Source of the DNA: Calothrix brevissima NIES-22
GTDB lineage: Bacteria > Cyanobacteriota > Cyanobacteriia > Cyanobacteriales > Nostocaceae
Length of the DNA: 64,000 nt
Assembly (NCBI RefSeq): GCF_002367995.1
Contig: NZ_AP018207.1
Span: 1,054,001 to 1,118,000 of the forward strand
Reading direction: 5' to 3'
In this document: positions 1 through 64,000 of the stretch, one piece after another
How the letters are laid out: each line of letters opens with the position of its first letter
Position numbering within the stretch: position 1 is the first letter of the stretch
Notes under the pieces: generated by a model
Told to the model about the DNA's origin: nothing
What the model saw: the letters and a program-made list of their open reading frames with translations, nothing else
Database searches by the model: none
Position numbers and translations under genes: made by a program

Positions 1-380
1 TAATTCGCAAAGTTCACGAAGCGCAAATCAACGGCGTCAAGCAACTTCCTGTATGGGGTGATGGTAGTCCTACCCGTGAATTTCTCTATTCTGAAGATGC
101 GGCGAGGGGAATTGTTATGGGTACTCAGTTTTACAACGAAGCTGCACCGATGAATTTGGGAACAGGTTCTGAAATCTCCATTCGCGATTTAATTAATTTA
201 ATTTGTGAATTGATGGAATTTACAGGTGAAATTGTCTGGGAAACAGATAAACCTAATGGACAGCCTCGCCGTTGTTTGGATACTGAACGAGCAAAGCAAG
301 CTTTTAATTTTACTGCTCAGGTTAGCTTTCAGCAGGGGCTAAAGAATACTATTGAGTGGTATCGGCAACATGCCGTCTAA
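1..380 (+). CDS. fcl: GDP-L-fucose synthase, C-terminal part (cut by window start)
   Basis: The reading frame is open from the first base (codons begin at position 3) to the TAA at 378-380, giving about 125 residues. The visible part runs from RKVHEAQ through GDGSPTREFLYSEDAA to a tail ending IEWYRQHAV. This matches the C-terminal substrate-binding half of GDP-4-keto-6-deoxymannose epimerase/reductase, a short-chain dehydrogenase that makes GDP-L-fucose for surface polysaccharides. The Rossmann domain and the catalytic Tyr-Lys pair lie upstream of the window. An internal ATG at 117 is not the start, because the family similarity continues upstream of it. The next gene is convergent. Confidence 0.85.
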   Translation, partial: IRKVHEAQINGVKQLPVWGDGSPTREFLYSEDAARGIVMGTQFYNEAAPMNLGTGSEISIRDLINLICELMEFTGEIVWETDKPNGQPRRCLDTERAKQAFNFTAQVSFQQGLKNTIEWYRQHAV

Positions 381-556
381 ATAAATGGGAGTGGATGAGC
401 AGGATTTTGACTTTTTGACTAACCTCTCTTCGTTTGGGAGAGAGGTTGAATATTTAATGTACTTCCAGAAAATAAACTATCCCAATTTCTCAGAGAAGAT
501 ATGTTTATTTTCCCCCTGCATACACAGTTATAGTATATCTTTTTAGTTGAAAGTCC

Positions 557-2143
557 CTAATGGGCAGCTGCACCACCTGTAGGCTTGACTTTTTTAATAA
601 AAATAATCGCCAGACCGCTTAATAATAAAGCAATGGCAATAAAGTGAAAACAATCATTAAAAGCCATGACAAAGGCTTCGCGACGGACAATATTAGATAT
701 AGATGCGATCGCCTGATTTTGCGCTGTACTCAAATCCGCGCCTCGACTGATAAAATATTGGGTCATTTGGTCGATACGCTGTTGAGTTTCGGGATTATAT
801 AAAGATACGCTATCACCTAATCGATTCGAGTGAAATTGCTCTCGATTAGTTAATAAAGTCGCTAACGCCGCAATCCCTAAAGAACCTCCCATATTCCGCA
901 TCATATTAAATAAACCGCTTGCCGAACCCGCTTCTTTAGGATTCAATCCTGCCGTAGCGATAGTAGTTAGAGGTACCATAATTAATGGTTGTCCCATCGC
1001 CCTGACTAATTGCGACCATCTTAATTGATCTAATCCTGTTTGAGATGTCATTCCTGCATTCATAAAAGCACTGATGGCAAATAGAGAAACTCCTACAGCC
1101 ACCATAAACCGCACATCAATGCGTTGCATTAATTTAGGAATAAAAGGAATAATAAATAATTGGGGAATCCCTGCCCAAATTAACACTTCACCAATTTGTA
1201 GAGCATTATATTTTTGAATTTGGGCGAGATATAAAGGTAAAATATAAATCGAACCATATAATCCCACACCCAGGGAAATATTAATAATACTCGCTAAACC
1301 AAAATTTCGCTTCAGCACCAATCTTAAATTAATAAACGGTTGCTTGCGAGTTAATTCTATGATTAAAAATAAACTGATAAAAATTACCGCTATTACACTT
1401 AAGCGGACAATTAAAGCTGAACTAAACCAATCTTTCCGGCTACCTTCTTCTAATACAACTTGTAGGGAACCTAAGCCAATCGCCATTGAAATAATTCCCC
1501 ACCAATCGCCTTGTTTTAGCAGTTGTAATTGCAGTTTATCTTGTTTAATGCCATACCATACGCCAGTCAGCATTAATATACCGGGAAATAAATTGATATA
1601 AAAGCTATATTGCCAACTAAAATTTTCTGTTAACCAACCGCCTAATGTGGGGCCAATAGAGGGTGCGAAAACTGCGGTAATTCCAAATGCAGCTAATCCT
1701 ACTGCTTGCTTAGAGGGGGGTAAAGTTGTGAGTACAACTGTCATGGCTGAAGGAATTAAAACCCCACCAGTAAACCCTTGTAAAGCGCGGAAGACAATCA
1801 TAGAGTTGAGATTCCACGCCCAAGCACAACAGATAGAAAAAAAGATAAATAATACTGTATTAACTAATAGATAACGTCGTAAAGAAAACACCCGCGAAAG
1901 CCAACCTGTCAGAGGGATAACGACAATTTCTGCAACTAGATAAGCTGTAGAAATCCAGGAACCTTCTTCTAAAGTTGCACCTAAACTAGCTTGAATTTCT
2001 TGTAATGAAGCGTTGGTAATTTGAATATCTAAAACCGCCATGAATGCACCAAGCATACTGGCTAATACACCAATCCAAGTTCTGAGAGGGATATTTTCTG
2101 GGGGGCGGGAAGTATGCTGCTGGATCGTGCCAGTATTAGCCAT
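557..2143 (-). CDS. MFS drug exporter, DHA2/EmrB-QacA family (14 TM)
   Basis: A proton-driven inner-membrane exporter of 528 residues, the usual size for the 14-helix DHA2 group. Family motifs are visible: LDIQITNAS in helix 1 (about residues 38-46), loop motif GWLSRVFSLRR (80-90), and the antiporter motif C stretch ending GPTLGGWL (about 154-170). EmrB-type pumps work with an EmrA/HlyD adaptor and a TolC channel, and an adaptor of that kind lies on the same strand at 4156-5652. The start has no long extension. Substrate cannot be told from sequence. It is the last gene of a minus-strand export block whose first member is a MarR regulator. Confidence 0.93.
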   Translation of the reverse strand: MANTGTIQQHTSRPPENIPLRTWIGVLASMLGAFMAVLDIQITNASLQEIQASLGATLEEGSWISTAYLVAEIVVIPLTGWLSRVFSLRRYLLVNTVLFIFFSICCAWAWNLNSMIVFRALQGFTGGVLIPSAMTVVLTTLPPSKQAVGLAAFGITAVFAPSIGPTLGGWLTENFSWQYSFYINLFPGILMLTGVWYGIKQDKLQLQLLKQGDWWGIISMAIGLGSLQVVLEEGSRKDWFSSALIVRLSVIAVIFISLFLIIELTRKQPFINLRLVLKRNFGLASIINISLGVGLYGSIYILPLYLAQIQKYNALQIGEVLIWAGIPQLFIIPFIPKLMQRIDVRFMVAVGVSLFAISAFMNAGMTSQTGLDQLRWSQLVRAMGQPLIMVPLTTIATAGLNPKEAGSASGLFNMMRNMGGSLGIAALATLLTNREQFHSNRLGDSVSLYNPETQQRIDQMTQYFISRGADLSTAQNQAIASISNIVRREAFVMAFNDCFHFIAIALLLSGLAIIFIKKVKPTGGAAAH

Positions 2144-2255
2144 AAAATTGCTCCAGTTTTAGGTAAGAAGCGAAGAAAGAATTCTCTTAAATTAGACGGT
2201 AGGAGTTAGGAATTTAATGCGGTGAGCGTTGCTAAACTTACTGAAGTTGAAGTAT

Positions 2256-3527
2256 TTATCTAGAATGATTTACAGGTTTTAAAAGTCCTTTTTTCTCATA
2301 AACAGGTATCACTAATTCCCTTAGTGCCGGGAGTTGCTTACCAAAAATTATTGAGCCAAAAATACAAGCTATGCCATCAATCATTAAGGTATTAGGTGCA
2401 CCAATATGACTGGCTAAAAAACCTCCTAATAAATTACCTAGAGGAATCATACCTAGAAATGACATTGTATACAAGCTCATTAATCTACCGCGCTTGTCTT
2501 CTTCTACGATTGTTTGTAAAAATGTGTTACTAGCCGCAATTTGGAGAATTGTTCCCAAGCCGACAAATAACATTGTGAATAAAGAAAGCGGTAAAAATCG
2601 AGAAATAGAAAAAGCTATTAAACCAACTCCGAGAATTGCTGGTGCGATCGCAATTAATTTACCAATGCCTAATATAGTTTGTCTCGTAGCTAGATAAATT
2701 CCCCCTGATAAAGCGCCAACTCCAGAAGCAGCCATCAAAAATCCTAATGTTTCGGCACCGCCTTTGAGAATTTCTTCAGCAAATATGGGCACTAAAATAG
2801 TATTTTGTAATCCCATTAAGCTAACTAAAGTTGATAGTAATAAAATTGCTCTGATTGGTGGAAAGCTAAAAGCATAGACAAATCCCTCTTTAACTTTTTG
2901 TAGAGGATTGCCATTATTTACTGGTATTTGCCAAGGTTTAATTGTCATTGCTAATAAGGCAGCAATCACAGCAATATAGCTTAAACCATCAATGAGAAAA
3001 CAATAAGCAGCGCCAATCCTGGCAATAATTAAACCACCAATCGCCGGGCCAATTAATCGCGCCCCGTTAATCATAGTTGAATTAATAGCGATCGCATTAG
3101 CTAAATCTTCGCGCCGTTCCACTAGTTCTGGTACAAAAGCTTGTCTGGCTGGTGCATCTAAGGCGTTAATAAATCCCTGGAATAAGCTCAAAGCAATAAT
3201 ATGCCATACCTGAATCACACCCGTTAGCGCCAGCGCCGCCAATGCTAAGGACTGAATCATCGCCATAACTTGGGTAAAAATTAAGGTACGATAGCGCGAA
3301 AAGCGATCTACAAAAACACCCCCAAAGGGAGCAAGAAAGAAACTAGGAATTTGGCTAGTAAATCCCACAACTCCTAAGAGTAATGGTGAGTTTGTTAAGC
3401 TATAAACTAGCCAAATTGTAGCTAGTTGAGTCATCCAAGTCCCAATCAGAGAAATACCTTGTCCGGCAAAAAACAAGCGGTAATTTTTGGATTTTAATGC
3501 AGGTAGAAGCAGCTGAATTTTAGGCAT
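2256..3527 (-). CDS. MFS exporter of the MFS_3 (EntS-like) type
   Basis: This 423-residue, 12-helix transporter begins PKIQLLLPALKSKNYRLFFAGQ, the typical opening of MFS_3 proteins. The loop motif GGVFVDRFSRYRT follows helix 2. Relatives export siderophores, macrolides or other small molecules. It lies 112 bp upstream of the DHA2 pump in the same direction, so the two may be co-transcribed. The gap to the HlyD adaptor gene upstream is 628 bp. A perfect 20-bp palindrome (3549-3568, AGACGCGATTAATCGCGTCT) sits just upstream of the start; it resembles dispersed cyanobacterial palindromes and also occurs in degenerate form at 26455-26478. Substrate unknown. Confidence 0.9.
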   Translation of the reverse strand: MPKIQLLLPALKSKNYRLFFAGQGISLIGTWMTQLATIWLVYSLTNSPLLLGVVGFTSQIPSFFLAPFGGVFVDRFSRYRTLIFTQVMAMIQSLALAALALTGVIQVWHIIALSLFQGFINALDAPARQAFVPELVERREDLANAIAINSTMINGARLIGPAIGGLIIARIGAAYCFLIDGLSYIAVIAALLAMTIKPWQIPVNNGNPLQKVKEGFVYAFSFPPIRAILLLSTLVSLMGLQNTILVPIFAEEILKGGAETLGFLMAASGVGALSGGIYLATRQTILGIGKLIAIAPAILGVGLIAFSISRFLPLSLFTMLFVGLGTILQIAASNTFLQTIVEEDKRGRLMSLYTMSFLGMIPLGNLLGGFLASHIGAPNTLMIDGIACIFGSIIFGKQLPALRELVIPVYEKKGLLKPVNHSR

Positions 3528-4155
3528 TATTTAAGGGTTAGTTGTTAGAGACGCGATTAATCGCGTCTGTACAAGAGTCAATGGTCATGGGTCAATGGTC
3601 AATAGTTCAGGATTATGAATTTTGAGACTGTGGACTATTGACTGTGGACTATTGACCAATAATTTACCTTAAACAGCAAGAAGGCTCACACTGTACCCGT
3701 ACCCAGGTCAGTGTTGAGATGAATTGCGCGTGAGTTGAGGAGTGTGGTCTGACCATATTTGGCAAGTGCGAAAACCGGTCAGACCACAACGACGAAACGA
3801 GCAAAATATTGATTGAATCACGCCTTTTTGATAAGATTAACTTGGTCGATGACCCACTCGACTGTATGGAACAGAAAGGCTAACTTCAAAGTAGTAAGAC
3901 TTGCCGCAGCAACATCAGAGATCGGGGAAAGAACATTTCTAGATGGTATGCCATTGCAGTAAATCCGAGGAATGTTGTACGAACAAAAATTAAACTGCCT
4001 ATGGAAGATGGGCGGCTGCCTGGGTTCTCCCTTGAGGAGATAAAGGTCGCAAGACCAGAGACGCTGTGTAAGACCAAATTAAACATGAGTTTAACGAGGC
4101 AACGGCGAATGAGACGGGAAGCCTACTGTGTACGCGAAGCGTCACTGTAGGTACT
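3528..4155. other. 628-bp stretch without a confident gene
   Basis: It holds the 20-bp palindrome at 3549-3568, heptamer repeats of the GGTCAAT/GACTATT type (about 3578-3662), a strong inverted repeat at 3744-3787, and a near palindrome at about 4122-4150. On the plus strand a frame without a good start stays open from about 3892 to 4150 (RWYAIAVNPRNVVRTKI and onward). I do not recognise its product. The minus-strand frame across the same bases looks like chance. This may be the remains of a lost gene or element. Confidence 0.5.
3744..3787. repeat. Perfect 11-bp inverted repeat with 22-nt loop
   Basis: GTGGTCTGACC at 3744-3754 is the exact reverse complement of GGTCAGACCAC at 3777-3787. There is no T-run after either arm, so a simple intrinsic terminator is unlikely. 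It could be a folded RNA element, a transposon end or a regulator site. No adjacent gene explains it. Confidence 0.7.
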
Positions 4156-5652
4156 TCACTTAACCTCTACAGTAACTTCTGCAGACATCCCTGGCGTAAT
4201 CCGTGAGTCATATCCTTGAATACTCTTTTGGTCTAAAATTACTTTGACAGGAATCCGTTGGACGATTTTGGTAAAGTTACCAGTGGCGTTATCTGGCGGT
4301 AATAAGGCGAATTGTGCGCCAGAAGCGGGTGAAATACTATCAACTCGACCTGTAAACGGGTGATTCGGAAAAGCATCCAGCTTGACTTCTACTGGCTGTC
4401 CGGGTTGCATTTTATTCAATTGGGTTTCTTTAAAGTTGGCTACTACCCAATAGCCGTTATCAACGATCGCCATTAGCGGTGTCCCGACTTGTACCCGGTT
4501 ACCAACTTCAACATTTTTCCTGCCTACTCGTCCGGCACTGGGAGCGGTAATATTTGTGTAAGAAAGCTGTAACTGCGCATCTTTTAACGATGCTTCAGCT
4601 TGCGCGATCGCGGCTTTGGCTGCTTCGTACTGGCTTTGTTTAACTGCGGTATCTTGTCCGGTAGCGGTGGCTTGTTGCAATCCGCCCTTCGATGCAGCAA
4701 GTTTGGCTTGGGCGCTGGTGACACCTTCTTGTGCTTGCGCTAGTTGGGATTGGGCTTTAGCTACACCCACTTTCGCCGCAGCTAACCTCGCTTGGGCTTG
4801 TTCGACTCCCTGAACCGCCGCATTTTTCTGTGCTACAGCTACATCATAGGCGGCTTTGGCTGTATCTAGTTGCTGACGGGCAATTGCGCCTTCTTTAAAT
4901 AAGCTGTTGTAACGGTTGTAATCTGTTTGGGCTTTTGCCAAATTCGCATTTGCCTGGGCGACTTGGGCTTGGGCGGCGGGTATTCCGGCTTGCGCTAGTT
5001 GTACCTCCGCTTGGGCGGCGGGTATCCCGGCTTGTGCTTCTCTGACTGCGGCTTGGGCTGTGGATATTGCAGCTACTGCACTGCTGACATCTCCCTGCGC
5101 CTGAGTTGTTTTACCAGTAGAGGTTTGCGAAGCTAATAAAATATTTGCTTGGGCGGCTTCCGCTTGACTGCGCGCAGTTTGTAGCGCCGCTTGCGCTTGC
5201 TGGACTTTACTTTGATAATCTTGGGGATCGAGTTTTACTAGTAACTGTCCTGGTTGCACTAGCTGGTTATCATTCACTAGTACCTGGCTCACAGTTCCAG
5301 GAATGCGGCTAGCAACTTGGTGAATATTGCCCACCACTGTAGCGTTATCTGTAGATTCGTGAGCCGAAGCATATTGCCAATAGTGATATCCAAAACCACC
5401 AGCCGCGATCGCGCCAACACCTAAGCCAGCTAAAATTAAGCCGATTGGTTTTTTGCGTTTTTTCTCAGCTTTTTTCTCTGTTTCTAGCTCTGGCTGCTGT
5501 TCTGTGGGAGCTTCGGGAGTTATAACTGTTGCTTTTGGACTAGCTTCTGGACTAGCGGTAACAGCTTCCAAACTCTCTATATCAGTAATTAGTTCTGGCT
5601 CGATCACAGAAGTACTGCTTTTTTTGTATCCGTTACCAGTAGTAGCGCCCAT
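4156..5652 (-). CDS. HlyD/EmrA-type membrane fusion adaptor
   Basis: A periplasmic adaptor of 498 residues. An N-terminal cytoplasmic stretch of about 65 charged and Pro-rich residues is followed by one membrane helix (about 70-90). A lipoyl-like half follows (VGNIHQVASRIPGTVSQV, about 107-124), then a very long Ala/Gln-rich coiled coil with repeats such as AGIPAAQAEVQLAQ. After it come the second lipoyl half and beta-barrel domain (GRVGRKNVEVGNRVQVGTPL, DNGYWVVANFKETQL). The coiled coil is longer than in E. coli EmrA. It probably bridges the DHA2 pump at 557-2143 to a TolC-type channel. Two copies of the motif shared with the marR promoter lie 41-102 bp upstream of its start, which suggests MarR control. 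Confidence 0.92.
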   Translation of the reverse strand: MGATTGNGYKKSSTSVIEPELITDIESLEAVTASPEASPKATVITPEAPTEQQPELETEKKAEKKRKKPIGLILAGLGVGAIAAGGFGYHYWQYASAHESTDNATVVGNIHQVASRIPGTVSQVLVNDNQLVQPGQLLVKLDPQDYQSKVQQAQAALQTARSQAEAAQANILLASQTSTGKTTQAQGDVSSAVAAISTAQAAVREAQAGIPAAQAEVQLAQAGIPAAQAQVAQANANLAKAQTDYNRYNSLFKEGAIARQQLDTAKAAYDVAVAQKNAAVQGVEQAQARLAAAKVGVAKAQSQLAQAQEGVTSAQAKLAASKGGLQQATATGQDTAVKQSQYEAAKAAIAQAEASLKDAQLQLSYTNITAPSAGRVGRKNVEVGNRVQVGTPLMAIVDNGYWVVANFKETQLNKMQPGQPVEVKLDAFPNHPFTGRVDSISPASGAQFALLPPDNATGNFTKIVQRIPVKVILDQKSIQGYDSRITPGMSAEVTVEVK

Positions 5653-5692
5653 AATTGTTAACTCCCCTAACTCAATGATTGAATGATTTTAT

Positions 5693-5754
5693 TTAGTGTG
5701 CGTAATATTCGCTGACTGGCTTTTATATATCGTTCCCTTCGTGTGCGTATTATT
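5693..5754 (-). promoter_or_regulatory. Two copies of a candidate MarR operator upstream of the HlyD gene
   Basis: TTAGTGTGCGTAATATT (5693-5709) and TTCGTGTGCGTATTATT (5738-5754) share the core GTGTGCGTA. The same core occurs once more directly upstream of the marR start (7106-7122) and was not noticed elsewhere in the window. Sequence identity is seen directly; regulator binding is inferred from position. Confidence 0.6.
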
Positions 5755-5843
5755 ATTATGCAAAACAAAAATTTACAGTACTTCACCCAATTGGGCGATT
5801 GTTGCTGACTCTTAAGTAAGAGTCTTTACTTCTGTGAGGTGCT

Positions 5844-6290
5844 TTACGGTGTTATGGTTGTGGGGTGAACAGCAGTAATCTCAGAATAACGGGCAAAATC
5901 GCTGACATTAAATGTCAAAATGTGAGTTAACCCATGCACCAACATTGCCGCAACCAATCTTGTATCATGTACTTTAACTCCTGATACCCTATAGTCCACA
6001 ATTAAACGCCGCCATTGTGTATGAACTGCTGCACTATCAGGTAAAAAAGTAAAATAGCGCTCTATGACTTGCGCTCGCAGATCTGTCTCCTCAATTGATA
6101 AGCCCAAACCGCTCCTGGCTGTTGTCGGCCGCGTACATACATTCCAAAATTCTCCTAGAATTTGTGATGTGTAACAAATTTCTTCTCCCTTTTGCAGTAA
6201 AGAGTAGATAGCATCACGAACGAGAATATGATTGGGATCTGAAGGTAAGACAAACCGTAACAGGATATTGGTATCTGCCATGAATAGCAT
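5844..6290 (-). CDS. PIN-domain ribonuclease toxin (VapC-like)
   Basis: A 148-residue PIN-fold protein. The expected acidic residues are visible at D6 (ADTNILLRF), E47 (LGEFWNV), D109 (VHDTRLVAA) and D131 (NVSDFARY). These bind the metal ions used for RNA cleavage. Its ATG overlaps the stop of the upstream antitoxin gene by one base (TGATG), so the two are translationally coupled. As a family, VapC toxins cut tRNA or rRNA when the labile antitoxin is lost. The pair sits between the MarR gene and the transport genes but has no evident link to export. Confidence 0.88.
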   Translation of the reverse strand: MLFMADTNILLRFVLPSDPNHILVRDAIYSLLQKGEEICYTSQILGEFWNVCTRPTTARSGLGLSIEETDLRAQVIERYFTFLPDSAAVHTQWRRLIVDYRVSGVKVHDTRLVAAMLVHGLTHILTFNVSDFARYSEITAVHPTTITP

Positions 6291-6601
6291 CAGTCATGAT
6301 TCCCATAAATGCTTTCACGACTAAATGCTTCTGGTGGTAAAACTGGTATTTTTTCTGCTCCCTGAACTAATAATTTCATGTCGGCTTCCCATTGTTGTGG
6401 ATTAAAAGTACCCTTTGTAACCAGTTGTGCAAATGAGTATTTTTGTTCTTGTGATGTGCCAAATATATCTCTTTGGATTAAATCGCGGATATATGCTGCT
6501 CTGTCGCCGCCAAATTGTCTGACTCGCTCGTCAATCAGCTGTAGTAGGGGTTCGCTGATTCCAGTCACCTCAATTTTGTTACTTTCCATGTTGTTTTTCA
6601 C
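6290..6601 (-). CDS. Antitoxin partner of the PIN toxin (ribbon-helix-helix-like)
   Basis: A 103-residue protein. The N-terminal segment IEVTGISEPLLQLIDERVRQ followed by DRAAYIRDLIQRDIF resembles a ribbon-helix-helix DNA-binding fold. The C-terminal half, with GTFNPQQWEADMKLL, would wrap the toxin. It overlaps the PIN gene start by one base and ends 23 bp after the marR stop. Autorepression is usual for such antitoxins. The start ATG at 6601 could be replaced by the Met at residue 5; I kept the first. Confidence 0.75.
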   Translation of the reverse strand: MKNNMESNKIEVTGISEPLLQLIDERVRQFGGDRAAYIRDLIQRDIFGTSQEQKYSFAQLVTKGTFNPQQWEADMKLLVQGAEKIPVLPPEAFSRESIYGNHD

Positions 6602-6624
6602 TTCAGTAATTAGATATTATGGCG

Positions 6625-7092
6625 TCAACCCAAATTCGCGATCGCTCGATTTAATAATTGAGAAAATAATTCTCGCTCGGCAGTGGAAATCCCCATCATG
6701 GCTTGATCGCGCAACTCTGCTGCCAGGGGTGGTAAAACTTTTTCTAATTCCTTACCCGCATCCGTCAACCAAATTCTCCAGATGCGGCGATCGTGAGCAT
6801 CTCGTTCGCGACGTACTAAACCCCGTTCTTCCATCCGATCTAATACGCCTGTTAAAGTCCCGCCTACCTGTTTGAGCTTATCGCCAATACTCGAAGTCGG
6901 TAAGCCATCTTCTTGCCACAAACAGCACAATACTAACCAGTGAAAGGGTGTCAATCCAAAAGGTTCTAGCTTTTCTGTAAACTTGCGAGTCAGCATCTGT
7001 GAGAGTAGCTTAATTCTGTAGCCAATGCTGTATGGTGCCAGAACTTGCTGCCACGACTCCAATATTTCAGAATCTTTAGATATAGACACCAT
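6625..7092 (-). CDS. MarR-family transcriptional regulator
   Basis: A 155-residue winged-helix regulator. The recognition region and wing are visible as LTGVLDRMEERGLVRRERD followed by AHDRRIWRIWLTDAGKEL, the MarR signature. MarR proteins dimerise, bind imperfect palindromes and usually release DNA on binding a small phenolic or toxic compound. It heads a minus-strand block that ends in an EmrA/EmrB-like pump, the classic arrangement of mprA-emrAB. A candidate operator lies 14 bp upstream of the start (7106-7122), with two near-copies upstream of the HlyD gene, consistent with self-regulation and control of the adaptor. Confidence 0.92.
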   Translation of the reverse strand: MVSISKDSEILESWQQVLAPYSIGYRIKLLSQMLTRKFTEKLEPFGLTPFHWLVLCCLWQEDGLPTSSIGDKLKQVGGTLTGVLDRMEERGLVRRERDAHDRRIWRIWLTDAGKELEKVLPPLAAELRDQAMMGISTAERELFSQLLNRAIANLG

Positions 7093-7105
7093 AGCAAATA
7101 ATTAT

Positions 7106-7122
7106 TTAGTGTGCGTACTATT
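7106..7122 (-). promoter_or_regulatory. Candidate MarR operator upstream of marR
   Basis: TTAGTGTGCGTACTATT shares GTGTGCGTA and flanking bases with the two sites at 5693-5709 and 5738-5754. The inner AGTGTGCGTACT is an imperfect palindrome (8 of 12 positions symmetric), the kind of site a MarR dimer could use. Confidence 0.6.
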
Positions 7123-7170
7123 ATTTTAACTAACTAAATTCCAGTTTGCAACAACTGAGTGCCATCCGCC

Positions 7171-8790
7171 TTAAGGTAGGACTTGAATCAGCTGGTACTC
7201 TTGTAGTGTAGCAATAACGCGATAAGGCGTGGATAATTGCTGGTTATCAGCAGATATCCAAGCATAGCTCAATATAGGCACTTGAGAAATAGCCCTAACC
7301 CTAGCAGCAGGTATAGGAGTGTAGAAATTCAGCAATACAGAGTTTTTATCTTCAAATTGAGCAAAATACACCGGATGAGACTGGAGAATAGAGGCGATCG
7401 CAGGCTGTTGGAAAAAAGCCTTAAAATTTGGATTGTAATCACCTAAAAACCCTAAATTACCAGCCATAGCTAAAGTTAGCCAACAGGGAATTAACCAACT
7501 CGCTAACCAATAATTGTTGCTTAAAAACTTTTGTCCAAATCTGTGACGCGCAATCCATATCAAAGGTACTGTTAACCAGCCTAATCCTAAAATTAAACAG
7601 GGAATTGCCCGTTGTTTGAGGTAAGCATCGCCGTAATTTAGAGCCAATATTCCTGCGCACAGCAAGACAATACTGAAAACGCCAAAAGCGTAACTCAAAT
7701 TTCGGGGAAGATATTTCTTCACCTGAGTCTGAGGTGTAAATCCTTGCTGATACATCTTACCCAGCCAATCTAAACCGACAGCCGCTAATAAAGCTATAAA
7801 AGGATATAGACAAAGCGCGTAGTGAGAAAGGCGAGTAGAGAAAATGCTCAGTTCAGTAAATAAAACTATAGGAAAACCGACTACAAGTAACTGGTAGCGA
7901 GGAATCGGACGTTTTATAACTACAGCCATCCCTAAAAGACTGAAAAAAAACCAAGGAAATGATTTTAAAGGAATATTCCAGAAATAAAAGAAAAATCCAT
8001 TATGGTTGCGGTCTTCCGAACCTAGCTCTACCACAAACCCTAGTAATTGTCCAATACTATCATTGCCAAAGCGCAACCAGCTTAACCCCAACCAAACTAA
8101 TGTAGGAATTGAACCCACAACTAAACCTACATAAAACATAGGGTTAAAAAGATGCTGATGACGGCGATGTTCCCCAATTAAATAAGGTAATAAAGCCACC
8201 ATTGGCAGAAAAATTACAAAGCTTCTTAATAAAAAACCTAAACTAAAACTTAAGCCAGCAATAAACAGCCAAAAATAGCTTTTATCTGGAGATAATTCTG
8301 ATTTCAGGAAAGATAAAATCCCTAGCATTACCAATAAAATCGTGGGAATATCAGGAGCGGCTAGCCGACATGATTGTAGCCATAAAAATTCCACACTTAA
8401 AATAATAGCTGTGAGCCATGCTACTTTTTGACTTAATATAATTTTGGCAATTTCGTAGATTGTAAATAGACAAAAAATTCCCGCGATCGCACTGGGAAGT
8501 CGGGCACTAAATTCGCTCACTCCCAACAACCGATAAGCCGTCGCAATTAACCAATAAGAGCCAGGAGTTTTATGATGGGCAGTTCCCCAAGGCGCGATCC
8601 AGTCGCCAGATTCAAACATTTGCCTTGCGCGCCCTGCATAAAAGCCTTCATCATGAGCCATCAGGCTATTTTGCCCAGAATTGCACAATATTAAAGGAAT
8701 CAGCCAAACTAACAAACTCACATAGGGCAATCTAACAAATAAATAGATTGACCGCCATATACTCGGAAATACTCGGGTTTTGTACAACAT
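7171..8790 (-). CDS. ArnT/PMT-like membrane glycosyltransferase (GT83 type)
   Basis: A polytopic membrane enzyme of 539 residues. The N-terminal loop carries HDEGFYAGRARQMFESGDW (about 46-64) and HHKTPGSYWLIA. This is the catalytic Asp-Glu and substrate region of the dolichyl/undecaprenyl-phosphate-sugar glycosyltransferases (ArnT, GT83). About 11-13 hydrophobic helices follow, and a soluble tail of about 90 residues faces the periplasm. It should move a sugar from a lipid carrier onto a lipid, polysaccharide or protein. The acceptor is unknown. The marR gene lies downstream on the same strand but the 78-bp gap carries the marR operator, so it is probably a separate unit. Confidence 0.85.
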   Translation of the reverse strand: MLYKTRVFPSIWRSIYLFVRLPYVSLLVWLIPLILCNSGQNSLMAHDEGFYAGRARQMFESGDWIAPWGTAHHKTPGSYWLIATAYRLLGVSEFSARLPSAIAGIFCLFTIYEIAKIILSQKVAWLTAIILSVEFLWLQSCRLAAPDIPTILLVMLGILSFLKSELSPDKSYFWLFIAGLSFSLGFLLRSFVIFLPMVALLPYLIGEHRRHQHLFNPMFYVGLVVGSIPTLVWLGLSWLRFGNDSIGQLLGFVVELGSEDRNHNGFFFYFWNIPLKSFPWFFFSLLGMAVVIKRPIPRYQLLVVGFPIVLFTELSIFSTRLSHYALCLYPFIALLAAVGLDWLGKMYQQGFTPQTQVKKYLPRNLSYAFGVFSIVLLCAGILALNYGDAYLKQRAIPCLILGLGWLTVPLIWIARHRFGQKFLSNNYWLASWLIPCWLTLAMAGNLGFLGDYNPNFKAFFQQPAIASILQSHPVYFAQFEDKNSVLLNFYTPIPAARVRAISQVPILSYAWISADNQQLSTPYRVIATLQEYQLIQVLP

Positions 8791-8942
8791 TAATTAGTAC
8801 GAATTGAATGTTGCGAGCTAAGTTCATTTAATGGTTAATCTGCCTTTAAAATATGTAAGGCATCATACCAATTACTCGATTTAAATCCTAACTGAAATTA
8901 ATTCAGTTGGCGAAAAAATCCTCCAAAATAAAGATTTAAGTT

Positions 8943-9587
8943 ATGATTTTGCGACCAGATCAACGCTTGAAGCTAGATGACACAAATGACAATTTGTTTT
9001 ATAATTACCCTCGATTTGTGACTCATGTTGATGAAACATTTATTAAACAGCTAACAGATGTATATCGTCAACGACTTAAACCTAACACGCGCATCTTAGA
9101 TCTGATGAGTAGTTGGGTATCCCACCTCCCGCCAGAAATGCAGTTTTCCCACGTTGAAGGGCATGGATTAAATGCTGAAGAATTGGCACGTAATCCCCAA
9201 TTAAATCATTATTTTGTGCAAAATCTCAACGATAACCCCCAGCTACCCTTAGCAGATGGAGATGTTGACGCGGTTCTCAATTGCGTTTCTGTGCAATACA
9301 TTCAGTATCCAGAAGCAATATTTTCAGAGATTCACCGCATTCTCAAACCCGGTGGTGTAGCGATTATCAGCTTTTCTAACCGGATGTTTTATCAAAAAGC
9401 GATTCAAGCTTGGCGAGATGGTTCAGAAGAAACCAGAGTCGAACTAGTGAAAAACTACTTTGCTTCAGTCCCCGGATTTTCTACCCCAGAAGTCATTGTG
9501 CATAAATCAACCATGCCACCTATTCTCCAATGGTTAGGCGCACCAGGGGGAGATCCGTTTTATGCTGTCATAGCTTATCGTCAATAG
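8943..9587 (+). CDS. SAM-dependent methyltransferase (class I, Methyltransf_11-like)
   Basis: A 214-residue protein with a recognisable class I core: motif I in a divergent form (NTRILDLMSSW instead of the Gly-rich loop), then ADGDVDAVLNCVSVQYI (motif IV region) and HRILKPGGVAIISFSNR (post-motif strand). Cyanobacterial proteins of this type are common and mostly of unknown substrate. It begins with an ATG, is divergent from the glycosyltransferase gene, and is followed by a dispersed repeat. Confidence 0.78.
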   Translation: MILRPDQRLKLDDTNDNLFYNYPRFVTHVDETFIKQLTDVYRQRLKPNTRILDLMSSWVSHLPPEMQFSHVEGHGLNAEELARNPQLNHYFVQNLNDNPQLPLADGDVDAVLNCVSVQYIQYPEAIFSEIHRILKPGGVAIISFSNRMFYQKAIQAWRDGSEETRVELVKNYFASVPGFSTPEVIVHKSTMPPILQWLGAPGGDPFYAVIAYRQ

Positions 9588-9590
9588 CCA

Positions 9591-9653
9591 GTAGGGGCGG
9601 GTTTATTTAAATCGTTGTTAATCAGCGATAAATATCTGTAAACCCGCTCTTAC
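9591..9653. repeat. Dispersed intergenic repeat (GTAGGGGCGGGTTT family)
   Basis: The block starts GTAGGGGCGGGTTT and ends GTAAACCCGCTCTTAC, so its ends are roughly inverted. A related copy lies at 31329-31389 with the same internal TTGTTAA and CAGCGA spacing. It is non-coding and lies just downstream of a stop codon, as is typical of such cyanobacterial repeats. Confidence 0.7.
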
Positions 9654-9844
9654 AGTCGTCAATTGTTAAAAATCACCAATCAGCCATCAACAGCGCCGCA
9701 CTGAGTTTGTCGAAGTGTCAACCATCAACAGTCATCTGTAATTCTAAACACACACGAATAGTTATCAAAAAATAAATTTTCTGGCTAAAAACGAAACAAG
9801 CGCTGATAATTGCCTCAAAGCTCAAGCATCAGGAGAAGCAAAAT

Positions 9845-10354
9845 ATGACTTTCCCACGTGGGCGGAGGATTTTAGCGGCTGTATTACTTTCAGTATTACT
9901 ACTGACTACAGCATGTTCGTCAAAAACTCCCGGACGTTTCGATCAAGTACAGCAAGAAAGCAGTCGGCAAAAAAGCGGACAAGCAGTTGCTAAAGATGCG
10001 ACTCAAGGTAGCAAATTAAACAAATTCTTCCCAGATGGAGGAGATGGTTACCAACGTGTCTACACTCAAGAGAAAAAAGGCTTTTCCGAAGCGAATTTGA
10101 AAAAAGGTGGCAAAGTTCTTGCCCAATTGTCTATTTCCGACACTACTAGTATTCCTGGTGCGGCGGCTAAATTCTCCAACAGTACCAAAAAAGTTGGTGG
10201 TTACCCATCAGTCCAACTTGGTAACACTCAAACTTCGGTTTTGGTGGGTAAGTACCAAGTCAAGGTTTTGTCTAAAGATCCAGGATTTACGTCAGCAGAC
10301 AGAGAAACTTGGATAGAAAAATTCAATCTTGATGGTCTAGCTAAACTCAAATAA
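9845..10354 (+). CDS. Predicted lipoprotein, unknown function
   Basis: A 169-residue protein with an N-terminal Arg-rich start, a hydrophobic helix and a lipobox LTTAC with Cys at about residue 24. This predicts lipid attachment after signal peptidase II cleavage. The mature part is rich in Lys, Gly and Ser and has no enzyme motif I recognise. It has a good ribosome site (AGGAG about 8 bases before the ATG). The next gene follows 48 bp later on the same strand, so they may be co-transcribed. Confidence 0.75.
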   Translation: MTFPRGRRILAAVLLSVLLLTTACSSKTPGRFDQVQQESSRQKSGQAVAKDATQGSKLNKFFPDGGDGYQRVYTQEKKGFSEANLKKGGKVLAQLSISDTTSIPGAAAKFSNSTKKVGGYPSVQLGNTQTSVLVGKYQVKVLSKDPGFTSADRETWIEKFNLDGLAKLK

Positions 10355-10402
10355 GCTGTAATCCAGAAATAAAACTTACTACACCAAAATAAGGAGACTA
10401 TT

Positions 10403-11290
10403 TTGAGTAAACCAATTTTTGAGTTGGTGGATCAACTACCAACAGGCGGATTGACTGTTAAAATGTTGAACGCCCTGGATTTTGTCGCCCCCGGTGAATG
10501 GCATAATACTGTAGGCTTTGTCAACACAATTAAGACTGTTACAGGGGAAACTGACGAAGGTTTAATTCAGCAAATTGGCGAACGGGCGATTTATCTTTTT
10601 AATGATAAATCTCAAGGCTACCAAACAGCTTTGTGGCTATATCAAACTGTTGATAATACAGATAAAGTCCTGGGTGCAGCAGCTTTAGCCAATAAGGTGG
10701 GTGAAAAGATTCCTTTGTTAGGTTTTTTAAATAGTGTCACTCCCAGACCTGACAAAGCTCAAACTATTGACTTGACCTTAAAGTTAGTGGCTGAATTAGT
10801 AGCTTTCTGCCAAATTAACGGTATTCCTGGCGATAGCATTGGCGATTTTGTCGCATCTTTGGGTGAGTATAGTGGTGAATCTTTAATCCGAATGGTAGCT
10901 TTAGTCTGCGTTGATGGTTTAATCCCATTGGGGCCTAACTTTATCCATAGAGCTATATCAGGCTTAAGTCAAACTAACCCACAAGAATTAGAACAAAACA
11001 CAACTTTTCAAAATATCAGAGATGCAATTCCAGGGAATAATTCTGCCGGGAAGCTGAACTTTATTGGTGAAAGCTTTGATTCTGTCAAAGGTTGGATGAG
11101 CAATCTTGTTGCATCCAATGGGTTGACACCACAGAAAGTTACGAGCCATTTGCAAAGTTTTGTCGAATTTTCTGATGACAAATTGGATTACCTAGCAGCG
11201 TTTTTAGATGTGTCCACCAATTACTACGAACACACCGGGACGCAAACTCTAGCGCGTCGTCTGATTGAACGTGCTGTAGCTGAAATTTAA
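10403..11290 (+). CDS. Conserved-looking protein of unknown function, TTG start
   Basis: A 295-residue soluble, mainly helical protein beginning SKPIFELVDQLPTGGL. The start is TTG at 10403, chosen because AAGGAG (10391-10396) lies at correct spacing and there is no nearby ATG. No catalytic motif or membrane segment is evident. The middle includes LLGFLNSVTPRPDKAQ and the end LARRLIERAVAEI. It follows the lipoprotein gene closely, which hints at a shared transcript. Function not recognised. Confidence 0.7.
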   Translation: MSKPIFELVDQLPTGGLTVKMLNALDFVAPGEWHNTVGFVNTIKTVTGETDEGLIQQIGERAIYLFNDKSQGYQTALWLYQTVDNTDKVLGAAALANKVGEKIPLLGFLNSVTPRPDKAQTIDLTLKLVAELVAFCQINGIPGDSIGDFVASLGEYSGESLIRMVALVCVDGLIPLGPNFIHRAISGLSQTNPQELEQNTTFQNIRDAIPGNNSAGKLNFIGESFDSVKGWMSNLVASNGLTPQKVTSHLQSFVEFSDDKLDYLAAFLDVSTNYYEHTGTQTLARRLIERAVAEI

Positions 11291-11558
11291 GTTTGGCGTT
11301 AATTGGTGATGAGTAATGGGCAATGTTTTTAATTATCTATTACTCACACCAATTATCAAAAATTGTGAATTACCATAACTTAGACTAAATCAATATATTC
11401 ATATTCTAGAGGTCATGGCAGTGCCAGTGCCCCTACAATTTGTCGGATTCTTTTGTCAAATTGGTATTCTCTGACAAATAATCTAATTGCTATAGTAGCG
11501 GGCGATCGCTCTTTGCAAACAGTAATGAATAATTCTCAACGACTAAATATTAAATTAA

Positions 11559-12152
11559 ATGACTAATAGCTTTTTTCGATCTGGGTGGAAAACATTATTG
11601 CCTGCCTGTATTGGCTTACACTGCATCATGTTTACTCCCAAGGCGATCGCGGATACCTTTGATAAAGATGTATCTGAGTTTATTTCTGGTGGGGGTACTG
11701 CACTCTATTTAGGTGCTGGTGTCGCCTTACCACTGTTGCTAGATGGGAAACAAGGCGGACAACATTCTCTGCGGGCGCTAGATTCCCTGGGTACAAGTAC
11801 TTTACTTTGTATTGGTATCAAAGAAATTACCAGTGTTAAACGCCCCGATTCCGATTCCCGAGATAGTTTCCCTAGTTGTCATGCTACAGCTGCATTTGCG
11901 ATCGCCACTGTCCAAAGTCACTATCATCCTGATGCTGCTATTCTCTGGTATTCTGGCGCGTCTCTCATCGCCTATTCACGAGTAAACCTCAATCGCCATC
12001 GCCTGACAGAAGTTTTAGCTGGCGCAGCATTGGGATATCTGACAGCGCGATTGGAGTTAAGCCAAAAACATGGGCTAATATTATTCCCCATCATTAGCAG
12101 TGATGATGCTGGTGGATCGCTGGTAGGATTACAGGTTGTTGGCTCTTTTTGA
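11559..12152 (+). CDS. PAP2-family membrane phosphatase
   Basis: A 197-residue protein with an N-terminal signal or helix and the three-part PAP2 signature: KRPDSDSRDSFPSCHATAAF, then SRVNLNRHRLTEVLAG. The middle motif is PSCH rather than the usual PSGH, and the last part is SRxxxxxHxxxE, where Asp is more common. The His residues expected for the phospho-enzyme are kept. Relatives dephosphorylate undecaprenyl pyrophosphate or phosphatidic acid at the outer face of the membrane. Substrate is open. A HIP1 site lies inside the signal region. Confidence 0.82.
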   Translation: MTNSFFRSGWKTLLPACIGLHCIMFTPKAIADTFDKDVSEFISGGGTALYLGAGVALPLLLDGKQGGQHSLRALDSLGTSTLLCIGIKEITSVKRPDSDSRDSFPSCHATAAFAIATVQSHYHPDAAILWYSGASLIAYSRVNLNRHRLTEVLAGAALGYLTARLELSQKHGLILFPIISSDDAGGSLVGLQVVGSF

Positions 12153-12168
12153 GGAAATACTAACAGCT

Positions 12169-12906
12169 TTATTTAGGTAATTTTAGATCGGCTGCGATCG
12201 CATAAAGGTATGGTTGAAAAATTGCCAAATCTTCTAATTTGTCAAATTTACCTGTTGCTGAACTGGGATCGAAAGCACTGGTAATCACATACAATGCATT
12301 ACCATCAAAGGTAACATGACCGATATGTTGCTCTTTGACTCCACCCTCGCGTTTAAGTCCCGTAAATCCGTAGCGGATTCCTGGAAGTTTACCAATTGTT
12401 ACTAGTTGTGGGGGATGGCTGGAAAAAATAGTTTCTTTTCCATAGGTTACCTGACGGTCTTTGGCGATCGCAGTATAATAATCTGTCACCCAAGCTTTTA
12501 ATGCTGTCCATAGCTGGGTTTGATACTCTGGTTTTTGGTAATCTATTTTACTATTGGCGGGTATACCTGCTGCTTCTAGCTGCTTTTGAAAAGCTGAATT
12601 TTTTTCCAAGGGGTAGATATTAATCTCAACTGTACCTAAAACTTTGCCTTCAGTTGAAACACATAACAGTGGCGCATTTCCTTCACAAGGCGCAACTTCC
12701 CAATCTGTTGGTGCTGAGGCGTTACCCAGAATATTCCGCCAAATATTACCCTCTGTCGGTACGGGTTTAGGCTTTGCTGATGGTTCTACCGCAGGGGGGG
12801 TTTGCTCAGTCTGATTTTTCGGAATAAAATTAGAACCATATTTTAATCCTACTGGGATTAGTGCCACTAAGACAGCAGCAATTAATAGATGATAAAGGCG
12901 CAACAT
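12169..12906 (-). CDS. Membrane-anchored protein of unknown function
   Basis: A 245-residue protein with one N-terminal hydrophobic helix (LYHLLIAAVLVALIPVGLKYG, about 3-23). A Pro/Lys/Thr-rich linker follows, then a periplasmic domain of about 190 residues. The domain contains two cysteines close together (APCEGNAPLLCVS, about 78-90) that may pair. No known catalytic motif. The gene converges with the PAP2 gene (16 bp apart). Confidence 0.7.
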   Translation of the reverse strand: MLRLYHLLIAAVLVALIPVGLKYGSNFIPKNQTEQTPPAVEPSAKPKPVPTEGNIWRNILGNASAPTDWEVAPCEGNAPLLCVSTEGKVLGTVEINIYPLEKNSAFQKQLEAAGIPANSKIDYQKPEYQTQLWTALKAWVTDYYTAIAKDRQVTYGKETIFSSHPPQLVTIGKLPGIRYGFTGLKREGGVKEQHIGHVTFDGNALYVITSAFDPSSATGKFDKLEDLAIFQPYLYAIAADLKLPK

Positions 12907-13060
12907 TTGTCTGAAAATCCAGAATCAGAGATTGCGTTATACAAATAACTACAATACTTTGTCAATATACAAACAAGATATATCTACTCAGCTATAAGTT
13001 CCACAAACAAGAACCTATGAATCGGACAAAAATATCTATACTGTCAATAATCTATGATTA

Positions 13061-13120
13061 CATACATTTGTAGTAGCACTGAAAGCTAAAACAGTGCTAC
13101 TACTACAATAGTTATGTATG
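13061..13120. repeat. Long hairpin in the 12907-13222 intergenic region
   Basis: GTAGTAGCACTG (13070-13081) pairs perfectly with CAGTGCTACTAC (13092-13103), loop 10 nt. An outer pair CATACAT / ATGTATG (13061-13067 / 13114-13120) extends it. It lies about 100 bp downstream of rpsU on the same transcript and could end or stabilise the rbp-rpsU mRNA. The rest of the 316-bp gap shows nothing clear. Confidence 0.65.
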
Positions 13121-13222
13121 GATGTCTGCCTAGTTATTTGCGTTTGCGCTTCCCGATACTAATGCTACCAAGCATGGTAGTTAAACACGGTAATTAAGTC
13201 GAAGAGCAAATTTTTAGGAATC

Positions 13223-13417
13223 TTATCTGTAGCGAGAATGTTGTCTACGATTTTGCTTGTGTCTAGCTACTGCTTTGCGCTTTTCTTTCTCTAAAGGCGT
13301 CTCAAAATGACGTTTTTTGCGCATATCTTGGAAAATTCCTGCTTTAGAAACTTCCCGTTTAAATCTACGTAAAGCTGATTCAATACCTTCATTCTCTCCT
13401 AATACGACTTGTGTCAT
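13223..13417 (-). CDS. rpsU: 30S ribosomal protein bS21 (copy 1, after rbp)
   Basis: A 64-residue basic protein starting [21 protein letters not shown], the bS21 signature. The start is the ATG at 13417: AGGAGGA lies 6 bases upstream, whereas the next upstream ATG (13423) is too close to that site. An ATG further upstream gives a poor extension. bS21 binds the 30S platform near the anti-Shine-Dalgarno helix. It lies directly downstream of the RNA-binding protein gene on the same strand, as in other filamentous cyanobacteria, with a hairpin and T-rich tract between. A second, divergent bS21 gene lies at 24377. Confidence 0.93.
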
Positions 13418-13448
13418 TCTCATTCCTCCTCTATATGGATGAATAGAC

Positions 13449-13496
13449 AAAATAAAATTTTCCAGCAGCATCGAGCCTTTGGCTTTAACTGCTGGA
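13449..13496 (-). terminator. Attenuator-like hairpin between rbp and rpsU
   Basis: On the minus strand TCCAGCAG (13496-13489) pairs with CTGCTGGA (13468-13461). The hairpin is followed by AAATTTTATTTTG. An inner AGCC/GGCT pair extends the stem. The position and T-rich tail suggest partial termination after rbp, with read-through into rpsU. Confidence 0.65.
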
Positions 13497-13528
13497 GACT
13501 CTAGATTTTTAAGTTTTTGATGCCAAAC

Positions 13529-13831
13529 TTAGTAACGGCGATTATTACGGTTGTTGTTACCCCAGTTACCACGAGGAGCGCTTCTTTCTTCACGTGGCTT
13601 GGCTTTGTTAACTTTGAGATCTCTTCCCATCCATTCAGCACCGTCAAGTGCTTCAATGGCTGCTGTCTCTTGAGCATCCGATTCCATTTCTACAAATGCG
13701 AATCCGCGAGGACGGCCCGTTTCCCGATCGGTTGGTAACTGAACGCGATTAACCTTCCCATATTCTGCAAATGCCAGCTTCAGGTCTTCCTCAGTAACCT
13801 GATAGGACAAATTCCCAACATAAATTGACAT
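13529..13831 (-). CDS. rbp: RRM-type RNA-binding protein (cold-responsive Rbp family)
   Basis: A 100-residue protein made of one RRM: RNP2 IYVGNL at residues 3-8 and RNP1 RGFAFVEM at about 43-50. It ends in a short Gly/Asn/Arg-rich tail (GNWGNNNRNNRRY). In Anabaena and relatives such proteins are induced by cold and chaperone mRNA. The arrangement with rpsU downstream and a long leader upstream is the known cold-regulated layout. The stop is followed by an rbp-rpsU hairpin. Confidence 0.94.
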   Translation of the reverse strand: MSIYVGNLSYQVTEEDLKLAFAEYGKVNRVQLPTDRETGRPRGFAFVEMESDAQETAAIEALDGAEWMGRDLKVNKAKPREERSAPRGNWGNNNRNNRRY

Positions 13832-13940
13832 GCTCTGTCTCCGAATTCAGAAATTGTAGAGAGTTAGATTCGGAGAGACGCTTTAGAGAAATCAAAACGA
13901 ATAACTCAACCGAAAATAATCTTTATATCCGCTATTATAG
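13832..13940 (-). promoter_or_regulatory. Long 5' leader and putative promoter of rbp
   Basis: A TATAAT hexamer on the minus strand at 13939-13934 would start transcription about 95 nt before the rbp ATG. The leader is A-rich and contains GGAGAGACGCTTTAGAG. Long leaders upstream of rbp genes are known in Anabaena to take part in cold regulation; that role here is inferred. The -35 region is not convincing. The rest of the gap to 14151 shows no gene. Confidence 0.5.
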
Positions 13941-14151
13941 CACAGCATTTCAAAATTGACTCCTACGGAGTCTGATTTCTAACTCAATATACCTGAAGGT
14001 CAGCAACGAAGGTCAGTTGATGACATGCATATTTGTAAGCCTATTCTATTATTACACAATTGCTGGTTTTTTGAACAATGGTAGAAGATCAATTGAATTC
14101 TACGGCGACTGCGTAATGAGGTGGCGATCGCCGTAATTTATTCACAAAATT

Positions 14152-15030
14152 TTATTTACTATCAAACTCTGACTCAGAAAATTGCGATAAAATAGTTTCT
14201 GCTTCTGTACAAAGTAACTGATGATATTGACCATTACTAGCCAACAAACCACCCCATTGATTAATATCATCGGTATTGTACTGTAATGGCGAGCCGTCAA
14301 AATGGGTAAACTTTCCGCCAGCTTCGGCTAAGATTAATTCTGGTGCGGCGATATCCCAATCTTTAGGCGCAGATTTACCAGAAAGAGAAATATAGATATC
14401 TGCTTGTTGCTCAACAATAGCGGCAATTTTACAACCTATACTACCAATAGCTTTTTGATTTTTACAAGGAAGATTTTCTAGCAAGTAATTTAATTTTGGG
14501 TTGCGGTGGGAACGACTCACAACTAAAGTTAAATTTTCTAAAGATTTTTTGTTACCTTCTAAAGACATTCTTAAGGGAATAGCACCATTACTTGTTTCTA
14601 CAAATGTACCCCCACCCGCAGTAGCAAAGTATAATTTCTGCGCTGCGGGAATAACAACAACTGCTAGTACTGGGCGTCTTTCTTTAACTAAAGCAATGTG
14701 AATTGCATACTCGCCTGTTTTTTCAATAAAATCTCTTGTGCCATCTAACGGATCGATAATCCATACCCATGTAGAATTACTTTTAATTTGTTGTGCTTTA
14801 TAAGTTTCTTCGCTAATGTAGGCGAAATCTTCATTACCTAAAGCGGCTTGTAACTGTTCTAAAATATATTGACTGGTAGCGATATCAGCAGCCGTAACAG
14901 GCTCATTTTGTTTATATTGAACTGCTAAATTAGCGTCTTTAACTGTGCCATAATAATAAGACTTGAGTATCTCTGCTGCACCCCATCCTACTTGACGCGC
15001 GATCGCTAATATTTCTGATAAATCTTTCAT
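14152..15030 (-). CDS. 3'(2'),5'-bisphosphate nucleotidase / inositol-phosphatase family (CysQ-like)
   Basis: A 292-residue member of the Li+-sensitive, Mg2+-dependent phosphatase family. Metal-site residues are visible: YISEET (E74/E75), DPLDGT (93-98) and DWDIAAPELILAEAGG near the C-terminus. CysQ types hydrolyse 3'-phosphoadenosine 5'-phosphate left from sulfate transfer. The insert GKSAPKDWD agrees with CysQ rather than SuhB, but a plain inositol monophosphatase cannot be excluded. The start ATG at 15030 fits the family length. The downstream neighbour on the strand is the rbp unit. Confidence 0.85.
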   Translation of the reverse strand: MKDLSEILAIARQVGWGAAEILKSYYYGTVKDANLAVQYKQNEPVTAADIATSQYILEQLQAALGNEDFAYISEETYKAQQIKSNSTWVWIIDPLDGTRDFIEKTGEYAIHIALVKERRPVLAVVVIPAAQKLYFATAGGGTFVETSNGAIPLRMSLEGNKKSLENLTLVVSRSHRNPKLNYLLENLPCKNQKAIGSIGCKIAAIVEQQADIYISLSGKSAPKDWDIAAPELILAEAGGKFTHFDGSPLQYNTDDINQWGGLLASNGQYHQLLCTEAETILSQFSESEFDSK

Positions 15031-15107
15031 GAATTATGCCTTGTCTAAGTTAACTATTTAATCAGTCAATTCTCAAAAAATTTCTATTTTCTATTTTCTA
15101 GCCCATA

Positions 15108-15237
15108 GGGCGTGTTTTCAAACTCTAAATTAGACTTAATTGTAGGTTGGGTTGAGGAACGAAACCCAACATTTACGTCACTTCGTTGGGTTGCGCTTGG
15201 CTTAACCCAACCTACTTTTGGAGTTTGAAAACACGCC
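15108..15237. repeat. MITE-like element A with perfect 17-bp terminal inverted repeats
   Basis: GGCGTGTTTTCAAACTC (15109-15125) is matched exactly in reverse complement by 15221-15237. The interior is the dispersed GTAGGTTGGGTT...AACCCAACCTAC inverted repeat (15142-15215). The flanks on both sides read TAGCCC-TA, as if inserted into a CTAGCCCCTA heptamer repeat. The right end lies 7 bp from the stop of the PfkB gene. A second element with the same ends but another interior is at 44241-44402. No transposase is encoded. Confidence 0.75.
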
Positions 15238-15244
15238 TTAGCCC

Positions 15245-16105
15245 CTAATCCATCCACCGACGAGTACCAAAAAATTGACAAGCTTTAGCAGCCACGTTTG
15301 CGGCTTGCGCCAGTGCATCGGTAAAAGTTTCCTGTAAAATATAATGGCAGAATGCCCCGTGAAAAATATCTCCAGCCCCTAGTGTATCAACTACTAATAT
15401 CTGCGGCACATCTACTACACCTCTATAACCACAACTTATATATTCAATTGGCTGTTCTCCGTGAGTGATGGCGATGTGGGGAATGGCAAAATCACTCAGG
15501 TAAGCAAAAACTTCTGTTGTAGAGTGAGTGTTGGGAGGATGAAAATTACTCGAACAAATAGCGTAATCGACAAAAGGTAAAACTTCCTCAAACCCAGCTT
15601 TCCAACTCCCACCATCGATGACGATAGGGATATTCTGAGATTTAGCCATTTGCGCTAATGCAATACTAACTGCCATTTGATGTCCATCAATCAGCAATAT
15701 ATCAATATTTTGTAAAATATCTGACGGTAAGGCGGAAATAGTGGCTTGAGTTTTTACCGCATTAATGGAAACTACGGCGCGATCGCCTGTAGATTCGGTG
15801 ACAATAATCGAAGATACTGGTACAGAGGTTATGGCGTCAGGTTGAAGATCCGCGATCGCTACCTGATAATTATCTAAATCTGTACGAATTAGTTGCGTCA
15901 TTGGATGCGAACCTACCACACCCAAAACTTTAGCCTGGTTTCCTAAATAGCTAAAAGTCACCGCCGCATTTGTTGCCGGGCCTCCTGCTGCTACAGTATA
16001 GTCAATAGCTACCAGCTTTTGATTATTTTGGGGAGCGGATTCAGCTAAATAAATTAAATCTAAGGTAACTAAACCTACAAATAAACCATAATTGTCAGTT
16101 GTCAT
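15245..16105 (-). CDS. PfkB/ribokinase-family sugar kinase
   Basis: A 286-residue PfkB kinase. Signature 2 is DTLGAGDIFHGAF with the catalytic base at D246. The N-terminal substrate part includes AAGGPATNAAVTFSYLG, the Gly-Gly signature 1. Such enzymes phosphorylate sugars or nucleosides using ATP. The substrate is not evident; the small size fits the ribokinase/sulfofructose-kinase branch. The stop codon lies just inside the flank of the MITE-like element. Confidence 0.88.
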   Translation of the reverse strand: MTTDNYGLFVGLVTLDLIYLAESAPQNNQKLVAIDYTVAAGGPATNAAVTFSYLGNQAKVLGVVGSHPMTQLIRTDLDNYQVAIADLQPDAITSVPVSSIIVTESTGDRAVVSINAVKTQATISALPSDILQNIDILLIDGHQMAVSIALAQMAKSQNIPIVIDGGSWKAGFEEVLPFVDYAICSSNFHPPNTHSTTEVFAYLSDFAIPHIAITHGEQPIEYISCGYRGVVDVPQILVVDTLGAGDIFHGAFCHYILQETFTDALAQAANVAAKACQFFGTRRWMD

Positions 16106-16177
16106 TTGTCAAAGACGCGATGAACCCTTGTCTGTACAATTGTTATTTCTTCCCTAGCCCTTAGCCCCTAGTTTCTC

Positions 16178-17041
16178 ATGCAAACTGATCCCAAACCTGG
16201 AACACTTTACGTTGTCGGTACACCTATTGGTAATCTCGAAGATATCACTTTTCGGGCGGTGCGGATTTTGCAAAATGTAGATTTGATTGCGGCGGAGGAT
16301 ACGCGCCATACAGGGAAACTCTTACAACATTTTCAAATTCAGACTGGGCAAATTAGTTATCACGAACATAACCGTAGTAGCCGCATTCCGGAATTGTTAG
16401 AGCATTTAACTAATGGTAAGGCCATTGCTTTGGTTAGCGATGCAGGTATGCCAGGAATTTCCGATCCGGGTTATGAATTGGTGAAAGCATGTGTGGAAGC
16501 GGGGATAACAGTGGTACCGATTCCCGGTGCGAGTGCTGCAATTGCGGCTTTAAGTGCTTCCGGGTTACCAACGGATCGATTTGTGTTTGAAGGTTTTCTT
16601 GCCGCCAAGACGCAACAACGGCGAGAATATTTAGAATCTCTGCAGACAGAATCCCGCACTTTAATTTTCTACGAATCGCCCCACCGCTTGCGCGATACTT
16701 TACAAGACTTAGGAGAAAGCTTAGGAAGCGATCGCCAAATTGTCTTAGCTAGAGAACTAACCAAATTTTACGAGGAATTTTGGCGGGGAACAATTGCCGA
16801 AGCCATCAGTCATTACAGCCAGCGCGAACCCCAAGGAGAATATACTCTAGTGGTAGCGGGAATGCCAGCTAGTCAACCCCAACTAACAGAAGCCGAACTC
16901 AAAGCCGAACTAGAACAAATTATGCGTCAGGGAATTTCGCGATCGCAAGCTAGCGGTCAATTAGCCAAGTTTACTTCCCTACCCCGGCGGCAAATCTATC
17001 AATTAGCTCTCTCTATTGTGCTTGATTCCGATTCACAATAG
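16178..17041 (+). CDS. rsmI: 16S rRNA (cytidine-1402 2'-O)-methyltransferase
   Basis: A 287-residue protein of the tetrapyrrole-methylase fold. It opens GTLYVVGTPIGNLEDIT, then AAEDTRHTGKLL, ALVSDAGMPGISDPG, PIPGASAAIAALSASGLP and FYESPHRL, all hallmark RsmI blocks. It uses SAM to methylate the ribose of C1402 in the ribosome decoding centre. The length is normal. It is divergent from the PfkB gene; the promoter region contains CCTAGCCC-type heptamers. Confidence 0.96.
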   Translation: MQTDPKPGTLYVVGTPIGNLEDITFRAVRILQNVDLIAAEDTRHTGKLLQHFQIQTGQISYHEHNRSSRIPELLEHLTNGKAIALVSDAGMPGISDPGYELVKACVEAGITVVPIPGASAAIAALSASGLPTDRFVFEGFLAAKTQQRREYLESLQTESRTLIFYESPHRLRDTLQDLGESLGSDRQIVLARELTKFYEEFWRGTIAEAISHYSQREPQGEYTLVVAGMPASQPQLTEAELKAELEQIMRQGISRSQASGQLAKFTSLPRRQIYQLALSIVLDSDSQ

Positions 17042-17584
17042 TTATCTCATTCATCAAGCGTTACATCGGACAGCTTTTGCTCAGTTGTCATTTATGACTA
17101 AGTGTGTTGCCAATTTCCTGGAAAATATGAAAATAATCAACACATATCCCAGAATATTGATTACATATAACACCCTTTGCATCCAGGGACTAAATTGGCT
17201 GACAATCGCTTCTAATTGCTGTCATCATCAATATAATCTCTCTCTTCAAGAGATGATTTGAGTGAGTTTTATAATGTCTAATATTTAACTTGATAACTGT
17301 ATAAAGATTTGATTGCTTCAAGCACGATTAATGATAATCATAGTATAAATTTAACAAGCTTGTCGGCACAAAGGACTGTGCTTTAACCCTGTGGAATATA
17401 CGTTCGGTTGACTATGTCTTGCTCAAAAATTACGTAAAAACTCTGATTTTTCTCCATCAGTACTGACAATGTAGATAAAACATTATTAAAATTTTATAAA
17501 CCAGAATAAATACAGTTTGCAAAACTCAATATTTCTGTTTTAATGTACAAGAAAAAAGTTCCCTAGAAACTCAGGAAATTTACT
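17042..17584. other. 543-bp AT-rich intergenic region
   Basis: No convincing gene. An open frame overlapping the rsmI end (17016-17261) has no ribosome site and an odd composition, so I left it out. The last 150 bp are very AT-rich and probably hold the promoter of the TPR gene. No hairpin or repeat stood out. Confidence 0.6.
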
Positions 17585-18265
17585 GTGTACAAACCGATTA
17601 CATTTATAGTAAGCATTTTGTTATTAGGTAGTTTTGCTGCAACTATATCGCCAGCAGCTCAAGCTCAAGTTTTGTTAGCACAAGCTAGAAGTAGCGAAGT
17701 GAAGCAAATGCTAGAAGAAGGGCGCAGACTAGTTGATGCTGGTGATTATAATGGAGCAATCTCTGTTTACCAACAAGCCGCAACTCTCGAACCTAAGAAC
17801 GCAAAAATTCATTCAGGTATTGGCTATTTATATGCTCAACAAGGAAATTTTCCCGCAGCATTAGCCGCTTACCGTCGAGCATTAGCTATTAGTCCTAACA
17901 ACGGCGATTTTTACTACGCTGTCGGTTACATTAAAGGTAATATGGGCGATACAGCCGGAGCAAAAGAAGCTTATCGGCGTGCGATTCAACTAAATCGCAA
18001 TAATGTGAATGCTTATTTAGGATTAGCTGTCACCCAAGCGCGTTTGGGTGACTACGAAGCAGCTAACTGGGCTTATGAACAAGCAATTAATTTAGATCGA
18101 AATAATGCCCAAACTTATGAGTTAATGGGTTCAATGTATAAGCAAAGACGACAAGCTAAACAAGCTGCAAACGTCCTCAATAAAGCCCGTGACTTATACC
18201 AGCGACGCAATGATTTTGATGGTGTCGCCAGAGTAGAAGCATTACTGAGAGATTTAGGTGGATGA
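17585..18265 (+). CDS. Exported TPR-repeat protein
   Basis: A 226-residue protein starting with GTG at 17585. An N-terminal signal peptide (ITFIVSILLLGSFAATISPAAQA, cut near residue 27) is followed by about five tetratricopeptide repeats, for instance AKIHSGIGYLYAQQGNFPAALAAYRRAL and NVNAYLGLAVTQARLGDYEAANWAYEQAI. These make a superhelical protein-binding scaffold, here in the periplasm or thylakoid lumen. Partner unknown. It stands alone between two intergenic regions. Confidence 0.85.
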   Translation: MYKPITFIVSILLLGSFAATISPAAQAQVLLAQARSSEVKQMLEEGRRLVDAGDYNGAISVYQQAATLEPKNAKIHSGIGYLYAQQGNFPAALAAYRRALAISPNNGDFYYAVGYIKGNMGDTAGAKEAYRRAIQLNRNNVNAYLGLAVTQARLGDYEAANWAYEQAINLDRNNAQTYELMGSMYKQRRQAKQAANVLNKARDLYQRRNDFDGVARVEALLRDLGG

Positions 18266-18857
18266 GGTGAATTTAGTGGGTGTCCTGTTAGTTATACTAA
18301 AATATCTTCTCAGTACGACTTTGGAGACAATCGTGGCTCATTGAGAGTGGAAATTTAAACGCAAAGGTACGCAGAGGTAAGCGCATTCGCCGTTAGGCGT
18401 TCCCGCAGGGTAGGTACACAGAAATCAGCTAGGAATTAATGAGATGTTGTACTAAGTAAGTCAATAGAATTAAACACAATTATGGGAAGAAATACAAAAT
18501 AGCGTTGACTGTTGACCGTTGACCGTTGACTGGGGTCACGGAGCTTGCTGAAGTTTTGACTATTGACTATTAAGAGAAATTTTCATGTTTGGTTGTGGGA
18601 TTTTCCCGTGATTAGCTAGCTTGAAAATATGGGTTAGGGGCTAGGGGAGAGATTTTCTCGTGATTGACTAGTTATCGACCCTTACCAATGACCAATGACC
18701 AATCACCAATGACTAATAACTAGTGACAGTTCTTTCCAGCTATCTTGAATTGCACTGCTATAGTTATATTTAATCAGCAATTACCACCTCAATCGAGTTC
18801 ACAGGATGGAGGTGGTTAAATAATTGTTAATGCAATTTGGGCAAAATTAATTTAATT
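18266..18857. other. 592-bp intergenic region filled with dispersed repeats
   Basis: It contains a CGCAAAGG...TTCCCGCAGGGTAGG repeat (18360-18422; related copy inside the broken tnpA at 22458-22510). Heptamer repeats of the GTTGACC type (about 18504-18531) and of the ATGACCA type (about 18684-18720) follow, and a CTAGGGG stretch. An 8-bp stem ACCACCTC / GAGGTGGT (18783-18790 / 18809-18816) lies 40 bp after the stop of the minus-strand gene at 18858 and may end its transcript. No gene seen. Confidence 0.7.
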
Positions 18858-19763
18858 TCACCCAGGAACAGTTTTCACGAAATCATCCCCAGGAATAACA
18901 GTAGTATAAAAGACATAGTCCTTATTAGCTAGATAGCGACGGTCTTGTTTAATTATTGCCATAAATTCGCGATGTCCATCTCGCCTACGTCCAACTAAAC
19001 AACCTGCACTGGCATTTTTGATATCGTTGACTGGCGCATCATAACCCCAATGTTGATTGACTGCAAACAAGCCTGTGTCTACTTGATCGCCAGTGCGTTT
19101 AAAGTTTTTGTCGAAATCACGGTGAACAGTAATCGGTGCAACTTGAATTAAAGCTTCGTGACGATCTGCATTACCGTGGTAGCCAACAGCCCAAGCTTTA
19201 TACTGTCCAAACTTAATTCTGGCAGCACCTTTTGGATTCATGGGATTGTATGTATAAAAGCTACCTGGTTCCGTTGTCGCTTGCCAATGATTGACAATTT
19301 TGGGAACACCTTCGACAATTTCAATCACAATTCGACGGTCGTTGAATTGATTGGGTGTATCGCTATTGAGAGTCCAATCTTCATTTATTCCCTCAATATA
19401 AACAATGTTGTATTGTCTAGCGCCAGTAAATACTTGATAATTTTTAAGCTGCAAATATTTGATAATTCTGCTATCAACGCTATTGCTGAGTTTTAACGGA
19501 GGTTCTGGTAAATCTCCGGGTTTAGTTTCAATTAAATTCTTGGCTGTGACTGCGCCTAAATAATCTTTTTCTCCCGACTTAGTTAATTCTTGGAATTGTC
19601 TTAGCGCCGCAGCAGAAACAGGCCCAAACTTACCATCAGCCGGTGGTTCTAATAAACCTAAGCCTATTAACAGTACCTGAATCTGACGAGTAAGATCTAT
19701 ATCATCTGCGATCGCTTCAAAGTTCCATTTCTCTTGGGTTCCTAAAAAATCTTGTAGTTTCAT
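18858..19763 (-). CDS. Peptidoglycan-binding protein with YkuD-like C-terminal region
   Basis: A 301-residue protein. Residues about 22-75 form a PG_binding_1 domain (TRQIQVLLIGLGLLEPPADGKFGPVSAAALRQFQ). The rest is a separate domain with GYHGNADRHEALIQ, TVHRDFD, and NQHWGYD followed by NASAGCLVGRRR. The spacing H...SAGC recalls the L,D-transpeptidase motif (H...SHGC), but the match is partial, so an amidase or other cell-wall fold is possible. No signal peptide is evident. A lysozyme-family gene is divergent from it across 655 bp. Confidence 0.72.
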   Translation of the reverse strand: MKLQDFLGTQEKWNFEAIADDIDLTRQIQVLLIGLGLLEPPADGKFGPVSAAALRQFQELTKSGEKDYLGAVTAKNLIETKPGDLPEPPLKLSNSVDSRIIKYLQLKNYQVFTGARQYNIVYIEGINEDWTLNSDTPNQFNDRRIVIEIVEGVPKIVNHWQATTEPGSFYTYNPMNPKGAARIKFGQYKAWAVGYHGNADRHEALIQVAPITVHRDFDKNFKRTGDQVDTGLFAVNQHWGYDAPVNDIKNASAGCLVGRRRDGHREFMAIIKQDRRYLANKDYVFYTTVIPGDDFVKTVPG

Positions 19764-20418
19764 TTTTTACTTTCCTCCATTAATCTACTTACTAAGTAGG
19801 TACAAATATGCTTGTGCCGATTAGTTCTGTTTGAGAACATACCCTGAGATAGGAATTCTCGTCAAAATTATTACCTATAATATACGCTATCAGTATATAT
19901 AAGTATATATTTAATGCTGAAAAAGCACTTATATAGTGTATGAGAAGGATCTTATTAAATACAAGATTGCCGCAGTTACATCATGTAAATTTAGCTATCG
20001 CTATAAACCTAAGTAATAACTAAAGCTGATTACTGTTAATAAAACTAATTGCTATCTAGATATGTTGACCACAGAAAGCCAGAAGCTAGAGGACAGAAGC
20101 TATAAAAAGGGTCTAACCCCCCAACTTAACGGTGAAAAGCAAAAAGTATTTATTTCCAGACCTGTAGGCGCAAGAATTACTGCATCCCGATGCAATCATC
20201 TATCTTAAGTTATGAGTTTCCCTTATGTTTTCTCGCGAATTTACTTCTATCTGCTTAACAGTTTTAAACTAGCGCTGATGTTTTGTCGATGGTAGCATTA
20301 GCGACTAGCCGATAAATAAGAAAAATTTAATTTTTTGTATCAAAAAACTGAAATTTGGAAAAAATAAGTTAACTTTATGGCACAAAAAAACTAGTGCTAA
20401 TACTTAGTGCATAACAAC
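19764..20418. other. 655-bp divergent intergenic region between two cell-wall genes
   Basis: AT-rich, with phased T and A runs. It must hold promoters for the genes at 18858 (minus) and 20419 (plus). Nothing else recognisable, and no open frame worth naming. Confidence 0.6.
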
Positions 20419-21033
20419 ATGACAACAGAAATATCAGTTAGACTGCGCGACCTGAAACCGGAATATCAAAGACTTTGGAGTACTTGCGAAATTAAACCAG
20501 AGAAATTGAACCAGGTTCAAGATATAGTGGCGCAAATCTCCTCATATCGTCGGCGCTACAGAGCAATACAGCGACAAATTAATGTTCCCTGGTACTTTAT
20601 CGGAGTTATCCATAATATGGAATCCTCTCTCAAGTTCACCAGACATTTGCATAATGGTGATTCGCTAAAAAAACGTACCGTTAATACCCCACCAGGTAGA
20701 CCCTTAGCCGAACCGATCAATGGCTGGGAATCAGGATATACTTGGGAAGAAAGTGCAATTGATGCTTTAACTTTAAAAGATTTTGATAAGGTAAAAGACT
20801 GGAGTTTAGCAGCACAGCTTTGGCAGCTAGAAAGATTTAACGGTTTTGGCTATAGAATGTACCATCCAGAAGTCCTTAGTCCTTACCTTTGGTCAGCTAC
20901 TAATCATTACACTCAAGGTAAATATAAAAGCGATGGTAAATGGGATGCTGATGAGGTTTCCACCCAAATTGGTGTAGTCGCTTTACTGAAAATTTTATTC
21001 AAAGTAGAAAATATCGAAGTTCCGTTGGCTTAG
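20419..21033 (+). CDS. Lysozyme-family protein (COG5526-like muramidase)
   Basis: A 204-residue protein counted from the ATG at 20419; a GTG four codons upstream is also possible. The core reads INVPWYFIGVIHNMESSLKF, THLHNGDSL-like RHLHNGDSL, then WEESAIDAL, YRMYHPEVLSPYLWSATNHY and QIGVVALLKIL. This is the pattern of the phage-endolysin-like lysozyme family, with the catalytic Glu in the MESS motif (about E68). It would cut the glycan chain of peptidoglycan. No signal peptide is seen, so export would need another route. Neighbouring PG-binding gene is divergent. Confidence 0.75.
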   Translation: MTTEISVRLRDLKPEYQRLWSTCEIKPEKLNQVQDIVAQISSYRRRYRAIQRQINVPWYFIGVIHNMESSLKFTRHLHNGDSLKKRTVNTPPGRPLAEPINGWESGYTWEESAIDALTLKDFDKVKDWSLAAQLWQLERFNGFGYRMYHPEVLSPYLWSATNHYTQGKYKSDGKWDADEVSTQIGVVALLKILFKVENIEVPLA

Positions 21034-21086
21034 AAATTGGTCATTTGTCATTTGTCAGGATATCAAGTCTATTAATAGAAAATTTA

Positions 21087-21146
21087 AGGGTGTGTCGGAA
21101 ATACAGACAATCGCTGTATGTTCAATTTCTAGAACTGACGCACCCT
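21087..21146. terminator. Hairpin between convergent genes
   Basis: AGGGTGTGTC (21087-21096) pairs with GACGCACCCT (21137-21146) with one mismatch. It lies between the stop of the lysozyme-family gene and the stop of the DUF4870 gene. It also resembles the dispersed GTGCGTC repeat type, so a terminator role is only likely. Confidence 0.45.
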
Positions 21147-21201
21147 AATTATTTAGACTTTAACTAATCTATTTCTGGAGACTTTCAAATTAATTTGGTG
21201 A

Positions 21202-21576
21202 TTACAAAAGTCTAAAAATGAATGGATATTGGAATGGCTCATCTGGATTAGTTAGGCAGTGGAATAGCGCCCAAATTGTCAGTCCCCAATGTAGTAAAAA
21301 GCCCAAAGCGATAATGGGAAATAGTAAAAATCCGGCGATACCAAAGGTCAACCAAGTTAAAATCCCAATGGGTACGCCAATTACAGTTGCCCAAAACCAA
21401 ACATTGAAGTGAAAATTAATCGATTCTTTGGCGTTACTTTTAACAACTGGGTCGTCGGAAATGATGTTAATGACAATTGGCACTCCGACAGACAATAATG
21501 TTGTACTAAAGAAAATCGCCCCATGACATAGAGAGGATAGCAATTTACGCTTATCTGAATCGTATGTAACTTGCAT
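21202..21576 (-). CDS. DUF4870-family membrane protein
   Basis: A 124-residue protein with about three membrane helices. It contains CHGAIFFSTTLLSVGVPIVI, then NAKESINFHFNVWFWA, the conserved centre of DUF4870, then a hydrophobic hairpin and a short tail. Function of the family is unknown. Good Shine-Dalgarno GGAGCC upstream of the ATG. The 351-bp gap upstream (21577-21927) is AT-rich and shows no other gene; a chance frame there overlaps the next gene out of phase. Confidence 0.85.
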   Translation of the reverse strand: MQVTYDSDKRKLLSSLCHGAIFFSTTLLSVGVPIVINIISDDPVVKSNAKESINFHFNVWFWATVIGVPIGILTWLTFGIAGFLLFPIIALGFLLHWGLTIWALFHCLTNPDEPFQYPFIFRLL

Positions 21577-21927
21577 CCTGGTGGCTCCTTCACTTGCTTT
21601 ATTGCTTTGATTGTAACGGTTACAGACTGAGTTTGGTATTGTAGTTTACCGTACTCCAGCTATTTTCCGGATTGCTCTTGAGATAGATTGACTTTGAGGA
21701 CTAATTATTAGATCAATGATGAGGTTTACCGAACTTAGAGAATTTACATATTATTTAGTCTATTTATTTAGTCTATCTCGGCATAAAATTGGGATAAATT
21801 TTGTCAAATAATCAAAATATTGCATATCTTTACAGAAAGTTAATATATTTTTTCATAAGTTTAACTGGATTTATTATAACTAGGTCAAAAGGTCAATATA
21901 TAATTATCTTACTATTAAGAGAATTGT

Positions 21928-22179
21928 ATGAGCAGACTGTTAATCAAAGTTATAGGGTTATTTTTATTATTTTTAGGCTTATACTTTTTGGGACAAAATA
22001 TTATATTTGCTAGTGGTTATTATTCTTATTTTTATAGCAAAATACCTGCTACTGGTTCAGTGTTAGCAGTCATGGCTGGGGTAATTACATTAATTTTTTT
22101 CCGTAGAGAAACTGGTAACTTAGGATGGATTTTTTTAGGTTTAGGAATAGTTCTAGTTTTCTTAAGCGGTGGAGCTTGA
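21928..22179 (+). CDS. Small membrane protein, unknown function
   Basis: An 83-residue protein with three hydrophobic segments (IKVIGLFLLFLGLYFLG, VLAVMAGVITLIFF, WIFLGLGIVLVFLSGG) and a conserved-looking RRETGN loop. ATG start at 21928; GAG at 21920-21922 is a weak ribosome site. Composition matches neighbouring genes. It sits just upstream of the insertion-sequence remnant. I do not recognise a named family. Confidence 0.6.
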   Translation: MSRLLIKVIGLFLLFLGLYFLGQNIIFASGYYSYFYSKIPATGSVLAVMAGVITLIFFRRETGNLGWIFLGLGIVLVFLSGGA

Positions 22180-22224
22180 CTAAATAGTGAAATTCTTATT
22201 TAAACTTACTCATAGTTAATCAAC

Positions 22225-22677
22225 ATGAGGAAGTTTAGGTCGAAGATATCTGATTTTGGTGAGATAGTAGGTGTTTCATCATCTACACTCAGAAGATGGG
22301 AGGAAGAAGGTAAGTTAATTCTAGAGAGAACATTAGGCAATCAAAGGATATACAATGAATCCCATTTAAGTATTGCCAATTGTTGCCAACGCAGAAACAT
22401 GATCACCTTATGAAGAATTACAGCGATTTTCAGGTAAATGAACCACATTTTTTTATCTCACGCATAGATGCGGAGCGGCTTCCCGCAGGGTAGGCGCAAA
22501 GGCGCAAAGTTACAAAGAAATACAGATACCAGCTTGTAGTCTAAATACATGAAAACTGCTGTAACACAGGATTTGCTTTCAATTGTTCATTGTTTTAGTT
22601 CAAGACTTTATGGACTAAGGAAATACAAATCAAAAGTAAAAAAGCTCGTGGAAGGGATTGACCCATTTGCAGAATAA
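22225..22677 (+). pseudogene. tnpA: IS607 TnpA serine recombinase, core deleted
   Basis: The N-terminal MerR-like helix-turn-helix is clear at 22225-22380 (SDFGEIVGVSSSTLRRWEEEGKL, then LGNQRIY). The frame ends at 22413. A second in-frame piece, 22549-22677 (TQDLLSIVHCFSSRLYGLRK, then KVKKLVEG), matches the C-terminal end of the same recombinase. The central part with the catalytic serine and RVSS motif is missing, and 22458-22510 is an unrelated dispersed repeat (CGCAGGGTAGGCGCAAAGG). The protein cannot catalyse recombination. Confidence 0.8.
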
Positions 22678-22720
22678 CAGATATACTTACTCGCATAAAC
22701 AAGTCTAAATAACTATAGTT

Positions 22721-23905
22721 ATGTATGCGTTAAAGAGAGAGCTAAAACTGAATAAGAAAGAGCGCTCTCTCATGCGTGGTATGGCAGGATTTAAAAGATT
22801 TGTTTATAACTATGCCCTGGATTTAATTACGGCAAGTTGGGATTTTGATGGTGTGAAATTAGGTGACTCAAAAAGACTAGATGCCATCAAGAAAGTATTC
22901 ACTCAAGTCACAATGAATAAGTCAGAATATGCATGGACAAAAAAGTATCCATCCACTGTATATCAATCAGCTTTTCAAGACTTGAAAAATGCTTTTAGTC
23001 GCTGGCGTAGAGGCTTAGGAGAATTCCCGGTCAAAAAAAGTAAAAAGAAGGGTGATTCGTTCACTGTTTACAAAACATCAGGAATCTATCCCAAAAAAGG
23101 CAATCCAGCGATACCTTTCACCAATAGAGTTGTAATTAATCAAGGAAAGAATATTGTTCTTCCAGGAATTAAAACCTTTCGATTAAAGGAGGGAATTGAC
23201 TTTATTTGTAGTGCGCAAACATTTACTGTTTCCAGGACTGCGGATAGATGGTTTGTATCGTTTGTATTGGATGTTGAAAAAGTTCCACCAGTTATTCATC
23301 CAATAGAAAAGATGGGCGTAGACTTGGGTGTAAAAACTTTGGCAACTTGTTCTGATGGTACAACTTATGCCATGCCAATTACTACAAAAATAGCGAAAAC
23401 CAAGCTTCAGTTATTGCAATGGCGGAATCGAAATAAGGTACTGGGGAACAAGAAGTTAAAAATTAGAGCATCTAAAAATGCTCATAAATTTTACGCTAAA
23501 GTAGCTAAAAAACATGCTCGGATTGCCAATATCAGGCAAGATACGACGCAAAATATGACAACTGATTTAAGTCGTAAAGCGTATATTATTCGCATTGAAG
23601 ACTTAAATGTCCAAGGGATGATTGCTAATAGTAAGTTAGCTGATGCTGTCAGCAATAACTGCTTTTACGAAATTCGTCGTCAACTAACTTACAAGCAGTC
23701 TTTTTACGGCACAAAAGTTGAATTGGTTGATAGATGGTATCCCAGTTCCAAGCAGTGTTGTAAATGTCATCATGTTCAGCCAATGAATTTATCCCAACGG
23801 GTTTTTCATTGTCAAAGTTGTGGGCATCTTCAATGTCGAGACGAAAACGCCTCAATTAATTTGAAAGATGCCCCATCGAATCAAGTAAGGTTGGCTCAAC
23901 CTTAA
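22721..23905 (+). CDS. tnpB: TnpB RNA-guided nuclease of an IS607-type element
   Basis: A 394-residue TnpB. The RuvC residues are in place: D201 (GVDLGVKTLAT), E293 (RIEDLNVQGM) and D374 (CRDENASINL). The zinc ribbon has CxxC pairs at C346/C349 and C364/C367. The N-terminus (YALKRELKLNKKERSL) is the usual TnpB opening. TnpB proteins cut DNA guided by a short RNA encoded at the element's right end. All catalytic residues are kept although tnpA is dead. The reading frame stops at QVRLAQP; the usual longer tail is present downstream only in pieces and in two frames. Confidence 0.92.
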   Translation: MYALKRELKLNKKERSLMRGMAGFKRFVYNYALDLITASWDFDGVKLGDSKRLDAIKKVFTQVTMNKSEYAWTKKYPSTVYQSAFQDLKNAFSRWRRGLGEFPVKKSKKKGDSFTVYKTSGIYPKKGNPAIPFTNRVVINQGKNIVLPGIKTFRLKEGIDFICSAQTFTVSRTADRWFVSFVLDVEKVPPVIHPIEKMGVDLGVKTLATCSDGTTYAMPITTKIAKTKLQLLQWRNRNKVLGNKKLKIRASKNAHKFYAKVAKKHARIANIRQDTTQNMTTDLSRKAYIIRIEDLNVQGMIANSKLADAVSNNCFYEIRRQLTYKQSFYGTKVELVDRWYPSSKQCCKCHHVQPMNLSQRVFHCQSCGHLQCRDENASINLKDAPSNQVRLAQP

Positions 23906-24015
23906 CTAACACGCCTGTGGACAAGAAGTAGTCGTCTACCTTGGTTGAAACAGGAAGAAAACGCTGAACTAATCAACAAGTTTGAACAAGTTTAGGTAAG
24001 TTTTTTGGAGCAGTT

Positions 24016-24111
24016 ATGTTAAGACCAACTAGTTTGTGGAATTTTTTCTTAGCTTTTACAGCCTTGGTTGCTGGCTATAAAATGTTGACGCAGGGGAGAA
24101 TCAATTTTTAA
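24016..24111 (+). CDS. Possible 31-residue single-helix membrane protein
   Basis: ATG at 24016 preceded by TTTTTTGGAG (GGAG at 24007-24010, spacing 5), reading LRPTSLWNFFLAFTALVAG and ending QGRINF. One predicted membrane helix. It has a good ribosome site and no overlap with other genes, but it is short enough to be chance. It lies right after the TnpB tail and could have been part of an ancestral photosystem or membrane small-protein set; that is a guess only. Confidence 0.4.
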   Translation: MLRPTSLWNFFLAFTALVAGYKMLTQGRINF

Positions 24112-24376
24112 ATTTCATATCTCTATCTCTTCACACCTAGCGCCTATTCCCTCATCCCTGTTTTTTAGTTGGGGAATGTGAAGATGCGATCGCCTTATCT
24201 TCTCAAAGAGCGCAAAAATTATGCTAAGGTAATAAAATTTTGCACGCTCCAGTAACAAACAAACTAACCCAACGTGAAAAACCTGGTTTTTTCATAAGTT
24301 ATTGGCTAGGGGAGTTTTGCTAAGTTAAGGGGTGCTATTACAATGGAAACTAATCGATCGTGAGGATACAGCAAGA

Positions 24377-24556
24377 ATGACCCAAGTGGTTTTAGGAGAG
24401 AACGAAGGAATAGACTCAGCACTACGTCGCTTTAAGCGCCAGGTTTCCAAAGCTGGTATATTAGCTGACGTAAAGTATCATCGGCACTTTGAAACACCAT
24501 TGGAAAAGCGTAAACGTAAAGCAGTTGCAGCTAGACGCAAGAGACGTTTTAAATAA
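24377..24556 (+). CDS. rpsU: 30S ribosomal protein bS21 (copy 2)
   Basis: A 59-residue basic protein starting [21 protein letters not shown]. The start at 24377 is chosen by alignment with copy 1 at 13223-13417 and the family; the longer frame upstream is not bS21-like. It differs from copy 1 in the C-terminal half ([20 protein letters not shown]). It is not linked to an rbp gene, so it may be the constitutive copy. The upstream 265 bp contain AT-rich promoter-like sequence. Multiple rpsU genes are common in filamentous cyanobacteria. Confidence 0.93.
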
Positions 24557-24801
24557 ACCTATTTTGGTAGTAGCGCTGTTTGAAGACAAGCTCTTAAACA
24601 AGCAACAAGACGTTGTCATCATGCTGACAAAAATTAACAAAGATTTATCGCACTCCTGATTTGGGGCGTGAGTGAATTCTTTTACCCAAATGTGGGGCGG
24701 GTGAAATGCCTGAATTACGGTTAGATGGAAACAGCGATAATCGCTGTCCATCAACCACAAGAATGGGAAAATAACCAAAACAACCGTTGAACAGCCTGTG
24801 T

Positions 24802-25449
24802 TTAAGCTGACTCAGATTCAGGAATTTCAATGCTGCGGCTGTTACAACGGTTCATTGCTTTTTCTACACCTTGTTTGAGGCTGAGTTCTATACACTCAAC
24901 CACAAACTGCAGTACTAGAGACATGACTTGATTTTCGCTAGCTGAGAAACGTCCCAATACATGAGAAACAGCGCCAGAATCATCATTAGCGGAATTTTTG
25001 GGTTTACCGATACCAATACGCAATCTGGGGAAATTTTGTGAACTTAAATGTGCGATCGCACTTTTCATTCCATTATGCCCCCCAGCAGAACCAGATAAGC
25101 GCAAGCGAGTCTTACCTAAAGGTAAATCCATCTCATCATAAATCACTAACACTGACTCTGGCGGTAATTTATACCAGCTAGTCACTGCTTGAATAGATTG
25201 TCCGGAACGATTCATGTAAGTTAAGGGCTTGAGTAAGCGGATTTTACCGCCAGCAGGCGCAACACCTTCACCGTACTCACCTTGAAACTTCTTATTTTCT
25301 GCTAAGGGAATTTTCCACGCCCGTGCTATGGCGTCAACAGCCGCAAAGCCAATATTGTGGCGGGTTTGGTCGTATTTTGGCTCTGGATTCCCCAACCCGA
25401 CAATTAGCTGGGGAATTACCAAAGCTGGTTTTGTAACAGCCTCTGTCAT
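24802..25449 (-). CDS. pth: Peptidyl-tRNA hydrolase
   Basis: A 215-residue enzyme that frees tRNA from peptidyl-tRNA dropped by ribosomes. It contains LIVGLGNPEPKYDQTRHNIGF with N21 and catalytic H31, TYMNRSG, VIYDEMDLPLGKTRLR and GSAGGHNGMKSAI, all diagnostic. About 12 extra N-terminal residues precede the usual start. It lies in the order psbH-tatA-pth on the minus strand. The short stretch between pth and tatA contains GATTTTGG-type heptamer repeats. Confidence 0.97.
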   Translation of the reverse strand: MTEAVTKPALVIPQLIVGLGNPEPKYDQTRHNIGFAAVDAIARAWKIPLAENKKFQGEYGEGVAPAGGKIRLLKPLTYMNRSGQSIQAVTSWYKLPPESVLVIYDEMDLPLGKTRLRLSGSAGGHNGMKSAIAHLSSQNFPRLRIGIGKPKNSANDDSGAVSHVLGRFSASENQVMSLVLQFVVECIELSLKQGVEKAMNRCNSRSIEIPESESA

Positions 25450-25597
25450 TCAATTTTGGATTTTGGATTTTGGATTTTGGATTTGAGGTTTGGCGCGACG
25501 CCAGTAATTATTGAAGCTTGAGAATTTGACATTTGACAACAATCTAAAATCGGCAATCTAAAATCTAAAATTGCCAACTACTCATTTTAGCTTTTAG

Positions 25598-25852
25598 TTA
25601 GCTTTTCGGCTGTTCTGAAGGGGCGGCTTCGATTTGCTTGGGTTCTAGTTCGGCAGTGGTTTTCACGGCTTGTTCTAGTTGTTCGGCTTCGCGCTTAAAC
25701 TCGGTTTGAAATTCGTTAGAAGCTTCTTGGAAGCCGCGAATAGCTTTACCTAAGCTACGCCCAATTTCGGGTAGCTTTTTCGGCCCGAAGACTAATAGTG
25801 CTACTACAAAAATTACAGCCATTTCTGGCAAGCCAATACCAAAGATATTCAT
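25598..25852 (-). CDS. tatA: Twin-arginine translocase subunit TatA/E
   Basis: An 84-residue protein with one membrane helix (GLPEMAVIFVVALLVFGPKKLPEIGR, about 7-32). The invariant FGPKKLPE hinge and an amphipathic helix (SLGKAIRGFQEASNEF) follow, then an acidic tail. It forms the pore part of the Tat pathway for folded proteins across the cytoplasmic or thylakoid membrane. It lies between pth and psbH. Confidence 0.96.
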   Translation of the reverse strand: MNIFGIGLPEMAVIFVVALLVFGPKKLPEIGRSLGKAIRGFQEASNEFQTEFKREAEQLEQAVKTTAELEPKQIEAAPSEQPKS

Positions 25853-25954
25853 GGTGTTGTTCCGCTAAATTGACAGTTGAACCAGGGAAGGAGAACGCAG
25901 TCTTCCTATATATATGTTGACTTGTTTTGGATTAACTTTTTTTTATCGAATCCA

Positions 25955-25979
25955 CAAAAAAACCCGGATGAGCCGGGTG
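25955..25979 (-). terminator. Rho-independent terminator of psbH
   Basis: On the minus strand ACCCGG (25978-25973), loop CTCAT, CCGGGT (25967-25962), then TTTTTTT. It lies about 40 bp past the psbH stop and separates psbH from tatA. Classic shape. Confidence 0.85.
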
Positions 25980-26019
25980 TTACTACGCTTATTCTTTGAG
26001 CTATTGAACTTGGTCTAGA

Positions 26020-26223
26020 TTAACGGCCTAGACTGCGCCAATCAACCAATACATCCTGAATGAGGATGGTCTTGTTATAGACTTGGAGAATAATCAGCAA
26101 AAAAACGAAAAATAATAGCATAAAAACAGCCATTACTGGTGTAGTTCCCCAACCAGGAGCAACTTTACCATACTCAGCGTTTAGGGGCCTCAGTATATCT
26201 CCCAACCTTGTCCTTTGTGCCAT
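26020..26223 (-). CDS. psbH: Photosystem II 10-kDa phosphoprotein homologue PsbH
   Basis: A 67-residue protein with the recognisable PsbH sequence: [26 protein letters not shown] then one membrane helix ([20 protein letters not shown]) and a lumenal end. PsbH is needed for PSII assembly and for stable QB-site function. The N-terminal Thr that is phosphorylated in plants is in the missing plant-type extension. It is divergent from psbN (85 bp apart) and ends at a strong terminator. Confidence 0.98.
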
Positions 26224-26308
26224 AGTTCACCTAAGATTACTTGCCAAAGCTTTTTTTAATCTTCTGTAATATTCTATAAGAATAGCACTCATAATAAATC
26301 TTTCAATT

Positions 26309-26440
26309 ATGGAACCCGCAATAGTTCTTATCATTTCTGTCGCCGTTGCTGTTATCGGCATTACTGGCTGGGGAATCTATATCTCCTTTGGGCCACCTAG
26401 CAGAGAATTGTCAGATCCCTTTGAAGATCACGAAGACTAA
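26309..26440 (+). CDS. psbN: PsbN, PSII assembly factor
   Basis: A 43-residue protein starting EPAIVLIISVAVAVIGITGW with one membrane helix, followed by ISFGPPSRELSDPFEDHED, the conserved PsbN tail. PsbN is not a stable PSII subunit but helps assemble reaction centres. It is encoded opposite to psbH, the order kept in plastids and cyanobacteria. The ATG at 26309 gives the exact family length. Confidence 0.96.
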   Translation: MEPAIVLIISVAVAVIGITGWGIYISFGPPSRELSDPFEDHED

Positions 26441-26454
26441 AGCTTCACGAGGTT

Positions 26455-26478
26455 ACAGACGCGACGATTTGCGTCTGT
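26455..26478. terminator. Hairpin between convergent psbN and mannosidase genes
   Basis: ACAGACGC (26455-26462) pairs with GCGTCTGT (26471-26478), loop 8. It lies 15 bp after psbN and 5 bp before the stop of the GH38 gene. It may serve both strands, although the flanking T-runs are short. Related to the AGACGCG palindrome at 3549-3568. Confidence 0.55.
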
Positions 26479-26482
26479 AAAA

Positions 26483-29400
26483 TCAAGGTTGAGTTTCTGG
26501 TATAATCTGGAAAGTGTTAATTTTCCAAGGGCTAATCGTGAAGATTTGTTGCCCAGATGAGAATTTATTGGCTTGAGAATGCTCCAATAAATCTACGGCA
26601 TCGCCAAGAATGAAGCCGATATTATTTTGCAAAGATAACTGGGCGGTATTGCCGTGACATTCATAACAACGCAGAATTAATTGCTGTGGATTGTCTTCAG
26701 CTTGTTTGAGTGCCATTAAGATTAAGTTATCAGCAGATAAATTGATAAAACTTCTGGTTTCGGGAGTTTTTACTGTTGAATTAGGATGATTTGGCGGATT
26801 AACAATTACTTGCAACGGAATATTCAACTCATAGCCGCGCTTCACTGTCTGGGCTGATTCCCAACTCTCGGAGTGAGGATATAAAGCATAGGTAAATTCG
26901 TGAAAACCTCGGTCAGCTTCAGGATTCGGCCAGTGGGGACTGCGTAGTAAAGTTAGGCGTAATTGGTTAGGTTGAGCGTCATAACCATATTTACAATCAT
27001 TTAGTAAACTGATACCGTATAATAATCCAGGGGTTTCTCCTGTCAAATCAGCCCAACGCAGAGCGGGAACTTCCCACTTAGCTTTTTCGGCGGGAGTTTG
27101 CGGTTTAGTGGAACGGCGAATTGCACCGCAAGGTATTTCATAGGTAGCAAAGTCTGCTTCGATGTTGAGAGGAAAGGCAGCTTTCACCAATACATGACTT
27201 TCTTGCCAATCAACAGTGGTGGCGATTTTGAGTACAGGTACGCCGACAGTTAATATATAGTCTTGGCAGAATTCCGATTTACCTAATTGGCGTATCACTC
27301 GCAAACGACTTTGGACTGCGCCTTGTTCTAACCATTCAATTGATTTGAGGGTAGTTGGCGGTAAAGGATGTTGAGCATAATTGGGGTCAATATTCCAAGC
27401 ATCCCAATATTGACCGCTATCTTGAAAAGCTTGGAGTTGATTTCCCGCACCGCTTAATACTTCCCGTTGATGAGTTTTATCAAAGACACTGGCTAAATCT
27501 CCGGTTTGGGGATTCACCTCAACGCGCAGGTATTCATTTTCGAGAACCCAGTCTGCTGGAGGTGCGGAAGAAGGGGAGACAGTAGCAGTAGGAACGAGCC
27601 AGAATAGCCGATAGCCGACGGAGGGAATATCTGTGGCGTAAAATAATAAGGTTGATGCTTCAGTTAGCTGAGATATGACTTGATTTCCCGAATTATCGTA
27701 AACTTGCCATTGTTGGTGAGAAGTTACTGGTGTGGGTAAGTTTACCGCCACTACTTCCGAACGTTGCCAATTAAGGGAATTAAAGACGACAACAGGTAAA
27801 CTATCTGGTTGTGGTGGTTGTGGTAAGTTGATATGAGATGCGATCGCTAAAAGTGATTCATTTAATATCTTCGTGCCGACTCGCTCTATTTCTTGCCATT
27901 CCGGTAAAGCATCCACATACACTTGGGTAATGGCAGAACCGGGTAAAATATCGTGGAATTGTTCAAATAATAGCTGTTTCCAAGCTTTTTCTATCTCTGT
28001 TTTCGGGTATTCTTCACCAAAACTGACACTGGCTAAGGTGGCAAACAATTCCGCTTGATACAATAAATTTTCACAACGACGATTCCAACGCTTTTGGTCA
28101 CCGTGAGTAGTATAACAACCGCGATGGAATTCTAGATAAAGTTCATCGTCCCAGACAGGGTGAGGGGATGGGGGGGATGAGGGGGATGAGGGGGATGAGG
28201 GGGACAAAGGGGACAAGGAGGACTTTAGGAGGTGTTGGAGATAGGTTTCGGCAGTGGTAAATTCTAAATTGGGGAAAAAGGGCGAATTTTGCCAACGTTG
28301 GGCAATTTCTAACATATCACGGGTAGGGCCGCCGCCATGATCGCCAATTCCCGGAAGCCAAAGCGCATCAGGTATACTAGTTTGAGTTTGCCATTCATAG
28401 GCGTAACTTACCATCTGCATGGGGTCGATACCTTGACCGATGAGTGCAGACATATAACTAAATACTTGACTACCATCAGGCGATCGCCACCAAAAAGTCT
28501 GATAATCAAATTTAGTAGTATCATTCCAGCGCAACTTTTGGGTGACAAAATATTCAATCCCCGCATTCGCGAAAAACTGCGGTAAAGTCGCACAGAAACC
28601 AAAACTATCCGGTAACCAAGCTATAGGCGAAATTCTGCCAAATTTTTCCTGGGTATATCTTTGACCATACAATAACTGACGCGCGATCGCTTCTCCCGCA
28701 ATCAAATTTAAATCCGGTTCTACCCACAAACCGCCGATAACTTCCCATTTTCCAGCAGCTACCGCTTCTTGAATTTGCGCAAATAAATCTGGACGATGTT
28801 CTTCAATCCAAGCATACAAAGCTGGCGTAGAATGACAATAAATTAAATCAGGAAAATCCGCTTGCAACTTCAGCACCGACTCAAAAGTGCGTTGTGCTGC
28901 ATTCCAAGTTTCACTTACAGGCCATAGCCATGCTAAATCTAAATGCGCATGACCCAACAAATAAATTTTAGATTTTGGATTTTGGATTTTAGATTTAATT
29001 AAGCGATCGCGGATATATAATAACTTCTCTTCCCTCTCTTGTTCCTTTGTGTCCTTCGCGTCTTCGTGGTTCGTTATCCCTCCTACCACCTCAGCCAACA
29101 CAGCCAACTTCTCCGGCGCAAACCTTTCTAAATAAAGCTGCACCAAAGCCAACTCATCAGCCACAAAACCCGCATCAGGGTAATTATAATCAGCAGACTC
29201 GTAAATTAAAAGCGATCGCACCAAAGCACCCTGATCATGTCCCGGACTCACCAACCGTAAAGCCACAGTAAACTCATCACCTGGCTTTACCCCCCGACTC
29301 AACAGAATTCTCGGCGCGCAATCAAATAAATCCCCTTCCAGCACCAACTCCCCATTCACATAAACCTCAGCCGCATCAGCCCACCAAAGCAACGCCAACC

Positions 29401-29683
29401 GCAAAGCTAACCCCGCCAAAGGATAACCCTGTAAATCTTGAGGAACCACCAACTTTTGCAGCAACCAGACAACTTTTTTCCCTGCATTCCAAGCAATATT
29501 GCCTTTTTTATTGAGATTTACAGGTGCCCATTGCGACAAATCCGCCGCCATTACACCAGCAATATTACTATCACTTTCACAGTATAACCACTGAGGCTGA
29601 ACATTAACTTGACAACAAGCACGTAATTGCTCAATTGCCTCAGAGATTAATTTAGTATGAGATTGGTTTACAGAAGGGGTCAT
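26483..29683 (-). CDS. Alpha-mannosidase, glycoside hydrolase family 38
   Basis: A large enzyme of 1,066 residues from the ATG at 29683; a TTG at 29761 would add 26 residues that do not look like family sequence. The GH38 core is clear: YLLGHAHLDLAWLWP (zinc-binding His and Asp), CHSTPALYAWIEEHRPDLF, PIAWLPDSFGFCATLPQ (nucleophile Asp), and WLPGIGDHGGGPTRDMLEIAQRW. The middle three-helix and C-terminal beta domains follow. It removes alpha-linked mannose; the substrate is probably a cell-surface or storage glycan. No signal peptide. The frame contains three inserts that read like intergenic repeats (see findings): 28158-28223, 28965-28996 and 29032-29075. Confidence 0.9.
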   Translation of the reverse strand: MTPSVNQSHTKLISEAIEQLRACCQVNVQPQWLYCESDSNIAGVMAADLSQWAPVNLNKKGNIAWNAGKKVVWLLQKLVVPQDLQGYPLAGLALRLALLWWADAAEVYVNGELVLEGDLFDCAPRILLSRGVKPGDEFTVALRLVSPGHDQGALVRSLLIYESADYNYPDAGFVADELALVQLYLERFAPEKLAVLAEVVGGITNHEDAKDTKEQEREEKLLYIRDRLIKSKIQNPKSKIYLLGHAHLDLAWLWPVSETWNAAQRTFESVLKLQADFPDLIYCHSTPALYAWIEEHRPDLFAQIQEAVAAGKWEVIGGLWVEPDLNLIAGEAIARQLLYGQRYTQEKFGRISPIAWLPDSFGFCATLPQFFANAGIEYFVTQKLRWNDTTKFDYQTFWWRSPDGSQVFSYMSALIGQGIDPMQMVSYAYEWQTQTSIPDALWLPGIGDHGGGPTRDMLEIAQRWQNSPFFPNLEFTTAETYLQHLLKSSLSPLSPSSPSSPSSPPSPHPVWDDELYLEFHRGCYTTHGDQKRWNRRCENLLYQAELFATLASVSFGEEYPKTEIEKAWKQLLFEQFHDILPGSAITQVYVDALPEWQEIERVGTKILNESLLAIASHINLPQPPQPDSLPVVVFNSLNWQRSEVVAVNLPTPVTSHQQWQVYDNSGNQVISQLTEASTLLFYATDIPSVGYRLFWLVPTATVSPSSAPPADWVLENEYLRVEVNPQTGDLASVFDKTHQREVLSGAGNQLQAFQDSGQYWDAWNIDPNYAQHPLPPTTLKSIEWLEQGAVQSRLRVIRQLGKSEFCQDYILTVGVPVLKIATTVDWQESHVLVKAAFPLNIEADFATYEIPCGAIRRSTKPQTPAEKAKWEVPALRWADLTGETPGLLYGISLLNDCKYGYDAQPNQLRLTLLRSPHWPNPEADRGFHEFTYALYPHSESWESAQTVKRGYELNIPLQVIVNPPNHPNSTVKTPETRSFINLSADNLILMALKQAEDNPQQLILRCYECHGNTAQLSLQNNIGFILGDAVDLLEHSQANKFSSGQQIFTISPWKINTFQIIPETQP

Positions 29684-29788
29684 ATTTTGGCTAAGATTAT
29701 GGCACTTACGATAATTAAAAATTTGTCGTTGTGACTGTGCAGTGGGAGTCTCGCAGATCAATCAAGTTCTAACTAACAAATCATTACC

Positions 29789-31315
29789 ATGTCTTTCGGT
29801 TCCTCTGGTCGTTATCAAAGCAGAATCTTTAACTTTGTCCACCAGCAATCTCGGCGGTTGACAGAACAATTAGAACACACCATTCGCTACGTACAAGTAG
29901 CTACTAAATGGGGTGTTGAAGCCATACTGTATCCCGTATATACGTGGTTGCATTCTAGTCAATCATCAGAGAGAACCCTAGATGGTCAACCAACTCAAGC
30001 CAAACCACAGTTAGAACCACAAGTTGACAAACCCATTGTAAATGTACTAGAAACTGTCAAAAATTTACCATTTACCGATGATACTTCCACCCCCTCAAAC
30101 GACAGATTATCATTACCCAATCCTTTAGATTTCCTAAAATTTCTCAAGGAGAAAATTTCTCCGCAAAAATCAACTACTGAATCTAGCTTAGTTTTATCAA
30201 CAACTCCGGCAAAAAATCAGCTTCAGAGTCTCAACCCTGCGCCTATGTATTTAATGGTACGAGGAATTGCCACAGATATAGAAAAGCGGAATTTATTACT
30301 AATTACTGCGGATAATGAAATTCTGGATATTTTAACACCACAACAGCAAGCAAAATTAGCAGCAAAAATTATTAGTGAAATTGAAAATCACAGGAATTCC
30401 GAAAAATTATTAGTGAGTAAGCAAGAAACTAACCCCTTACCAGAAATTGAGCGGTTATTAGCAAAGCTTACTGGAAGTAATCCGCCTGAAATACCTGTAT
30501 TAAATGCCAGTAAAGTTAATGAAACTGAAGATTTATTAAATTATCAAAAAGCCTTAACTTTTATCGATGCAGCAGTAGCCAATTTAGAAACTAAGGCTAT
30601 AGTTCCCATACAGCAACGCAGCCAGGAAATGATGCAAATTGCTCAAACTCAGTTGCAGATATTTCTTTATGGTAAAGAGGAATTAGCCGCTAGAGGTGAA
30701 ATTACAGCGACTAGTAATGTTAATTTTGCAGCCTTGATTGAAGCTGCACTCAATTACTTTTTGGGTGTGGGAAATTATAAAAAGCTAGATATTAGCGATG
30801 CAGAAATTAAAGCACCAAGTAAAAGATTAGCCGATAGTTCTGAGGTGACATCTATAGGCGCAGATGCTTGGTTAACTTGGAGCGATTTGTATGGCGAGTC
30901 TGAGATAATTGTCAAACCTTCAGTTAAAAATCCATCAAGTTTATCAATTACTTCTACTGTTCCTCAAAATTTAGTTAAGAGTCAGCAAAAATCTAGACAA
31001 ACATCAGCCTCTAGTTCTGATTTGGTACAAAAGAAGAAAACAGCCCCGAATATCTCCCGCAATCAGCGAAAATCTGCTAAAATTACCTCTAATAGCCAAA
31101 ATTCTGCTTCCATATCTCAGACTGAGAGCGATCGCAAAACAAACAATCAAGTAGAAGCCAAGCCAGATTGGATAGAAACAAAAGCCACATTCGTCAGTTA
31201 TGAAAAACACATCTTACAAAGAATTTTAGAGTTGCTAGATGGGATTATGGTTTGGTTAGAAACAGTATTTGTCAATATAATGATGTTTTTACGCGGTTTT
31301 TTGGGAGTTAAGTAA
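29789..31315 (+). CDS. Large protein of unknown function (508 aa)
   Basis: No recognised domain. The N-terminus (QQSRRLTEQLEHTIRYVQVATKWGVEAILYP) looks helical and amphipathic. The middle carries a compact region (YLMVRGIATDIEKRNLLLITADNEILDILTPQQQ). The C-terminal third is Ser/Lys-rich and disordered, ending in a helix (GIMVWLETVFVNIMMFLRGFLG) that could sit on a membrane. Divergent from the GH38 gene with about 100 bp between. Probably cyanobacteria-specific. Confidence 0.75.
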   Translation: MSFGSSGRYQSRIFNFVHQQSRRLTEQLEHTIRYVQVATKWGVEAILYPVYTWLHSSQSSERTLDGQPTQAKPQLEPQVDKPIVNVLETVKNLPFTDDTSTPSNDRLSLPNPLDFLKFLKEKISPQKSTTESSLVLSTTPAKNQLQSLNPAPMYLMVRGIATDIEKRNLLLITADNEILDILTPQQQAKLAAKIISEIENHRNSEKLLVSKQETNPLPEIERLLAKLTGSNPPEIPVLNASKVNETEDLLNYQKALTFIDAAVANLETKAIVPIQQRSQEMMQIAQTQLQIFLYGKEELAARGEITATSNVNFAALIEAALNYFLGVGNYKKLDISDAEIKAPSKRLADSSEVTSIGADAWLTWSDLYGESEIIVKPSVKNPSSLSITSTVPQNLVKSQQKSRQTSASSSDLVQKKKTAPNISRNQRKSAKITSNSQNSASISQTESDRKTNNQVEAKPDWIETKATFVSYEKHILQRILELLDGIMVWLETVFVNIMMFLRGFLGVK

Positions 31316-31328
31316 CTGTTAGTTGTCA

Positions 31329-31389
31329 GTAGGGGTGGGTTGATTGAGATTGTTGTTAAGCAGCGAGAATATTTGTAAACTCGCTCGTA
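31329..31389. repeat. Dispersed repeat, second copy of the GTAGGGGYGGGTT family
   Basis: Related to 9591-9653 over most of its length (GTAGGGGTGGGTTGAT..., TTGTTAA, CAGCGA, TTTGTAAACTCGC). Located 13 bp after a stop codon, as is the other copy. Confidence 0.6.
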
Positions 31390-31450
31390 AAGTTTTTAGT
31401 TTTGAAACAAGCGAATTTTGCATTTTGAGTTGTTAATGGTGGGTTTCTGA

Positions 31451-31741
31451 GTGAAAGTTCTTGTTTACTGTAAGTACTTCAATTTTAAAAATCCGCTAGA
31501 AAAGCCTAAAATGGAAACCTTTGTTGTGGATTTACCGCAAATTCCCAGAATTGGGGAGACAATTGTTGTTGAGAAGATGTCTCCCATGAAGCAGTGCGTA
31601 ATTATTTTTGAGTACATTGTTACAGCAGTGCAGTTTAATGCGGTGAGTGAAGCTGCTGATGCTCCCAATGCTAGGGTTAATGTTTGTTTAAATCACTGTT
31701 GGGAAGGTACATCTAATTTTAAGTTGACAAACTTTTTATAG
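31451..31741 (+). CDS. Small protein of unknown function, GTG start
   Basis: A 96-residue protein, KVLVYCKYFNFKNPLEKP through DLPQIPRIGETIVVEK and EYIVTAVQFNAVSEA. The pattern of a short beta-rich soluble protein is plausible and composition is that of real genes. The start is GTG without a clear ribosome site; the in-frame ATG at residue 21 is an alternative. Function not recognised. Confidence 0.55.
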   Translation: MKVLVYCKYFNFKNPLEKPKMETFVVDLPQIPRIGETIVVEKMSPMKQCVIIFEYIVTAVQFNAVSEAADAPNARVNVCLNHCWEGTSNFKLTNFL

Positions 31742-32040
31742 AATTTATAGCTTTTTCAGATCATTGGAAAATGTTACTTTGGGAGAATTTGAGGGAAAGC
31801 TATCAATATAGCTTCTACACCATGAGATGATGTCACTACTTTTATTAGTAAAAAAGAGTGATTGTATCTACTTTGTCAAGAGCTAAATTAGACTTCTTGC
31901 ATAAATCTTTTGGCGTTGTTGATTAATCATTTGAAAAGCTCACGCAAAGCCGCAAAGGCGCAAAGAAGAACGCGAAAATTATGACTTTTGCAAGAGGTCT
32001 ATTGTCTCAAATCTAAATGTTACATTTTTCTGAATAATCA

Positions 32041-32454
32041 GTGGAAGTAGAAGTTTGTGCTAACGAAAATGGTAAGCATTTTGTTAGGCATAATGTTTAT
32101 TGGTGGATCGAACACAAACATAAAAATCCTGACCCAAAGTATGATTGTATTCTGCAAAACTTAAAAAATGCAGTAGATAGACTACCAACTATCAGATGGT
32201 CTGGCTATAGGTTTAGATTAGAAACTATTGTATTCAGCGAAGATGATGTAGAAGTTGAAAGTGTACTACTACCACTAGCTATGTTTGAAGACCTGATGAG
32301 AGGTAACCTCGATTCAAGATTTAATGCCAAACTTATAGAAGAAATTAAAAGCGGTGAATATAAACCAAAACTAGATGATTCAAAAAATATAAAACTGTGT
32401 GTATGGCTGCAAAGTAATTCATTATCTTCTCTGCTATCAAGCAATAACAGCTAA
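32041..32454 (+). CDS. Protein of unknown function, GTG start
   Basis: A 137-residue soluble acidic protein (EVEVCANENGKHFVRHNVYWWIEHKHKNP ... LMRGNLDSRFNAKLIEEI). No motif recognised. It starts with GTG and lacks a clear ribosome site. A repeat of the CGCAAAGGCGCAAAG type (31941-31974) lies upstream. The real start could be further inside. Confidence 0.5.
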   Translation: MEVEVCANENGKHFVRHNVYWWIEHKHKNPDPKYDCILQNLKNAVDRLPTIRWSGYRFRLETIVFSEDDVEVESVLLPLAMFEDLMRGNLDSRFNAKLIEEIKSGEYKPKLDDSKNIKLCVWLQSNSLSSLLSSNNS

Positions 32455-32506
32455 ACAGCAAATAATTCACAAAATATTAATTTTCTTCACTTTCAGCAAA
32501 AAAATT

Positions 32507-32578
32507 GTAGGTTGGGTTGAGGCTTTGCGAAACCCAACATTTATCTGGCGTTGGGTTGAGGAACGAAACCCAACCTAC
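32507..32578. repeat. GTAGGTTGGGTT dispersed inverted repeat
   Basis: Begins GTAGGTTGGGTTGAGG and ends AAACCCAACCTAC; ends are reverse complements. Other copies are at 15142-15215 and 61965-62038, with a decayed one at about 49743-49760. A common cyanobacterial intergenic repeat. Confidence 0.85.
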
Positions 32579-32755
32579 ACCTAATGCAACATTTCAGCGC
32601 CACTGTTAGTGAAAGTTTTGTATTTCTTCGCGATCGCCTCTCCTCAGACAAGTAACATTTATGCGGAAATTCTCAAGCGCGTTAGCAACGCTTACCGCAG
32701 GTATCGCCTAAACTCGATATTCCCAGTTCTAAACTCGACATTTCCGGTTTCAAAG

Positions 32756-32860
32756 GAGAATGTTCCTGTTTTGAGTGAGAACATTCTTGTTCCAAACGAG
32801 AACGTTCTTGTTCTCAACGAGAATGTTCCTGTTTCAAGTGAGAATGTTTCTGTTTCAAGT
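32756..32860 (+). repeat. 21-bp tandem array, five copies
   Basis: Five contiguous 21-bp units, each starting GAGAAYRTT and ending in a Y-rich part such as CCTGTTTCAAGT. Two more diverged units (32714-32755) precede them. In the plus-strand frame each unit reads as a seven-residue repeat (ENVPVLS, ENILVPN, ENVLVLN, ENVPVSS, ENVSVSS). No ribosome site is close. Confidence 0.85.
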
Positions 32861-33163
32861 GCGGCGTTTTGTCTTCTGAGGTGGAATGATGGGGTTGTAA
32901 ATGCGATCGCTTGAGTTTGTCACGAGAAATTTCCTGTTCTTTTGTGGAATCATGGGGTTGTAAATGCGATCGCTGTACTTACAGCAGATTGCAAGTTGGA
33001 GAGGAAAAGATAATTATCAGGGCATGGCACTGCCATGCGCTCTAGAATATATTGGTATCGCCAACATTATTTAAATTGCTATAAAATCCAAAATCTAAAC
33101 TTGCATTAGCTATGCAGGAGGCTTTTTACCTCCTGCTTTCACTATTATCAAAATTTCACACCT

Positions 33164-35599
33164 CTAAGTTTGTGAATTAGAATTAACCTGAGTTCGCATT
33201 TTTTCAAAGCTAAAGGCTGCTGCGCCAAAGGTGACTAGTAGTACTCCTAAAATTTGGACTAATTCTAAATTTTCTTGAATTAGTAAACCTGCAAAAATTA
33301 CTGTTAAGAATGGGACACTTGCACCAATAATTGCTGAACGGGGTGCGCCTAGTTGACGAATTCCCACATTATTGCAGATGTAACCAAATAATGTGAGTAC
33401 GCCTAAAATAAAGGCGCATAAAATCACTTCTAATAATCTAGCAGGTTGAAAATTTAAGCTTAAATCTCCTGAGAGGGGAATCATTAAGCCAATGACACTC
33501 AACAGCAACATGGTAGTGAAGTTAATCACTGTAAAGGATACTGGGTGCAATTTGCTGGCGCATATCCTGGTGAGGATGACGTAAACTGCAAAGGCAAATC
33601 CTGATAAAATGGCTGTGGTACTTCCCAGGGATACATTACCAACACCGCTAGCACCGCCTAAAATTAGTAACTCGCCGCAGAATAAAGCACCAATAGCTGC
33701 ATTACGGAATTTATTCGGGCGATCGCGGAATAAAAACCATGATAACAGTCCGCTAATCACAGGATAGATAAAGAAAAGTGCGATCGCCATTCCGGTAGTT
33801 ACTTGGCTAATTGCAATGTAAATCAGCACTTGTGATAAAAACAAAAAGCAACCGCTAGCAATAGACAACTGCAAAACTTTGAGTGTCTTGCTTTTGATCG
33901 GACTAGAATCTTTGCTGATTGAGCTAAATAGAGTTTGTAAGTCTTCCCAAACTCTCGGATGCATCATCGGCGCTAACAATAGCATCAGTGGTACAACCAC
34001 CAGCAACCGCAGCATCAAAATTAATAATATATTACCCAAAGTTGGTGACAGCAATCGCTCTACTTGCACTAATCCCAAAATTTCTGAGTCTTGCTGGAAA
34101 ATTACCTTAATAGCGACGTTGTATAGCGCCGATGCTGCTGTTGACAGCACAATCAGCAAAAAACCTATCTGAATTGATGATAAGTTGGCGGAGCTAGTTA
34201 AAGGTAGTGAAGGCGCAGCTAATCCTTGTTTGTTGGTTGATAAAGTCGTTTCGGGTGGAGTTTTCTGTTGTGATTCATCTCTAGAGGTGACAAAAATTGG
34301 CTGTTCCTGGTTACTCTTTACCGGTGGTGGTGTCGCTTCCGGTAACGGAACTATAGGTTCTGGTGCAGTTTCATTAGCTGATAATTCTGGAGAAAGCACA
34401 GAAATTGGCTCAGAATCGTTGCTGTTGAATGTGGTTGATGTTGGTTCTTGTTCAGCTATCGGTTCTGGTGTAGTTTCACTCTTTGATTCTGGCGCAATTA
34501 CAGAAATTGGTTCAAAGTAGTTATTTTTGAATGGTGCTAATGCAGCTTCTGTTTCAGATACAGTAGGCTCTGGTGTAAGTTCACTCGTTGATTCTGGCGC
34601 AATTACAGAAATTGGTTCAGAGTAGTTATTTTTGAATGGTGCTAATGCAGCTTCTGTTTCAGATACAGTAGGCTCTGGTGTAGGTTCATTTTCCGCAACT
34701 TCGGGAGCAATTACCGAAATTGGCTCATTTTCCTTTGCTGATGATTCCGGAACAATCACAGAAACTGGTTCGCTGACAATTTCCTTTTCTGGTAAAACGG
34801 TGACTTCCAGTGGTGCTGTAAAAGCTAGCGGTTGTGATGTGGTGTTATTTTCGGGAATTTCGCTAGAAATGCTGTTCTGTTGTGAACTGGCGGAATTTTC
34901 CCCAGTCATCTGCGACGGTGCTGGGGGAAGTTGGATGACAGTAGGGGGTGAGATAACGGTAGGTGGTGGTGCTTCTACTTGTAATACCGTCGGTGGTGAT
35001 AAAGGTTGAGTTTTTACTGAAGTTTCAGCAATTGTTTTTTCCAGTCCTTGCAGTCGGCTAATTAACTCGGCTATAATGAATTCCCCTTGCTGTTGTTGAC
35101 CTTCCATCCGAGACAGCTGTTGGGAAAGATTGCTTTGGTAGTTCTTCAGCTCCTGTTGCAGTAAATTAAAGGTGTTGGTCAGGCTATCATCCAAAGAACT
35201 GAGCATCTGCTCGACATTATCGTTGTTTTGTGCGGCTGCGTTTAAGCTTTGGTATGAGTTTTTTTCTATTGCTTCGCTAGCGATTGTCGTTAGCGAGGAT
35301 TGCATCTGGGAAGATATATGTTTTGCTAAAGCTTCTGCTAATTGACGAATTAACACCTGTTGTTCGGTGATTTGCTTTACCTGTTGTAACTGTTCTTTTT
35401 CGTCAAGCAGTCGCTGAATATCGTCACTTAAACGAGTTTTTTCGCCTTGAAGCTGTTTTACTTCCTCTTGTAGCGATCGCAAAATGTGCTGCTGAAGATT
35501 TTCTAAATCCTCAACAACCGCCCATAGCGCATTTTCTGCTGCTCTGGATAAATCGCCTCTTGCTCGCGGGTTGTCTGGTTGCTTCTCAAATCGCCCCAT
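33164..35599 (-). CDS. Coiled-coil / EamA (DMT) transporter fusion
   Basis: An 811-residue protein, over twice a normal DMT carrier. Residues about 20-100 and 130-195 are coiled coil (LQEEVKQLQGEKTRLSDDIQ). About 200-480 is a Pro/Glu/Thr/Ser linker with repeats such as EPISVIAPES, and about 490-800 holds ten membrane helices of the EamA fold (WFLFRDRPNKFRNAAIGALF, LGAPRSAIIGASVPFLTVIFAGLLIQENL). The DMT part likely exports or imports a small metabolite. The soluble part faces the cytoplasm if the carrier has standard topology. A 105-bp tandem repeat (34485-34689) lies in the linker. The start ATG at 35599 has no close competitor. Confidence 0.85.
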   Translation of the reverse strand: MGRFEKQPDNPRARGDLSRAAENALWAVVEDLENLQQHILRSLQEEVKQLQGEKTRLSDDIQRLLDEKEQLQQVKQITEQQVLIRQLAEALAKHISSQMQSSLTTIASEAIEKNSYQSLNAAAQNNDNVEQMLSSLDDSLTNTFNLLQQELKNYQSNLSQQLSRMEGQQQQGEFIIAELISRLQGLEKTIAETSVKTQPLSPPTVLQVEAPPPTVISPPTVIQLPPAPSQMTGENSASSQQNSISSEIPENNTTSQPLAFTAPLEVTVLPEKEIVSEPVSVIVPESSAKENEPISVIAPEVAENEPTPEPTVSETEAALAPFKNNYSEPISVIAPESTSELTPEPTVSETEAALAPFKNNYFEPISVIAPESKSETTPEPIAEQEPTSTTFNSNDSEPISVLSPELSANETAPEPIVPLPEATPPPVKSNQEQPIFVTSRDESQQKTPPETTLSTNKQGLAAPSLPLTSSANLSSIQIGFLLIVLSTAASALYNVAIKVIFQQDSEILGLVQVERLLSPTLGNILLILMLRLLVVVPLMLLLAPMMHPRVWEDLQTLFSSISKDSSPIKSKTLKVLQLSIASGCFLFLSQVLIYIAISQVTTGMAIALFFIYPVISGLLSWFLFRDRPNKFRNAAIGALFCGELLILGGASGVGNVSLGSTTAILSGFAFAVYVILTRICASKLHPVSFTVINFTTMLLLSVIGLMIPLSGDLSLNFQPARLLEVILCAFILGVLTLFGYICNNVGIRQLGAPRSAIIGASVPFLTVIFAGLLIQENLELVQILGVLLVTFGAAAFSFEKMRTQVNSNSQT
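34485..34689 (-). repeat. 105-bp in-frame tandem duplication in the DMT-fusion linker
   Basis: Two almost identical 105-bp copies (34485-34589 and 34590 to about 34689) encode 35 residues each, with SETEAALAPFKNNY and SEPISVIAPES. The unit is a multiple of three, so the frame is kept. Further diverged copies lie on both sides. Confidence 0.9.
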
Positions 35600-36321
35600 T
35601 CGCTTTTAACCTCTAACATTTTGACGATAAAGCTGCTTCCCGTATAACTGCTTGGCCTTCATACTAATTTCCTAGAGTTCGTTAGATAAACCAAAAATTT
35701 TAACAGTATTTACGCATACCAACGTAATTTTGTCATGCTGCACGCGGGGTTGCAAAGTAGATAATTTAGCTAATTAGTTAATATAGTGTGTTTGGTTTGG
35801 CATCACAGGTAAACATTCTGTCAGTCTTATTTCAATCATCTATGTTTTTAGCAGGATTTTTTCACGAGAAAAAATCTTACTGCAAATCAATACGTATTCT
35901 TTTTGTACAGATAGGAATTGTTAAAAACTTGTAAATGGATACTTTGTTACCACTAGTACCGCTACGCGGAAGTCAAAAGTCAAAAATCAAAAGTCAAAAG
36001 ACTTATATTCTGGGCTTTTGCGCCATTGAGAATGGTATGTTTATTGACGCCGTATTGTACTAGGTTAGATCAATTCTGCAACTAAACTCACTAACAGTAT
36101 TGAATGTAACTTCAGTGACGGTTTATATCTGTAAATATGGTTAAATTATTGGTTTGCGCTAATTCAGAATCTTGTCTACCTATGAAAATTATTCTAATTA
36201 ATTAACAGCAATTCTGCAAAAAGTATTTGGGCTTTAGCGTTCTTAAATTTGCATTTAGCTATTTTTGATACAGACACAAAGAAAATGAGAAAAATGTAAA
36301 TAATTAATGAGGATTCTGTTA
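35600..36321. other. 722-bp AT-rich intergenic region
   Basis: No gene or stable hairpin was seen. AGTCAAAAGTCAAAAATC heptamers occur at about 35971-36002. A palindromic stretch TTTTTTCACGAGAAAAAATC (near 35858-35877) could be a regulatory site. Both flanking genes are on the minus strand, so the promoter of the DMT fusion lies here. Confidence 0.6.
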
Positions 36322-37572
36322 TCAACTTGATAGAAAAAATATCTTAGCAATGCTAAAGATAGCAGCGCTGAGAATGGCGCTGATGGGAACAGTAATTAGC
36401 CATGCGGCGGCGATACCTTTTAAGGTTTGGAATTGAATCGACTTGAGATTTTGCACGAGTCCAATCCCCACCACGCCACCAACTAGGGCATGGGATGTAG
36501 ACACAGGTAAACCGAGACGAGAAGCGATGAGAATCGTTGTAGCGGTGGCGAGTTCCGCACAAAATCCACTGCTAGGTTGTAAGGCAATAATATTTTCGCC
36601 AATGGTAGCAATAACTTTTTTACCCCAAATGGCTAAACCACTAACAATAGCGACCCCACCAAGGATTAAAATCCATATGGGGATGGTAATGCCATTTATC
36701 GGGACGCTACCAGTTTGATTAATATAAACGATCGCGGCTAGAGGTGCGATCGCATTTCCCACATCATTAGAACCATGTGCAAAGGCGACAAAGCAAGCAC
36801 TCAGCAATTGAAACCGCCCAAATAACCGCTCAGTGGCGTTGGGGGTGGTATTGTCCTGTAATTGTCGCCAGCTATAAAAGGTGAGTCCCACGGCAGCGAT
36901 CGCACCTGTAAAAATGGGAATATCGTAAGCTGGGAGATTTAACCCAACTTGGTTAATTAAATAATTACTCAAAGGTTCAGTCAGCGATGGCAGAACAATC
37001 ACGCCAAATGTGCCGATGAGTACTGCACTCAACCAAGGAAGCCATTCATTTAACTGTATAAGTTGATTTGGTTGGTCTAAAATCCAGCGCTTGATTTGAC
37101 TGTAAAATAAAGCCGCGATCGCACCGCTAATCACAGGGGTTAAAATCCAGCCAATGGTAATTGAACCAATCGATGACCAATCAATTGCACCTACTCCCAA
37201 AGCTACCCAACTAAAACCCGCGATCGCACCGACAACCGCATGGGAAGAAGATACAGGTAACCCCCGCGATGTGGCGATTTGTAGCCACACCCCAGAGGCT
37301 AATAACACCGTCACCATCCCCAACACTAAAACTTGCGGTGTCGCCGCAAATAAAGCCGGATTAGCCACTTTTGTGGCGAGAGTTTCCGTTACCTCATGTC
37401 CAAACAATACCGCACCCGCAAACTCTAACACCCCAGCAATTATTAACGCCTGTTTTAAGGTAACAGCCTTAGAACCAACAGAAGTTCCCATTGCGTTAGC
37501 AACATCGTTAGCGCCAAGGTTAAAGGCGACGTAGAAGGCGAGTAGGGCGACGATTATGAGGGTGATGGGCAT
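36322..37572 (-). CDS. PiT-family inorganic phosphate permease
   Basis: A 416-residue permease of the Pit/PHO4 family with the inverted duplication signature: FNLGANDVANAMGTSVGSKAV near the N-terminus, then FAHGSNDVGNAIAPLAAIVY in the second half. About ten membrane helices. It takes up metal-phosphate with protons and is low-affinity. The stop lies next to an AT-rich region without a clear terminator. The upstream STRR separates it from the dehydrogenase gene. Confidence 0.95.
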   Translation of the reverse strand: MPITLIIVALLAFYVAFNLGANDVANAMGTSVGSKAVTLKQALIIAGVLEFAGAVLFGHEVTETLATKVANPALFAATPQVLVLGMVTVLLASGVWLQIATSRGLPVSSSHAVVGAIAGFSWVALGVGAIDWSSIGSITIGWILTPVISGAIAALFYSQIKRWILDQPNQLIQLNEWLPWLSAVLIGTFGVIVLPSLTEPLSNYLINQVGLNLPAYDIPIFTGAIAAVGLTFYSWRQLQDNTTPNATERLFGRFQLLSACFVAFAHGSNDVGNAIAPLAAIVYINQTGSVPINGITIPIWILILGGVAIVSGLAIWGKKVIATIGENIIALQPSSGFCAELATATTILIASRLGLPVSTSHALVGGVVGIGLVQNLKSIQFQTLKGIAAAWLITVPISAILSAAIFSIAKIFFLSS

Positions 37573-37574
37573 TT

Positions 37575-37660
37575 TTGATGGTTGATGGTTGACGGTTGAT
37601 GGTTGACTGTTGACTGTTGACTGTTACCTCTGACAACTGACAACTGACAACTGACTAATG
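37575..37660. repeat. Heptamer tandem repeat (GTTGACT/GACAACT type)
   Basis: Runs of 7-bp units: TTGATGG/TTGACTG changing to GACAACT at about 37632-37650. Comparable tracts are at 45762-45800, 51857-51911, 55206-55240 and 58938-59120. Such STRRs are a feature of heterocystous cyanobacterial genomes. Confidence 0.85.
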
Positions 37661-37664
37661 ACCA

Positions 37665-38711
37665 TTAAGGATAAATTAAAATTTTGTAGGTGTCTGGTTT
37701 GGGGGCGATCGCTTGTTCTACAGCTTGTGATAAATTTTGTAGGGGATAGCGATCGCTGATTAAGGCTTCTACATCAATCCGGCGATTAAAGACGATATCG
37801 GCTGAGAGATTTTGTAAGCGGTAGGATGAGCTATAACTGCCCATTAAGTCGATTTCGCGGCGATATAAAATATTGGGGTTGATGGGAATTTCGATTTCGT
37901 CGGGAAATTCTGCGAAAAACAGAATTTTACCACCTTTGCGAGTGCAATCTAAAGCTTGAAAGAAGGCTTTTTCGCTAGGTACGGCGAGTAAGGTAACATC
38001 TACACCCAAACCACCAGTGATAGCTTGAATTTTTGCAGGTAAATCAGCGTCACGGGCATCAAAAGCGGCTTCAGCACCGACATTTAAAGCCTTTTCAATT
38101 CTAGAGGGTAGTAAGTCGGTAGCGATCGCTCTACCACCAAAATACTTCACCAACATAATAAACATTAAGCCAATTGGCCCTGCACCTGTGATTAATACCG
38201 TTTGTCCCGGTGCAATTTGCGCTTTTTTGACTGCTTTTAAACAGCAATTAGTCGGCTCAACAAAACTCGCTGCTTCAAAACTGATATCATCGGGGATGGG
38301 AATTAAGCCGCCATTTTGCACAATATGTCCTGGGACTTTGACATATTCCGCAAAACCGCCACCACTGGCGTTAAATCCGGCGGTAGTCGAGATGTTTTTA
38401 TAAACATCACACATGGAATAATTTTCATTGAGGCAGTAGGCGCAACGCATACAGGGAATATGGTGCATTACCGCCACCCTTTGTCCCACTTGCCAATTTT
38501 TCACATCAGCACCCACAGATGCGATTGTACCCGCCGTTTCATGTCCAAAAATGCGCGGCGGTTCGTACAGGGGATAACGAATTTTCTTAATATCTGACTG
38601 ACACAATCCTACTACCCCCACCTTCACCAGCACTTCATCCGGTTCCAGAGTCGGGACTGGGATTTCTTCGTAGGAAAGTTGATTTACGCCTCTAAATACC
38701 TGTGCTTTCAC
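37665..38711 (-). CDS. Zinc-dependent medium-chain alcohol/polyol dehydrogenase
   Basis: A 348-residue MDR enzyme. The catalytic zinc site C37, H57-E58 (FGHETAGTI) and the structural zinc cysteines C87, C90, C93 and C101 are all present. A Rossmann loop GAGPIG lies at about 176-181. The fold is closest to sorbitol/threonine dehydrogenase types. It would oxidise a polyol or hydroxy compound with NAD(P). The exact substrate is not visible. ATG start at 38711. Confidence 0.88.
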   Translation of the reverse strand: MKAQVFRGVNQLSYEEIPVPTLEPDEVLVKVGVVGLCQSDIKKIRYPLYEPPRIFGHETAGTIASVGADVKNWQVGQRVAVMHHIPCMRCAYCLNENYSMCDVYKNISTTAGFNASGGGFAEYVKVPGHIVQNGGLIPIPDDISFEAASFVEPTNCCLKAVKKAQIAPGQTVLITGAGPIGLMFIMLVKYFGGRAIATDLLPSRIEKALNVGAEAAFDARDADLPAKIQAITGGLGVDVTLLAVPSEKAFFQALDCTRKGGKILFFAEFPDEIEIPINPNILYRREIDLMGSYSSSYRLQNLSADIVFNRRIDVEALISDRYPLQNLSQAVEQAIAPKPDTYKILIYP

Positions 38712-38770
38712 GTTGATTTTTCACCGCTCAACGTTACTAGATGTAACATTTACTGGTCAAAGTTAAGCTA

Positions 38771-39316
38771 TCAAATTTGAGATTTAATATTGCTTGTAAA
38801 TCTTGGTGCTTCTCTACTGAGTAATTCTAGAAGCTCAATAAAACTCATAGGTGGCTTTTTGAGACTTTGAGACTGTAGCTGTAACACCTCAATCACTTGT
38901 TCTGGATATAGATTATATAATTCAGTTAAAAAATCGTCTGGAGATTTGGCTTGGATTTGCCAAGGTGCTAAATCCCTCTCTTGAAAATGCTTCAAGTTTG
39001 AGGTGACAATGATATTAGCCTTAGCTATCACAGCCGCAGCTAGAACATGGCGATCGTTAGGATGATTTGTCATGAATTGAACAATATTTTCAGAAACTAC
39101 AATTAGTGCTGAGGGAAAAGCTTGTTTAATTCTCCCTTCTAGTCTCATAGCTTGGGTAGTTGTGAGTCTACCTGTATTGACCAGATTACGAGTTGCACCA
39201 TCAAGTATTTCTTGCGTCCAATATGGTAAATATAATCCAGCCTCAGCAAGACATAATAGTGTGTCTCGTAAGTACATAGGAAACAGTACACAAGAATCCA
39301 GCACAGCAAGATACAT
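38771..39316 (-). CDS. PIN-domain protein (toxin of an HTH-PIN pair)
   Basis: A 181-residue PIN protein: D7 (AVLDSCVLF), E36, and D88 in NDRHVLAAAVIAKANIIVTSN. The last acidic position is an Asn (N107), as in some PIN subfamilies of this size (PIN_3/COG1569-like). The gene lies 26 bp after an HTH-excisionase-type gene on the same strand, forming a toxin-antitoxin module. Whether it cuts RNA with the substituted residue is open. Confidence 0.8.
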   Translation of the reverse strand: MYLAVLDSCVLFPMYLRDTLLCLAEAGLYLPYWTQEILDGATRNLVNTGRLTTTQAMRLEGRIKQAFPSALIVVSENIVQFMTNHPNDRHVLAAAVIAKANIIVTSNLKHFQERDLAPWQIQAKSPDDFLTELYNLYPEQVIEVLQLQSQSLKKPPMSFIELLELLSREAPRFTSNIKSQI

Positions 39317-39342
39317 AATACTCAGTCAAGCATCGAGACACC

Positions 39343-39798
39343 CTACTCATAAAATCCTAAATCTTGGCTTTCAGCTATTAATTCATCTAGCAATTGTCTA
39401 CGTTTACTATCCCTTTGCTGTTTATATTTTTTTAAATCCTCAAATTTCACCCTTCTATGAGTTCCTACCATAATGTAAGGAAGTTCACCCTGCTCTAATA
39501 ATTTAATTAGATAGGGACGCGATACATTTAACAAATCCGCCGCCTGTTGTGTAGTCAGTTCAGGATTATATGTAACTATAGATACATTTTTACCTGATGC
39601 CATTGCTTGTACTACTTGACGTAATACATAAAATACAGAATCAGGAATAGTAATTTCTTCAACGTTTTCTGCGACTAATTTTACTTGACTATTTTTCTGA
39701 TTGAGTATATTGTCAAGCTTCTGAAGCGCTTCAGTTTCAGATTCTTTAATTAGACTGGAATCAGTCGGCAGATTTTGGTTAGATAGGAAAGTATACAT
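39343..39798 (-). CDS. Antitoxin with excisionase-type helix-turn-helix
   Basis: A 151-residue protein from ATG 39798. An upstream ATG at 39870 adds 24 residues (DFDFVYCVCVV...) that do not look like a normal start; I chose the internal one. The DNA-binding part at the C-terminal half reads TTQQAADLLNVSRPYLIKLLEQG then PYIMVGTHRRVKFEDL, the MerR/excisionase fold. The N-terminal half probably contacts the PIN partner. Autoregulation is likely. Confidence 0.78.
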   Translation of the reverse strand: MYTFLSNQNLPTDSSLIKESETEALQKLDNILNQKNSQVKLVAENVEEITIPDSVFYVLRQVVQAMASGKNVSIVTYNPELTTQQAADLLNVSRPYLIKLLEQGELPYIMVGTHRRVKFEDLKKYKQQRDSKRRQLLDELIAESQDLGFYE

Positions 39799-39979
39799 AA
39801 ACAGCTTGAGCTTGATATTTAGTTTTGATTGTACTACACAAACGCAATAAACGAAATCAAAATCAAGCATTCATCCACAATACAGGGCTAAAAAATAATC
39901 GATCTAATCTCTAGTAAAGGATATTAAAACTACCTTGTCTAAGGTAGCCTAACTGGGTATATTCCAGTGGGGTTAAGCA

Positions 39980-41746
39980 ATGCTGAATCAGACATATCAA
40001 GCTGATGTTTTAGTTGTCGGTGGCGGAGTTGGGGGTACAGCAGCAGCGATTCAAGCAGCGCGACGCGGGGCGAAAACTATCTTGGTGAGTGAGTTTGCTT
40101 GGTTGGGGGGAATGTTAACCTCAGCAGGGGTATCTGTTCCTGATGGAAATGAATTAGAAGCGTTTCAGACGGGGTTGTGGGGCGAATTTTTACGAGAATT
40201 GCAGCAACGTCAGCCAGAAGGTTTAGATCATAGCTGGGTAAGCTTTTTTAGTTTCGATCCGCGAGTAGGGGCGCAGATTTTCGCCGATTGGGTGCAAGAA
40301 TTAGCAAATCTGCATTGGATTGCGGGGGAAGTTCCCCTAGAGGTGTTGCGTGAGGGAAGTTGTGTCACTGGCGTGAGGTTTAGTAATTTTATTGTCAAAG
40401 CCAAAATTACTCTCGATGGTACAGAGTTAGGCGATTTATTGGCTTTGGCGGAAATACCTTATCGTTGGGGTTGGGAATGGCAAGAGCAATGGGGAGAACT
40501 AAGCGCCCCAGAGTCTCCTAATCATCTCACAGAAAAATACCCCGTACAAGCGCCCACAGGGGTGGTGCTAATGCAGGATTTTGGCATAGATACTGCCCCA
40601 GAAATTCCCCCAGCGCCAAATTACGATCCATCTTTATTTGTTGGCGCTTGGGATAACTATGGTGCAGAACAGTTTATCAATTACGGGCGCTTACCAGGCG
40701 GTTTATTAATGATAAATTGGCCGATCTGCGGTAACGACTATGGCGAAGGTTTAGGGCGGCTGGTAGAGTCAAAAGTACGCAGAGATGAGTTTATTCAAGA
40801 ATCTCGCTGGCATAGCCAAAATTTTGCCCATTTTATCCAAAATCAACTTGGTCGGCGTTACGGTCTAGCTACACAGGTATTTCCCCATTCTCCTAGCGCT
40901 TTTGCTTTGCATCCCTATTATCGGGAAAGTCGGCGGTTAGTGGGAATGAAGACAATTACAGAACAAGATATCTTACCTGTGTCTGGGGGTCAGGTAGCAT
41001 CATTAAATATAGATACAATTGCGATCGCCAATTATCCCAACGATCACCATTACCCAGGCTTTGACTTTCCCCTCCAACCAAAATCAATTCGTTGGGGGGG
41101 ACGCTGGACGGGAACGCCCTTCACTATTCCCTACAGCAGTCTCATTCCTATCAATACAGATGGTTTTTTAGTCTGCGAAAAGAATATTTCTGTATCACAT
41201 ATTGCTAATGGGGCTACGAGATTACAACCTGTCGTCATGGGAATTGGTCAAGCAGCAGGTATGGCTGCGGCTATGTGTATAGAGTTTAATTGCCAACCGC
41301 GCGATTTACCAGTAAAAGCGCTGCAAATGTCTTTAATGCAAGACCAGCGTTCTCCAGCAGCAATTATTCCCTTGTTTAATTCAACACCAGCAGATATTCA
41401 GTGGCTGCAATGGCAAACACATTATTTACATAATCCAGCCAGCTATCCACTTGATGGCAATTTTCCCACTTCATCGCCATCTACGTATTATTACGATAGT
41501 CCAAAAACTGTGTTATCACGGTTGCCTAATTCTTTTTCAGGTGTACTTCATCTAATATCTCCGCAGAATTACAGATTTAGTATAATTACTCCTAAAGCTT
41601 ATCAACAGTCAACTTGGCAGCTTGTAACCTTGCGATCGCACGTGAATTTACAACTACAAGCTTGTAACCATAAGCAATTGCTGACAGTTAGCGGTCGAAT
41701 TAACCCTGCTGGTAATTGGCTACTAGTCGAATATATGGATATTTGA
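39980..41746 (+). CDS. FAD-dependent oxidoreductase (FAD_oxidored family)
   Basis: A 588-residue flavoprotein. The dinucleotide-binding loop is VLVVGGGVGGTAAAIQAARRG (10-30), followed by LGGMLTSAGVSVPDG and, late, NGATRLQPVVMGIGQAAGMAAAMC, the FAD-contact block of family PF12831. Substrate unknown; relatives are often linked to carbohydrate turnover. It ends 85 bp before the patX-like gene, in the same direction, but a separate promoter element (41794-41799) lies between. Confidence 0.85.
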   Translation: MLNQTYQADVLVVGGGVGGTAAAIQAARRGAKTILVSEFAWLGGMLTSAGVSVPDGNELEAFQTGLWGEFLRELQQRQPEGLDHSWVSFFSFDPRVGAQIFADWVQELANLHWIAGEVPLEVLREGSCVTGVRFSNFIVKAKITLDGTELGDLLALAEIPYRWGWEWQEQWGELSAPESPNHLTEKYPVQAPTGVVLMQDFGIDTAPEIPPAPNYDPSLFVGAWDNYGAEQFINYGRLPGGLLMINWPICGNDYGEGLGRLVESKVRRDEFIQESRWHSQNFAHFIQNQLGRRYGLATQVFPHSPSAFALHPYYRESRRLVGMKTITEQDILPVSGGQVASLNIDTIAIANYPNDHHYPGFDFPLQPKSIRWGGRWTGTPFTIPYSSLIPINTDGFLVCEKNISVSHIANGATRLQPVVMGIGQAAGMAAAMCIEFNCQPRDLPVKALQMSLMQDQRSPAAIIPLFNSTPADIQWLQWQTHYLHNPASYPLDGNFPTSSPSTYYYDSPKTVLSRLPNSFSGVLHLISPQNYRFSIITPKAYQQSTWQLVTLRSHVNLQLQACNHKQLLTVSGRINPAGNWLLVEYMDI

Positions 41747-41793
41747 TAAAGTTTATTTTTATTCTGTAAAAAACAATACTTTTTAGGGAATTG

Positions 41794-41799
41794 TCCGGA
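41794..41799 (+). promoter_or_regulatory. DIF1-type element TCCGGA upstream of patX-like gene
   Basis: TCCGGA at 41794-41799 takes the place of a -35 box. With the usual spacing, transcription would start near 41830, giving a leader of about 25 nt before the ATG at 41856. In Anabaena, DIF1-class promoters with TCCGGA drive HetR-dependent transcription in developing heterocysts. The downstream -10 region (AACTAAGTA, about 41812-41820) is weak. Role inferred. Confidence 0.6.
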
Positions 41800-41855
41800 T
41801 GCACTAATAGAAACTAAGTAGCAGTGAATATGTGAGTTACAAAATAACATCTGCT

Positions 41856-42092
41856 ATGCGTGCGTTAATTTCACTTTTAGCTTCTAGCCTGGTAACGGCT
41901 ACCTTAATTTTCAGCTATCAAGTCATGGTCAATTTAATGTCCGATATGTTGCTGGTTTCTGAGGCTACACCAACTTTGCTCTCAGCCAGACCCAAAACCA
42001 AACCCAATCAACCAGAAAAACCTGTACCACACCGTGGTAGCGGACGTAGAGAGTTAATGGAGTATAACCGTAATGCCCGTTCTGTTGTTTAA
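41856..42092 (+). CDS. patX: PatX-like RGSGR-containing heterocyst inhibitor precursor
   Basis: A 78-residue protein from the ATG at 41856; a GTG at 41832 would add eight residues but lies almost at the predicted transcription start. It has a signal peptide-like helix (RALISLLASSLVTATLIFSYQ), a Pro/Lys-rich middle (SARPKTKPNQPEKPVP) and then HRGSGRREL, with RGSGR encoded at 42033-42047. The pentapeptide RG(S/T)GR is the active part of PatS, HetN and PatX, which bind the master regulator HetR and stop neighbouring cells from differentiating. Size, signal peptide and HRG(S/T)GR near the C-terminus agree with PatX. HetR itself is not in the window. Confidence 0.82.
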   Translation: MRALISLLASSLVTATLIFSYQVMVNLMSDMLLVSEATPTLLSARPKTKPNQPEKPVPHRGSGRRELMEYNRNARSVV

Positions 42093-42711
42093 TCGCTTTA
42101 GCTGCAATTTTCTTGTCTTTGAGGAGTTTAATTACAGACAAATTGGGTGTTGTGCTTAACATCCTTTACATCATTAATTTAGTAAAGAGATAACAGTCAA
42201 CACATAGAATATCAGCATTTGTGCCGTAGTCTATCCGTAAATTGATGTATATATAGTCCGTTGTATCCCTGATGTTACGAATGTGTCAAAAATCCCAGTG
42301 CATGTATTAATCGCATCACCAACTCCTCTCAAAGCTGCGTTTACTGCTTCTAACTCCTTTAATCTCCCAGATGTCATTTAGGTCAACGGTTCTATCGAGG
42401 GTTTCTGATTCCGATCTATTCTCAGTCATTTACTCAGCCGATCAACCCATCGATAGTTTGAAACCGTTACCCAGTTAAGCCAATAATTTACGCTAAATTA
42501 ATAGACAGCTTTACCAAGCGATCGCAACTTGCAATCTCAGATGTTATTTCTGATTGCGGTAGCTAGCGCTGTTGCAACACAAATCTTTTGCAATCTGTCA
42601 CGATCGAAACAAGACTTTGTGGATTATGTGCCATGTCTGTACGATCTCTTGCAACTCAATTGTGTTGAACTTGTGCAATGGCTACATCACCAGTAAATAA
42701 CCCTCAATCTG
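42093..42711. other. 619-bp intergenic region after patX with a possible folded RNA
   Basis: No gene found. An interrupted inverted repeat lies at 42385-42468: AACGGTT-CTATCGA pairs with TCGATAG and then AACCGTT (five extra bases on the right arm). The loop contains CCGATC and CTCAG twice each. It could be a structured leader or small RNA. The remainder holds the probable promoter of the deacetylase gene. Confidence 0.5.
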
Positions 42712-43401
42712 ATGAAAATGCAGCTAGCTTCTGTTTTACCAATTCTTTATCGTATTCTCCAGCCAAGATTTAGCAATTGTTTGTGGAGTGGAGACGATAA
42801 TTCTCGCGCCATCGCCCTGACCTTTGATGATGGCCCTCATCCCCGCTATACTCCTGAATTATTGGCTGTTTTAGATCGTTATCAAATTAGAGCTAGTTTT
42901 TTTTGGTTAGGTGCTTGTGTCAACCGTTCCCCAGAGATTGCTAAAGCAATATGCGATCGCGGACACTGGATTGGATTGCATGGTTACGATCATCAATCTT
43001 TTCCCCTGCTATCCCCAATACAACTGCGAGATACCTTAGAAAAAACCCAAGCTGCGATATATACTGCTTGCAATCTTCCGCCAGAACAAGTCAGGGATGT
43101 ACGTCCACCAAACGGTTTATTCACACCCAAAATTTTAAAATATTTATTGCAGTGGAATTATCGCCCAGTCATGTGGAGCGTAGTTCCAGTTGATTGGACT
43201 AGACCAGGAGTTTCCACTGTAACGCAGCGTGTTTCTCAACAAGTAAAAAATGGTTCCATCATTGTTTTACATGATGGTGCTTATGGCGGTCAAGATGTTG
43301 CTGCCACCAGTGAAATTTTAATTCCCCAACTACTACAAAAAGGCTATCGATTTGTGACTATCGATACTTTTTGGCAACCAGTAAAAATTAAAAATTCGTA
43401 A
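42712..43401 (+). CDS. Polysaccharide deacetylase (NodB/CE4 domain)
   Basis: A 229-residue CE4 enzyme. Motifs: ALTFDDGPHP with D39-D40, HGYDHQS with H90 and H94 binding the metal, RPPNG at about 131-135, and IIVLHDG near the C-terminus. It removes acetyl or other acyl groups from a glycan such as peptidoglycan or an exopolysaccharide. Start ATG at 42712; the Met at residue 3 is equally possible. Divergent-free position after patX. Confidence 0.92.
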   Translation: MKMQLASVLPILYRILQPRFSNCLWSGDDNSRAIALTFDDGPHPRYTPELLAVLDRYQIRASFFWLGACVNRSPEIAKAICDRGHWIGLHGYDHQSFPLLSPIQLRDTLEKTQAAIYTACNLPPEQVRDVRPPNGLFTPKILKYLLQWNYRPVMWSVVPVDWTRPGVSTVTQRVSQQVKNGSIIVLHDGAYGGQDVAATSEILIPQLLQKGYRFVTIDTFWQPVKIKNS

Positions 43402-43613
43402 TTAAAAATTCGTAATTAGTTGATGGCAAACAAGCCAACCATCACAGAGTTATACCAATTCAAAATTCAAAATTCAGAATTCAAAATTAAGAAAGCTAGA
43501 TATCACCAGGCTTTGAGCATGTTTATCTGTAGCATTCTTTTTTATTGGTGTTACCTCTACAAGTCTACTATTCACCATTTTTTAATTACGAATTACGAAT
43601 TACGAATTAGTAA

Positions 43614-43949
43614 TTATTTACCATGTCCTATTGGTGCGACTTCAGCATCAGTACTGGTAGGTGGTGCAGGTTCCTCAGTTCCTAAAAGATGATGTATTTC
43701 ACTTAATGAACTTGGTTGTGCTTCTGGTTGTTTTGGGGAATCGCCCATATATTCAATTAGGTCTTCTACTTGGCAATTGAGTGCTTTACAAAACCTAATT
43801 ATGCGTTCAATATGATCCGTCCCAGTTCTACCGCTTTCCCAGTTCTGGATAGTGCTTTCAGTCACGCCAACAAGACGTGACAACTCAAGCTGGGTTAGCC
43901 CTGCTTTTTCCCGAAGCAAAGCGATCCTTGGTTTTGGCTTTTGTTTCAC
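43614..43949 (-). CDS. XRE-family helix-turn-helix regulator
   Basis: A 111-residue protein with an N-terminal Cro/CI-type HTH (KPRIALLREKAGLTQLELSRLVGVTESTIQNWESGRT, residues 6-42) followed by a helical part (RIIRFCKALNCQVEDLIEYMG). The C-terminal tail is Pro/Ser/Glu-rich and ends PIGHGK. It probably binds a palindromic site as a dimer; targets unknown. The last codons run into an AT-rich repeat tract. A frame on the other strand is chance. Confidence 0.85.
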   Translation of the reverse strand: MKQKPKPRIALLREKAGLTQLELSRLVGVTESTIQNWESGRTGTDHIERIIRFCKALNCQVEDLIEYMGDSPKQPEAQPSSLSEIHHLLGTEEPAPPTSTDAEVAPIGHGK

Positions 43950-44240
43950 AGCTATAGCACTTGTTTTTGATTATTTATAGACGTAGATCCTAGCACCAAA
44001 AAAAAGCGGCGCTAAAAAAACACCAGAAAAAATTTGGTTCCAATCTGCTCCTTGAGAATGTTAAGTTTTACTATGTTCATACCAACAGGAATCTTAATAT
44101 TTTCTCCAGTAACTCAACTGTATTGAGTGATAGCTTTACCCGTCATCAAGGGCGTTTTTGATGAAACCAAAATGTGGCGAAACGATGACATATTGCTCAA
44201 AAGACGCAAGAAAAATTAACCCTAATTCCTAGCTCCTAGT
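43950..44240. other. Intergenic region upstream of MITE-like element B
   Basis: AT-rich; holds the XRE gene's promoter region. No gene. It runs into CTCCTAG heptamers at the left flank of the element at 44241. Confidence 0.5.
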
Positions 44241-44402
44241 ACGTGTTTTCAAAGTCGCCGTCACCCTATAAGGGTGCGGCTACCTCTACCAAGTCCGCCT
44301 GCGCGGACTACGAGAAGTGAGGCTTTTTAGCCCACGCAGGTGGGCTTGGTTTGTGTAGCCTCAGGCTTTAGCCTGAAGGCGTTTGGAGTTTGAAAACACG
44401 CC
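44241..44402. repeat. MITE-like element B, same ends as element A
   Basis: CGTGTTTTCAAA (44242-44253) pairs perfectly with TTTGAAAACACG (44389-44400). The right end (GGAGTTTGAAAACACGCC, 44385-44402) is identical to that of element A at 15220-15237. The interior differs: it holds small palindromes (CCTATAAGG; GTCCGCCTGCGCGGAC; GCCCACGCAGGTGGGC; CAGGCTTTAGCCTG). The element ends exactly at the moeA stop codon. Flanks read TAGCTCCTA (left) and TAGCCCTTA (right). Confidence 0.75.
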
Positions 44403-45665
44403 CTAGCCCTTATTTAAATAAACTTCCACCTCTTCACCAGCTGAAATTAAGGTTTTCCCCACCGGGATAACAGCTAGGGCATTAGTTTGTGCTAAATTAA
44501 TTAAATTGCCCGAACTATGGCTACCACCAGATGGAGAAAATTCATAAACGCCATTAACTAACTGTAATTTTCCCCAGATATAAGTTTCCCGCTTACCATC
44601 CGATCGCAATTCTTGACGCGATCGCACTTTCACAAACTCTACTTTCCATCCTTCGGCTAATCCCGCTAATTTCTGAATTGCTGGCTGAACAAACCGCAAA
44701 AACGTTACCAACACAGCCGCCGGATTTCCCGGTAAGCCAAAATATATAGGAACTCTTTGATTATTATCCCCTCCATCAACCTTTGAGGGAAACGTTGCCA
44801 CAGTCAGGGGTTTACCCGGCCTCATCGCCACAGCACGGATATGAATTTGCGCTTGTAGCGTTGCTAAAATTTGCTCAACATAGTCATAATCCCCAACCGA
44901 AACCCCGCCAGAAGAAATCACTATATCAGCATTAGCGATCGCCTGAGTAATTGTTTTTTGCAGCGCTGCTGGTTCATCCTTAACAATCCCTAACATTAAC
45001 GGTTCCGCACCGCTTTGTCTCACCAAAGCAGCCAGCGCATAAGCATTAGAATCAACAATTTGTCCTGCTGCTAGCGGTTGATCGATGGTTACTAATTCAT
45101 CACCAGTAGAAAATATTGCTACAATCGGACTGCGGTAAACACTCACCCGCACACATTGAGCAGCAGCTAACACAGCAATTTCCGCCCCATTTAATTTAAT
45201 CCCTGCTGGTAATAATTGTGTCCCAGCTTGGTAAAATGAAGCTTGACGCCGGACAAATTCTTGTGGTTTTGGTGCAGCTAGAATTTGGACAAAATTCTCC
45301 TGTTGACTTGTCCTTTCTTGCATGACTACAGTATCTGCACCTTGAGGCATCACCGCACCAGTAAAAATCCTTGCGGCTTGACCTGCTTGAATTATAGACT
45401 GGGGTTGATATCCAGCCGGAATTGACTCAACAATTTCTAAAATGGCTGGCTGTTCGGCGCTACAATGTTGCACATCTGTGTAACGCACAGCATAGCCATC
45501 CATTGCTGAGTTATCCCAATGGGGAAAATCTAAATTACTGGTAACGGGTACCGCTAAAATTCTACCTGCGGCGGCGAATAAATCTACAACTTCGGTGTCA
45601 CGCTGATGATCTAGGGGTTGGACTAAACTTAAAATAATTGCTTCGGTATCGCTGACTGAATGCAT
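44403..45665 (-). CDS. moeA: Molybdopterin molybdotransferase MoeA
   Basis: A 420-residue enzyme from the ATG at 45665 (HSVSDTEAIILSLVQPL); a longer frame upstream to 45770 adds 35 residues unlike the family. Landmarks: PHWDNSAMDGYAV, AARIFTGAVMPQGADTVVMQE, VAIFSTGDELV, SSGGVSVGDYDYV, RPGKPLTVATF and FGLPGNPAAVLVTFLRFV. MoeA inserts molybdate into adenylated molybdopterin, needed for nitrate reductase among others. Its stop codon coincides with the end of the MITE-like element. Confidence 0.94.
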   Translation of the reverse strand: MHSVSDTEAIILSLVQPLDHQRDTEVVDLFAAAGRILAVPVTSNLDFPHWDNSAMDGYAVRYTDVQHCSAEQPAILEIVESIPAGYQPQSIIQAGQAARIFTGAVMPQGADTVVMQERTSQQENFVQILAAPKPQEFVRRQASFYQAGTQLLPAGIKLNGAEIAVLAAAQCVRVSVYRSPIVAIFSTGDELVTIDQPLAAGQIVDSNAYALAALVRQSGAEPLMLGIVKDEPAALQKTITQAIANADIVISSGGVSVGDYDYVEQILATLQAQIHIRAVAMRPGKPLTVATFPSKVDGGDNNQRVPIYFGLPGNPAAVLVTFLRFVQPAIQKLAGLAEGWKVEFVKVRSRQELRSDGKRETYIWGKLQLVNGVYEFSPSGGSHSSGNLINLAQTNALAVIPVGKTLISAGEEVEVYLNKG

Positions 45666-45873
45666 AGCGATCGCTACTACGATATTGCCACAAAACATTG
45701 TAACAATCGTCATTGCACCCTCAGGGAATTCTAGGTAAAAAAATATTCCATTGCTCTTATTCACCGTCAACAGTCAACAGTCAACCGTCAACCGTCAACA
45801 ACCTGAAGCGGAATAATTTATTTTTTTGAGTTCCCTAAGCAAAGTGTCAGGATACCAAGTCTCAATGTCATCC

Positions 45874-46098
45874 CTAACCCTTACACCAAAGTTTCAACAA
45901 CCATCTATTAGATTGTTGGTCTAATGCTGGTAAGACACGACTACCAAAAACATCCTGCCATACTTCCATACCATGCTGTTTGACCAAATTGGTTTGTAAT
46001 TGTTGAAAACGCGCATAATCGCGTTCACTAATGGCAGTTAGTATAGAAATAATTGTACTTACTGGGATTTGTACTGCTTTGGTGTTGATAAATTTCAT
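45874..46098 (-). CDS. Small protein of unknown function
   Basis: A 74-residue soluble protein (KFINTKAVQIPVSTIISILTAISERDYARFQQLQ ... WLLKLWCKG). GAGG lies about 10 bases before the ATG. Helical, with paired aromatic residues near the end. No family recognised. Confidence 0.6.
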   Translation of the reverse strand: MKFINTKAVQIPVSTIISILTAISERDYARFQQLQTNLVKQHGMEVWQDVFGSRVLPALDQQSNRWLLKLWCKG

Positions 46099-46392
46099 TA
46101 GCGATCGTCCTCAAAAATATAAATAATTGCTAGCCGTGTTGATTGTAACTAAGTATTTTCCTCTTGTTGGGCAATGGCTACACTGGCGAATGCAGTATCC
46201 ATTTATGAGATTCATCTGTGATACTACTTTATATTGTTGATTTTTCTTCCTCTCCCGTTCCACTAATTTAGCTATTTTTAACGATCAAACAAACAGTCAG
46301 TACTGAAAACTCACAATTCAATATTAACCACAAGTGCAACAATTGATCCTGCCTATCCCAATAAAAATACTGAAAAATATTGCATTTATTTT

Positions 46393-46950
46393 ATGAGTAT
46401 TGCCAGAGTACCCCAAAAACACTATCCCAAAGCGGAAATAAAAAGACGCGCTATGGCATTAGGGCTAGATTTCCTCGTTGCTTGGTTAATTAGTTCTCTA
46501 TTGAGAAGCAACAACCCAGGTATTCAATTTATCCAAATTTTCGTGTTTGTTATAGCTTGGCTAGTTTTACGAGTGCTAGTAGCCTATAACAATCAAGGAC
46601 AAAGCCTTGGGCGTTGGGCGTTCGATCTGAAAGTACTGGAAGTGGAACAAGGAGAAATAATCGGCAGAATTCCCGAATTACTAGCACTAGTTAAACGAGA
46701 AACAATTATTGGTGCAGGCGCGCTGCTTCTCTCCATTGCTCTAGGCAACATTAGTACCAATCCCACTGCTATACTGCTAGTACTTCCTCTGGCTATTGAC
46801 TGTGGTGCGGCCTTCTACGATCGGCAGATGCATCAGGCATTGCACGATCGCTATGCGAGAACTACCATAGTTTCCTCACGTCGTGGTTATTCCCTCGATA
46901 TAAAAATCAAGCGAATAGTTGAAAATATCCAACGGAATGTGAGAAGATAG
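46393..46950 (+). CDS. RDD-family membrane protein
   Basis: A 185-residue protein with the RDD layout: a helix starting AEIKRRAMALGLDFLVAWLIS (Arg and Asp-Asp-like positions) then FVFVIAWLVLRVLVAYNNQGQSLGRWAFDLKVL, and two further helices (GAGALLLSIALGN, AILLVLPLAIDCGAAFY). It ends in a basic cytoplasmic tail. RDD proteins may transport or bind small molecules; function unknown here. The ribosomal pair rpmG-rpsR follows 43 bp later. Confidence 0.85.
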   Translation: MSIARVPQKHYPKAEIKRRAMALGLDFLVAWLISSLLRSNNPGIQFIQIFVFVIAWLVLRVLVAYNNQGQSLGRWAFDLKVLEVEQGEIIGRIPELLALVKRETIIGAGALLLSIALGNISTNPTAILLVLPLAIDCGAAFYDRQMHQALHDRYARTTIVSSRRGYSLDIKIKRIVENIQRNVRR

Positions 46951-46993
46951 TCATTTGTGTTAATTCTCTCCAGGCTTTACGGTTTGTAAGATT

Positions 46994-47188
46994 ATGGCTA
47001 AGAGCAAAGGTGTCCGCATAATCGTGACCCTAGAATGTACCGAATGTCGCACTAACGCTAACAAGCGTTCTCCCGGTGTTTCCCGGTATACCACTACGAA
47101 AAATCGGCGTAACACCACCAACCGATTAGAACTGAAAAAGTTCTGTTCCCATTGCAATACACACACAGTCCACAAGGAAATCAAGTAA
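46994..47188 (+). CDS. rpmG: 50S ribosomal protein bL33
   Basis: A 64-residue protein [20 protein letters not shown] ... [18 protein letters not shown] with the four zinc cysteines in two CxxC pairs. Two bases separate it from rpsR, the usual cyanobacterial rpmG-rpsR order. Confidence 0.97.
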
Positions 47189-47190
47189 AA

Positions 47191-47406
47191 ATGAGCTACT
47201 ATCGTCGTCGTCTATCTCCGATTAAGCCGGGAGAACCAATTGATTATAAAGATGTTGATTTGTTGCGCAAATTTATCACCGAGCGCGGTAAAATCCTACC
47301 TCGGCGGATTACAGGCCTAACATGTCAGCAACAGAGAGACTTGACATTAGCAATTAAACGTGCTCGAATTGTAGCTTTGTTGCCGTTCATCAACGCAGAA
47401 GGTTAA
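47191..47406 (+). CDS. rpsR: 30S ribosomal protein bS18
   Basis: A 71-residue protein starting [28 protein letters not shown], then [31 protein letters not shown]. The ATG at 47191 is chosen by family alignment; the longer frame starting at 47152 overlaps rpmG and is not used. AAGTAAAA precedes the start without a strong Shine-Dalgarno, consistent with coupling to rpmG (AAGGAAATC at 47174). Confidence 0.97.
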
Positions 47407-47625
47407 TTCGCGTGGCGGTTGAGCATTTTAGGTTATGGATCTTTGACAGCAGCTGCTTTTATGATGAAAGTGGCTGCAAATTTTCAGATTCCACAATCTA
47501 AAATCTCCTGAAGTCAGTGTAAAATCATCTTTTGCATATAAAAAATCATGAGATTTTGGATTTGGTAGTCAATATTCAATCCAAAATCTAAAATTTATTA
47601 GTTAACCAAATTAAGCGCGAGAGTT

Positions 47626-49677
47626 GTGGAAAAGGGGACGCTGGTTGAATTTAGGGTTCAAGGCGATCGCCGTCTGGGAGTAGTAGATCGCCCAGACGGC
47701 AAGACCCGTTGGTTTGTGGTAGATGAACGCGGTCAATCCCACAGCCTCGCGCCGAGACAAATTACCTATACAGTTACCGGACAAACATACAAGTCGGCTG
47801 ACATACCGCAGTTTTTAGAACAAGTCAAGCCATATTTAGACCCATCTAGCTTAGAAGTAGCTTGGGAATTATTAGTTGAGGATGGGGAATCGGTAACCCC
47901 ATCACAAATGGCTAATATCCTGTTTTCTGAATCAGAACCGCCTCATTGTTACGCCGCCCATTGCTTGTTATCCGATGACAAACTCTATTTCAAGCAAAAA
48001 GGAGACGGTTACGAAACCCGGACAACAGCCCAGGTAGCCGAACGAAAACACCAGCTAGAAGTAGAATCGCAAAAAGCCAGGGGACAGCAGGAATTTTTAG
48101 CCCGTGTCGAACAAGCCCTAGCAGGTGAAACAGTAGATTGGCAACGTCCAGATCGCCAGCGCTTAGAAGCGATCGAAAAATACGCCGCCCTCCTCGCCGA
48201 TGTGGTGCGGATGAGCGTAAATTACGATTCCTTATCTCGGGCCTATCCTCCCCCAGTCCCGGTATTAGAAACAATGACCATGCTGGGACGACAAGCAACG
48301 CCCCAAGGAGCATTTCAACTATTGGTTGACTTGGGTTGGTGGAGTCCCAATGAAAATTTGTTTTTGCGTCGTTCAGCAATTCCGGTTCAATTTCCTAGCA
48401 AGGTATTAGAAGTGGCGCAACAGCGTTTGGATTCCCCACCCGCAGATCTAGATACAGACCGTATAGATCTGACTCATCTCAAGGTATATACAGTTGATGA
48501 CGAAAGCACCACAGAAATCGATGATGGTCTAAGTTGGGAATTACTGCCCGATGGTAGAGAACGTCTGTGGGTACATATTGCCGATCCTACGCGGTTGTTA
48601 GCGCCAGAGGATGATTTAGACCTAGAAGCCAGAAAACGGGGTAGTACCGTTTATTTGCCTACAGGAATGGTACCCATGTTCCCGGAAGTTTTAGCAACCG
48701 GGCCGATGAGTTTGGTACAGGGGCGAGTTTGCTGTGCCCTCAGTTTTGGCGTGATTTTAGATTCCACCGGCAAAGTCGAAGATTACAGCATTCATCCCAG
48801 CACAATTAAGCCCACATACCGCCTCACCTACGAAGATGTAGATGAGATGCTAGAATTAGGCGTCCAAGCAGAACCAGAAATTGCAGCTATTTCCACCTGG
48901 GCACAGCGCCGGAGAACTTGGCGTTATAACCAAGGCGCAATCAGTATTAATATGCCGGAAGCCGCGATCAAAGTCAAAGGCGACGAAATCAGCATTGATA
49001 TATTAGATGATTCCTCATCTCGGCAATTAGTCGCAGAAATGATGATTTTAGCTGGTGAAGTAGCCGCCCGCTACGGTCAAGAGCATAAAATACCTTTACC
49101 ATTTCGCGGTCAGCCACAGCCAGAATTACCCCCCGAAGAAGAATTACTCCAGCTACCCGCAGGGTTTGTTCGCGCCTGTGCCATGCGTCGCTGTATGCCT
49201 AAAAGCGAAATGAGTATTACCCCCGTGCGTCACGCCGGTTTGGGTTTAGATACATATACTCAAGCTACTTCTCCCATCCGCCGTTACAGCGATTTACTCA
49301 CCCATTTTCAACTCAAAGCCCATTTGCGGGGCGAAGTTTTACCATTCTCCGCCGAACAACTCAAAGAAGTGATGATGACTGTAACTAGCATCACTCAAGA
49401 AGTGACAATGGTAGAACGGCAAACTAATAGATATTATGCTTTAGAATATTTACGCCGTTACCCAGAGCAAGTTTGGCAGGTAACAGTATTAATGTGGCTG
49501 CGGGAAGACAGCAATTTAGCGCTAATTCTGTTAGAAGATTTAGGGTTACAATTGCCCATGTCTTTTAGACGTTCGGTAAATTTAGGCGAACATTTATTAG
49601 TTAAAGTCAGCCTTGCCGACCCGCAAAAAGATATGATTCATTTTCAAGAAATAATTTATCAAGAAGCTTTGAATTAG
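47626..49677 (+). CDS. RNase II/R-family exoribonuclease
   Basis: A 683-residue 3'-to-5' exonuclease with GTG start at 47626. The N-terminus is not a typical cold-shock domain pair but begins GTLVEFRVQGDRRLGVVDRP. The RNB core has VDDESTTEIDDGLSWE (catalytic acidic residues), VHIADPTRLL, RGSTVYLPTGMVPMFP, MILAGEVAARY, and near the end TQATSPIRRYSDLLTHFQL. It degrades mRNA and structured RNA remnants. Cyanobacteria usually have one such gene plus PNPase. No clear partner gene. Confidence 0.93.
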   Translation: MEKGTLVEFRVQGDRRLGVVDRPDGKTRWFVVDERGQSHSLAPRQITYTVTGQTYKSADIPQFLEQVKPYLDPSSLEVAWELLVEDGESVTPSQMANILFSESEPPHCYAAHCLLSDDKLYFKQKGDGYETRTTAQVAERKHQLEVESQKARGQQEFLARVEQALAGETVDWQRPDRQRLEAIEKYAALLADVVRMSVNYDSLSRAYPPPVPVLETMTMLGRQATPQGAFQLLVDLGWWSPNENLFLRRSAIPVQFPSKVLEVAQQRLDSPPADLDTDRIDLTHLKVYTVDDESTTEIDDGLSWELLPDGRERLWVHIADPTRLLAPEDDLDLEARKRGSTVYLPTGMVPMFPEVLATGPMSLVQGRVCCALSFGVILDSTGKVEDYSIHPSTIKPTYRLTYEDVDEMLELGVQAEPEIAAISTWAQRRRTWRYNQGAISINMPEAAIKVKGDEISIDILDDSSSRQLVAEMMILAGEVAARYGQEHKIPLPFRGQPQPELPPEEELLQLPAGFVRACAMRRCMPKSEMSITPVRHAGLGLDTYTQATSPIRRYSDLLTHFQLKAHLRGEVLPFSAEQLKEVMMTVTSITQEVTMVERQTNRYYALEYLRRYPEQVWQVTVLMWLREDSNLALILLEDLGLQLPMSFRRSVNLGEHLLVKVSLADPQKDMIHFQEIIYQEALN

Positions 49678-50016
49678 TCATTGGTTATTAGTCATTTGTG
49701 ATTGGTCATTTGTAATTTTTAGAGTTAGAAACCTAAAATTGTGTAGGTTGGGTTGACGTAAGTAAACCCTATTTCCCTATGCATATGTCGTATTCTTTGT
49801 TCCAATTGGTATTAAGTAGGTCGGTGCAATTAAAGATCACTAGTGAAGGCTGTCATTCTTACAAAGTTCTGTTCATCGAAGACTTTGGCGAAGCCCAGAG
49901 TTTGCGCTTTGTCATTGGTCAGGATTTTATGTGTAGTTACATTTTTTAAAAAATTTTGGTTTATTTCTAGGATTTACTTAATATCTAAAATTACTTTTTA
50001 AATTCATTCTTGATTA
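49678..50016. other. 339-bp intergenic region with repeat debris
   Basis: It contains ATTAGTCATTTGTGATT heptamers just after the RNase stop and a decayed GTAGGTTGGGTTGACG repeat (about 49743-49760). No gene, hairpin or promoter that I can support. Confidence 0.5.
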
Positions 50017-50283
50017 TCAACTTTCATCTTTATAAACATCACTACGATGCCCGACTTCAACAACACTTACCAATAAAACATCATCAAATATCTCGTATAT
50101 AATTCGGTAATCACCTACTCTAATTCGATATGTATTCTCTTCACCTTTTAACTTCTTAACTCCGCTAGGACGTGGTTCGATTGCCAAGTTATCTATTTTA
50201 GGCTGTATACGGTCTTGTAATTCTTGAGATAGTTTTTTAAACGCTTTACTCGCACCCTTGGTAAATTTTACTTCGTAAATCAC
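50017..50283 (-). CDS. RelE/ParE-type mRNA interferase toxin
   Basis: An 88-residue RelE-fold protein: IYEVKFTKGASKAFKKLSQELQDRI, then KLKGEENTYRIRVGDYRIIYEI and VVEVGHRSDVYK. The Lys/Arg residues used in A-site mRNA cutting (R.R.GDYR) are present. Its ATG overlaps the antitoxin stop by four bases (ATGA). Confidence 0.9.
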   Translation of the reverse strand: MIYEVKFTKGASKAFKKLSQELQDRIQPKIDNLAIEPRPSGVKKLKGEENTYRIRVGDYRIIYEIFDDVLLVSVVEVGHRSDVYKDES

Positions 50284-50519
50284 ACTACGTCCTTTTTTCG
50301 TTCATTAGCGATTTCTTGTTTCATCTCCTCCCATACAATCAGACTATTATTTTCTACATCATTTTTAGCAGCATAATAGGCTTTTAAATCGTTTTCATCT
50401 TCTTCATTTTCGATTTTTTGAAGTATTGCATAAATTTCATCTAGAGTACTGTCATAAGCTTGATGTAAAAGTACATTAATGGCTTGGATTAACTGTTGGC
50501 GCTCTTGTTCGGTTTTCAT
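50280..50519 (-). CDS. Antitoxin partner of the RelE-type toxin
   Basis: A 79-residue acidic, helical protein (RQQLIQAINVLLHQAYDSTLDEIYAILQKIENEEDEND) that overlaps the toxin gene by four bases. No classic RelB DNA-binding fold is obvious; the N-terminal helix could be a degenerate one. Likely binds and neutralises the toxin. Confidence 0.78.
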   Translation of the reverse strand: MKTEQERQQLIQAINVLLHQAYDSTLDEIYAILQKIENEEDENDLKAYYAAKNDVENNSLIVWEEMKQEIANERKKDVV

Positions 50520-50842
50520 TTTTATACCTCTGCCAAAGGTTCAAAAATTTTACTTATTCTCATCTAGTATTTTTCATCTATAGGATTCATATTTGATTTT
50601 TGAAATACGCGTAGGGTGTGTTGTCGCGTAGCGCAACGCACCGCATTATAGATATTGGTGCGTTATCACGAAGTGTTAACGCATCCTACACATAGTTAAA
50701 TTTTTTCAATAATCAAATCGGATTTCTATAGCATTAGTTATCACAATTATGATATCTCATAATTAGTAAATAATATTCGTAGCTCGGTTAAAGTTTGGGT
50801 ACATCCAAAAACCATGCAAAAAGCTTTGAAAATTCCTCATAC
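50520..50842. other. 323-bp intergenic region with a dispersed repeat
   Basis: Contains a GTAGGGTGTGTTGTCGCG...AACGCATCCTAC inverted repeat (50611-50689), a family common in cyanobacterial intergenic DNA. The CCCCTAGCCCCTAA heptamers next to the GT2 stop are also repeats. Nothing else. Confidence 0.65.
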
Positions 50843-51859
50843 TTAACCCCTAGCCCCTAACTGTGCGTAAGCTTCATATACGCCTTTAACGTTGTACCAA
50901 TTGAGAAAGATTCGGGCAATTTCTAAGGCTAATTGGGGTTTACCTAAAGTAATTAACCATTGCAAAAATGGTGCCATTGTCCGCTCATTTAGTGAACCAT
51001 TTAGTGAGAGAATACCCCAGAGTAAGCGGTGTAACCAAGTCATTTGAATCATCATGCGCACTTCCCAAGTCGGGTGCTTTTGATAAAACAAAACGCCCAT
51101 GCGTCCGCGTTGAATTTCTTTATCAATTAAGTTGGGAATTTGTTCTAAATTAAAGGCTGGATGCCAATGATAGCCAACGGCTGCTGGACATTTAATTAAT
51201 TGTAAACCGAGATTTTTTAGCCTTACGCCAAGCTCTAAATCTTCCCAGCCATAAAGTTGAAACCTAGTATCAAACAATCCAGCTTTCTCTAACCAATGTT
51301 TAGGAATTGCTACGTTCCCTGTAGCAAAAAAAGCCGCAGAAAAATCTGTGACTTTATAAGGTTCAGCAGTGGGATTATCAAAATTGCAAGTATTAATGAC
51401 TGCACCATAGGTAAAAAAGCGATCGCTTCCCAAATGCTTTTGTCCCTGTACCAGTGCATCAGCATGAGACTGTAAGAAATTCTCTAGTACGACTAGATCG
51501 CTATCAATAAAGATAATCGTGTCACCTAGTGCTTGTTCTACACCCAAATTTCGCGCCGCAGCCGGGCCTTTGTGGTCTTGTTCAAAACATCGCACATGAG
51601 GAAATTCTTCTTTATGGGCTGCTAACCATTCCAAAGTGCTATCCGTAGAACCATCATCTACCAAGACAATTTCGTAACCGGCGATCGCAGTTGGCAAAGA
51701 AAATTTCTGTACTTCCAAAGCGCGGAGACACTTTTCTAAAATTGGTTGGCGATTATAAGTTGGTATTACAACACTGAAAAACACAGTCTCACCCACAAGA
51801 TTATTATCCTTCTCCAGAATAGGACAACTGTAGCATTGGCGCTGTTCCTCATTAGTCAT
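50843..51859 (-). CDS. GT2-family glycosyltransferase
   Basis: A 338-residue GT-A enzyme: SVVIPTYNR, EIVLVDDGSTDSTLEWL, AARNLGVEQALGDTIIFIDSDL (DxD metal site), and GWEDLELGVRLKNLG with the family ED motif. It adds a sugar from a nucleotide donor to a glycan or lipid. The first ATG (51857-51859) lies inside a heptamer repeat tract. The first 25 or so residues (TNEEQRQCYSCPILEKDNN) are not family-like, so translation may start at a GTG further in. Confidence 0.88.
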   Translation of the reverse strand: MTNEEQRQCYSCPILEKDNNLVGETVFFSVVIPTYNRQPILEKCLRALEVQKFSLPTAIAGYEIVLVDDGSTDSTLEWLAAHKEEFPHVRCFEQDHKGPAAARNLGVEQALGDTIIFIDSDLVVLENFLQSHADALVQGQKHLGSDRFFTYGAVINTCNFDNPTAEPYKVTDFSAAFFATGNVAIPKHWLEKAGLFDTRFQLYGWEDLELGVRLKNLGLQLIKCPAAVGYHWHPAFNLEQIPNLIDKEIQRGRMGVLFYQKHPTWEVRMMIQMTWLHRLLWGILSLNGSLNERTMAPFLQWLITLGKPQLALEIARIFLNWYNVKGVYEAYAQLGARG

Positions 51860-51911
51860 TAGTCATTTGTCATTTGTCATTTGTCATTTGTCATTTGTCA
51901 TTTGTCATTAG
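51857..51911. repeat. Heptamer repeat (TCATTTG/TCATTAG units)
   Basis: Eight or so 7-bp units CATTTGT / CATTAGT between the GT2 start and menB. The GT2 start codon falls in the first unit. Confidence 0.85.
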
Positions 51912-52028
51912 TCCCCCTTGTCTCCCTTCCCTCCCTTCCAGCTGTTTCTTTGCTAATTGCTTTAGAAGCGATCGCTTGTCCCTAAGTCCGCGCTAAAATT
52001 CTCAAGCACAATAGCGGATTCCACATCA

Positions 52029-52862
52029 ATGGAAATTAACTGGGAAACAGCCAAAACTTACGAAGATGTTTTGTATCAAAAAACCGATGGTATTGCCAAA
52101 ATTACTATCAATCGTCCCCACAAACGTAATGCTTTCCGCCCCAAAACTATATTTGAACTCTATGATGCTTTTTGTGATGCCCGCGAGGATACTTCTATTG
52201 GCGTGATTTTATTTACTGGTGCAGGCCCCCATACTGATGGTAAATATGCTTTCTGTGCAGGTGGCGATCAAAGTGTCAGGGGTCATGGCGGTTATTTAGA
52301 TGAAGATGGAACTCCCCGCTTAAATGTACTCGACTTACAACGGTTGATTCGTTCCTTACCAAAAGTTGTGATTGCTCTAGTAGCAGGATATGCGATCGGC
52401 GGTGGTCATGTCTTGCACCTGATTTGTGACCTGACTATTGCGGCTGATAATGCTATTTTTGGGCAGACTGGCCCGAAAGTTGGCAGTTTTGATGGTGGAT
52501 TTGGTGCTAGCTACCTCGCCCGCATTGTCGGACAAAAAAAAGCTAGAGAAATTTGGTTTCTCTGTCGTCAATATAACGCCCAACAAGCCCTAGATATGGG
52601 TTTAGTTAATACCATTGTCCCAGTCGAACAACTAGAAGCTGAGGGTATTCAATGGGCGCAAGAAATTTTAGATAAAAGCCCGATTGCTATTCGCTGTCTC
52701 AAAGCGGCTTTGAATGCTGATTGTGACGGACAAGCTGGTTTGCAAGAACTCGCAGGTAATGCCACTTTACTTTATTACATGACTCAAGAAGGCGCTGAGG
52801 GAAAACAAGCATTTTTAGAAAAGCGATCGCCAAATTTTCGCGATTTCCCTTGGTTACCCTAA
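52029..52862 (+). CDS. menB: 1,4-dihydroxy-2-naphthoyl-CoA synthase MenB
   Basis: A 277-residue crotonase. [24 protein letters not shown], the oxyanion hole segment [23 protein letters not shown] and [22 protein letters not shown] are typical of MenB. It closes the second ring of phylloquinone, the photosystem I electron carrier. The Asp of GSFDGG-type active sites is present. A strong hairpin terminator follows. Confidence 0.97.
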
Positions 52863-52871
52863 AATAGGGCA

Positions 52872-52901
52872 AAAATAGCCCCTGTTAATAGGGGCTATTT
52901 T
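52872..52901. terminator. Terminator after menB
   Basis: AAAATAGCCCCT (52872-52883), loop GTTAAT, AGGGGCTATTTT (52890-52901): a perfect 12-bp stem with A-run before and T-run after, ten bases past the stop. Works in both directions in principle. Confidence 0.9.
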
Positions 52902-53141
52902 CTCAAAAGATTGACAGCACCAAAAATTTTAAAGGCAAATATTAATTGCAAACAGAATAAAAACTCATACCAGTTTGGATGCAATAGTTATTGTTTCTCT
53001 TCGGGAGAAATCTTCACTAGCAGTATTTTTAACCTCAAACCTATCTAACAAAGATAGCCATAAATTAAGACAGCAGTCTCAGATAGCGGCTAAACTTTTT
53101 GGCAAATCCAAAATTGGTAGTAGTCAGGGAATAAAAGATGG

Positions 53142-53480
53142 CTAAATCAGTACTTTCTCTGTTTTTGTCGGTTCGGCTGTCAAAACAGGAGTTTCTGTGA
53201 CGGAAACAAAAGTATTATTTTCTAATTCTGAACCTACGCTTGGAGATGCAACTATAACTGGTGTTGCATCTGGTAAACTCCAAGCACCTTCTAAAGTTTC
53301 CCAGGAAGGTGCAAAAGGTGGTAGTGCTAACGAGCAAGCTTTCCAAGATCCTTGAACTGGGGCCCCTAACTGTTGGCACATTCCGCCACGGCGACCTTCT
53401 GGTTGATAATGGCGACAATATCTACAGGCAGATGTCAAAAATTTATTAGGTTTCATTTGAGGCTCATCTTTTAGTCCCAT
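53142..53480 (-). CDS. Cys-rich small protein, unknown function
   Basis: A 112-residue protein. The first half has CRYCRHYQPEGRRGGMCQQLGAPVQGSWKACSLALPPF, four cysteines and a His that may bind zinc; the second half is acidic and Pro/Thr-rich. The start is uncertain: ATG at 53480 or at 53456 (residue 9); the latter has GATGAG upstream. The pattern looks conserved in cyanobacteria. Function not known. Confidence 0.65.
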   Translation of the reverse strand: MGLKDEPQMKPNKFLTSACRYCRHYQPEGRRGGMCQQLGAPVQGSWKACSLALPPFAPSWETLEGAWSLPDATPVIVASPSVGSELENNTFVSVTETPVLTAEPTKTEKVLI

Positions 53481-54438
53481 TTAGGGCTAATTTATGTCTC
53501 TATATTTTCCTTCTAGATATAAATACGTAGTAGAGCCAAAACGCATTAATTGGTCTACGTTGTAGCGATCCCCAGTCAAATTTTAGCTTTAGGATGTTTT
53601 TATATTTCTGTTATATATTTCAATATTAATTTTTTGATGGACATGCTAAATTTTGACTAAAACAAATTGGGGATCAAGGCTAAAATAACAAATTTAGATT
53701 TGCCCAATTTATTAATTTATATCCTAAGGAATAGGAACTGAGTTAGATTCAAGCAGCTTGTTCTCATACTTTTGAGGTAATTTCCTGGAAATTATCTGGG
53801 AAGTCAAAGACTATTACCAATGGGAGGGAATTGGTAATTTCTGTGCGGTAGTTTGTCATTACCTGCCCTGATTTTTAGAGATTGCTGATAATTGATTTCA
53901 GCGTCTGCTTGACTAAAATTTTTGAGGATAGCCGTCAAAAATCAGTTCAGTATCATTGATACTGAATGCAAATTAGCAAGTTTGTTGCCAATAATGTTTT
54001 TGTCTGAGGGTCTTGAGAGTGAAATCTCAAAAATATTCCAGACTGCCTAACTAGAGAATTTTGCAGATGGCATAAGTATATCTACAAAACGCACAATAGT
54101 AATTTAGCAATCATCGGAAAAATAATTTATAAATTCAGCATAAAATTCCAATGGGTGCTTCATGGGGATTGGTGATTGGTGATGTTATGGCGCGTTGAGA
54201 CAGTTGCTAGCAATAGTTTTTGTTAGCAAAAACGTCGAGCAACAGTGTTTGTCAGTAAATTTGTTGAGTAAAAATCTATTCTAAAAAGATGAATCATTAT
54301 TATTTATCCCAATTTCGGATACAAATAAACACAGATATATAAAGAAAAATTAAGGAATCTCAAGATAAAAGATAATTTTCCCATTAGGCAAGGGATTGAG
54401 GCGGTTAAGAAAAGGAAAAACAAATAACTGATGATCAT
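53481..54438. other. 958-bp AT-rich region without a gene
   Basis: The longest gene-free stretch. It holds an interrupted inverted repeat at 53567-53675 (GATCCCC pairs with GGGGATC; GTCAAATTTTAGC with GCTAAATTTTGAC, one mismatch). Shorter hairpins include TTCAGTATCATTGATACTGAA (about 53945-53966). No open frame has coding features. Some of these could be parts of a non-coding RNA. Confidence 0.55.
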
Positions 54439-55002
54439 TCACAACTGTTTAGCGGCACAAAAAGCACAAATCTGCCAACGCTGAAGTTCACCTGGAGGTG
54501 TGGGAGATTGACACTGGGGACAAAGCGGTAAACTTTGCGATCGCGTTTGGATTAACTTTGCCCAACGCCCAAAAGCTGTATTGGCATTATTTATATCAGT
54601 ATTATTGGCATGAGGGGATGCGATCGCATTTTTAGAGGTAGTCGCATCAGCTACATAACTAGGATGTTCCGATGGCAAAACTTTTGTTGGTAATTTGACT
54701 TTTTCTGGCGAAGATTTCCACCCAGCAGTCGAAAAGCGAATATCCACCAGACAGATGCTGAGTTTTTCATTTAACGTTAACAATAGAGTTTGACGTTTAA
54801 AAGTCAGATTCTGTGCCCAAGCTGCGCTAGAAGTCGCTACCCACAGAACATCTCGCTGGATTGATAATGGCCGAGTATGTTTATTAGCAACAACTCCCAC
54901 AACTTCTGCCCAAATTTTCAGCACCAGTTGCAAAGGTTGTTCTTGCCATTGAGCCTGCTTTTGGAGAACATCTAGAATATCATTAACTGATTCAAAGGAC
55001 AT
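54439..55002 (-). CDS. DciA-like (DUF721) protein with C-terminal zinc ribbon
   Basis: A 187-residue protein. Residues about 1-100 are DUF721/DciA-type: SVNDILDVLQKQAQWQEQPLQLVLKIWAEVVG and RDVLWVATSSAAWAQNLTFKRQTLLLTLN. DciA loads the replicative helicase DnaB in many bacteria. A Ser/Asn-rich linker leads to a C-terminal ribbon CPQCQSP...CAFCAAK with two CxxC pairs. The ribbon may bind zinc and protein or DNA. The stop lies close to the AT-rich region. Confidence 0.8.
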   Translation of the reverse strand: MSFESVNDILDVLQKQAQWQEQPLQLVLKIWAEVVGVVANKHTRPLSIQRDVLWVATSSAAWAQNLTFKRQTLLLTLNEKLSICLVDIRFSTAGWKSSPEKVKLPTKVLPSEHPSYVADATTSKNAIASPHANNTDINNANTAFGRWAKLIQTRSQSLPLCPQCQSPTPPGELQRWQICAFCAAKQL

Positions 55003-55556
55003 CTTGCAAGAAAAGAGTAAAAATTGAGCTGAGGTCTGGGATCTATACTAAAAAAATTCATTCAAGATGCTAAAAAAAATTAGCCAGCGCCTTGCGGAGA
55101 GTGCTGCATTGCTGAAGCAGCACAGTCTGGCAGGTTTCCGCACCACTTGCTACAACGGGAAAGCAGCTAATCTGCTTTTAAGTTGCATAATCCATTGTGA
55201 GGGCTTTTGACTGTTGACTGTTGACTGTTGACTGTTGACCGCGCCAATTTTAGATTTTAGATTTTAGATTTTAGATTATTTCGGTTCATGCCCCGCCCCT
55301 TGTGGGTGGAACAAATCCAAAATCGTCAATTTAAAATCGCCAAGCTGCATCCCTTTATGGGTGTAGTCAATCCAAAATCGTAAATCCAAAATCCAAAATT
55401 GATTGACTGTTGACTGTTGACAGCCCTGATTAGTAGTTATGCAATTTAGATGGGCATTAGCTTAGATGCTTGTAGGGTAGCCAATGTCCAGGGGAATTTT
55501 CCCGATATTGGCAACTTATGTGTGACTGTAACAACTTGTTGATATTTGTTCTAATT
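55003..55556. other. 554-bp repeat-rich intergenic region
   Basis: It contains TTGACTG (about 55206-55240), TTTTAGA (about 55253-55280) and CCAAAATC heptamers, and a GCCTTGCGGAGAGTGCTGC block (about 55089-55150). No gene supported. Confidence 0.6.
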
Positions 55557-55709
55557 ATGATTAAGAGATTCACCGTGACTTTAACACGGCTGGTTCAACT
55601 AGTTTTAGCTGTGGATGGGATACTATTAACCATCTTTGCAGCAGCAGAAAGTAAAAATTCATCTCTAGATATGTCCGGCTTTGTATCAGTTTTAGGGAGC
55701 AGGCAATGA
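55557..55709 (+). CDS. Possible small membrane protein coupled to the next gene
   Basis: A 50-residue frame from ATG 55557 (IKRFTVTLTRLVQLVLAVDGILLTIFAAAES), one helix. Its stop overlaps the ATG of the next gene by four bases (ATGA), a sign of translational coupling. There is no clear ribosome site; an upstream ATG at 55518 is possible. Confidence 0.45.
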   Translation: MIKRFTVTLTRLVQLVLAVDGILLTIFAAAESKNSSLDMSGFVSVLGSRQ

Positions 55710-56971
55710 GTCAAAATCCGCGAGTAAATTCTGACACTCAATTGTCTAAAACACAGACTTTAAAGCCAGTAATAGCAGCAGCACTGGCGAGTTTAGAAGT
55801 CCAGCTAGATCGGGAGTTAGCTAGATACCGACGTACACGCAACACTTCTAGGTTACCAAATTCTGCACGTGTAATTAGTTATGTCGGTAGTTCACCGCAA
55901 GCGATCGCGGCGGCTATTATGGAGCAGTCTCAAGCAGCACAAACCAAACCCAGTATTCCACCATCTGTAGCACCATCTGTGACAGCTGATACGCCAGCAA
56001 TGGAAGCAGTTACAGAGCCAGCAGAGTTAGACGAAATGGATCATTTGCTGTTATCTTCTACTCCAGAGGTAACCCAAACACCGCCACCGCCACCGCCGCC
56101 CCCAGTGAATCCTACTACCAGCATCATACCAACAGGACAGTCACAGCAAAATAGTAATGGTTTAAAAGCAGATGACACCCCGATTGAGCCGGAGGATTAT
56201 TTAGAATCTAGCGAAGCACTGCTGCGAAGCGTTACGGATGAAGAACCGCAAAAGAAAAAGCCCAGCACGGCTAATGATGGTTTACTCTCACCGTTGGGTA
56301 TAGGTTCGATGCTACTGCTTTTGGTAGCAAGTCTGACTCTGGGATATGTAATTTTCAATCCCAAAGGTTTGACTCATTTGAACCTGAGTAAATTATTTAG
56401 TTCTCAATCTACTACCCCTACTACCCCTACGGAAAAAACTACAGTTCCTGTAGGCAATACCCCAGCCCAACCGGAACCAGTACTCACGCCCATACCCAAA
56501 TATCCCAATCTGGCGACTAAAGAGTTTCCCGAAGTCAACGATCCTAATGATATTGTCGGCTTACAACCGAAAGGCCAGGAAACTCCCCGCCCAGTGCCCA
56601 ATCCTGTGCCAATACAACCAGTTAATCCCCCCATTCAACCGCCTACACAAGTAGCTCCCCCACAAGCTGTAAATCCCCTCACAGTAGCGCCATCACCGCA
56701 GACGCAACCAGTAACGCCTAGCACGCCAACCAGCAGTCAAACACTACCCAATCCCCAACTCAAACCGTCAGCAGATGGTTTTTATCATGTAGTGATTGAT
56801 AATAATAGCGATCGCACTTTTGCCTCAGTACGGCGAGTAGTTACCGATGCTTATTTATCAACCGATAACAAATTCATTTTCCTGGGTGCTTTTAAAACTC
56901 AAAAAGAAGTTCAAAAACAGCTACAACTACTAGAGAAAAACGGAATTCAAGCTAGAGTGCAGCAGCCATAG
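55706..56971 (+). CDS. Single-pass membrane protein with SPOR-like C-terminal domain
   Basis: A 421-residue protein. About 1-60: basic cytoplasmic region (QLDRELARYRRTRNTSRL). A Pro-rich linker follows, one membrane helix (SPLGIGSMLLLLVASLTLGYVIF, about 196-218) and a long Pro/Thr/Gln periplasmic stretch. The C-terminal domain reads FYHVVIDNNSDRTFASVRRVV ... FIFLGAFKTQKEVQKQLQLLEKNGIQARV, with the SPOR-like F-LGAF-...-A pattern. SPOR domains bind glycan of septal peptidoglycan, so a role in division or septum maturation is possible. Not proven. Confidence 0.75.
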   Translation: MSQNPRVNSDTQLSKTQTLKPVIAAALASLEVQLDRELARYRRTRNTSRLPNSARVISYVGSSPQAIAAAIMEQSQAAQTKPSIPPSVAPSVTADTPAMEAVTEPAELDEMDHLLLSSTPEVTQTPPPPPPPPVNPTTSIIPTGQSQQNSNGLKADDTPIEPEDYLESSEALLRSVTDEEPQKKKPSTANDGLLSPLGIGSMLLLLVASLTLGYVIFNPKGLTHLNLSKLFSSQSTTPTTPTEKTTVPVGNTPAQPEPVLTPIPKYPNLATKEFPEVNDPNDIVGLQPKGQETPRPVPNPVPIQPVNPPIQPPTQVAPPQAVNPLTVAPSPQTQPVTPSTPTSSQTLPNPQLKPSADGFYHVVIDNNSDRTFASVRRVVTDAYLSTDNKFIFLGAFKTQKEVQKQLQLLEKNGIQARVQQP

Positions 56972-57047
56972 GGTATTGGGCATGGGGCATTGAGCATGGG
57001 GCAATTCAATTTTGGATTTTGGATTTGCGATAGCGCAGCGTAAAGCC

Positions 57048-57112
57048 TTCTCCTATCGGAGACGCTACGCGAACGGCATAGCTTCGCTTAGAGCGAGTCC
57101 GCGAGCGTCTTT
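57048..57112. repeat. Dispersed repeat (GAGACGCTACGCGAACGG type)
   Basis: Alternating short palindromes such as GGAGACGCTACGCGAAC and GCGAGTCCGCGAGCGTC, a common cyanobacterial intergenic sequence, between the SPOR-like gene and the PspA gene. Not coding. Confidence 0.65.
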
Positions 57113-57225
57113 TGGATTGGGTTTGAATCTAAAATCTAAAATCTAAAATCTAAAATTCCTTGTCCCCCTGCTCCCTGCCCCCCTGCCCCCTACACATGAC
57201 TGGCAAAAGTGAATGGAGAGCCGAC

Positions 57226-57939
57226 ATGGAAGTGATGAAGCGTATCCTGCGGGTGGTACAAGCGAATCTGAATAGTTTCCTCAACAGTACAGAAGATCCA
57301 GAAAAGGTTTTGGAACAGACTGTGATGGAGATGCAAGAAAATTTGATGCAGCTGCGGCGGGGAGTTGCAAGTGCGATCGCCATTCAAAAACGGACGGAAC
57401 GACAGGCGGCGGCGGCTGAGTCTACAGCCGAAGAATGGTATCGTCGCGCTCAATTGGCGCTGCAACAAGGAAACGAAGCTCTAGCTAAGGAAGCCTTAAC
57501 TAAACGGCGAGTTTATCAGGAAACTGCCAAAGCGCTCTTGAGTCAAAGAATAGAGCAAGCTGATGTGGTGGATAAACTAAAAAAGGATATGCGGACGTTA
57601 GAGTTAAAAATAGCGGAAGCAAAAACAAAAAAAGACCTGTACATTGCCCGCGCTCGTTCGGCAGAAGCCTCCTTTAAGCTGCAAGAGATGCTGAGTAGTG
57701 TTTCTGCCACTAGCAGCTTAAATGCCTTTGAGCGCATGGAAGAAAAGGTTTTGCAGCTAGAGGCACAATCAGAAGTTATAGCTCAATTGGGTGGTGATGA
57801 CTTACAAAAAAAATTTGCAGCGTTGGAAGCTACAGATGATATTGACACCGAGTTAGCAGCAATGAAACTACAGGTTATAAATGATGCTACGGAAGTACGT
57901 CCAAAACAGCAGTTACCCGAAAATCAAGAGCCAAGATAA
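57226..57939 (+). CDS. PspA/IM30-family protein (paralogue, upstream of vipp1)
   Basis: A 237-residue protein from ATG 57226; GGAGAG lies just upstream, and longer frames would start in repeat DNA. It is helical throughout: EVMKRILRVVQANLNSFLNSTEDPEKVLEQTVMEMQENL, then ERMEEKVLQLEAQSEVIAQLGGDDLQKKFAALEA. It ends about 25 residues after the core, without the C-terminal helix 7 of Vipp1. PspA/ESCRT-III-like proteins polymerise on stressed membranes. Followed 155 bp later by vipp1. Confidence 0.9.
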   Translation: MEVMKRILRVVQANLNSFLNSTEDPEKVLEQTVMEMQENLMQLRRGVASAIAIQKRTERQAAAAESTAEEWYRRAQLALQQGNEALAKEALTKRRVYQETAKALLSQRIEQADVVDKLKKDMRTLELKIAEAKTKKDLYIARARSAEASFKLQEMLSSVSATSSLNAFERMEEKVLQLEAQSEVIAQLGGDDLQKKFAALEATDDIDTELAAMKLQVINDATEVRPKQQLPENQEPR

Positions 57940-58094
57940 TGGGCAATTGGGTAAGTGGGAGTATATTAACAAATAAGGGGTGTTGGGTGGTACTGTTCCT
58001 GGCTGGAAAGATTACATTGGAATAAGTAGCTATTAAACAGTAAAAGCTTAACTGCCAACAAATTGCGTAAACAACACAAGGAAAAAACAAACTT

Positions 58095-58877
58095 ATGGGA
58101 TTATTTGATCGTATTAAGCGAGTAGTCAGTGCTAACCTCAACGACCTGGTAAATAAAGCTGAAGATCCTGAGAAAATGCTAGAGCAATCTATCCTGGAGA
58201 TGCAGGAAGATTTAGTTCAGCTACGTCAGGGTGTGGCACAAGCGATCGCTGCCCAAAAACGCACTGATAAGCAGTACAATGATGCCCAAAGTGAAATCAC
58301 CAAATGGCAGCGCAACGCCCAACTAGCCCTGCAAAAAGGTGATGAGAACCTAGCAAGACAAGCCCTAGAACGGAAAAAGACTTACACTGAAACTGGCACC
58401 GCCCTCAAGGCTAGCTTAGATCAGCAAAACGTTCAAGTCGAAACCCTCAAGCGCAATCTGATCCAGCTAGAAAGCAAGATTTCCGAAGCTAAAACCAAGA
58501 AAGAAATGCTCAAAGCGCGGATTACCACCGCTAAAGCCCAAGAGCAACTGCAAAATATGGTAAGCGGGATGAATACCAGCAGTGCATTAGCAGCCTTTGA
58601 GCGCATGGAAGAGAAGGTTTTACTCCAAGAAGCACGCGCTCAATCCGCCGCCGAGTTAGCTGGTGCTGACTTAGAAACCCAGTTTGCGCGTTTGGAAGCT
58701 GGTAGCGATGTTGATGATGAATTAGCCGCTTTAAAAGCCCAAATGACTTTAGGCCCTGCTAGTTCAGCCAATCAACCCCAACTACCACCACAACAAGAAA
58801 CTACTAAACCTAAAGCTAATAATGACGTAGTAGATTCTGAGTTGGAATCCTTACGCAAACAATTGGATCAAATGTAA
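58095..58877 (+). CDS. vipp1: Vipp1/IM30 membrane-remodelling protein
   Basis: A 260-residue protein: GLFDRIKRVVSANLNDLVNKAEDPEKMLEQSILEMQEDLVQLRQ, the helix-1/2 start, and the C-terminal extension NNDVVDSELESLRKQLDQ after a Pro/Gln linker. The extension distinguishes Vipp1 from PspA. Vipp1 builds rings and rods that shape and protect thylakoid membranes. The pair with an upstream PspA paralogue is kept in many cyanobacteria. A terminator follows. Confidence 0.95.
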   Translation: MGLFDRIKRVVSANLNDLVNKAEDPEKMLEQSILEMQEDLVQLRQGVAQAIAAQKRTDKQYNDAQSEITKWQRNAQLALQKGDENLARQALERKKTYTETGTALKASLDQQNVQVETLKRNLIQLESKISEAKTKKEMLKARITTAKAQEQLQNMVSGMNTSSALAAFERMEEKVLLQEARAQSAAELAGADLETQFARLEAGSDVDDELAALKAQMTLGPASSANQPQLPPQQETTKPKANNDVVDSELESLRKQLDQM

Positions 58878-58905
58878 TTTTGTTTTATAACTTCTTCCAA
58901 CTAGT

Positions 58906-58936
58906 CCCACACCTTTAGGTTGTGGGATTTTGCTTT
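58906..58936 (+). terminator. Terminator after vipp1
   Basis: TCCCACA (58906-58912) pairs with TGTGGGA (58922-58928), then TTTTGCTTTTTT. About 29 bp past the vipp1 stop. Confidence 0.85.
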
Positions 58937-58937
58937 T

Positions 58938-59120
58938 TTAGTCAATAGTCAATAGTCCATAGTCAATAGTCCATAGTCAATAGTCAATAGTCAATAGTCC
59001 ATAGTCAATAGTCAATAGTCCAAATGTTGACTGTTGACTTTTGACTGCGCCGCACTAAGCCTATCGAAGTGTTGACAAATGACCAATGACAAATGACCAA
59101 TGACCAATGACCAATGACCA
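58938..59120. repeat. Heptamer tandem repeats (AGTCAAT, GTCCATA; then TGACCAA)
   Basis: First GTCAATA/GTCCATA units (58938-59025), then GTTGACT, and after a GCGCCGCACTAAGCC block TGACCAA/TGACAAA units (59072-59118). Adjacent to the trxA-like gene's promoter region. Confidence 0.85.
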
Positions 59121-59183
59121 CTCAGATTGAGATACAGTATTTTGTGTGCCCACTTTGATCGATGCCACCCGATGGAGACTGTA

Positions 59184-59519
59184 ATGAGTACAGGTGTAAT
59201 CACCATAACTGATGCTAATTTTGAAACCGAAGTTTTAAAAGCTGATTTACCAGTATTGCTTTACTTTTGGGCTTCCTGGTGCGGGCCTTGTCAACTAATG
59301 TCACCAGTAATTAACCAGACTGCTAACAAGTATGGCGATCGCCTAAAAGTAGTTAAAATGGAAATTGACCCCAATCCGGTTACTGTTAAAAAATTCCAAG
59401 TGGAAGGCGTACCTGCTATCAGGTTAGTTCAAGGTGAAAAACTATTGGCATCCACTGAGGGAGTCATGAATAAAGATAAATTAATCAGCCTCTTAGATGA
59501 ATATTTCAATAAAAATTAG
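59184..59519 (+). CDS. Thioredoxin-family protein
   Basis: A 111-residue protein from ATG 59184, chosen because GGAGA sits 6 bases upstream; a longer frame starts at 59127. The active site reads FWASWCGPCQLMSPVI, the WCGPC motif with the usual Pro later (VEGVPAIRLV). It reduces protein disulfides, probably fed by ferredoxin- or NADPH-thioredoxin reductase. The sequence resembles the smaller y-type or m-type cyanobacterial thioredoxins; which is unclear. Confidence 0.93.
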   Translation: MSTGVITITDANFETEVLKADLPVLLYFWASWCGPCQLMSPVINQTANKYGDRLKVVKMEIDPNPVTVKKFQVEGVPAIRLVQGEKLLASTEGVMNKDKLISLLDEYFNKN

Positions 59520-59764
59520 TCACGAGTTTAAAGCCCAGCTTGCTGACTTAATCTGAGGTTGTCAATTTTGGATGAAAAAATCAAAATCCAAAATTTAATT
59601 AGGCTTTCTTACTTTTTCTACTTCCGAAGAAATTCGGGAGTAGATGTAAAATCGAAAATTTTTTATCCCAGCCCATACCTAAAGGTACGGGCTTAATCTA
59701 TCATTGAAAATCCTGAAGCTAAAATTTTTTGGCTATTGGTTATAACTATTGAGTATTAAAAACT

Positions 59765-60970
59765 ATGGAATTTGCCAAGCGGTTACAACCCCTGCAATCT
59801 AATGTCTTTGCAGATATGGATAAAGCTAAGGCTGCGGCTTTGGCTGCTGGACGAGAGATAATTGATTTATCCTTAGGATCTTCAGATTTACCTGCAGAAG
59901 CTCATGTGATTGAAGCGATCGCGCAATCGTTGTACGATCCGAGTACCCACGGTTATTTACTGTTTCACGGTACTAAAAGTTTTCGGCAAGCGGCTGCTAA
60001 TTGGTATGAAAATAAATTTGGTATTAAAGTTGACCCCGAAACTGAAGTATTGCCGTTAATTGGTTCTCAAGAAGGTACGGCACATTTACCTTTAGCAGTC
60101 TTAAATCCGGGAGATTTCGCCTTATTACTCGACCCTGGCTATCCTTCCCACATGGGCGGAGTTTACTTAGCTAGCGGTCAAATTTATGCCATGCCATTAC
60201 TGGAAGAAAATAATTTTTTACCAGTATTTAACGATATTCCGGCTCCGGTGGTGGCACAGTCGCGGATGATGGTGTTGAGCTATCCTCATAATCCTACAGC
60301 TGCGATCGCGACTTTAGAATTTTTCCAAGAAGCTGTAGCTTTTTGTCAGCAGCATAATATCGTCTTAGTTCACGATTTCCCCTATGTAGATTTGGTATTT
60401 CCAGAGGATGAGGGAAATAATCATGCTCACACCCCATCCCTAGTACCCTCTATTTTACAAGCTGATCCAGACAAAAGTATCTCAATTGAATTTTTCACCC
60501 TGTCCAAGTCTTATAATATGGGCGGTTTCCGGATTGGTTATGCGATTGGTAATCCTGAATTAATCAGGGCTTTACGTCAAGTCAAAGCAGCAGTGGACTT
60601 TAATCAGTATCGGGGAATTTTGAACGGTGCGATCGCGGCTTTAACAGGTTCCCAAATTGGCGTGGAAAAAGGAGTTGCTATCTTCCGTCAGCGTCGCGAT
60701 ACATTCATTAATGCTTTACACCGTATTGGCTGGTATGTTCCCACTCCCAAAGCCACAATGTATATTTGGGCAAAGTTACCTGCAAATTGTAGTTTAAATT
60801 CTCAAGAATTTTGTATTCAACTAGTTAAGCAAACTGGTGTAGCAGCTTCCCCTGGTTCTGGTTTTGGTAAATCGGGTGAAGGTTATGTTCGTTTTGCGTT
60901 AGTACATGAACCAACTATTTTAGAAACTGCTGTTGAGAGAATAGCTGAGTTTCTCAATTCTCTGAGTTAG
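59765..60970 (+). CDS. Class I/II PLP-dependent aminotransferase
   Basis: A 401-residue fold-type I aminotransferase. The PLP lysine is in TLSKSYNMGGFRIGY. Other contacts: LSLGSSDLPAEAH, YLLFHGTKSFRQA, SYPHNPTAA and FDFPYVDLVF-like HDFPYVDLVF. The family of LL-diaminopimelate-type aminotransferases (DapL-like) is close, but it could equally be an alanine or aspartate transaminase. It follows thioredoxin by 245 bp; the hairpin AGCCC..GGGCT at 59670-59693 lies between. Confidence 0.88.
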   Translation: MEFAKRLQPLQSNVFADMDKAKAAALAAGREIIDLSLGSSDLPAEAHVIEAIAQSLYDPSTHGYLLFHGTKSFRQAAANWYENKFGIKVDPETEVLPLIGSQEGTAHLPLAVLNPGDFALLLDPGYPSHMGGVYLASGQIYAMPLLEENNFLPVFNDIPAPVVAQSRMMVLSYPHNPTAAIATLEFFQEAVAFCQQHNIVLVHDFPYVDLVFPEDEGNNHAHTPSLVPSILQADPDKSISIEFFTLSKSYNMGGFRIGYAIGNPELIRALRQVKAAVDFNQYRGILNGAIAALTGSQIGVEKGVAIFRQRRDTFINALHRIGWYVPTPKATMYIWAKLPANCSLNSQEFCIQLVKQTGVAASPGSGFGKSGEGYVRFALVHEPTILETAVERIAEFLNSLS

Positions 60971-61054
60971 ATAAATGCGTAGTAAGGACTTCATTCCTTA
61001 ATTTTTAAGCACTCAAGTGCTTACTACAAACTCTTAAAATAAATGCGGTAAATC

Positions 61055-61843
61055 ATGCGGCGGATAATTAGAAAAGCGCTGACTTTGCTCTCAGTTTACT
61101 ACGCTTATATGCTTGAGTACCGAGCAGAAATGATTTTATGGGTATTATCTGGTTCTTTACCAATTATATTCATGGGTATTTGGATACAAGCGGCTCAGAG
61201 TGGACGCTTAAATTTAACACCTGTAGATTTTGCTCGGTACTTTTTAACAGTTTTTATTATTCGACAATTTACTGCTGTTTGGGTAATTTGGGATTTTCAA
61301 CGAGAAGTGGTAGAGGGTAGACTTTCACCTAGATTAATCCAACCTTTAGATCCTGTATGGCATCACTTGGCTGGACATGTTGCCGATAGATTTGCTAGGC
61401 TTCAGTTTACATTAATATTGATTGTATTATTTTTTGTTTTATATCCTCAAGCTTTTTGGATACCAAGTTTGGGTAGATTCTTGCTATTTATATTAGCAGT
61501 AATCATGGCATTTATTTTAAGATTTCTGATTCAATATACTTTTGCGATGTTCGCTTTTTGGACAGAAAGAGCTATTGCTTTAGACAATCTTTGGTTATTA
61601 TTTTATTTATTTCTCTCTGGAGTTATTGCACCCCTAGAAGTATTTCCCGAAAGTGTCAAAGCCATACTGATTTGGACACCTTTTCCTTATTTAGTTGATT
61701 TACCAGCCAATATTTTAATTGGGCTACCTATAGATATAGGGCGGGGATTTTTAGCTTTGCTAGGCTGGATATTAATATTTTTAGGTATAAATCGCTTGCT
61801 TTGGCGGATGGGTTTAAAGCATTATTCTGGTATGGGAGCTTAG
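61055..61843 (+). CDS. ABC-2 type permease (DUF990-like)
   Basis: A 262-residue protein with six hydrophobic segments: YYAYMLEYRAEMILWVLSG, FARYFLTVFIIRQFT, QPLDPVWHHLAGHVADRF, ILIVLFFVLYPQAF, TERAIALDNLWLLFYLFLSGVIAPLEVFPESV and FLALLGWILIFLGINRLLW. This is one of the two permeases that form ABC exporters of the YbhR/DUF990 kind. No ATPase gene is in the immediate window. It follows the aminotransferase by 84 bp. Confidence 0.85.
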   Translation: MRRIIRKALTLLSVYYAYMLEYRAEMILWVLSGSLPIIFMGIWIQAAQSGRLNLTPVDFARYFLTVFIIRQFTAVWVIWDFQREVVEGRLSPRLIQPLDPVWHHLAGHVADRFARLQFTLILIVLFFVLYPQAFWIPSLGRFLLFILAVIMAFILRFLIQYTFAMFAFWTERAIALDNLWLLFYLFLSGVIAPLEVFPESVKAILIWTPFPYLVDLPANILIGLPIDIGRGFLALLGWILIFLGINRLLWRMGLKHYSGMGA

Positions 61844-61964
61844 AGAATTCAAAATTCAAAATTCAAAATTCAAAATTCAAAATTAATGAGTTTATATATC
61901 AATACTGTTTCAATTTTGAAAAATATCGGTGTTGATACCATTTCAAAAGAAATATAATGTGGAT

Positions 61965-62038
61965 GTAGGTTGGGTTGAACGAAGTGAAACCCAACAAATC
62001 GCCGAAAATGTTGGGTTTTGTTCCTCAACCCAACCTAC
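61965..62038. repeat. GTAGGTTGGGTT dispersed inverted repeat
   Basis: Begins GTAGGTTGGGTTGAAC and ends TTCCTCAACCCAACCTAC. Same family as 15142-15215 and 32507-32578. An ATTCAAA heptamer tract lies upstream (about 61851-61882). Confidence 0.85.
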
Positions 62039-62065
62039 ATTTATCCTTAACTGAACCGTATTGCG

Positions 62066-63787
62066 CTATAAATTACTGGGTATGGTTTTAAATTTTTCGG
62101 CTGAACCTAAAGAATAATCATCTAATTTAAAATCTGCAAAAGGTTTCTTCTCTAAGCGATTTCTCAAGGCTTCATCAACAATTACACCTGATGATTTATT
62201 TTTGACGCCAATAATAATAATACTTCTTTGATATGCAGTTAAATCTTGACTGGCTTGACAATCACTGCGTTGAAATTGTCCTAAATTTAATAAGCGATAA
62301 CCCTTAACGCTGGGTGTATTACTAAATAATTTTTTGGCTAAAAGTTGGATTTGTTGAGAACGTTCTAAAGCGCGGCGTTGTTCAATTACTGTATCACCTT
62401 CACAAGAAGCTGTACCTACAGAGATAATTTCGCTGGGATTTTCCATTATCTTCTGAATACCTTCTTGTTCTAAGTTTAACTTTAAGGCTTCCAGACTGAT
62501 AACTTTATCGTTATATTTAATTTGGAAGTTACTGCCTAAAAGCCATTTATATTCTATAGATAAAACAGCGATATTAAACTCAGCGCTTCTACCTTGACTA
62601 TCTTGTCCTTCTACATAAGGGAAATAATCTACTTTACCTTTTCTTTCTGGTGCTTGTCCATAATTAGGTAAGGAATTAAATTTGAGATTTCCTAAGAATA
62701 AAGCTATTAAACCTAGTAAACCTAATGATGCAATTAAAGCGGCAATTAATGCAATTAAGGGGAGTTTTTCTGGTGGCTTTTCGGGAGATTTAACAGTTTT
62801 AATTGCTGGTGCAGGTAACTGTGCAGTTTGGTGAGTATCCGGTGCAGTTACTGTTGTAGTTGTAGTTATACTGGCATTTAATATCTTTTCAATTTCGGCT
62901 AATTTATCTAAAATTTCTTGAACATTGGCGGGACGGTTTTCAATTTCCGGAGCCATTAACCAATCAATTAAATTTAATAATAAACTAGAAATATTATTTG
63001 TCCGATTTCGCCAATGCAAAACATTATGCTGAATATCGTACATTTCTAAAGGATGGTAACCTGTGAGTAAAAATACAAAGGTGCGTCCTAAAGCAAAAAA
63101 ATCTGATTGGGGTACGGCTGCGCCATGCATTTGTTCTGGGGCGCTATAGCCAGATGATAAAATTGCAGTTTCCCCATTTAAAGATTGAGCGAATTCTTTA
63201 GCTGTGCCAAAATCAATTAACACCAAATCTCCCCCATCTTTTTTACCTTGGGTATCTGGTGAACTGCGCAGCATAATATTACTAGGTTTAATATCCCGAT
63301 GTAGATATTGCTGACTATGTAAGACAGCTAAAATCTCTAGTAATTGTCTCAACCAATATATAGCTTGTGTTTGGGAAATGGGGAGATTTTCTTGTTGTTT
63401 CAGCCATTGTTCTAAATTAAGTCCGTCAATTTTCTCCATTGCTAGACAGTGCAATAATAAACCGTTGCGGGTTTGATATTGAAAGTAGCCATCGACTTGG
63501 GGTATACCGGAATGATTTAACTGTTTGAGTACGGTAACTTCTTGCTGAAATAGTTCGACTAACTCAGGTTCATTAGATAAATTTTCTCTGAGTACTTTGA
63601 TGATTTTTGGTGTGTCTTGTGCGTATGCTTCATATATTCTGCTAAAACCAGTTTTTTCACTTAATAAGCGCGTAACACGGTAGCGTCCTAAAAGTTGCAA
63701 TTGGGAACCACAACTTTGACAAAAACGATGTTCCTCCTGGCTGGATTGATTGGGTTGAGGACAAACTGGATTAATACAAAGGCTCAT
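62066..63787 (-). CDS. Ser/Thr protein kinase with N-terminal zinc ribbon and extracellular sensor
   Basis: A 573-residue protein. A Cys-rich ribbon (C4, C9, C23, C26) leads into a Hanks-type kinase: K64 (IIKVLRE), HRDIKPSN (163-170), DFGTA (192-196), APE (216-218). The glycine-rich loop is reduced (LLSEKTGFSRIYEA). One membrane helix (LPLIALIAALIASLGLLGLIALFLGNL, about 345-371) and an outside domain of about 200 residues follow, with C...C near its middle. Typical of cyanobacterial SpkB-like kinases. Ligand and targets unknown. Confidence 0.9.
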   Translation of the reverse strand: MSLCINPVCPQPNQSSQEEHRFCQSCGSQLQLLGRYRVTRLLSEKTGFSRIYEAYAQDTPKIIKVLRENLSNEPELVELFQQEVTVLKQLNHSGIPQVDGYFQYQTRNGLLLHCLAMEKIDGLNLEQWLKQQENLPISQTQAIYWLRQLLEILAVLHSQQYLHRDIKPSNIMLRSSPDTQGKKDGGDLVLIDFGTAKEFAQSLNGETAILSSGYSAPEQMHGAAVPQSDFFALGRTFVFLLTGYHPLEMYDIQHNVLHWRNRTNNISSLLLNLIDWLMAPEIENRPANVQEILDKLAEIEKILNASITTTTTVTAPDTHQTAQLPAPAIKTVKSPEKPPEKLPLIALIAALIASLGLLGLIALFLGNLKFNSLPNYGQAPERKGKVDYFPYVEGQDSQGRSAEFNIAVLSIEYKWLLGSNFQIKYNDKVISLEALKLNLEQEGIQKIMENPSEIISVGTASCEGDTVIEQRRALERSQQIQLLAKKLFSNTPSVKGYRLLNLGQFQRSDCQASQDLTAYQRSIIIIGVKNKSSGVIVDEALRNRLEKKPFADFKLDDYSLGSAEKFKTIPSNL

Positions 63788-63936
63788 GATTAGTTAATAG
63801 GTAATATTTAAGAATTAAGGATATAGAAGCAAGAATGGCTAGAAATTTTTTGCCGCAAAATTAATTACAGACAAACTTGGATATCAAAACTTCTCTACAT
63901 CCTAGCTTTGTGTAAGCTATCTATATCCTGCATCCT

Positions 63937-64000
63937 TCAAACTTTACATTTGTGTTGATTTAAGAATGCTGCTACAGTTTGGTTAAAGGCTTCTGGTTGT
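63937..64000 (-). CDS. Alpha/beta-hydrolase, C-terminal end (cut by window end)
   Basis: Twenty codons and the stop TGA are visible on the minus strand, reading QPEAFNQTVAAFLNQHKCK and V. The QPEAFNQ...FL end is the usual last helix of alpha/beta-hydrolases after the catalytic His. Identification rests on this short piece. Confidence 0.45.
   Translation of the reverse strand, partial: QPEAFNQTVAAFLNQHKCKV

Follow-up and report, generated by a model that had tools for sequence, protein, structure and literature searches.

We analysed a window of 64,000 nucleotides from the 9.26 Mb genome of Calothrix brevissima NIES-22 (nine contigs; the window is C1:1054001-1118000), in which an open reading frame of 78 residues runs on the forward strand from an ATG at 41856 to a stop at 42092 (translation MRALISLLASSLVTATLIFSYQVMVNLMSDMLLVSEATPTLLSARPKTKPNQPEKPVPHRGSGRRELMEYNRNARSVV). 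An earlier note on this DNA had described a signal-like N-terminus, a Pro/Lys linker and HRGSGR near the end of the protein, and all three are seen in the reading frame. Hydropathy, computed for 14 fifteen-residue windows at every third residue from 1 to 40, is greatest at residues 4-18 (Kyte-Doolittle, 2.13), so that residues 1-19 (41856..41912, +) would provide the n- and h-region of a Sec-type signal sequence, with the Pro/Lys linker coming next. The hexapeptide HRGSGR, the expected HetR-binding product, occupies residues 59-64 (42030..42047, +) and contains the pentapeptide RGSGR (residues 60-64; 42033-42047, +), and it is followed by a C-terminal tail of 14 residues (RELMEYNRNARSVV; 42048..42089, +). 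An alternative GTG start at 41832, 24 nt upstream of the ATG, is possible, but the family profile begins at the ATG, and in most of the fetched orthologues a stop codon precedes the start by a few codons.

The coding sequence (41856..42092, +) matches the NCBIfam equivalog model NF047413.1 (heterocyst_PatX, 'heterocyst-inhibiting protein PatX') with residues 1-66 aligned to profile positions 1-68 of 69 (E 1.5e-21), and the search against the PatX family model that had been proposed as a check thus returned 76.9 bits against a cut-off of 30. Pfam gave zero matches to the 78-residue protein at E up to 10. The occurrence of RG(S/T)GR is by itself mildly improbable, with one observed in the six frames of the window where 40 order-1 Markov copies contain 0.075 on average. 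The PatX identity is settled by the NF047413 match, which spans residues 1-66 at E 1.5e-21.

To place the gene among its relatives we used a sample of 118 genomes of the host's family, the host included, all 118 of which have hetR. The family-model search found patX in 112 of them at E up to 0.001 and in 111 over the cut-off, and the orthologue set comprises one patX from each of these 111 genomes, the host's included; a second copy in G086 (38% contamination listed) and the below-cut-off patX of G043 were excluded from the counts, and at three loci with two candidate reading frames the one bearing the PatX N-terminus was chosen. The motif is RGSGR in 109 orthologues, RGTGR in one (L085) and RGGGR in one (L082), and therefore the S form is the family rule. 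The earlier note was right to read S rather than T, but the S form is no special variant. In the parts of the literature that we consulted, RGTGR is described as restricted to a few PatX alleles, that of PCC 7120 included (Khudyakov et al. 2020, PMC7761841). Immediately before the motif stands H in 73 of the 111 orthologues and Y in 29 (H or Y in 102), and a tail of exactly 14 residues is found in 64, the host's included. One orthologue (L121, genome G032), counted among the 109, has RGSGR upstream and RGEGR as its C-terminal copy, and it is possible that the active peptide has shifted within this precursor.

The family-model search found a single patX over the cut-off in the host genome. We rejected a second copy: there are two weak matches only (E 0.13 and 0.64), both interrupted by an in-frame stop, and weak matches at that level also occur in 11 of 14 control genomes. 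There is likewise one hetR, at C1:1010083-1010529 (-) (E 1.3e-78), encoding a HetR of 299 residues, all of which match the crystallised HetR entries 3qod (E 2.8e-188) and 4hri (8.4e-188), while residues 218-299 match entry 4ynl. This HetR retains all six of R223, E253, E254, D256, D270 and D278, residues whose mutation is reported to lower or abolish PatS6 binding (PMC4649674). An open frame ending in IMLMNATDERGSGR (G000:C1:6925845) is a good PatS candidate. The gene adjoining it (L198:1537-2049) is of the TsaE family (Pfam, E 6.3e-37); in PCC 7120 patS adjoins hetY, a gene of the TsaE kind. What speaks against the PatS candidate is that no TCCGGA is present in the 900 nt before its motif. 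The RGSGR-stop DNA pattern used in the search for PatS genes can miss some of them because it allows CGN alone for the first Arg, and a bare RGSGR DNA pattern, with 194 places genome-wide, was too unspecific, admitting Thr, Cys, Trp, Arg or a stop at the third place and Ser at the fifth.

The three findings that the earlier note had named as speaking against a patX-like gene were no PatX homologue in close relatives, no hetR in the genome and an RGSGR without conservation among orthologues. None of the three holds: patX is present in the four other sampled genomes of the genus (4/4), and the hetR and the 109 of 111 motifs are as given above. With the equivalog match and a DIF1 motif at its usual place, these results bear out the patX identity.

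The neighbourhood had been described as lacking patterning genes. This stands insofar as hetR lies 85 kb away, and fails insofar as the region belongs to a hetR-patX cluster. Across the 111 genomes, patX and hetR share a contig in 71 and lie on different contigs in 40. When distance is taken along the contig, they lie within 20 kb of each other in 47 of the 71 (42 divergent, 5 tandem) and further apart in 24. The host is one of the 24, and its patX and hetR are still divergent. The gene order in G003, a genome of the same genus, is hetR, EamA-type transporter, phosphate permease, alcohol dehydrogenase, a 147-residue open reading frame, FAD enzyme, patX and polysaccharide deacetylase (labels taken from Pfam matches of the window's copies), and the window's DNA from 33.2 to 44.0 kb (33164-44040), on both sides of patX, matches the patX-hetR region of G003 in order. 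We assign the window region to the hetR-patX cluster because of the 42 of 71 genomes with a divergent pair at most 20 kb apart and this ordered match. By blastn the 147-residue frame of G003 has no match in the window, in which two other reading frames occupy its place.

Several further features were seen in this region. The cluster is split in the host, with ~76 kb (G000:C1:1010887-1087163) between hetR and the EamA-type gene, which are neighbours in G003. G056, also of this genus, carries hetR and patX on separate contigs, and a stretch of 8.8 kb beyond its EamA gene has no match longer than 200 nt in the 113 kb of host DNA with which it was compared. A sub-threshold PIN-domain match (PF13470, 24.3 against 27 bits) stands beside an HTH_17 protein (38771-39316, -, and 39343-39870, -); these two are possibly a toxin-antitoxin pair, and G003 holds a different reading frame in their place. 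Beyond the deacetylase gene, a small HTH protein (HTH_31/HTH_3; 43614-43949, -) is encoded by DNA found at the same position in G003 and G056. The single Rfam match across the whole window is to Plastid-psbN 5'UTR (26122-26182, +; 51 bits against a gathering score of 50), with none near patX.

Upstream of patX, a DIF1 motif, TCCGGA, is located at 41794..41799 (+), 62 nt before the ATG. DIF1 is the element through which patS, patX and hetR are reported to be upregulated in (pro)heterocysts (PMC7377430). Its position is conserved, with a distance to the ATG of 63 nt in 86 and of 62 nt in 18 of the 111 orthologues, a total of 104 at 62-63 nt. In two further orthologues the motif is at 54 and 66 nt, where the chosen start codon may be off, and in five of the 111 there is none within 500 nt of the ATG. 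The density of TCCGGA across the same loci is 0.37 per kb, with the DIF1 copies themselves counted in. The sequence TAAGTA (41815..41820, +), 15 nt downstream of DIF1 and in conserved columns -42 to -37, is a candidate -10-like box that may serve as part of the promoter. A short leader of approximate extent (41827..41855, +), highly conserved in relatives, would follow.

Upstream of patX (L013-L122), conservation is unusually high from DIF1 to the ATG. We compared leaders in the 86 orthologues with 63-nt spacing, a set in which DIF1 therefore has an identity of 1.0 by construction and from which leaders of changed length are excluded. In a subset of 34 representatives, each under 75% identical to the others, the mean identity between pairs is 0.79 over the last 26 nt before the ATG, while upstream it is 0.32 at -160 to -101 and 0.60 at -100 to -64; for codons 1-16 it is 0.66, 0.87 and 0.63 by codon position. 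The last 26 nt, with the consensus GGAGAGTTCTAAAATAGACATCTGCT, are thus about as conserved as the signal-sequence codons, and the window's own leader, with its 62-nt spacing, differs from the consensus at several places. An upstream open reading frame in the leader was rejected on an alignment judged by eye: its start codon is not retained, and in the window the frame ends immediately. The fixed spacing of 62-63 nt together with the conserved last 26 nt suggests an RNA-level element or an extended activator site. That the leader provides a second layer of control over patX, either in the RNA, as a target of a small RNA or a site of translation control, or as a patX-specific extended activator site, is a tentative proposal that we think rather unlikely to prove right; if true, it would give a testable new control point on the inhibitor. 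In the literature consulted we found no mention of a patX leader, and 'UTR' beside patX there concerns 3' UTRs; such a leader may well be in print, for example in the founding 2018 paper.

Six of the 118 hetR-positive genomes have no patX at E up to 0.001: G017, G065 and G093 (genus g17; L213, L214), G033 and G078 (g33) and the 88%-complete G082 (g43), with loci L143-L154. A looser family-model search of these six (E up to 10) gave weak matches in each, with a best E of 0.10; all stayed below the cut-off, and the same search also gave weak matches in 12 of 14 control genomes. Reading frames of fewer than 200 residues near hetR in the six genomes, within a reach of at most ~16 kb and less at contig ends, were searched for RG(S/T/G/A/E/D)GR and for PatX-like N-termini and yielded no patX; the sole frame retrieved carries RGAGR in G017 and has no PatX-like N-terminus. 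The DIF1-plus-leader pattern occurs at 20 places in eight genomes, one to five of them in each of the six patX-negative genomes, and an RG.GR motif within 550 nt is present only at the host's own patX and at the patX of G043, with none at the other 18 places. The patX of G043 falls below the family cut-off, and therefore the NF047413 model can miss a real patX; the six genomes may hold a very distant or unassembled one.

The patX-negative genomes of g17 and g33 keep peptides that end in RGSGR. In the three g17 genomes a peptide ends in DDRGSGR (L186:1411-1515, L188:1411-1515, L187:1504-1581 (-)), whose start in L187 must differ because the longer reading has an in-frame stop. TCCGGA is absent from the 900 nt before the motif of this peptide, which is possibly a divergent PatS. 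The g33 genomes encode a PatS-like peptide with ERGSGR at its end, and DIF1 lies 666-667 nt before that motif. The peptide of L186 is 100% identical to one in Chlorogloeopsis fritschii PCC 6912, so g17 is probably Chlorogloeopsis. In the literature searched we found no paper that combines Chlorogloeopsis with patX. The six genomes run against the statement that PatX is present in all HetR-containing cyanobacteria (PMC7761841). The occurrence of hetR without patX is not wholly new, given that a combination of patP and hetR without patX is reported for 12.0% of genomes (PMC12756182) and that Chlorogloeopsis has an entry in a table on 'alternative patS' (PMC5812504). Lineages that have hetR but no recognisable patX set a limit to the view that every HetR comes with a PatX.

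We conclude that 41856..42092 is an ordinary, standard patX of a filamentous cyanobacterium, a known and widely shared gene. As the single patX of its genome it almost certainly encodes the precursor of a HetR-inhibiting, heterocyst-spacing peptide, as in PCC 7120. Family membership, the motif, DIF1 with its spacing, a hetR with the peptide-contacting residues and a PatS candidate are all present, and as a PatX orthologue the gene extends a known, curated family by one genome, with the expected set of patX, hetR and PatS candidate. For induction, export, cleavage, diffusion and inhibition we infer the course of events from work on PCC 7120. There, export is reported to be required for PatX function, with maturation by the peptidase PatP, and the PatX hexapeptide HRGTGR (PatX6) has a Kd of 88 nM for HetR, whose DNA binding it abolishes in vitro (PMC12756182). 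By analogy, nitrogen step-down would turn on patX in prospective heterocysts from the DIF1 promoter, in a HetZ- and HetR-dependent manner if PCC 7120 is a guide. PatX would then be exported via Sec and cut outside the cytoplasm, as by PatP in PCC 7120, releasing HRGSGR. The hexapeptide would diffuse to neighbouring cells and bind the lateral cleft of the HetR hood domain; HetR would be taken off DNA, and the neighbours would not differentiate. Some observations weigh against this reading: inactivation of patX in PCC 7120 is reported to have no discernible phenotype in nitrogen-depleted medium (PMC7761841), and as the host also has a PatS candidate, the role of its patX may be redundant; moreover, five of the 111 orthologues lack DIF1 within 500 nt.

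Alternatively, this could be an orthologue of PatX whose action is no longer mainly on HetR, either an independent regulator or a vestige in a genome patterned by PatS. Deletion transcriptomes in Leptolyngbya BL0902 suggest PatX effects largely independent of HetR (PMC11298460), and therefore HetR inhibition need not hold in every lineage. The IMLMNATDERGSGR-ending PatS candidate beside a TsaE-family gene in the host would also fit this explanation. Against it, RGSGR and DIF1 are intact here and conserved in relatives, the HetR pocket residues are present, and it is patX that has a TCCGGA upstream and the PatS candidate that lacks one over the 900 nt before its motif. We regard this explanation as improbable. 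That a chance open reading frame or an unrelated secreted peptide carries RGSGR by accident, as the shortness of the motif and the ~0.075 RG(S/T)GR expected per window might invite one to think, deserves practically no credence and is refuted by the NF047413 match over residues 1-66 and by the orthologues that pass the cut-off in 111 of 118 genomes, among which motif and promoter are conserved.

Among known systems, the closest is the PatX of Anabaena/Nostoc PCC 7120, asl2332 (Elhai and Khudyakov 2018, as cited in PMC7761841). The two share the signal-like N-terminus, the Pro/Lys linker, HRG(S/T)GR near the C-terminus, the upstream DIF1 and a hetR in the genome, and they differ in the motif, which is RGTGR there and the commoner RGSGR here. 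The host's gene also stands out in its distance from hetR, 85 kb, when 47 of the 71 genomes with both genes on one contig have them no more than 20 kb apart. HetN has an RGSGR motif in some strains (PMC5812504), but is a ketoacyl reductase (PMC4649674), whereas PatX has no Pfam match; we rejected a HetN identity for this 78-residue protein, which lacks a short-chain dehydrogenase/ketoreductase domain (Pfam, E up to 10). PatS shares the RGSGR pentapeptide and is likewise an expected HetR inhibitor. In PCC 7120, however, it has 17 residues, ends in ERGSGR and is probably both produced and cleaved in the cytoplasm (PMC12756182). A PatS identity, which needs a terminal (D/E)RGSGR, was rejected here, since 14 residues follow RGSGR and a separate PatS candidate exists. 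The 'alternative PatS' of Section IV/V cyanobacteria resembles the gene in its conserved prolines before Y/HRGSGR, and in PMC5812504 the sequences are termed of unknown function. The difference lies in the name only, and from the description we infer that 'alternative PatS' is the PatX family under another name.
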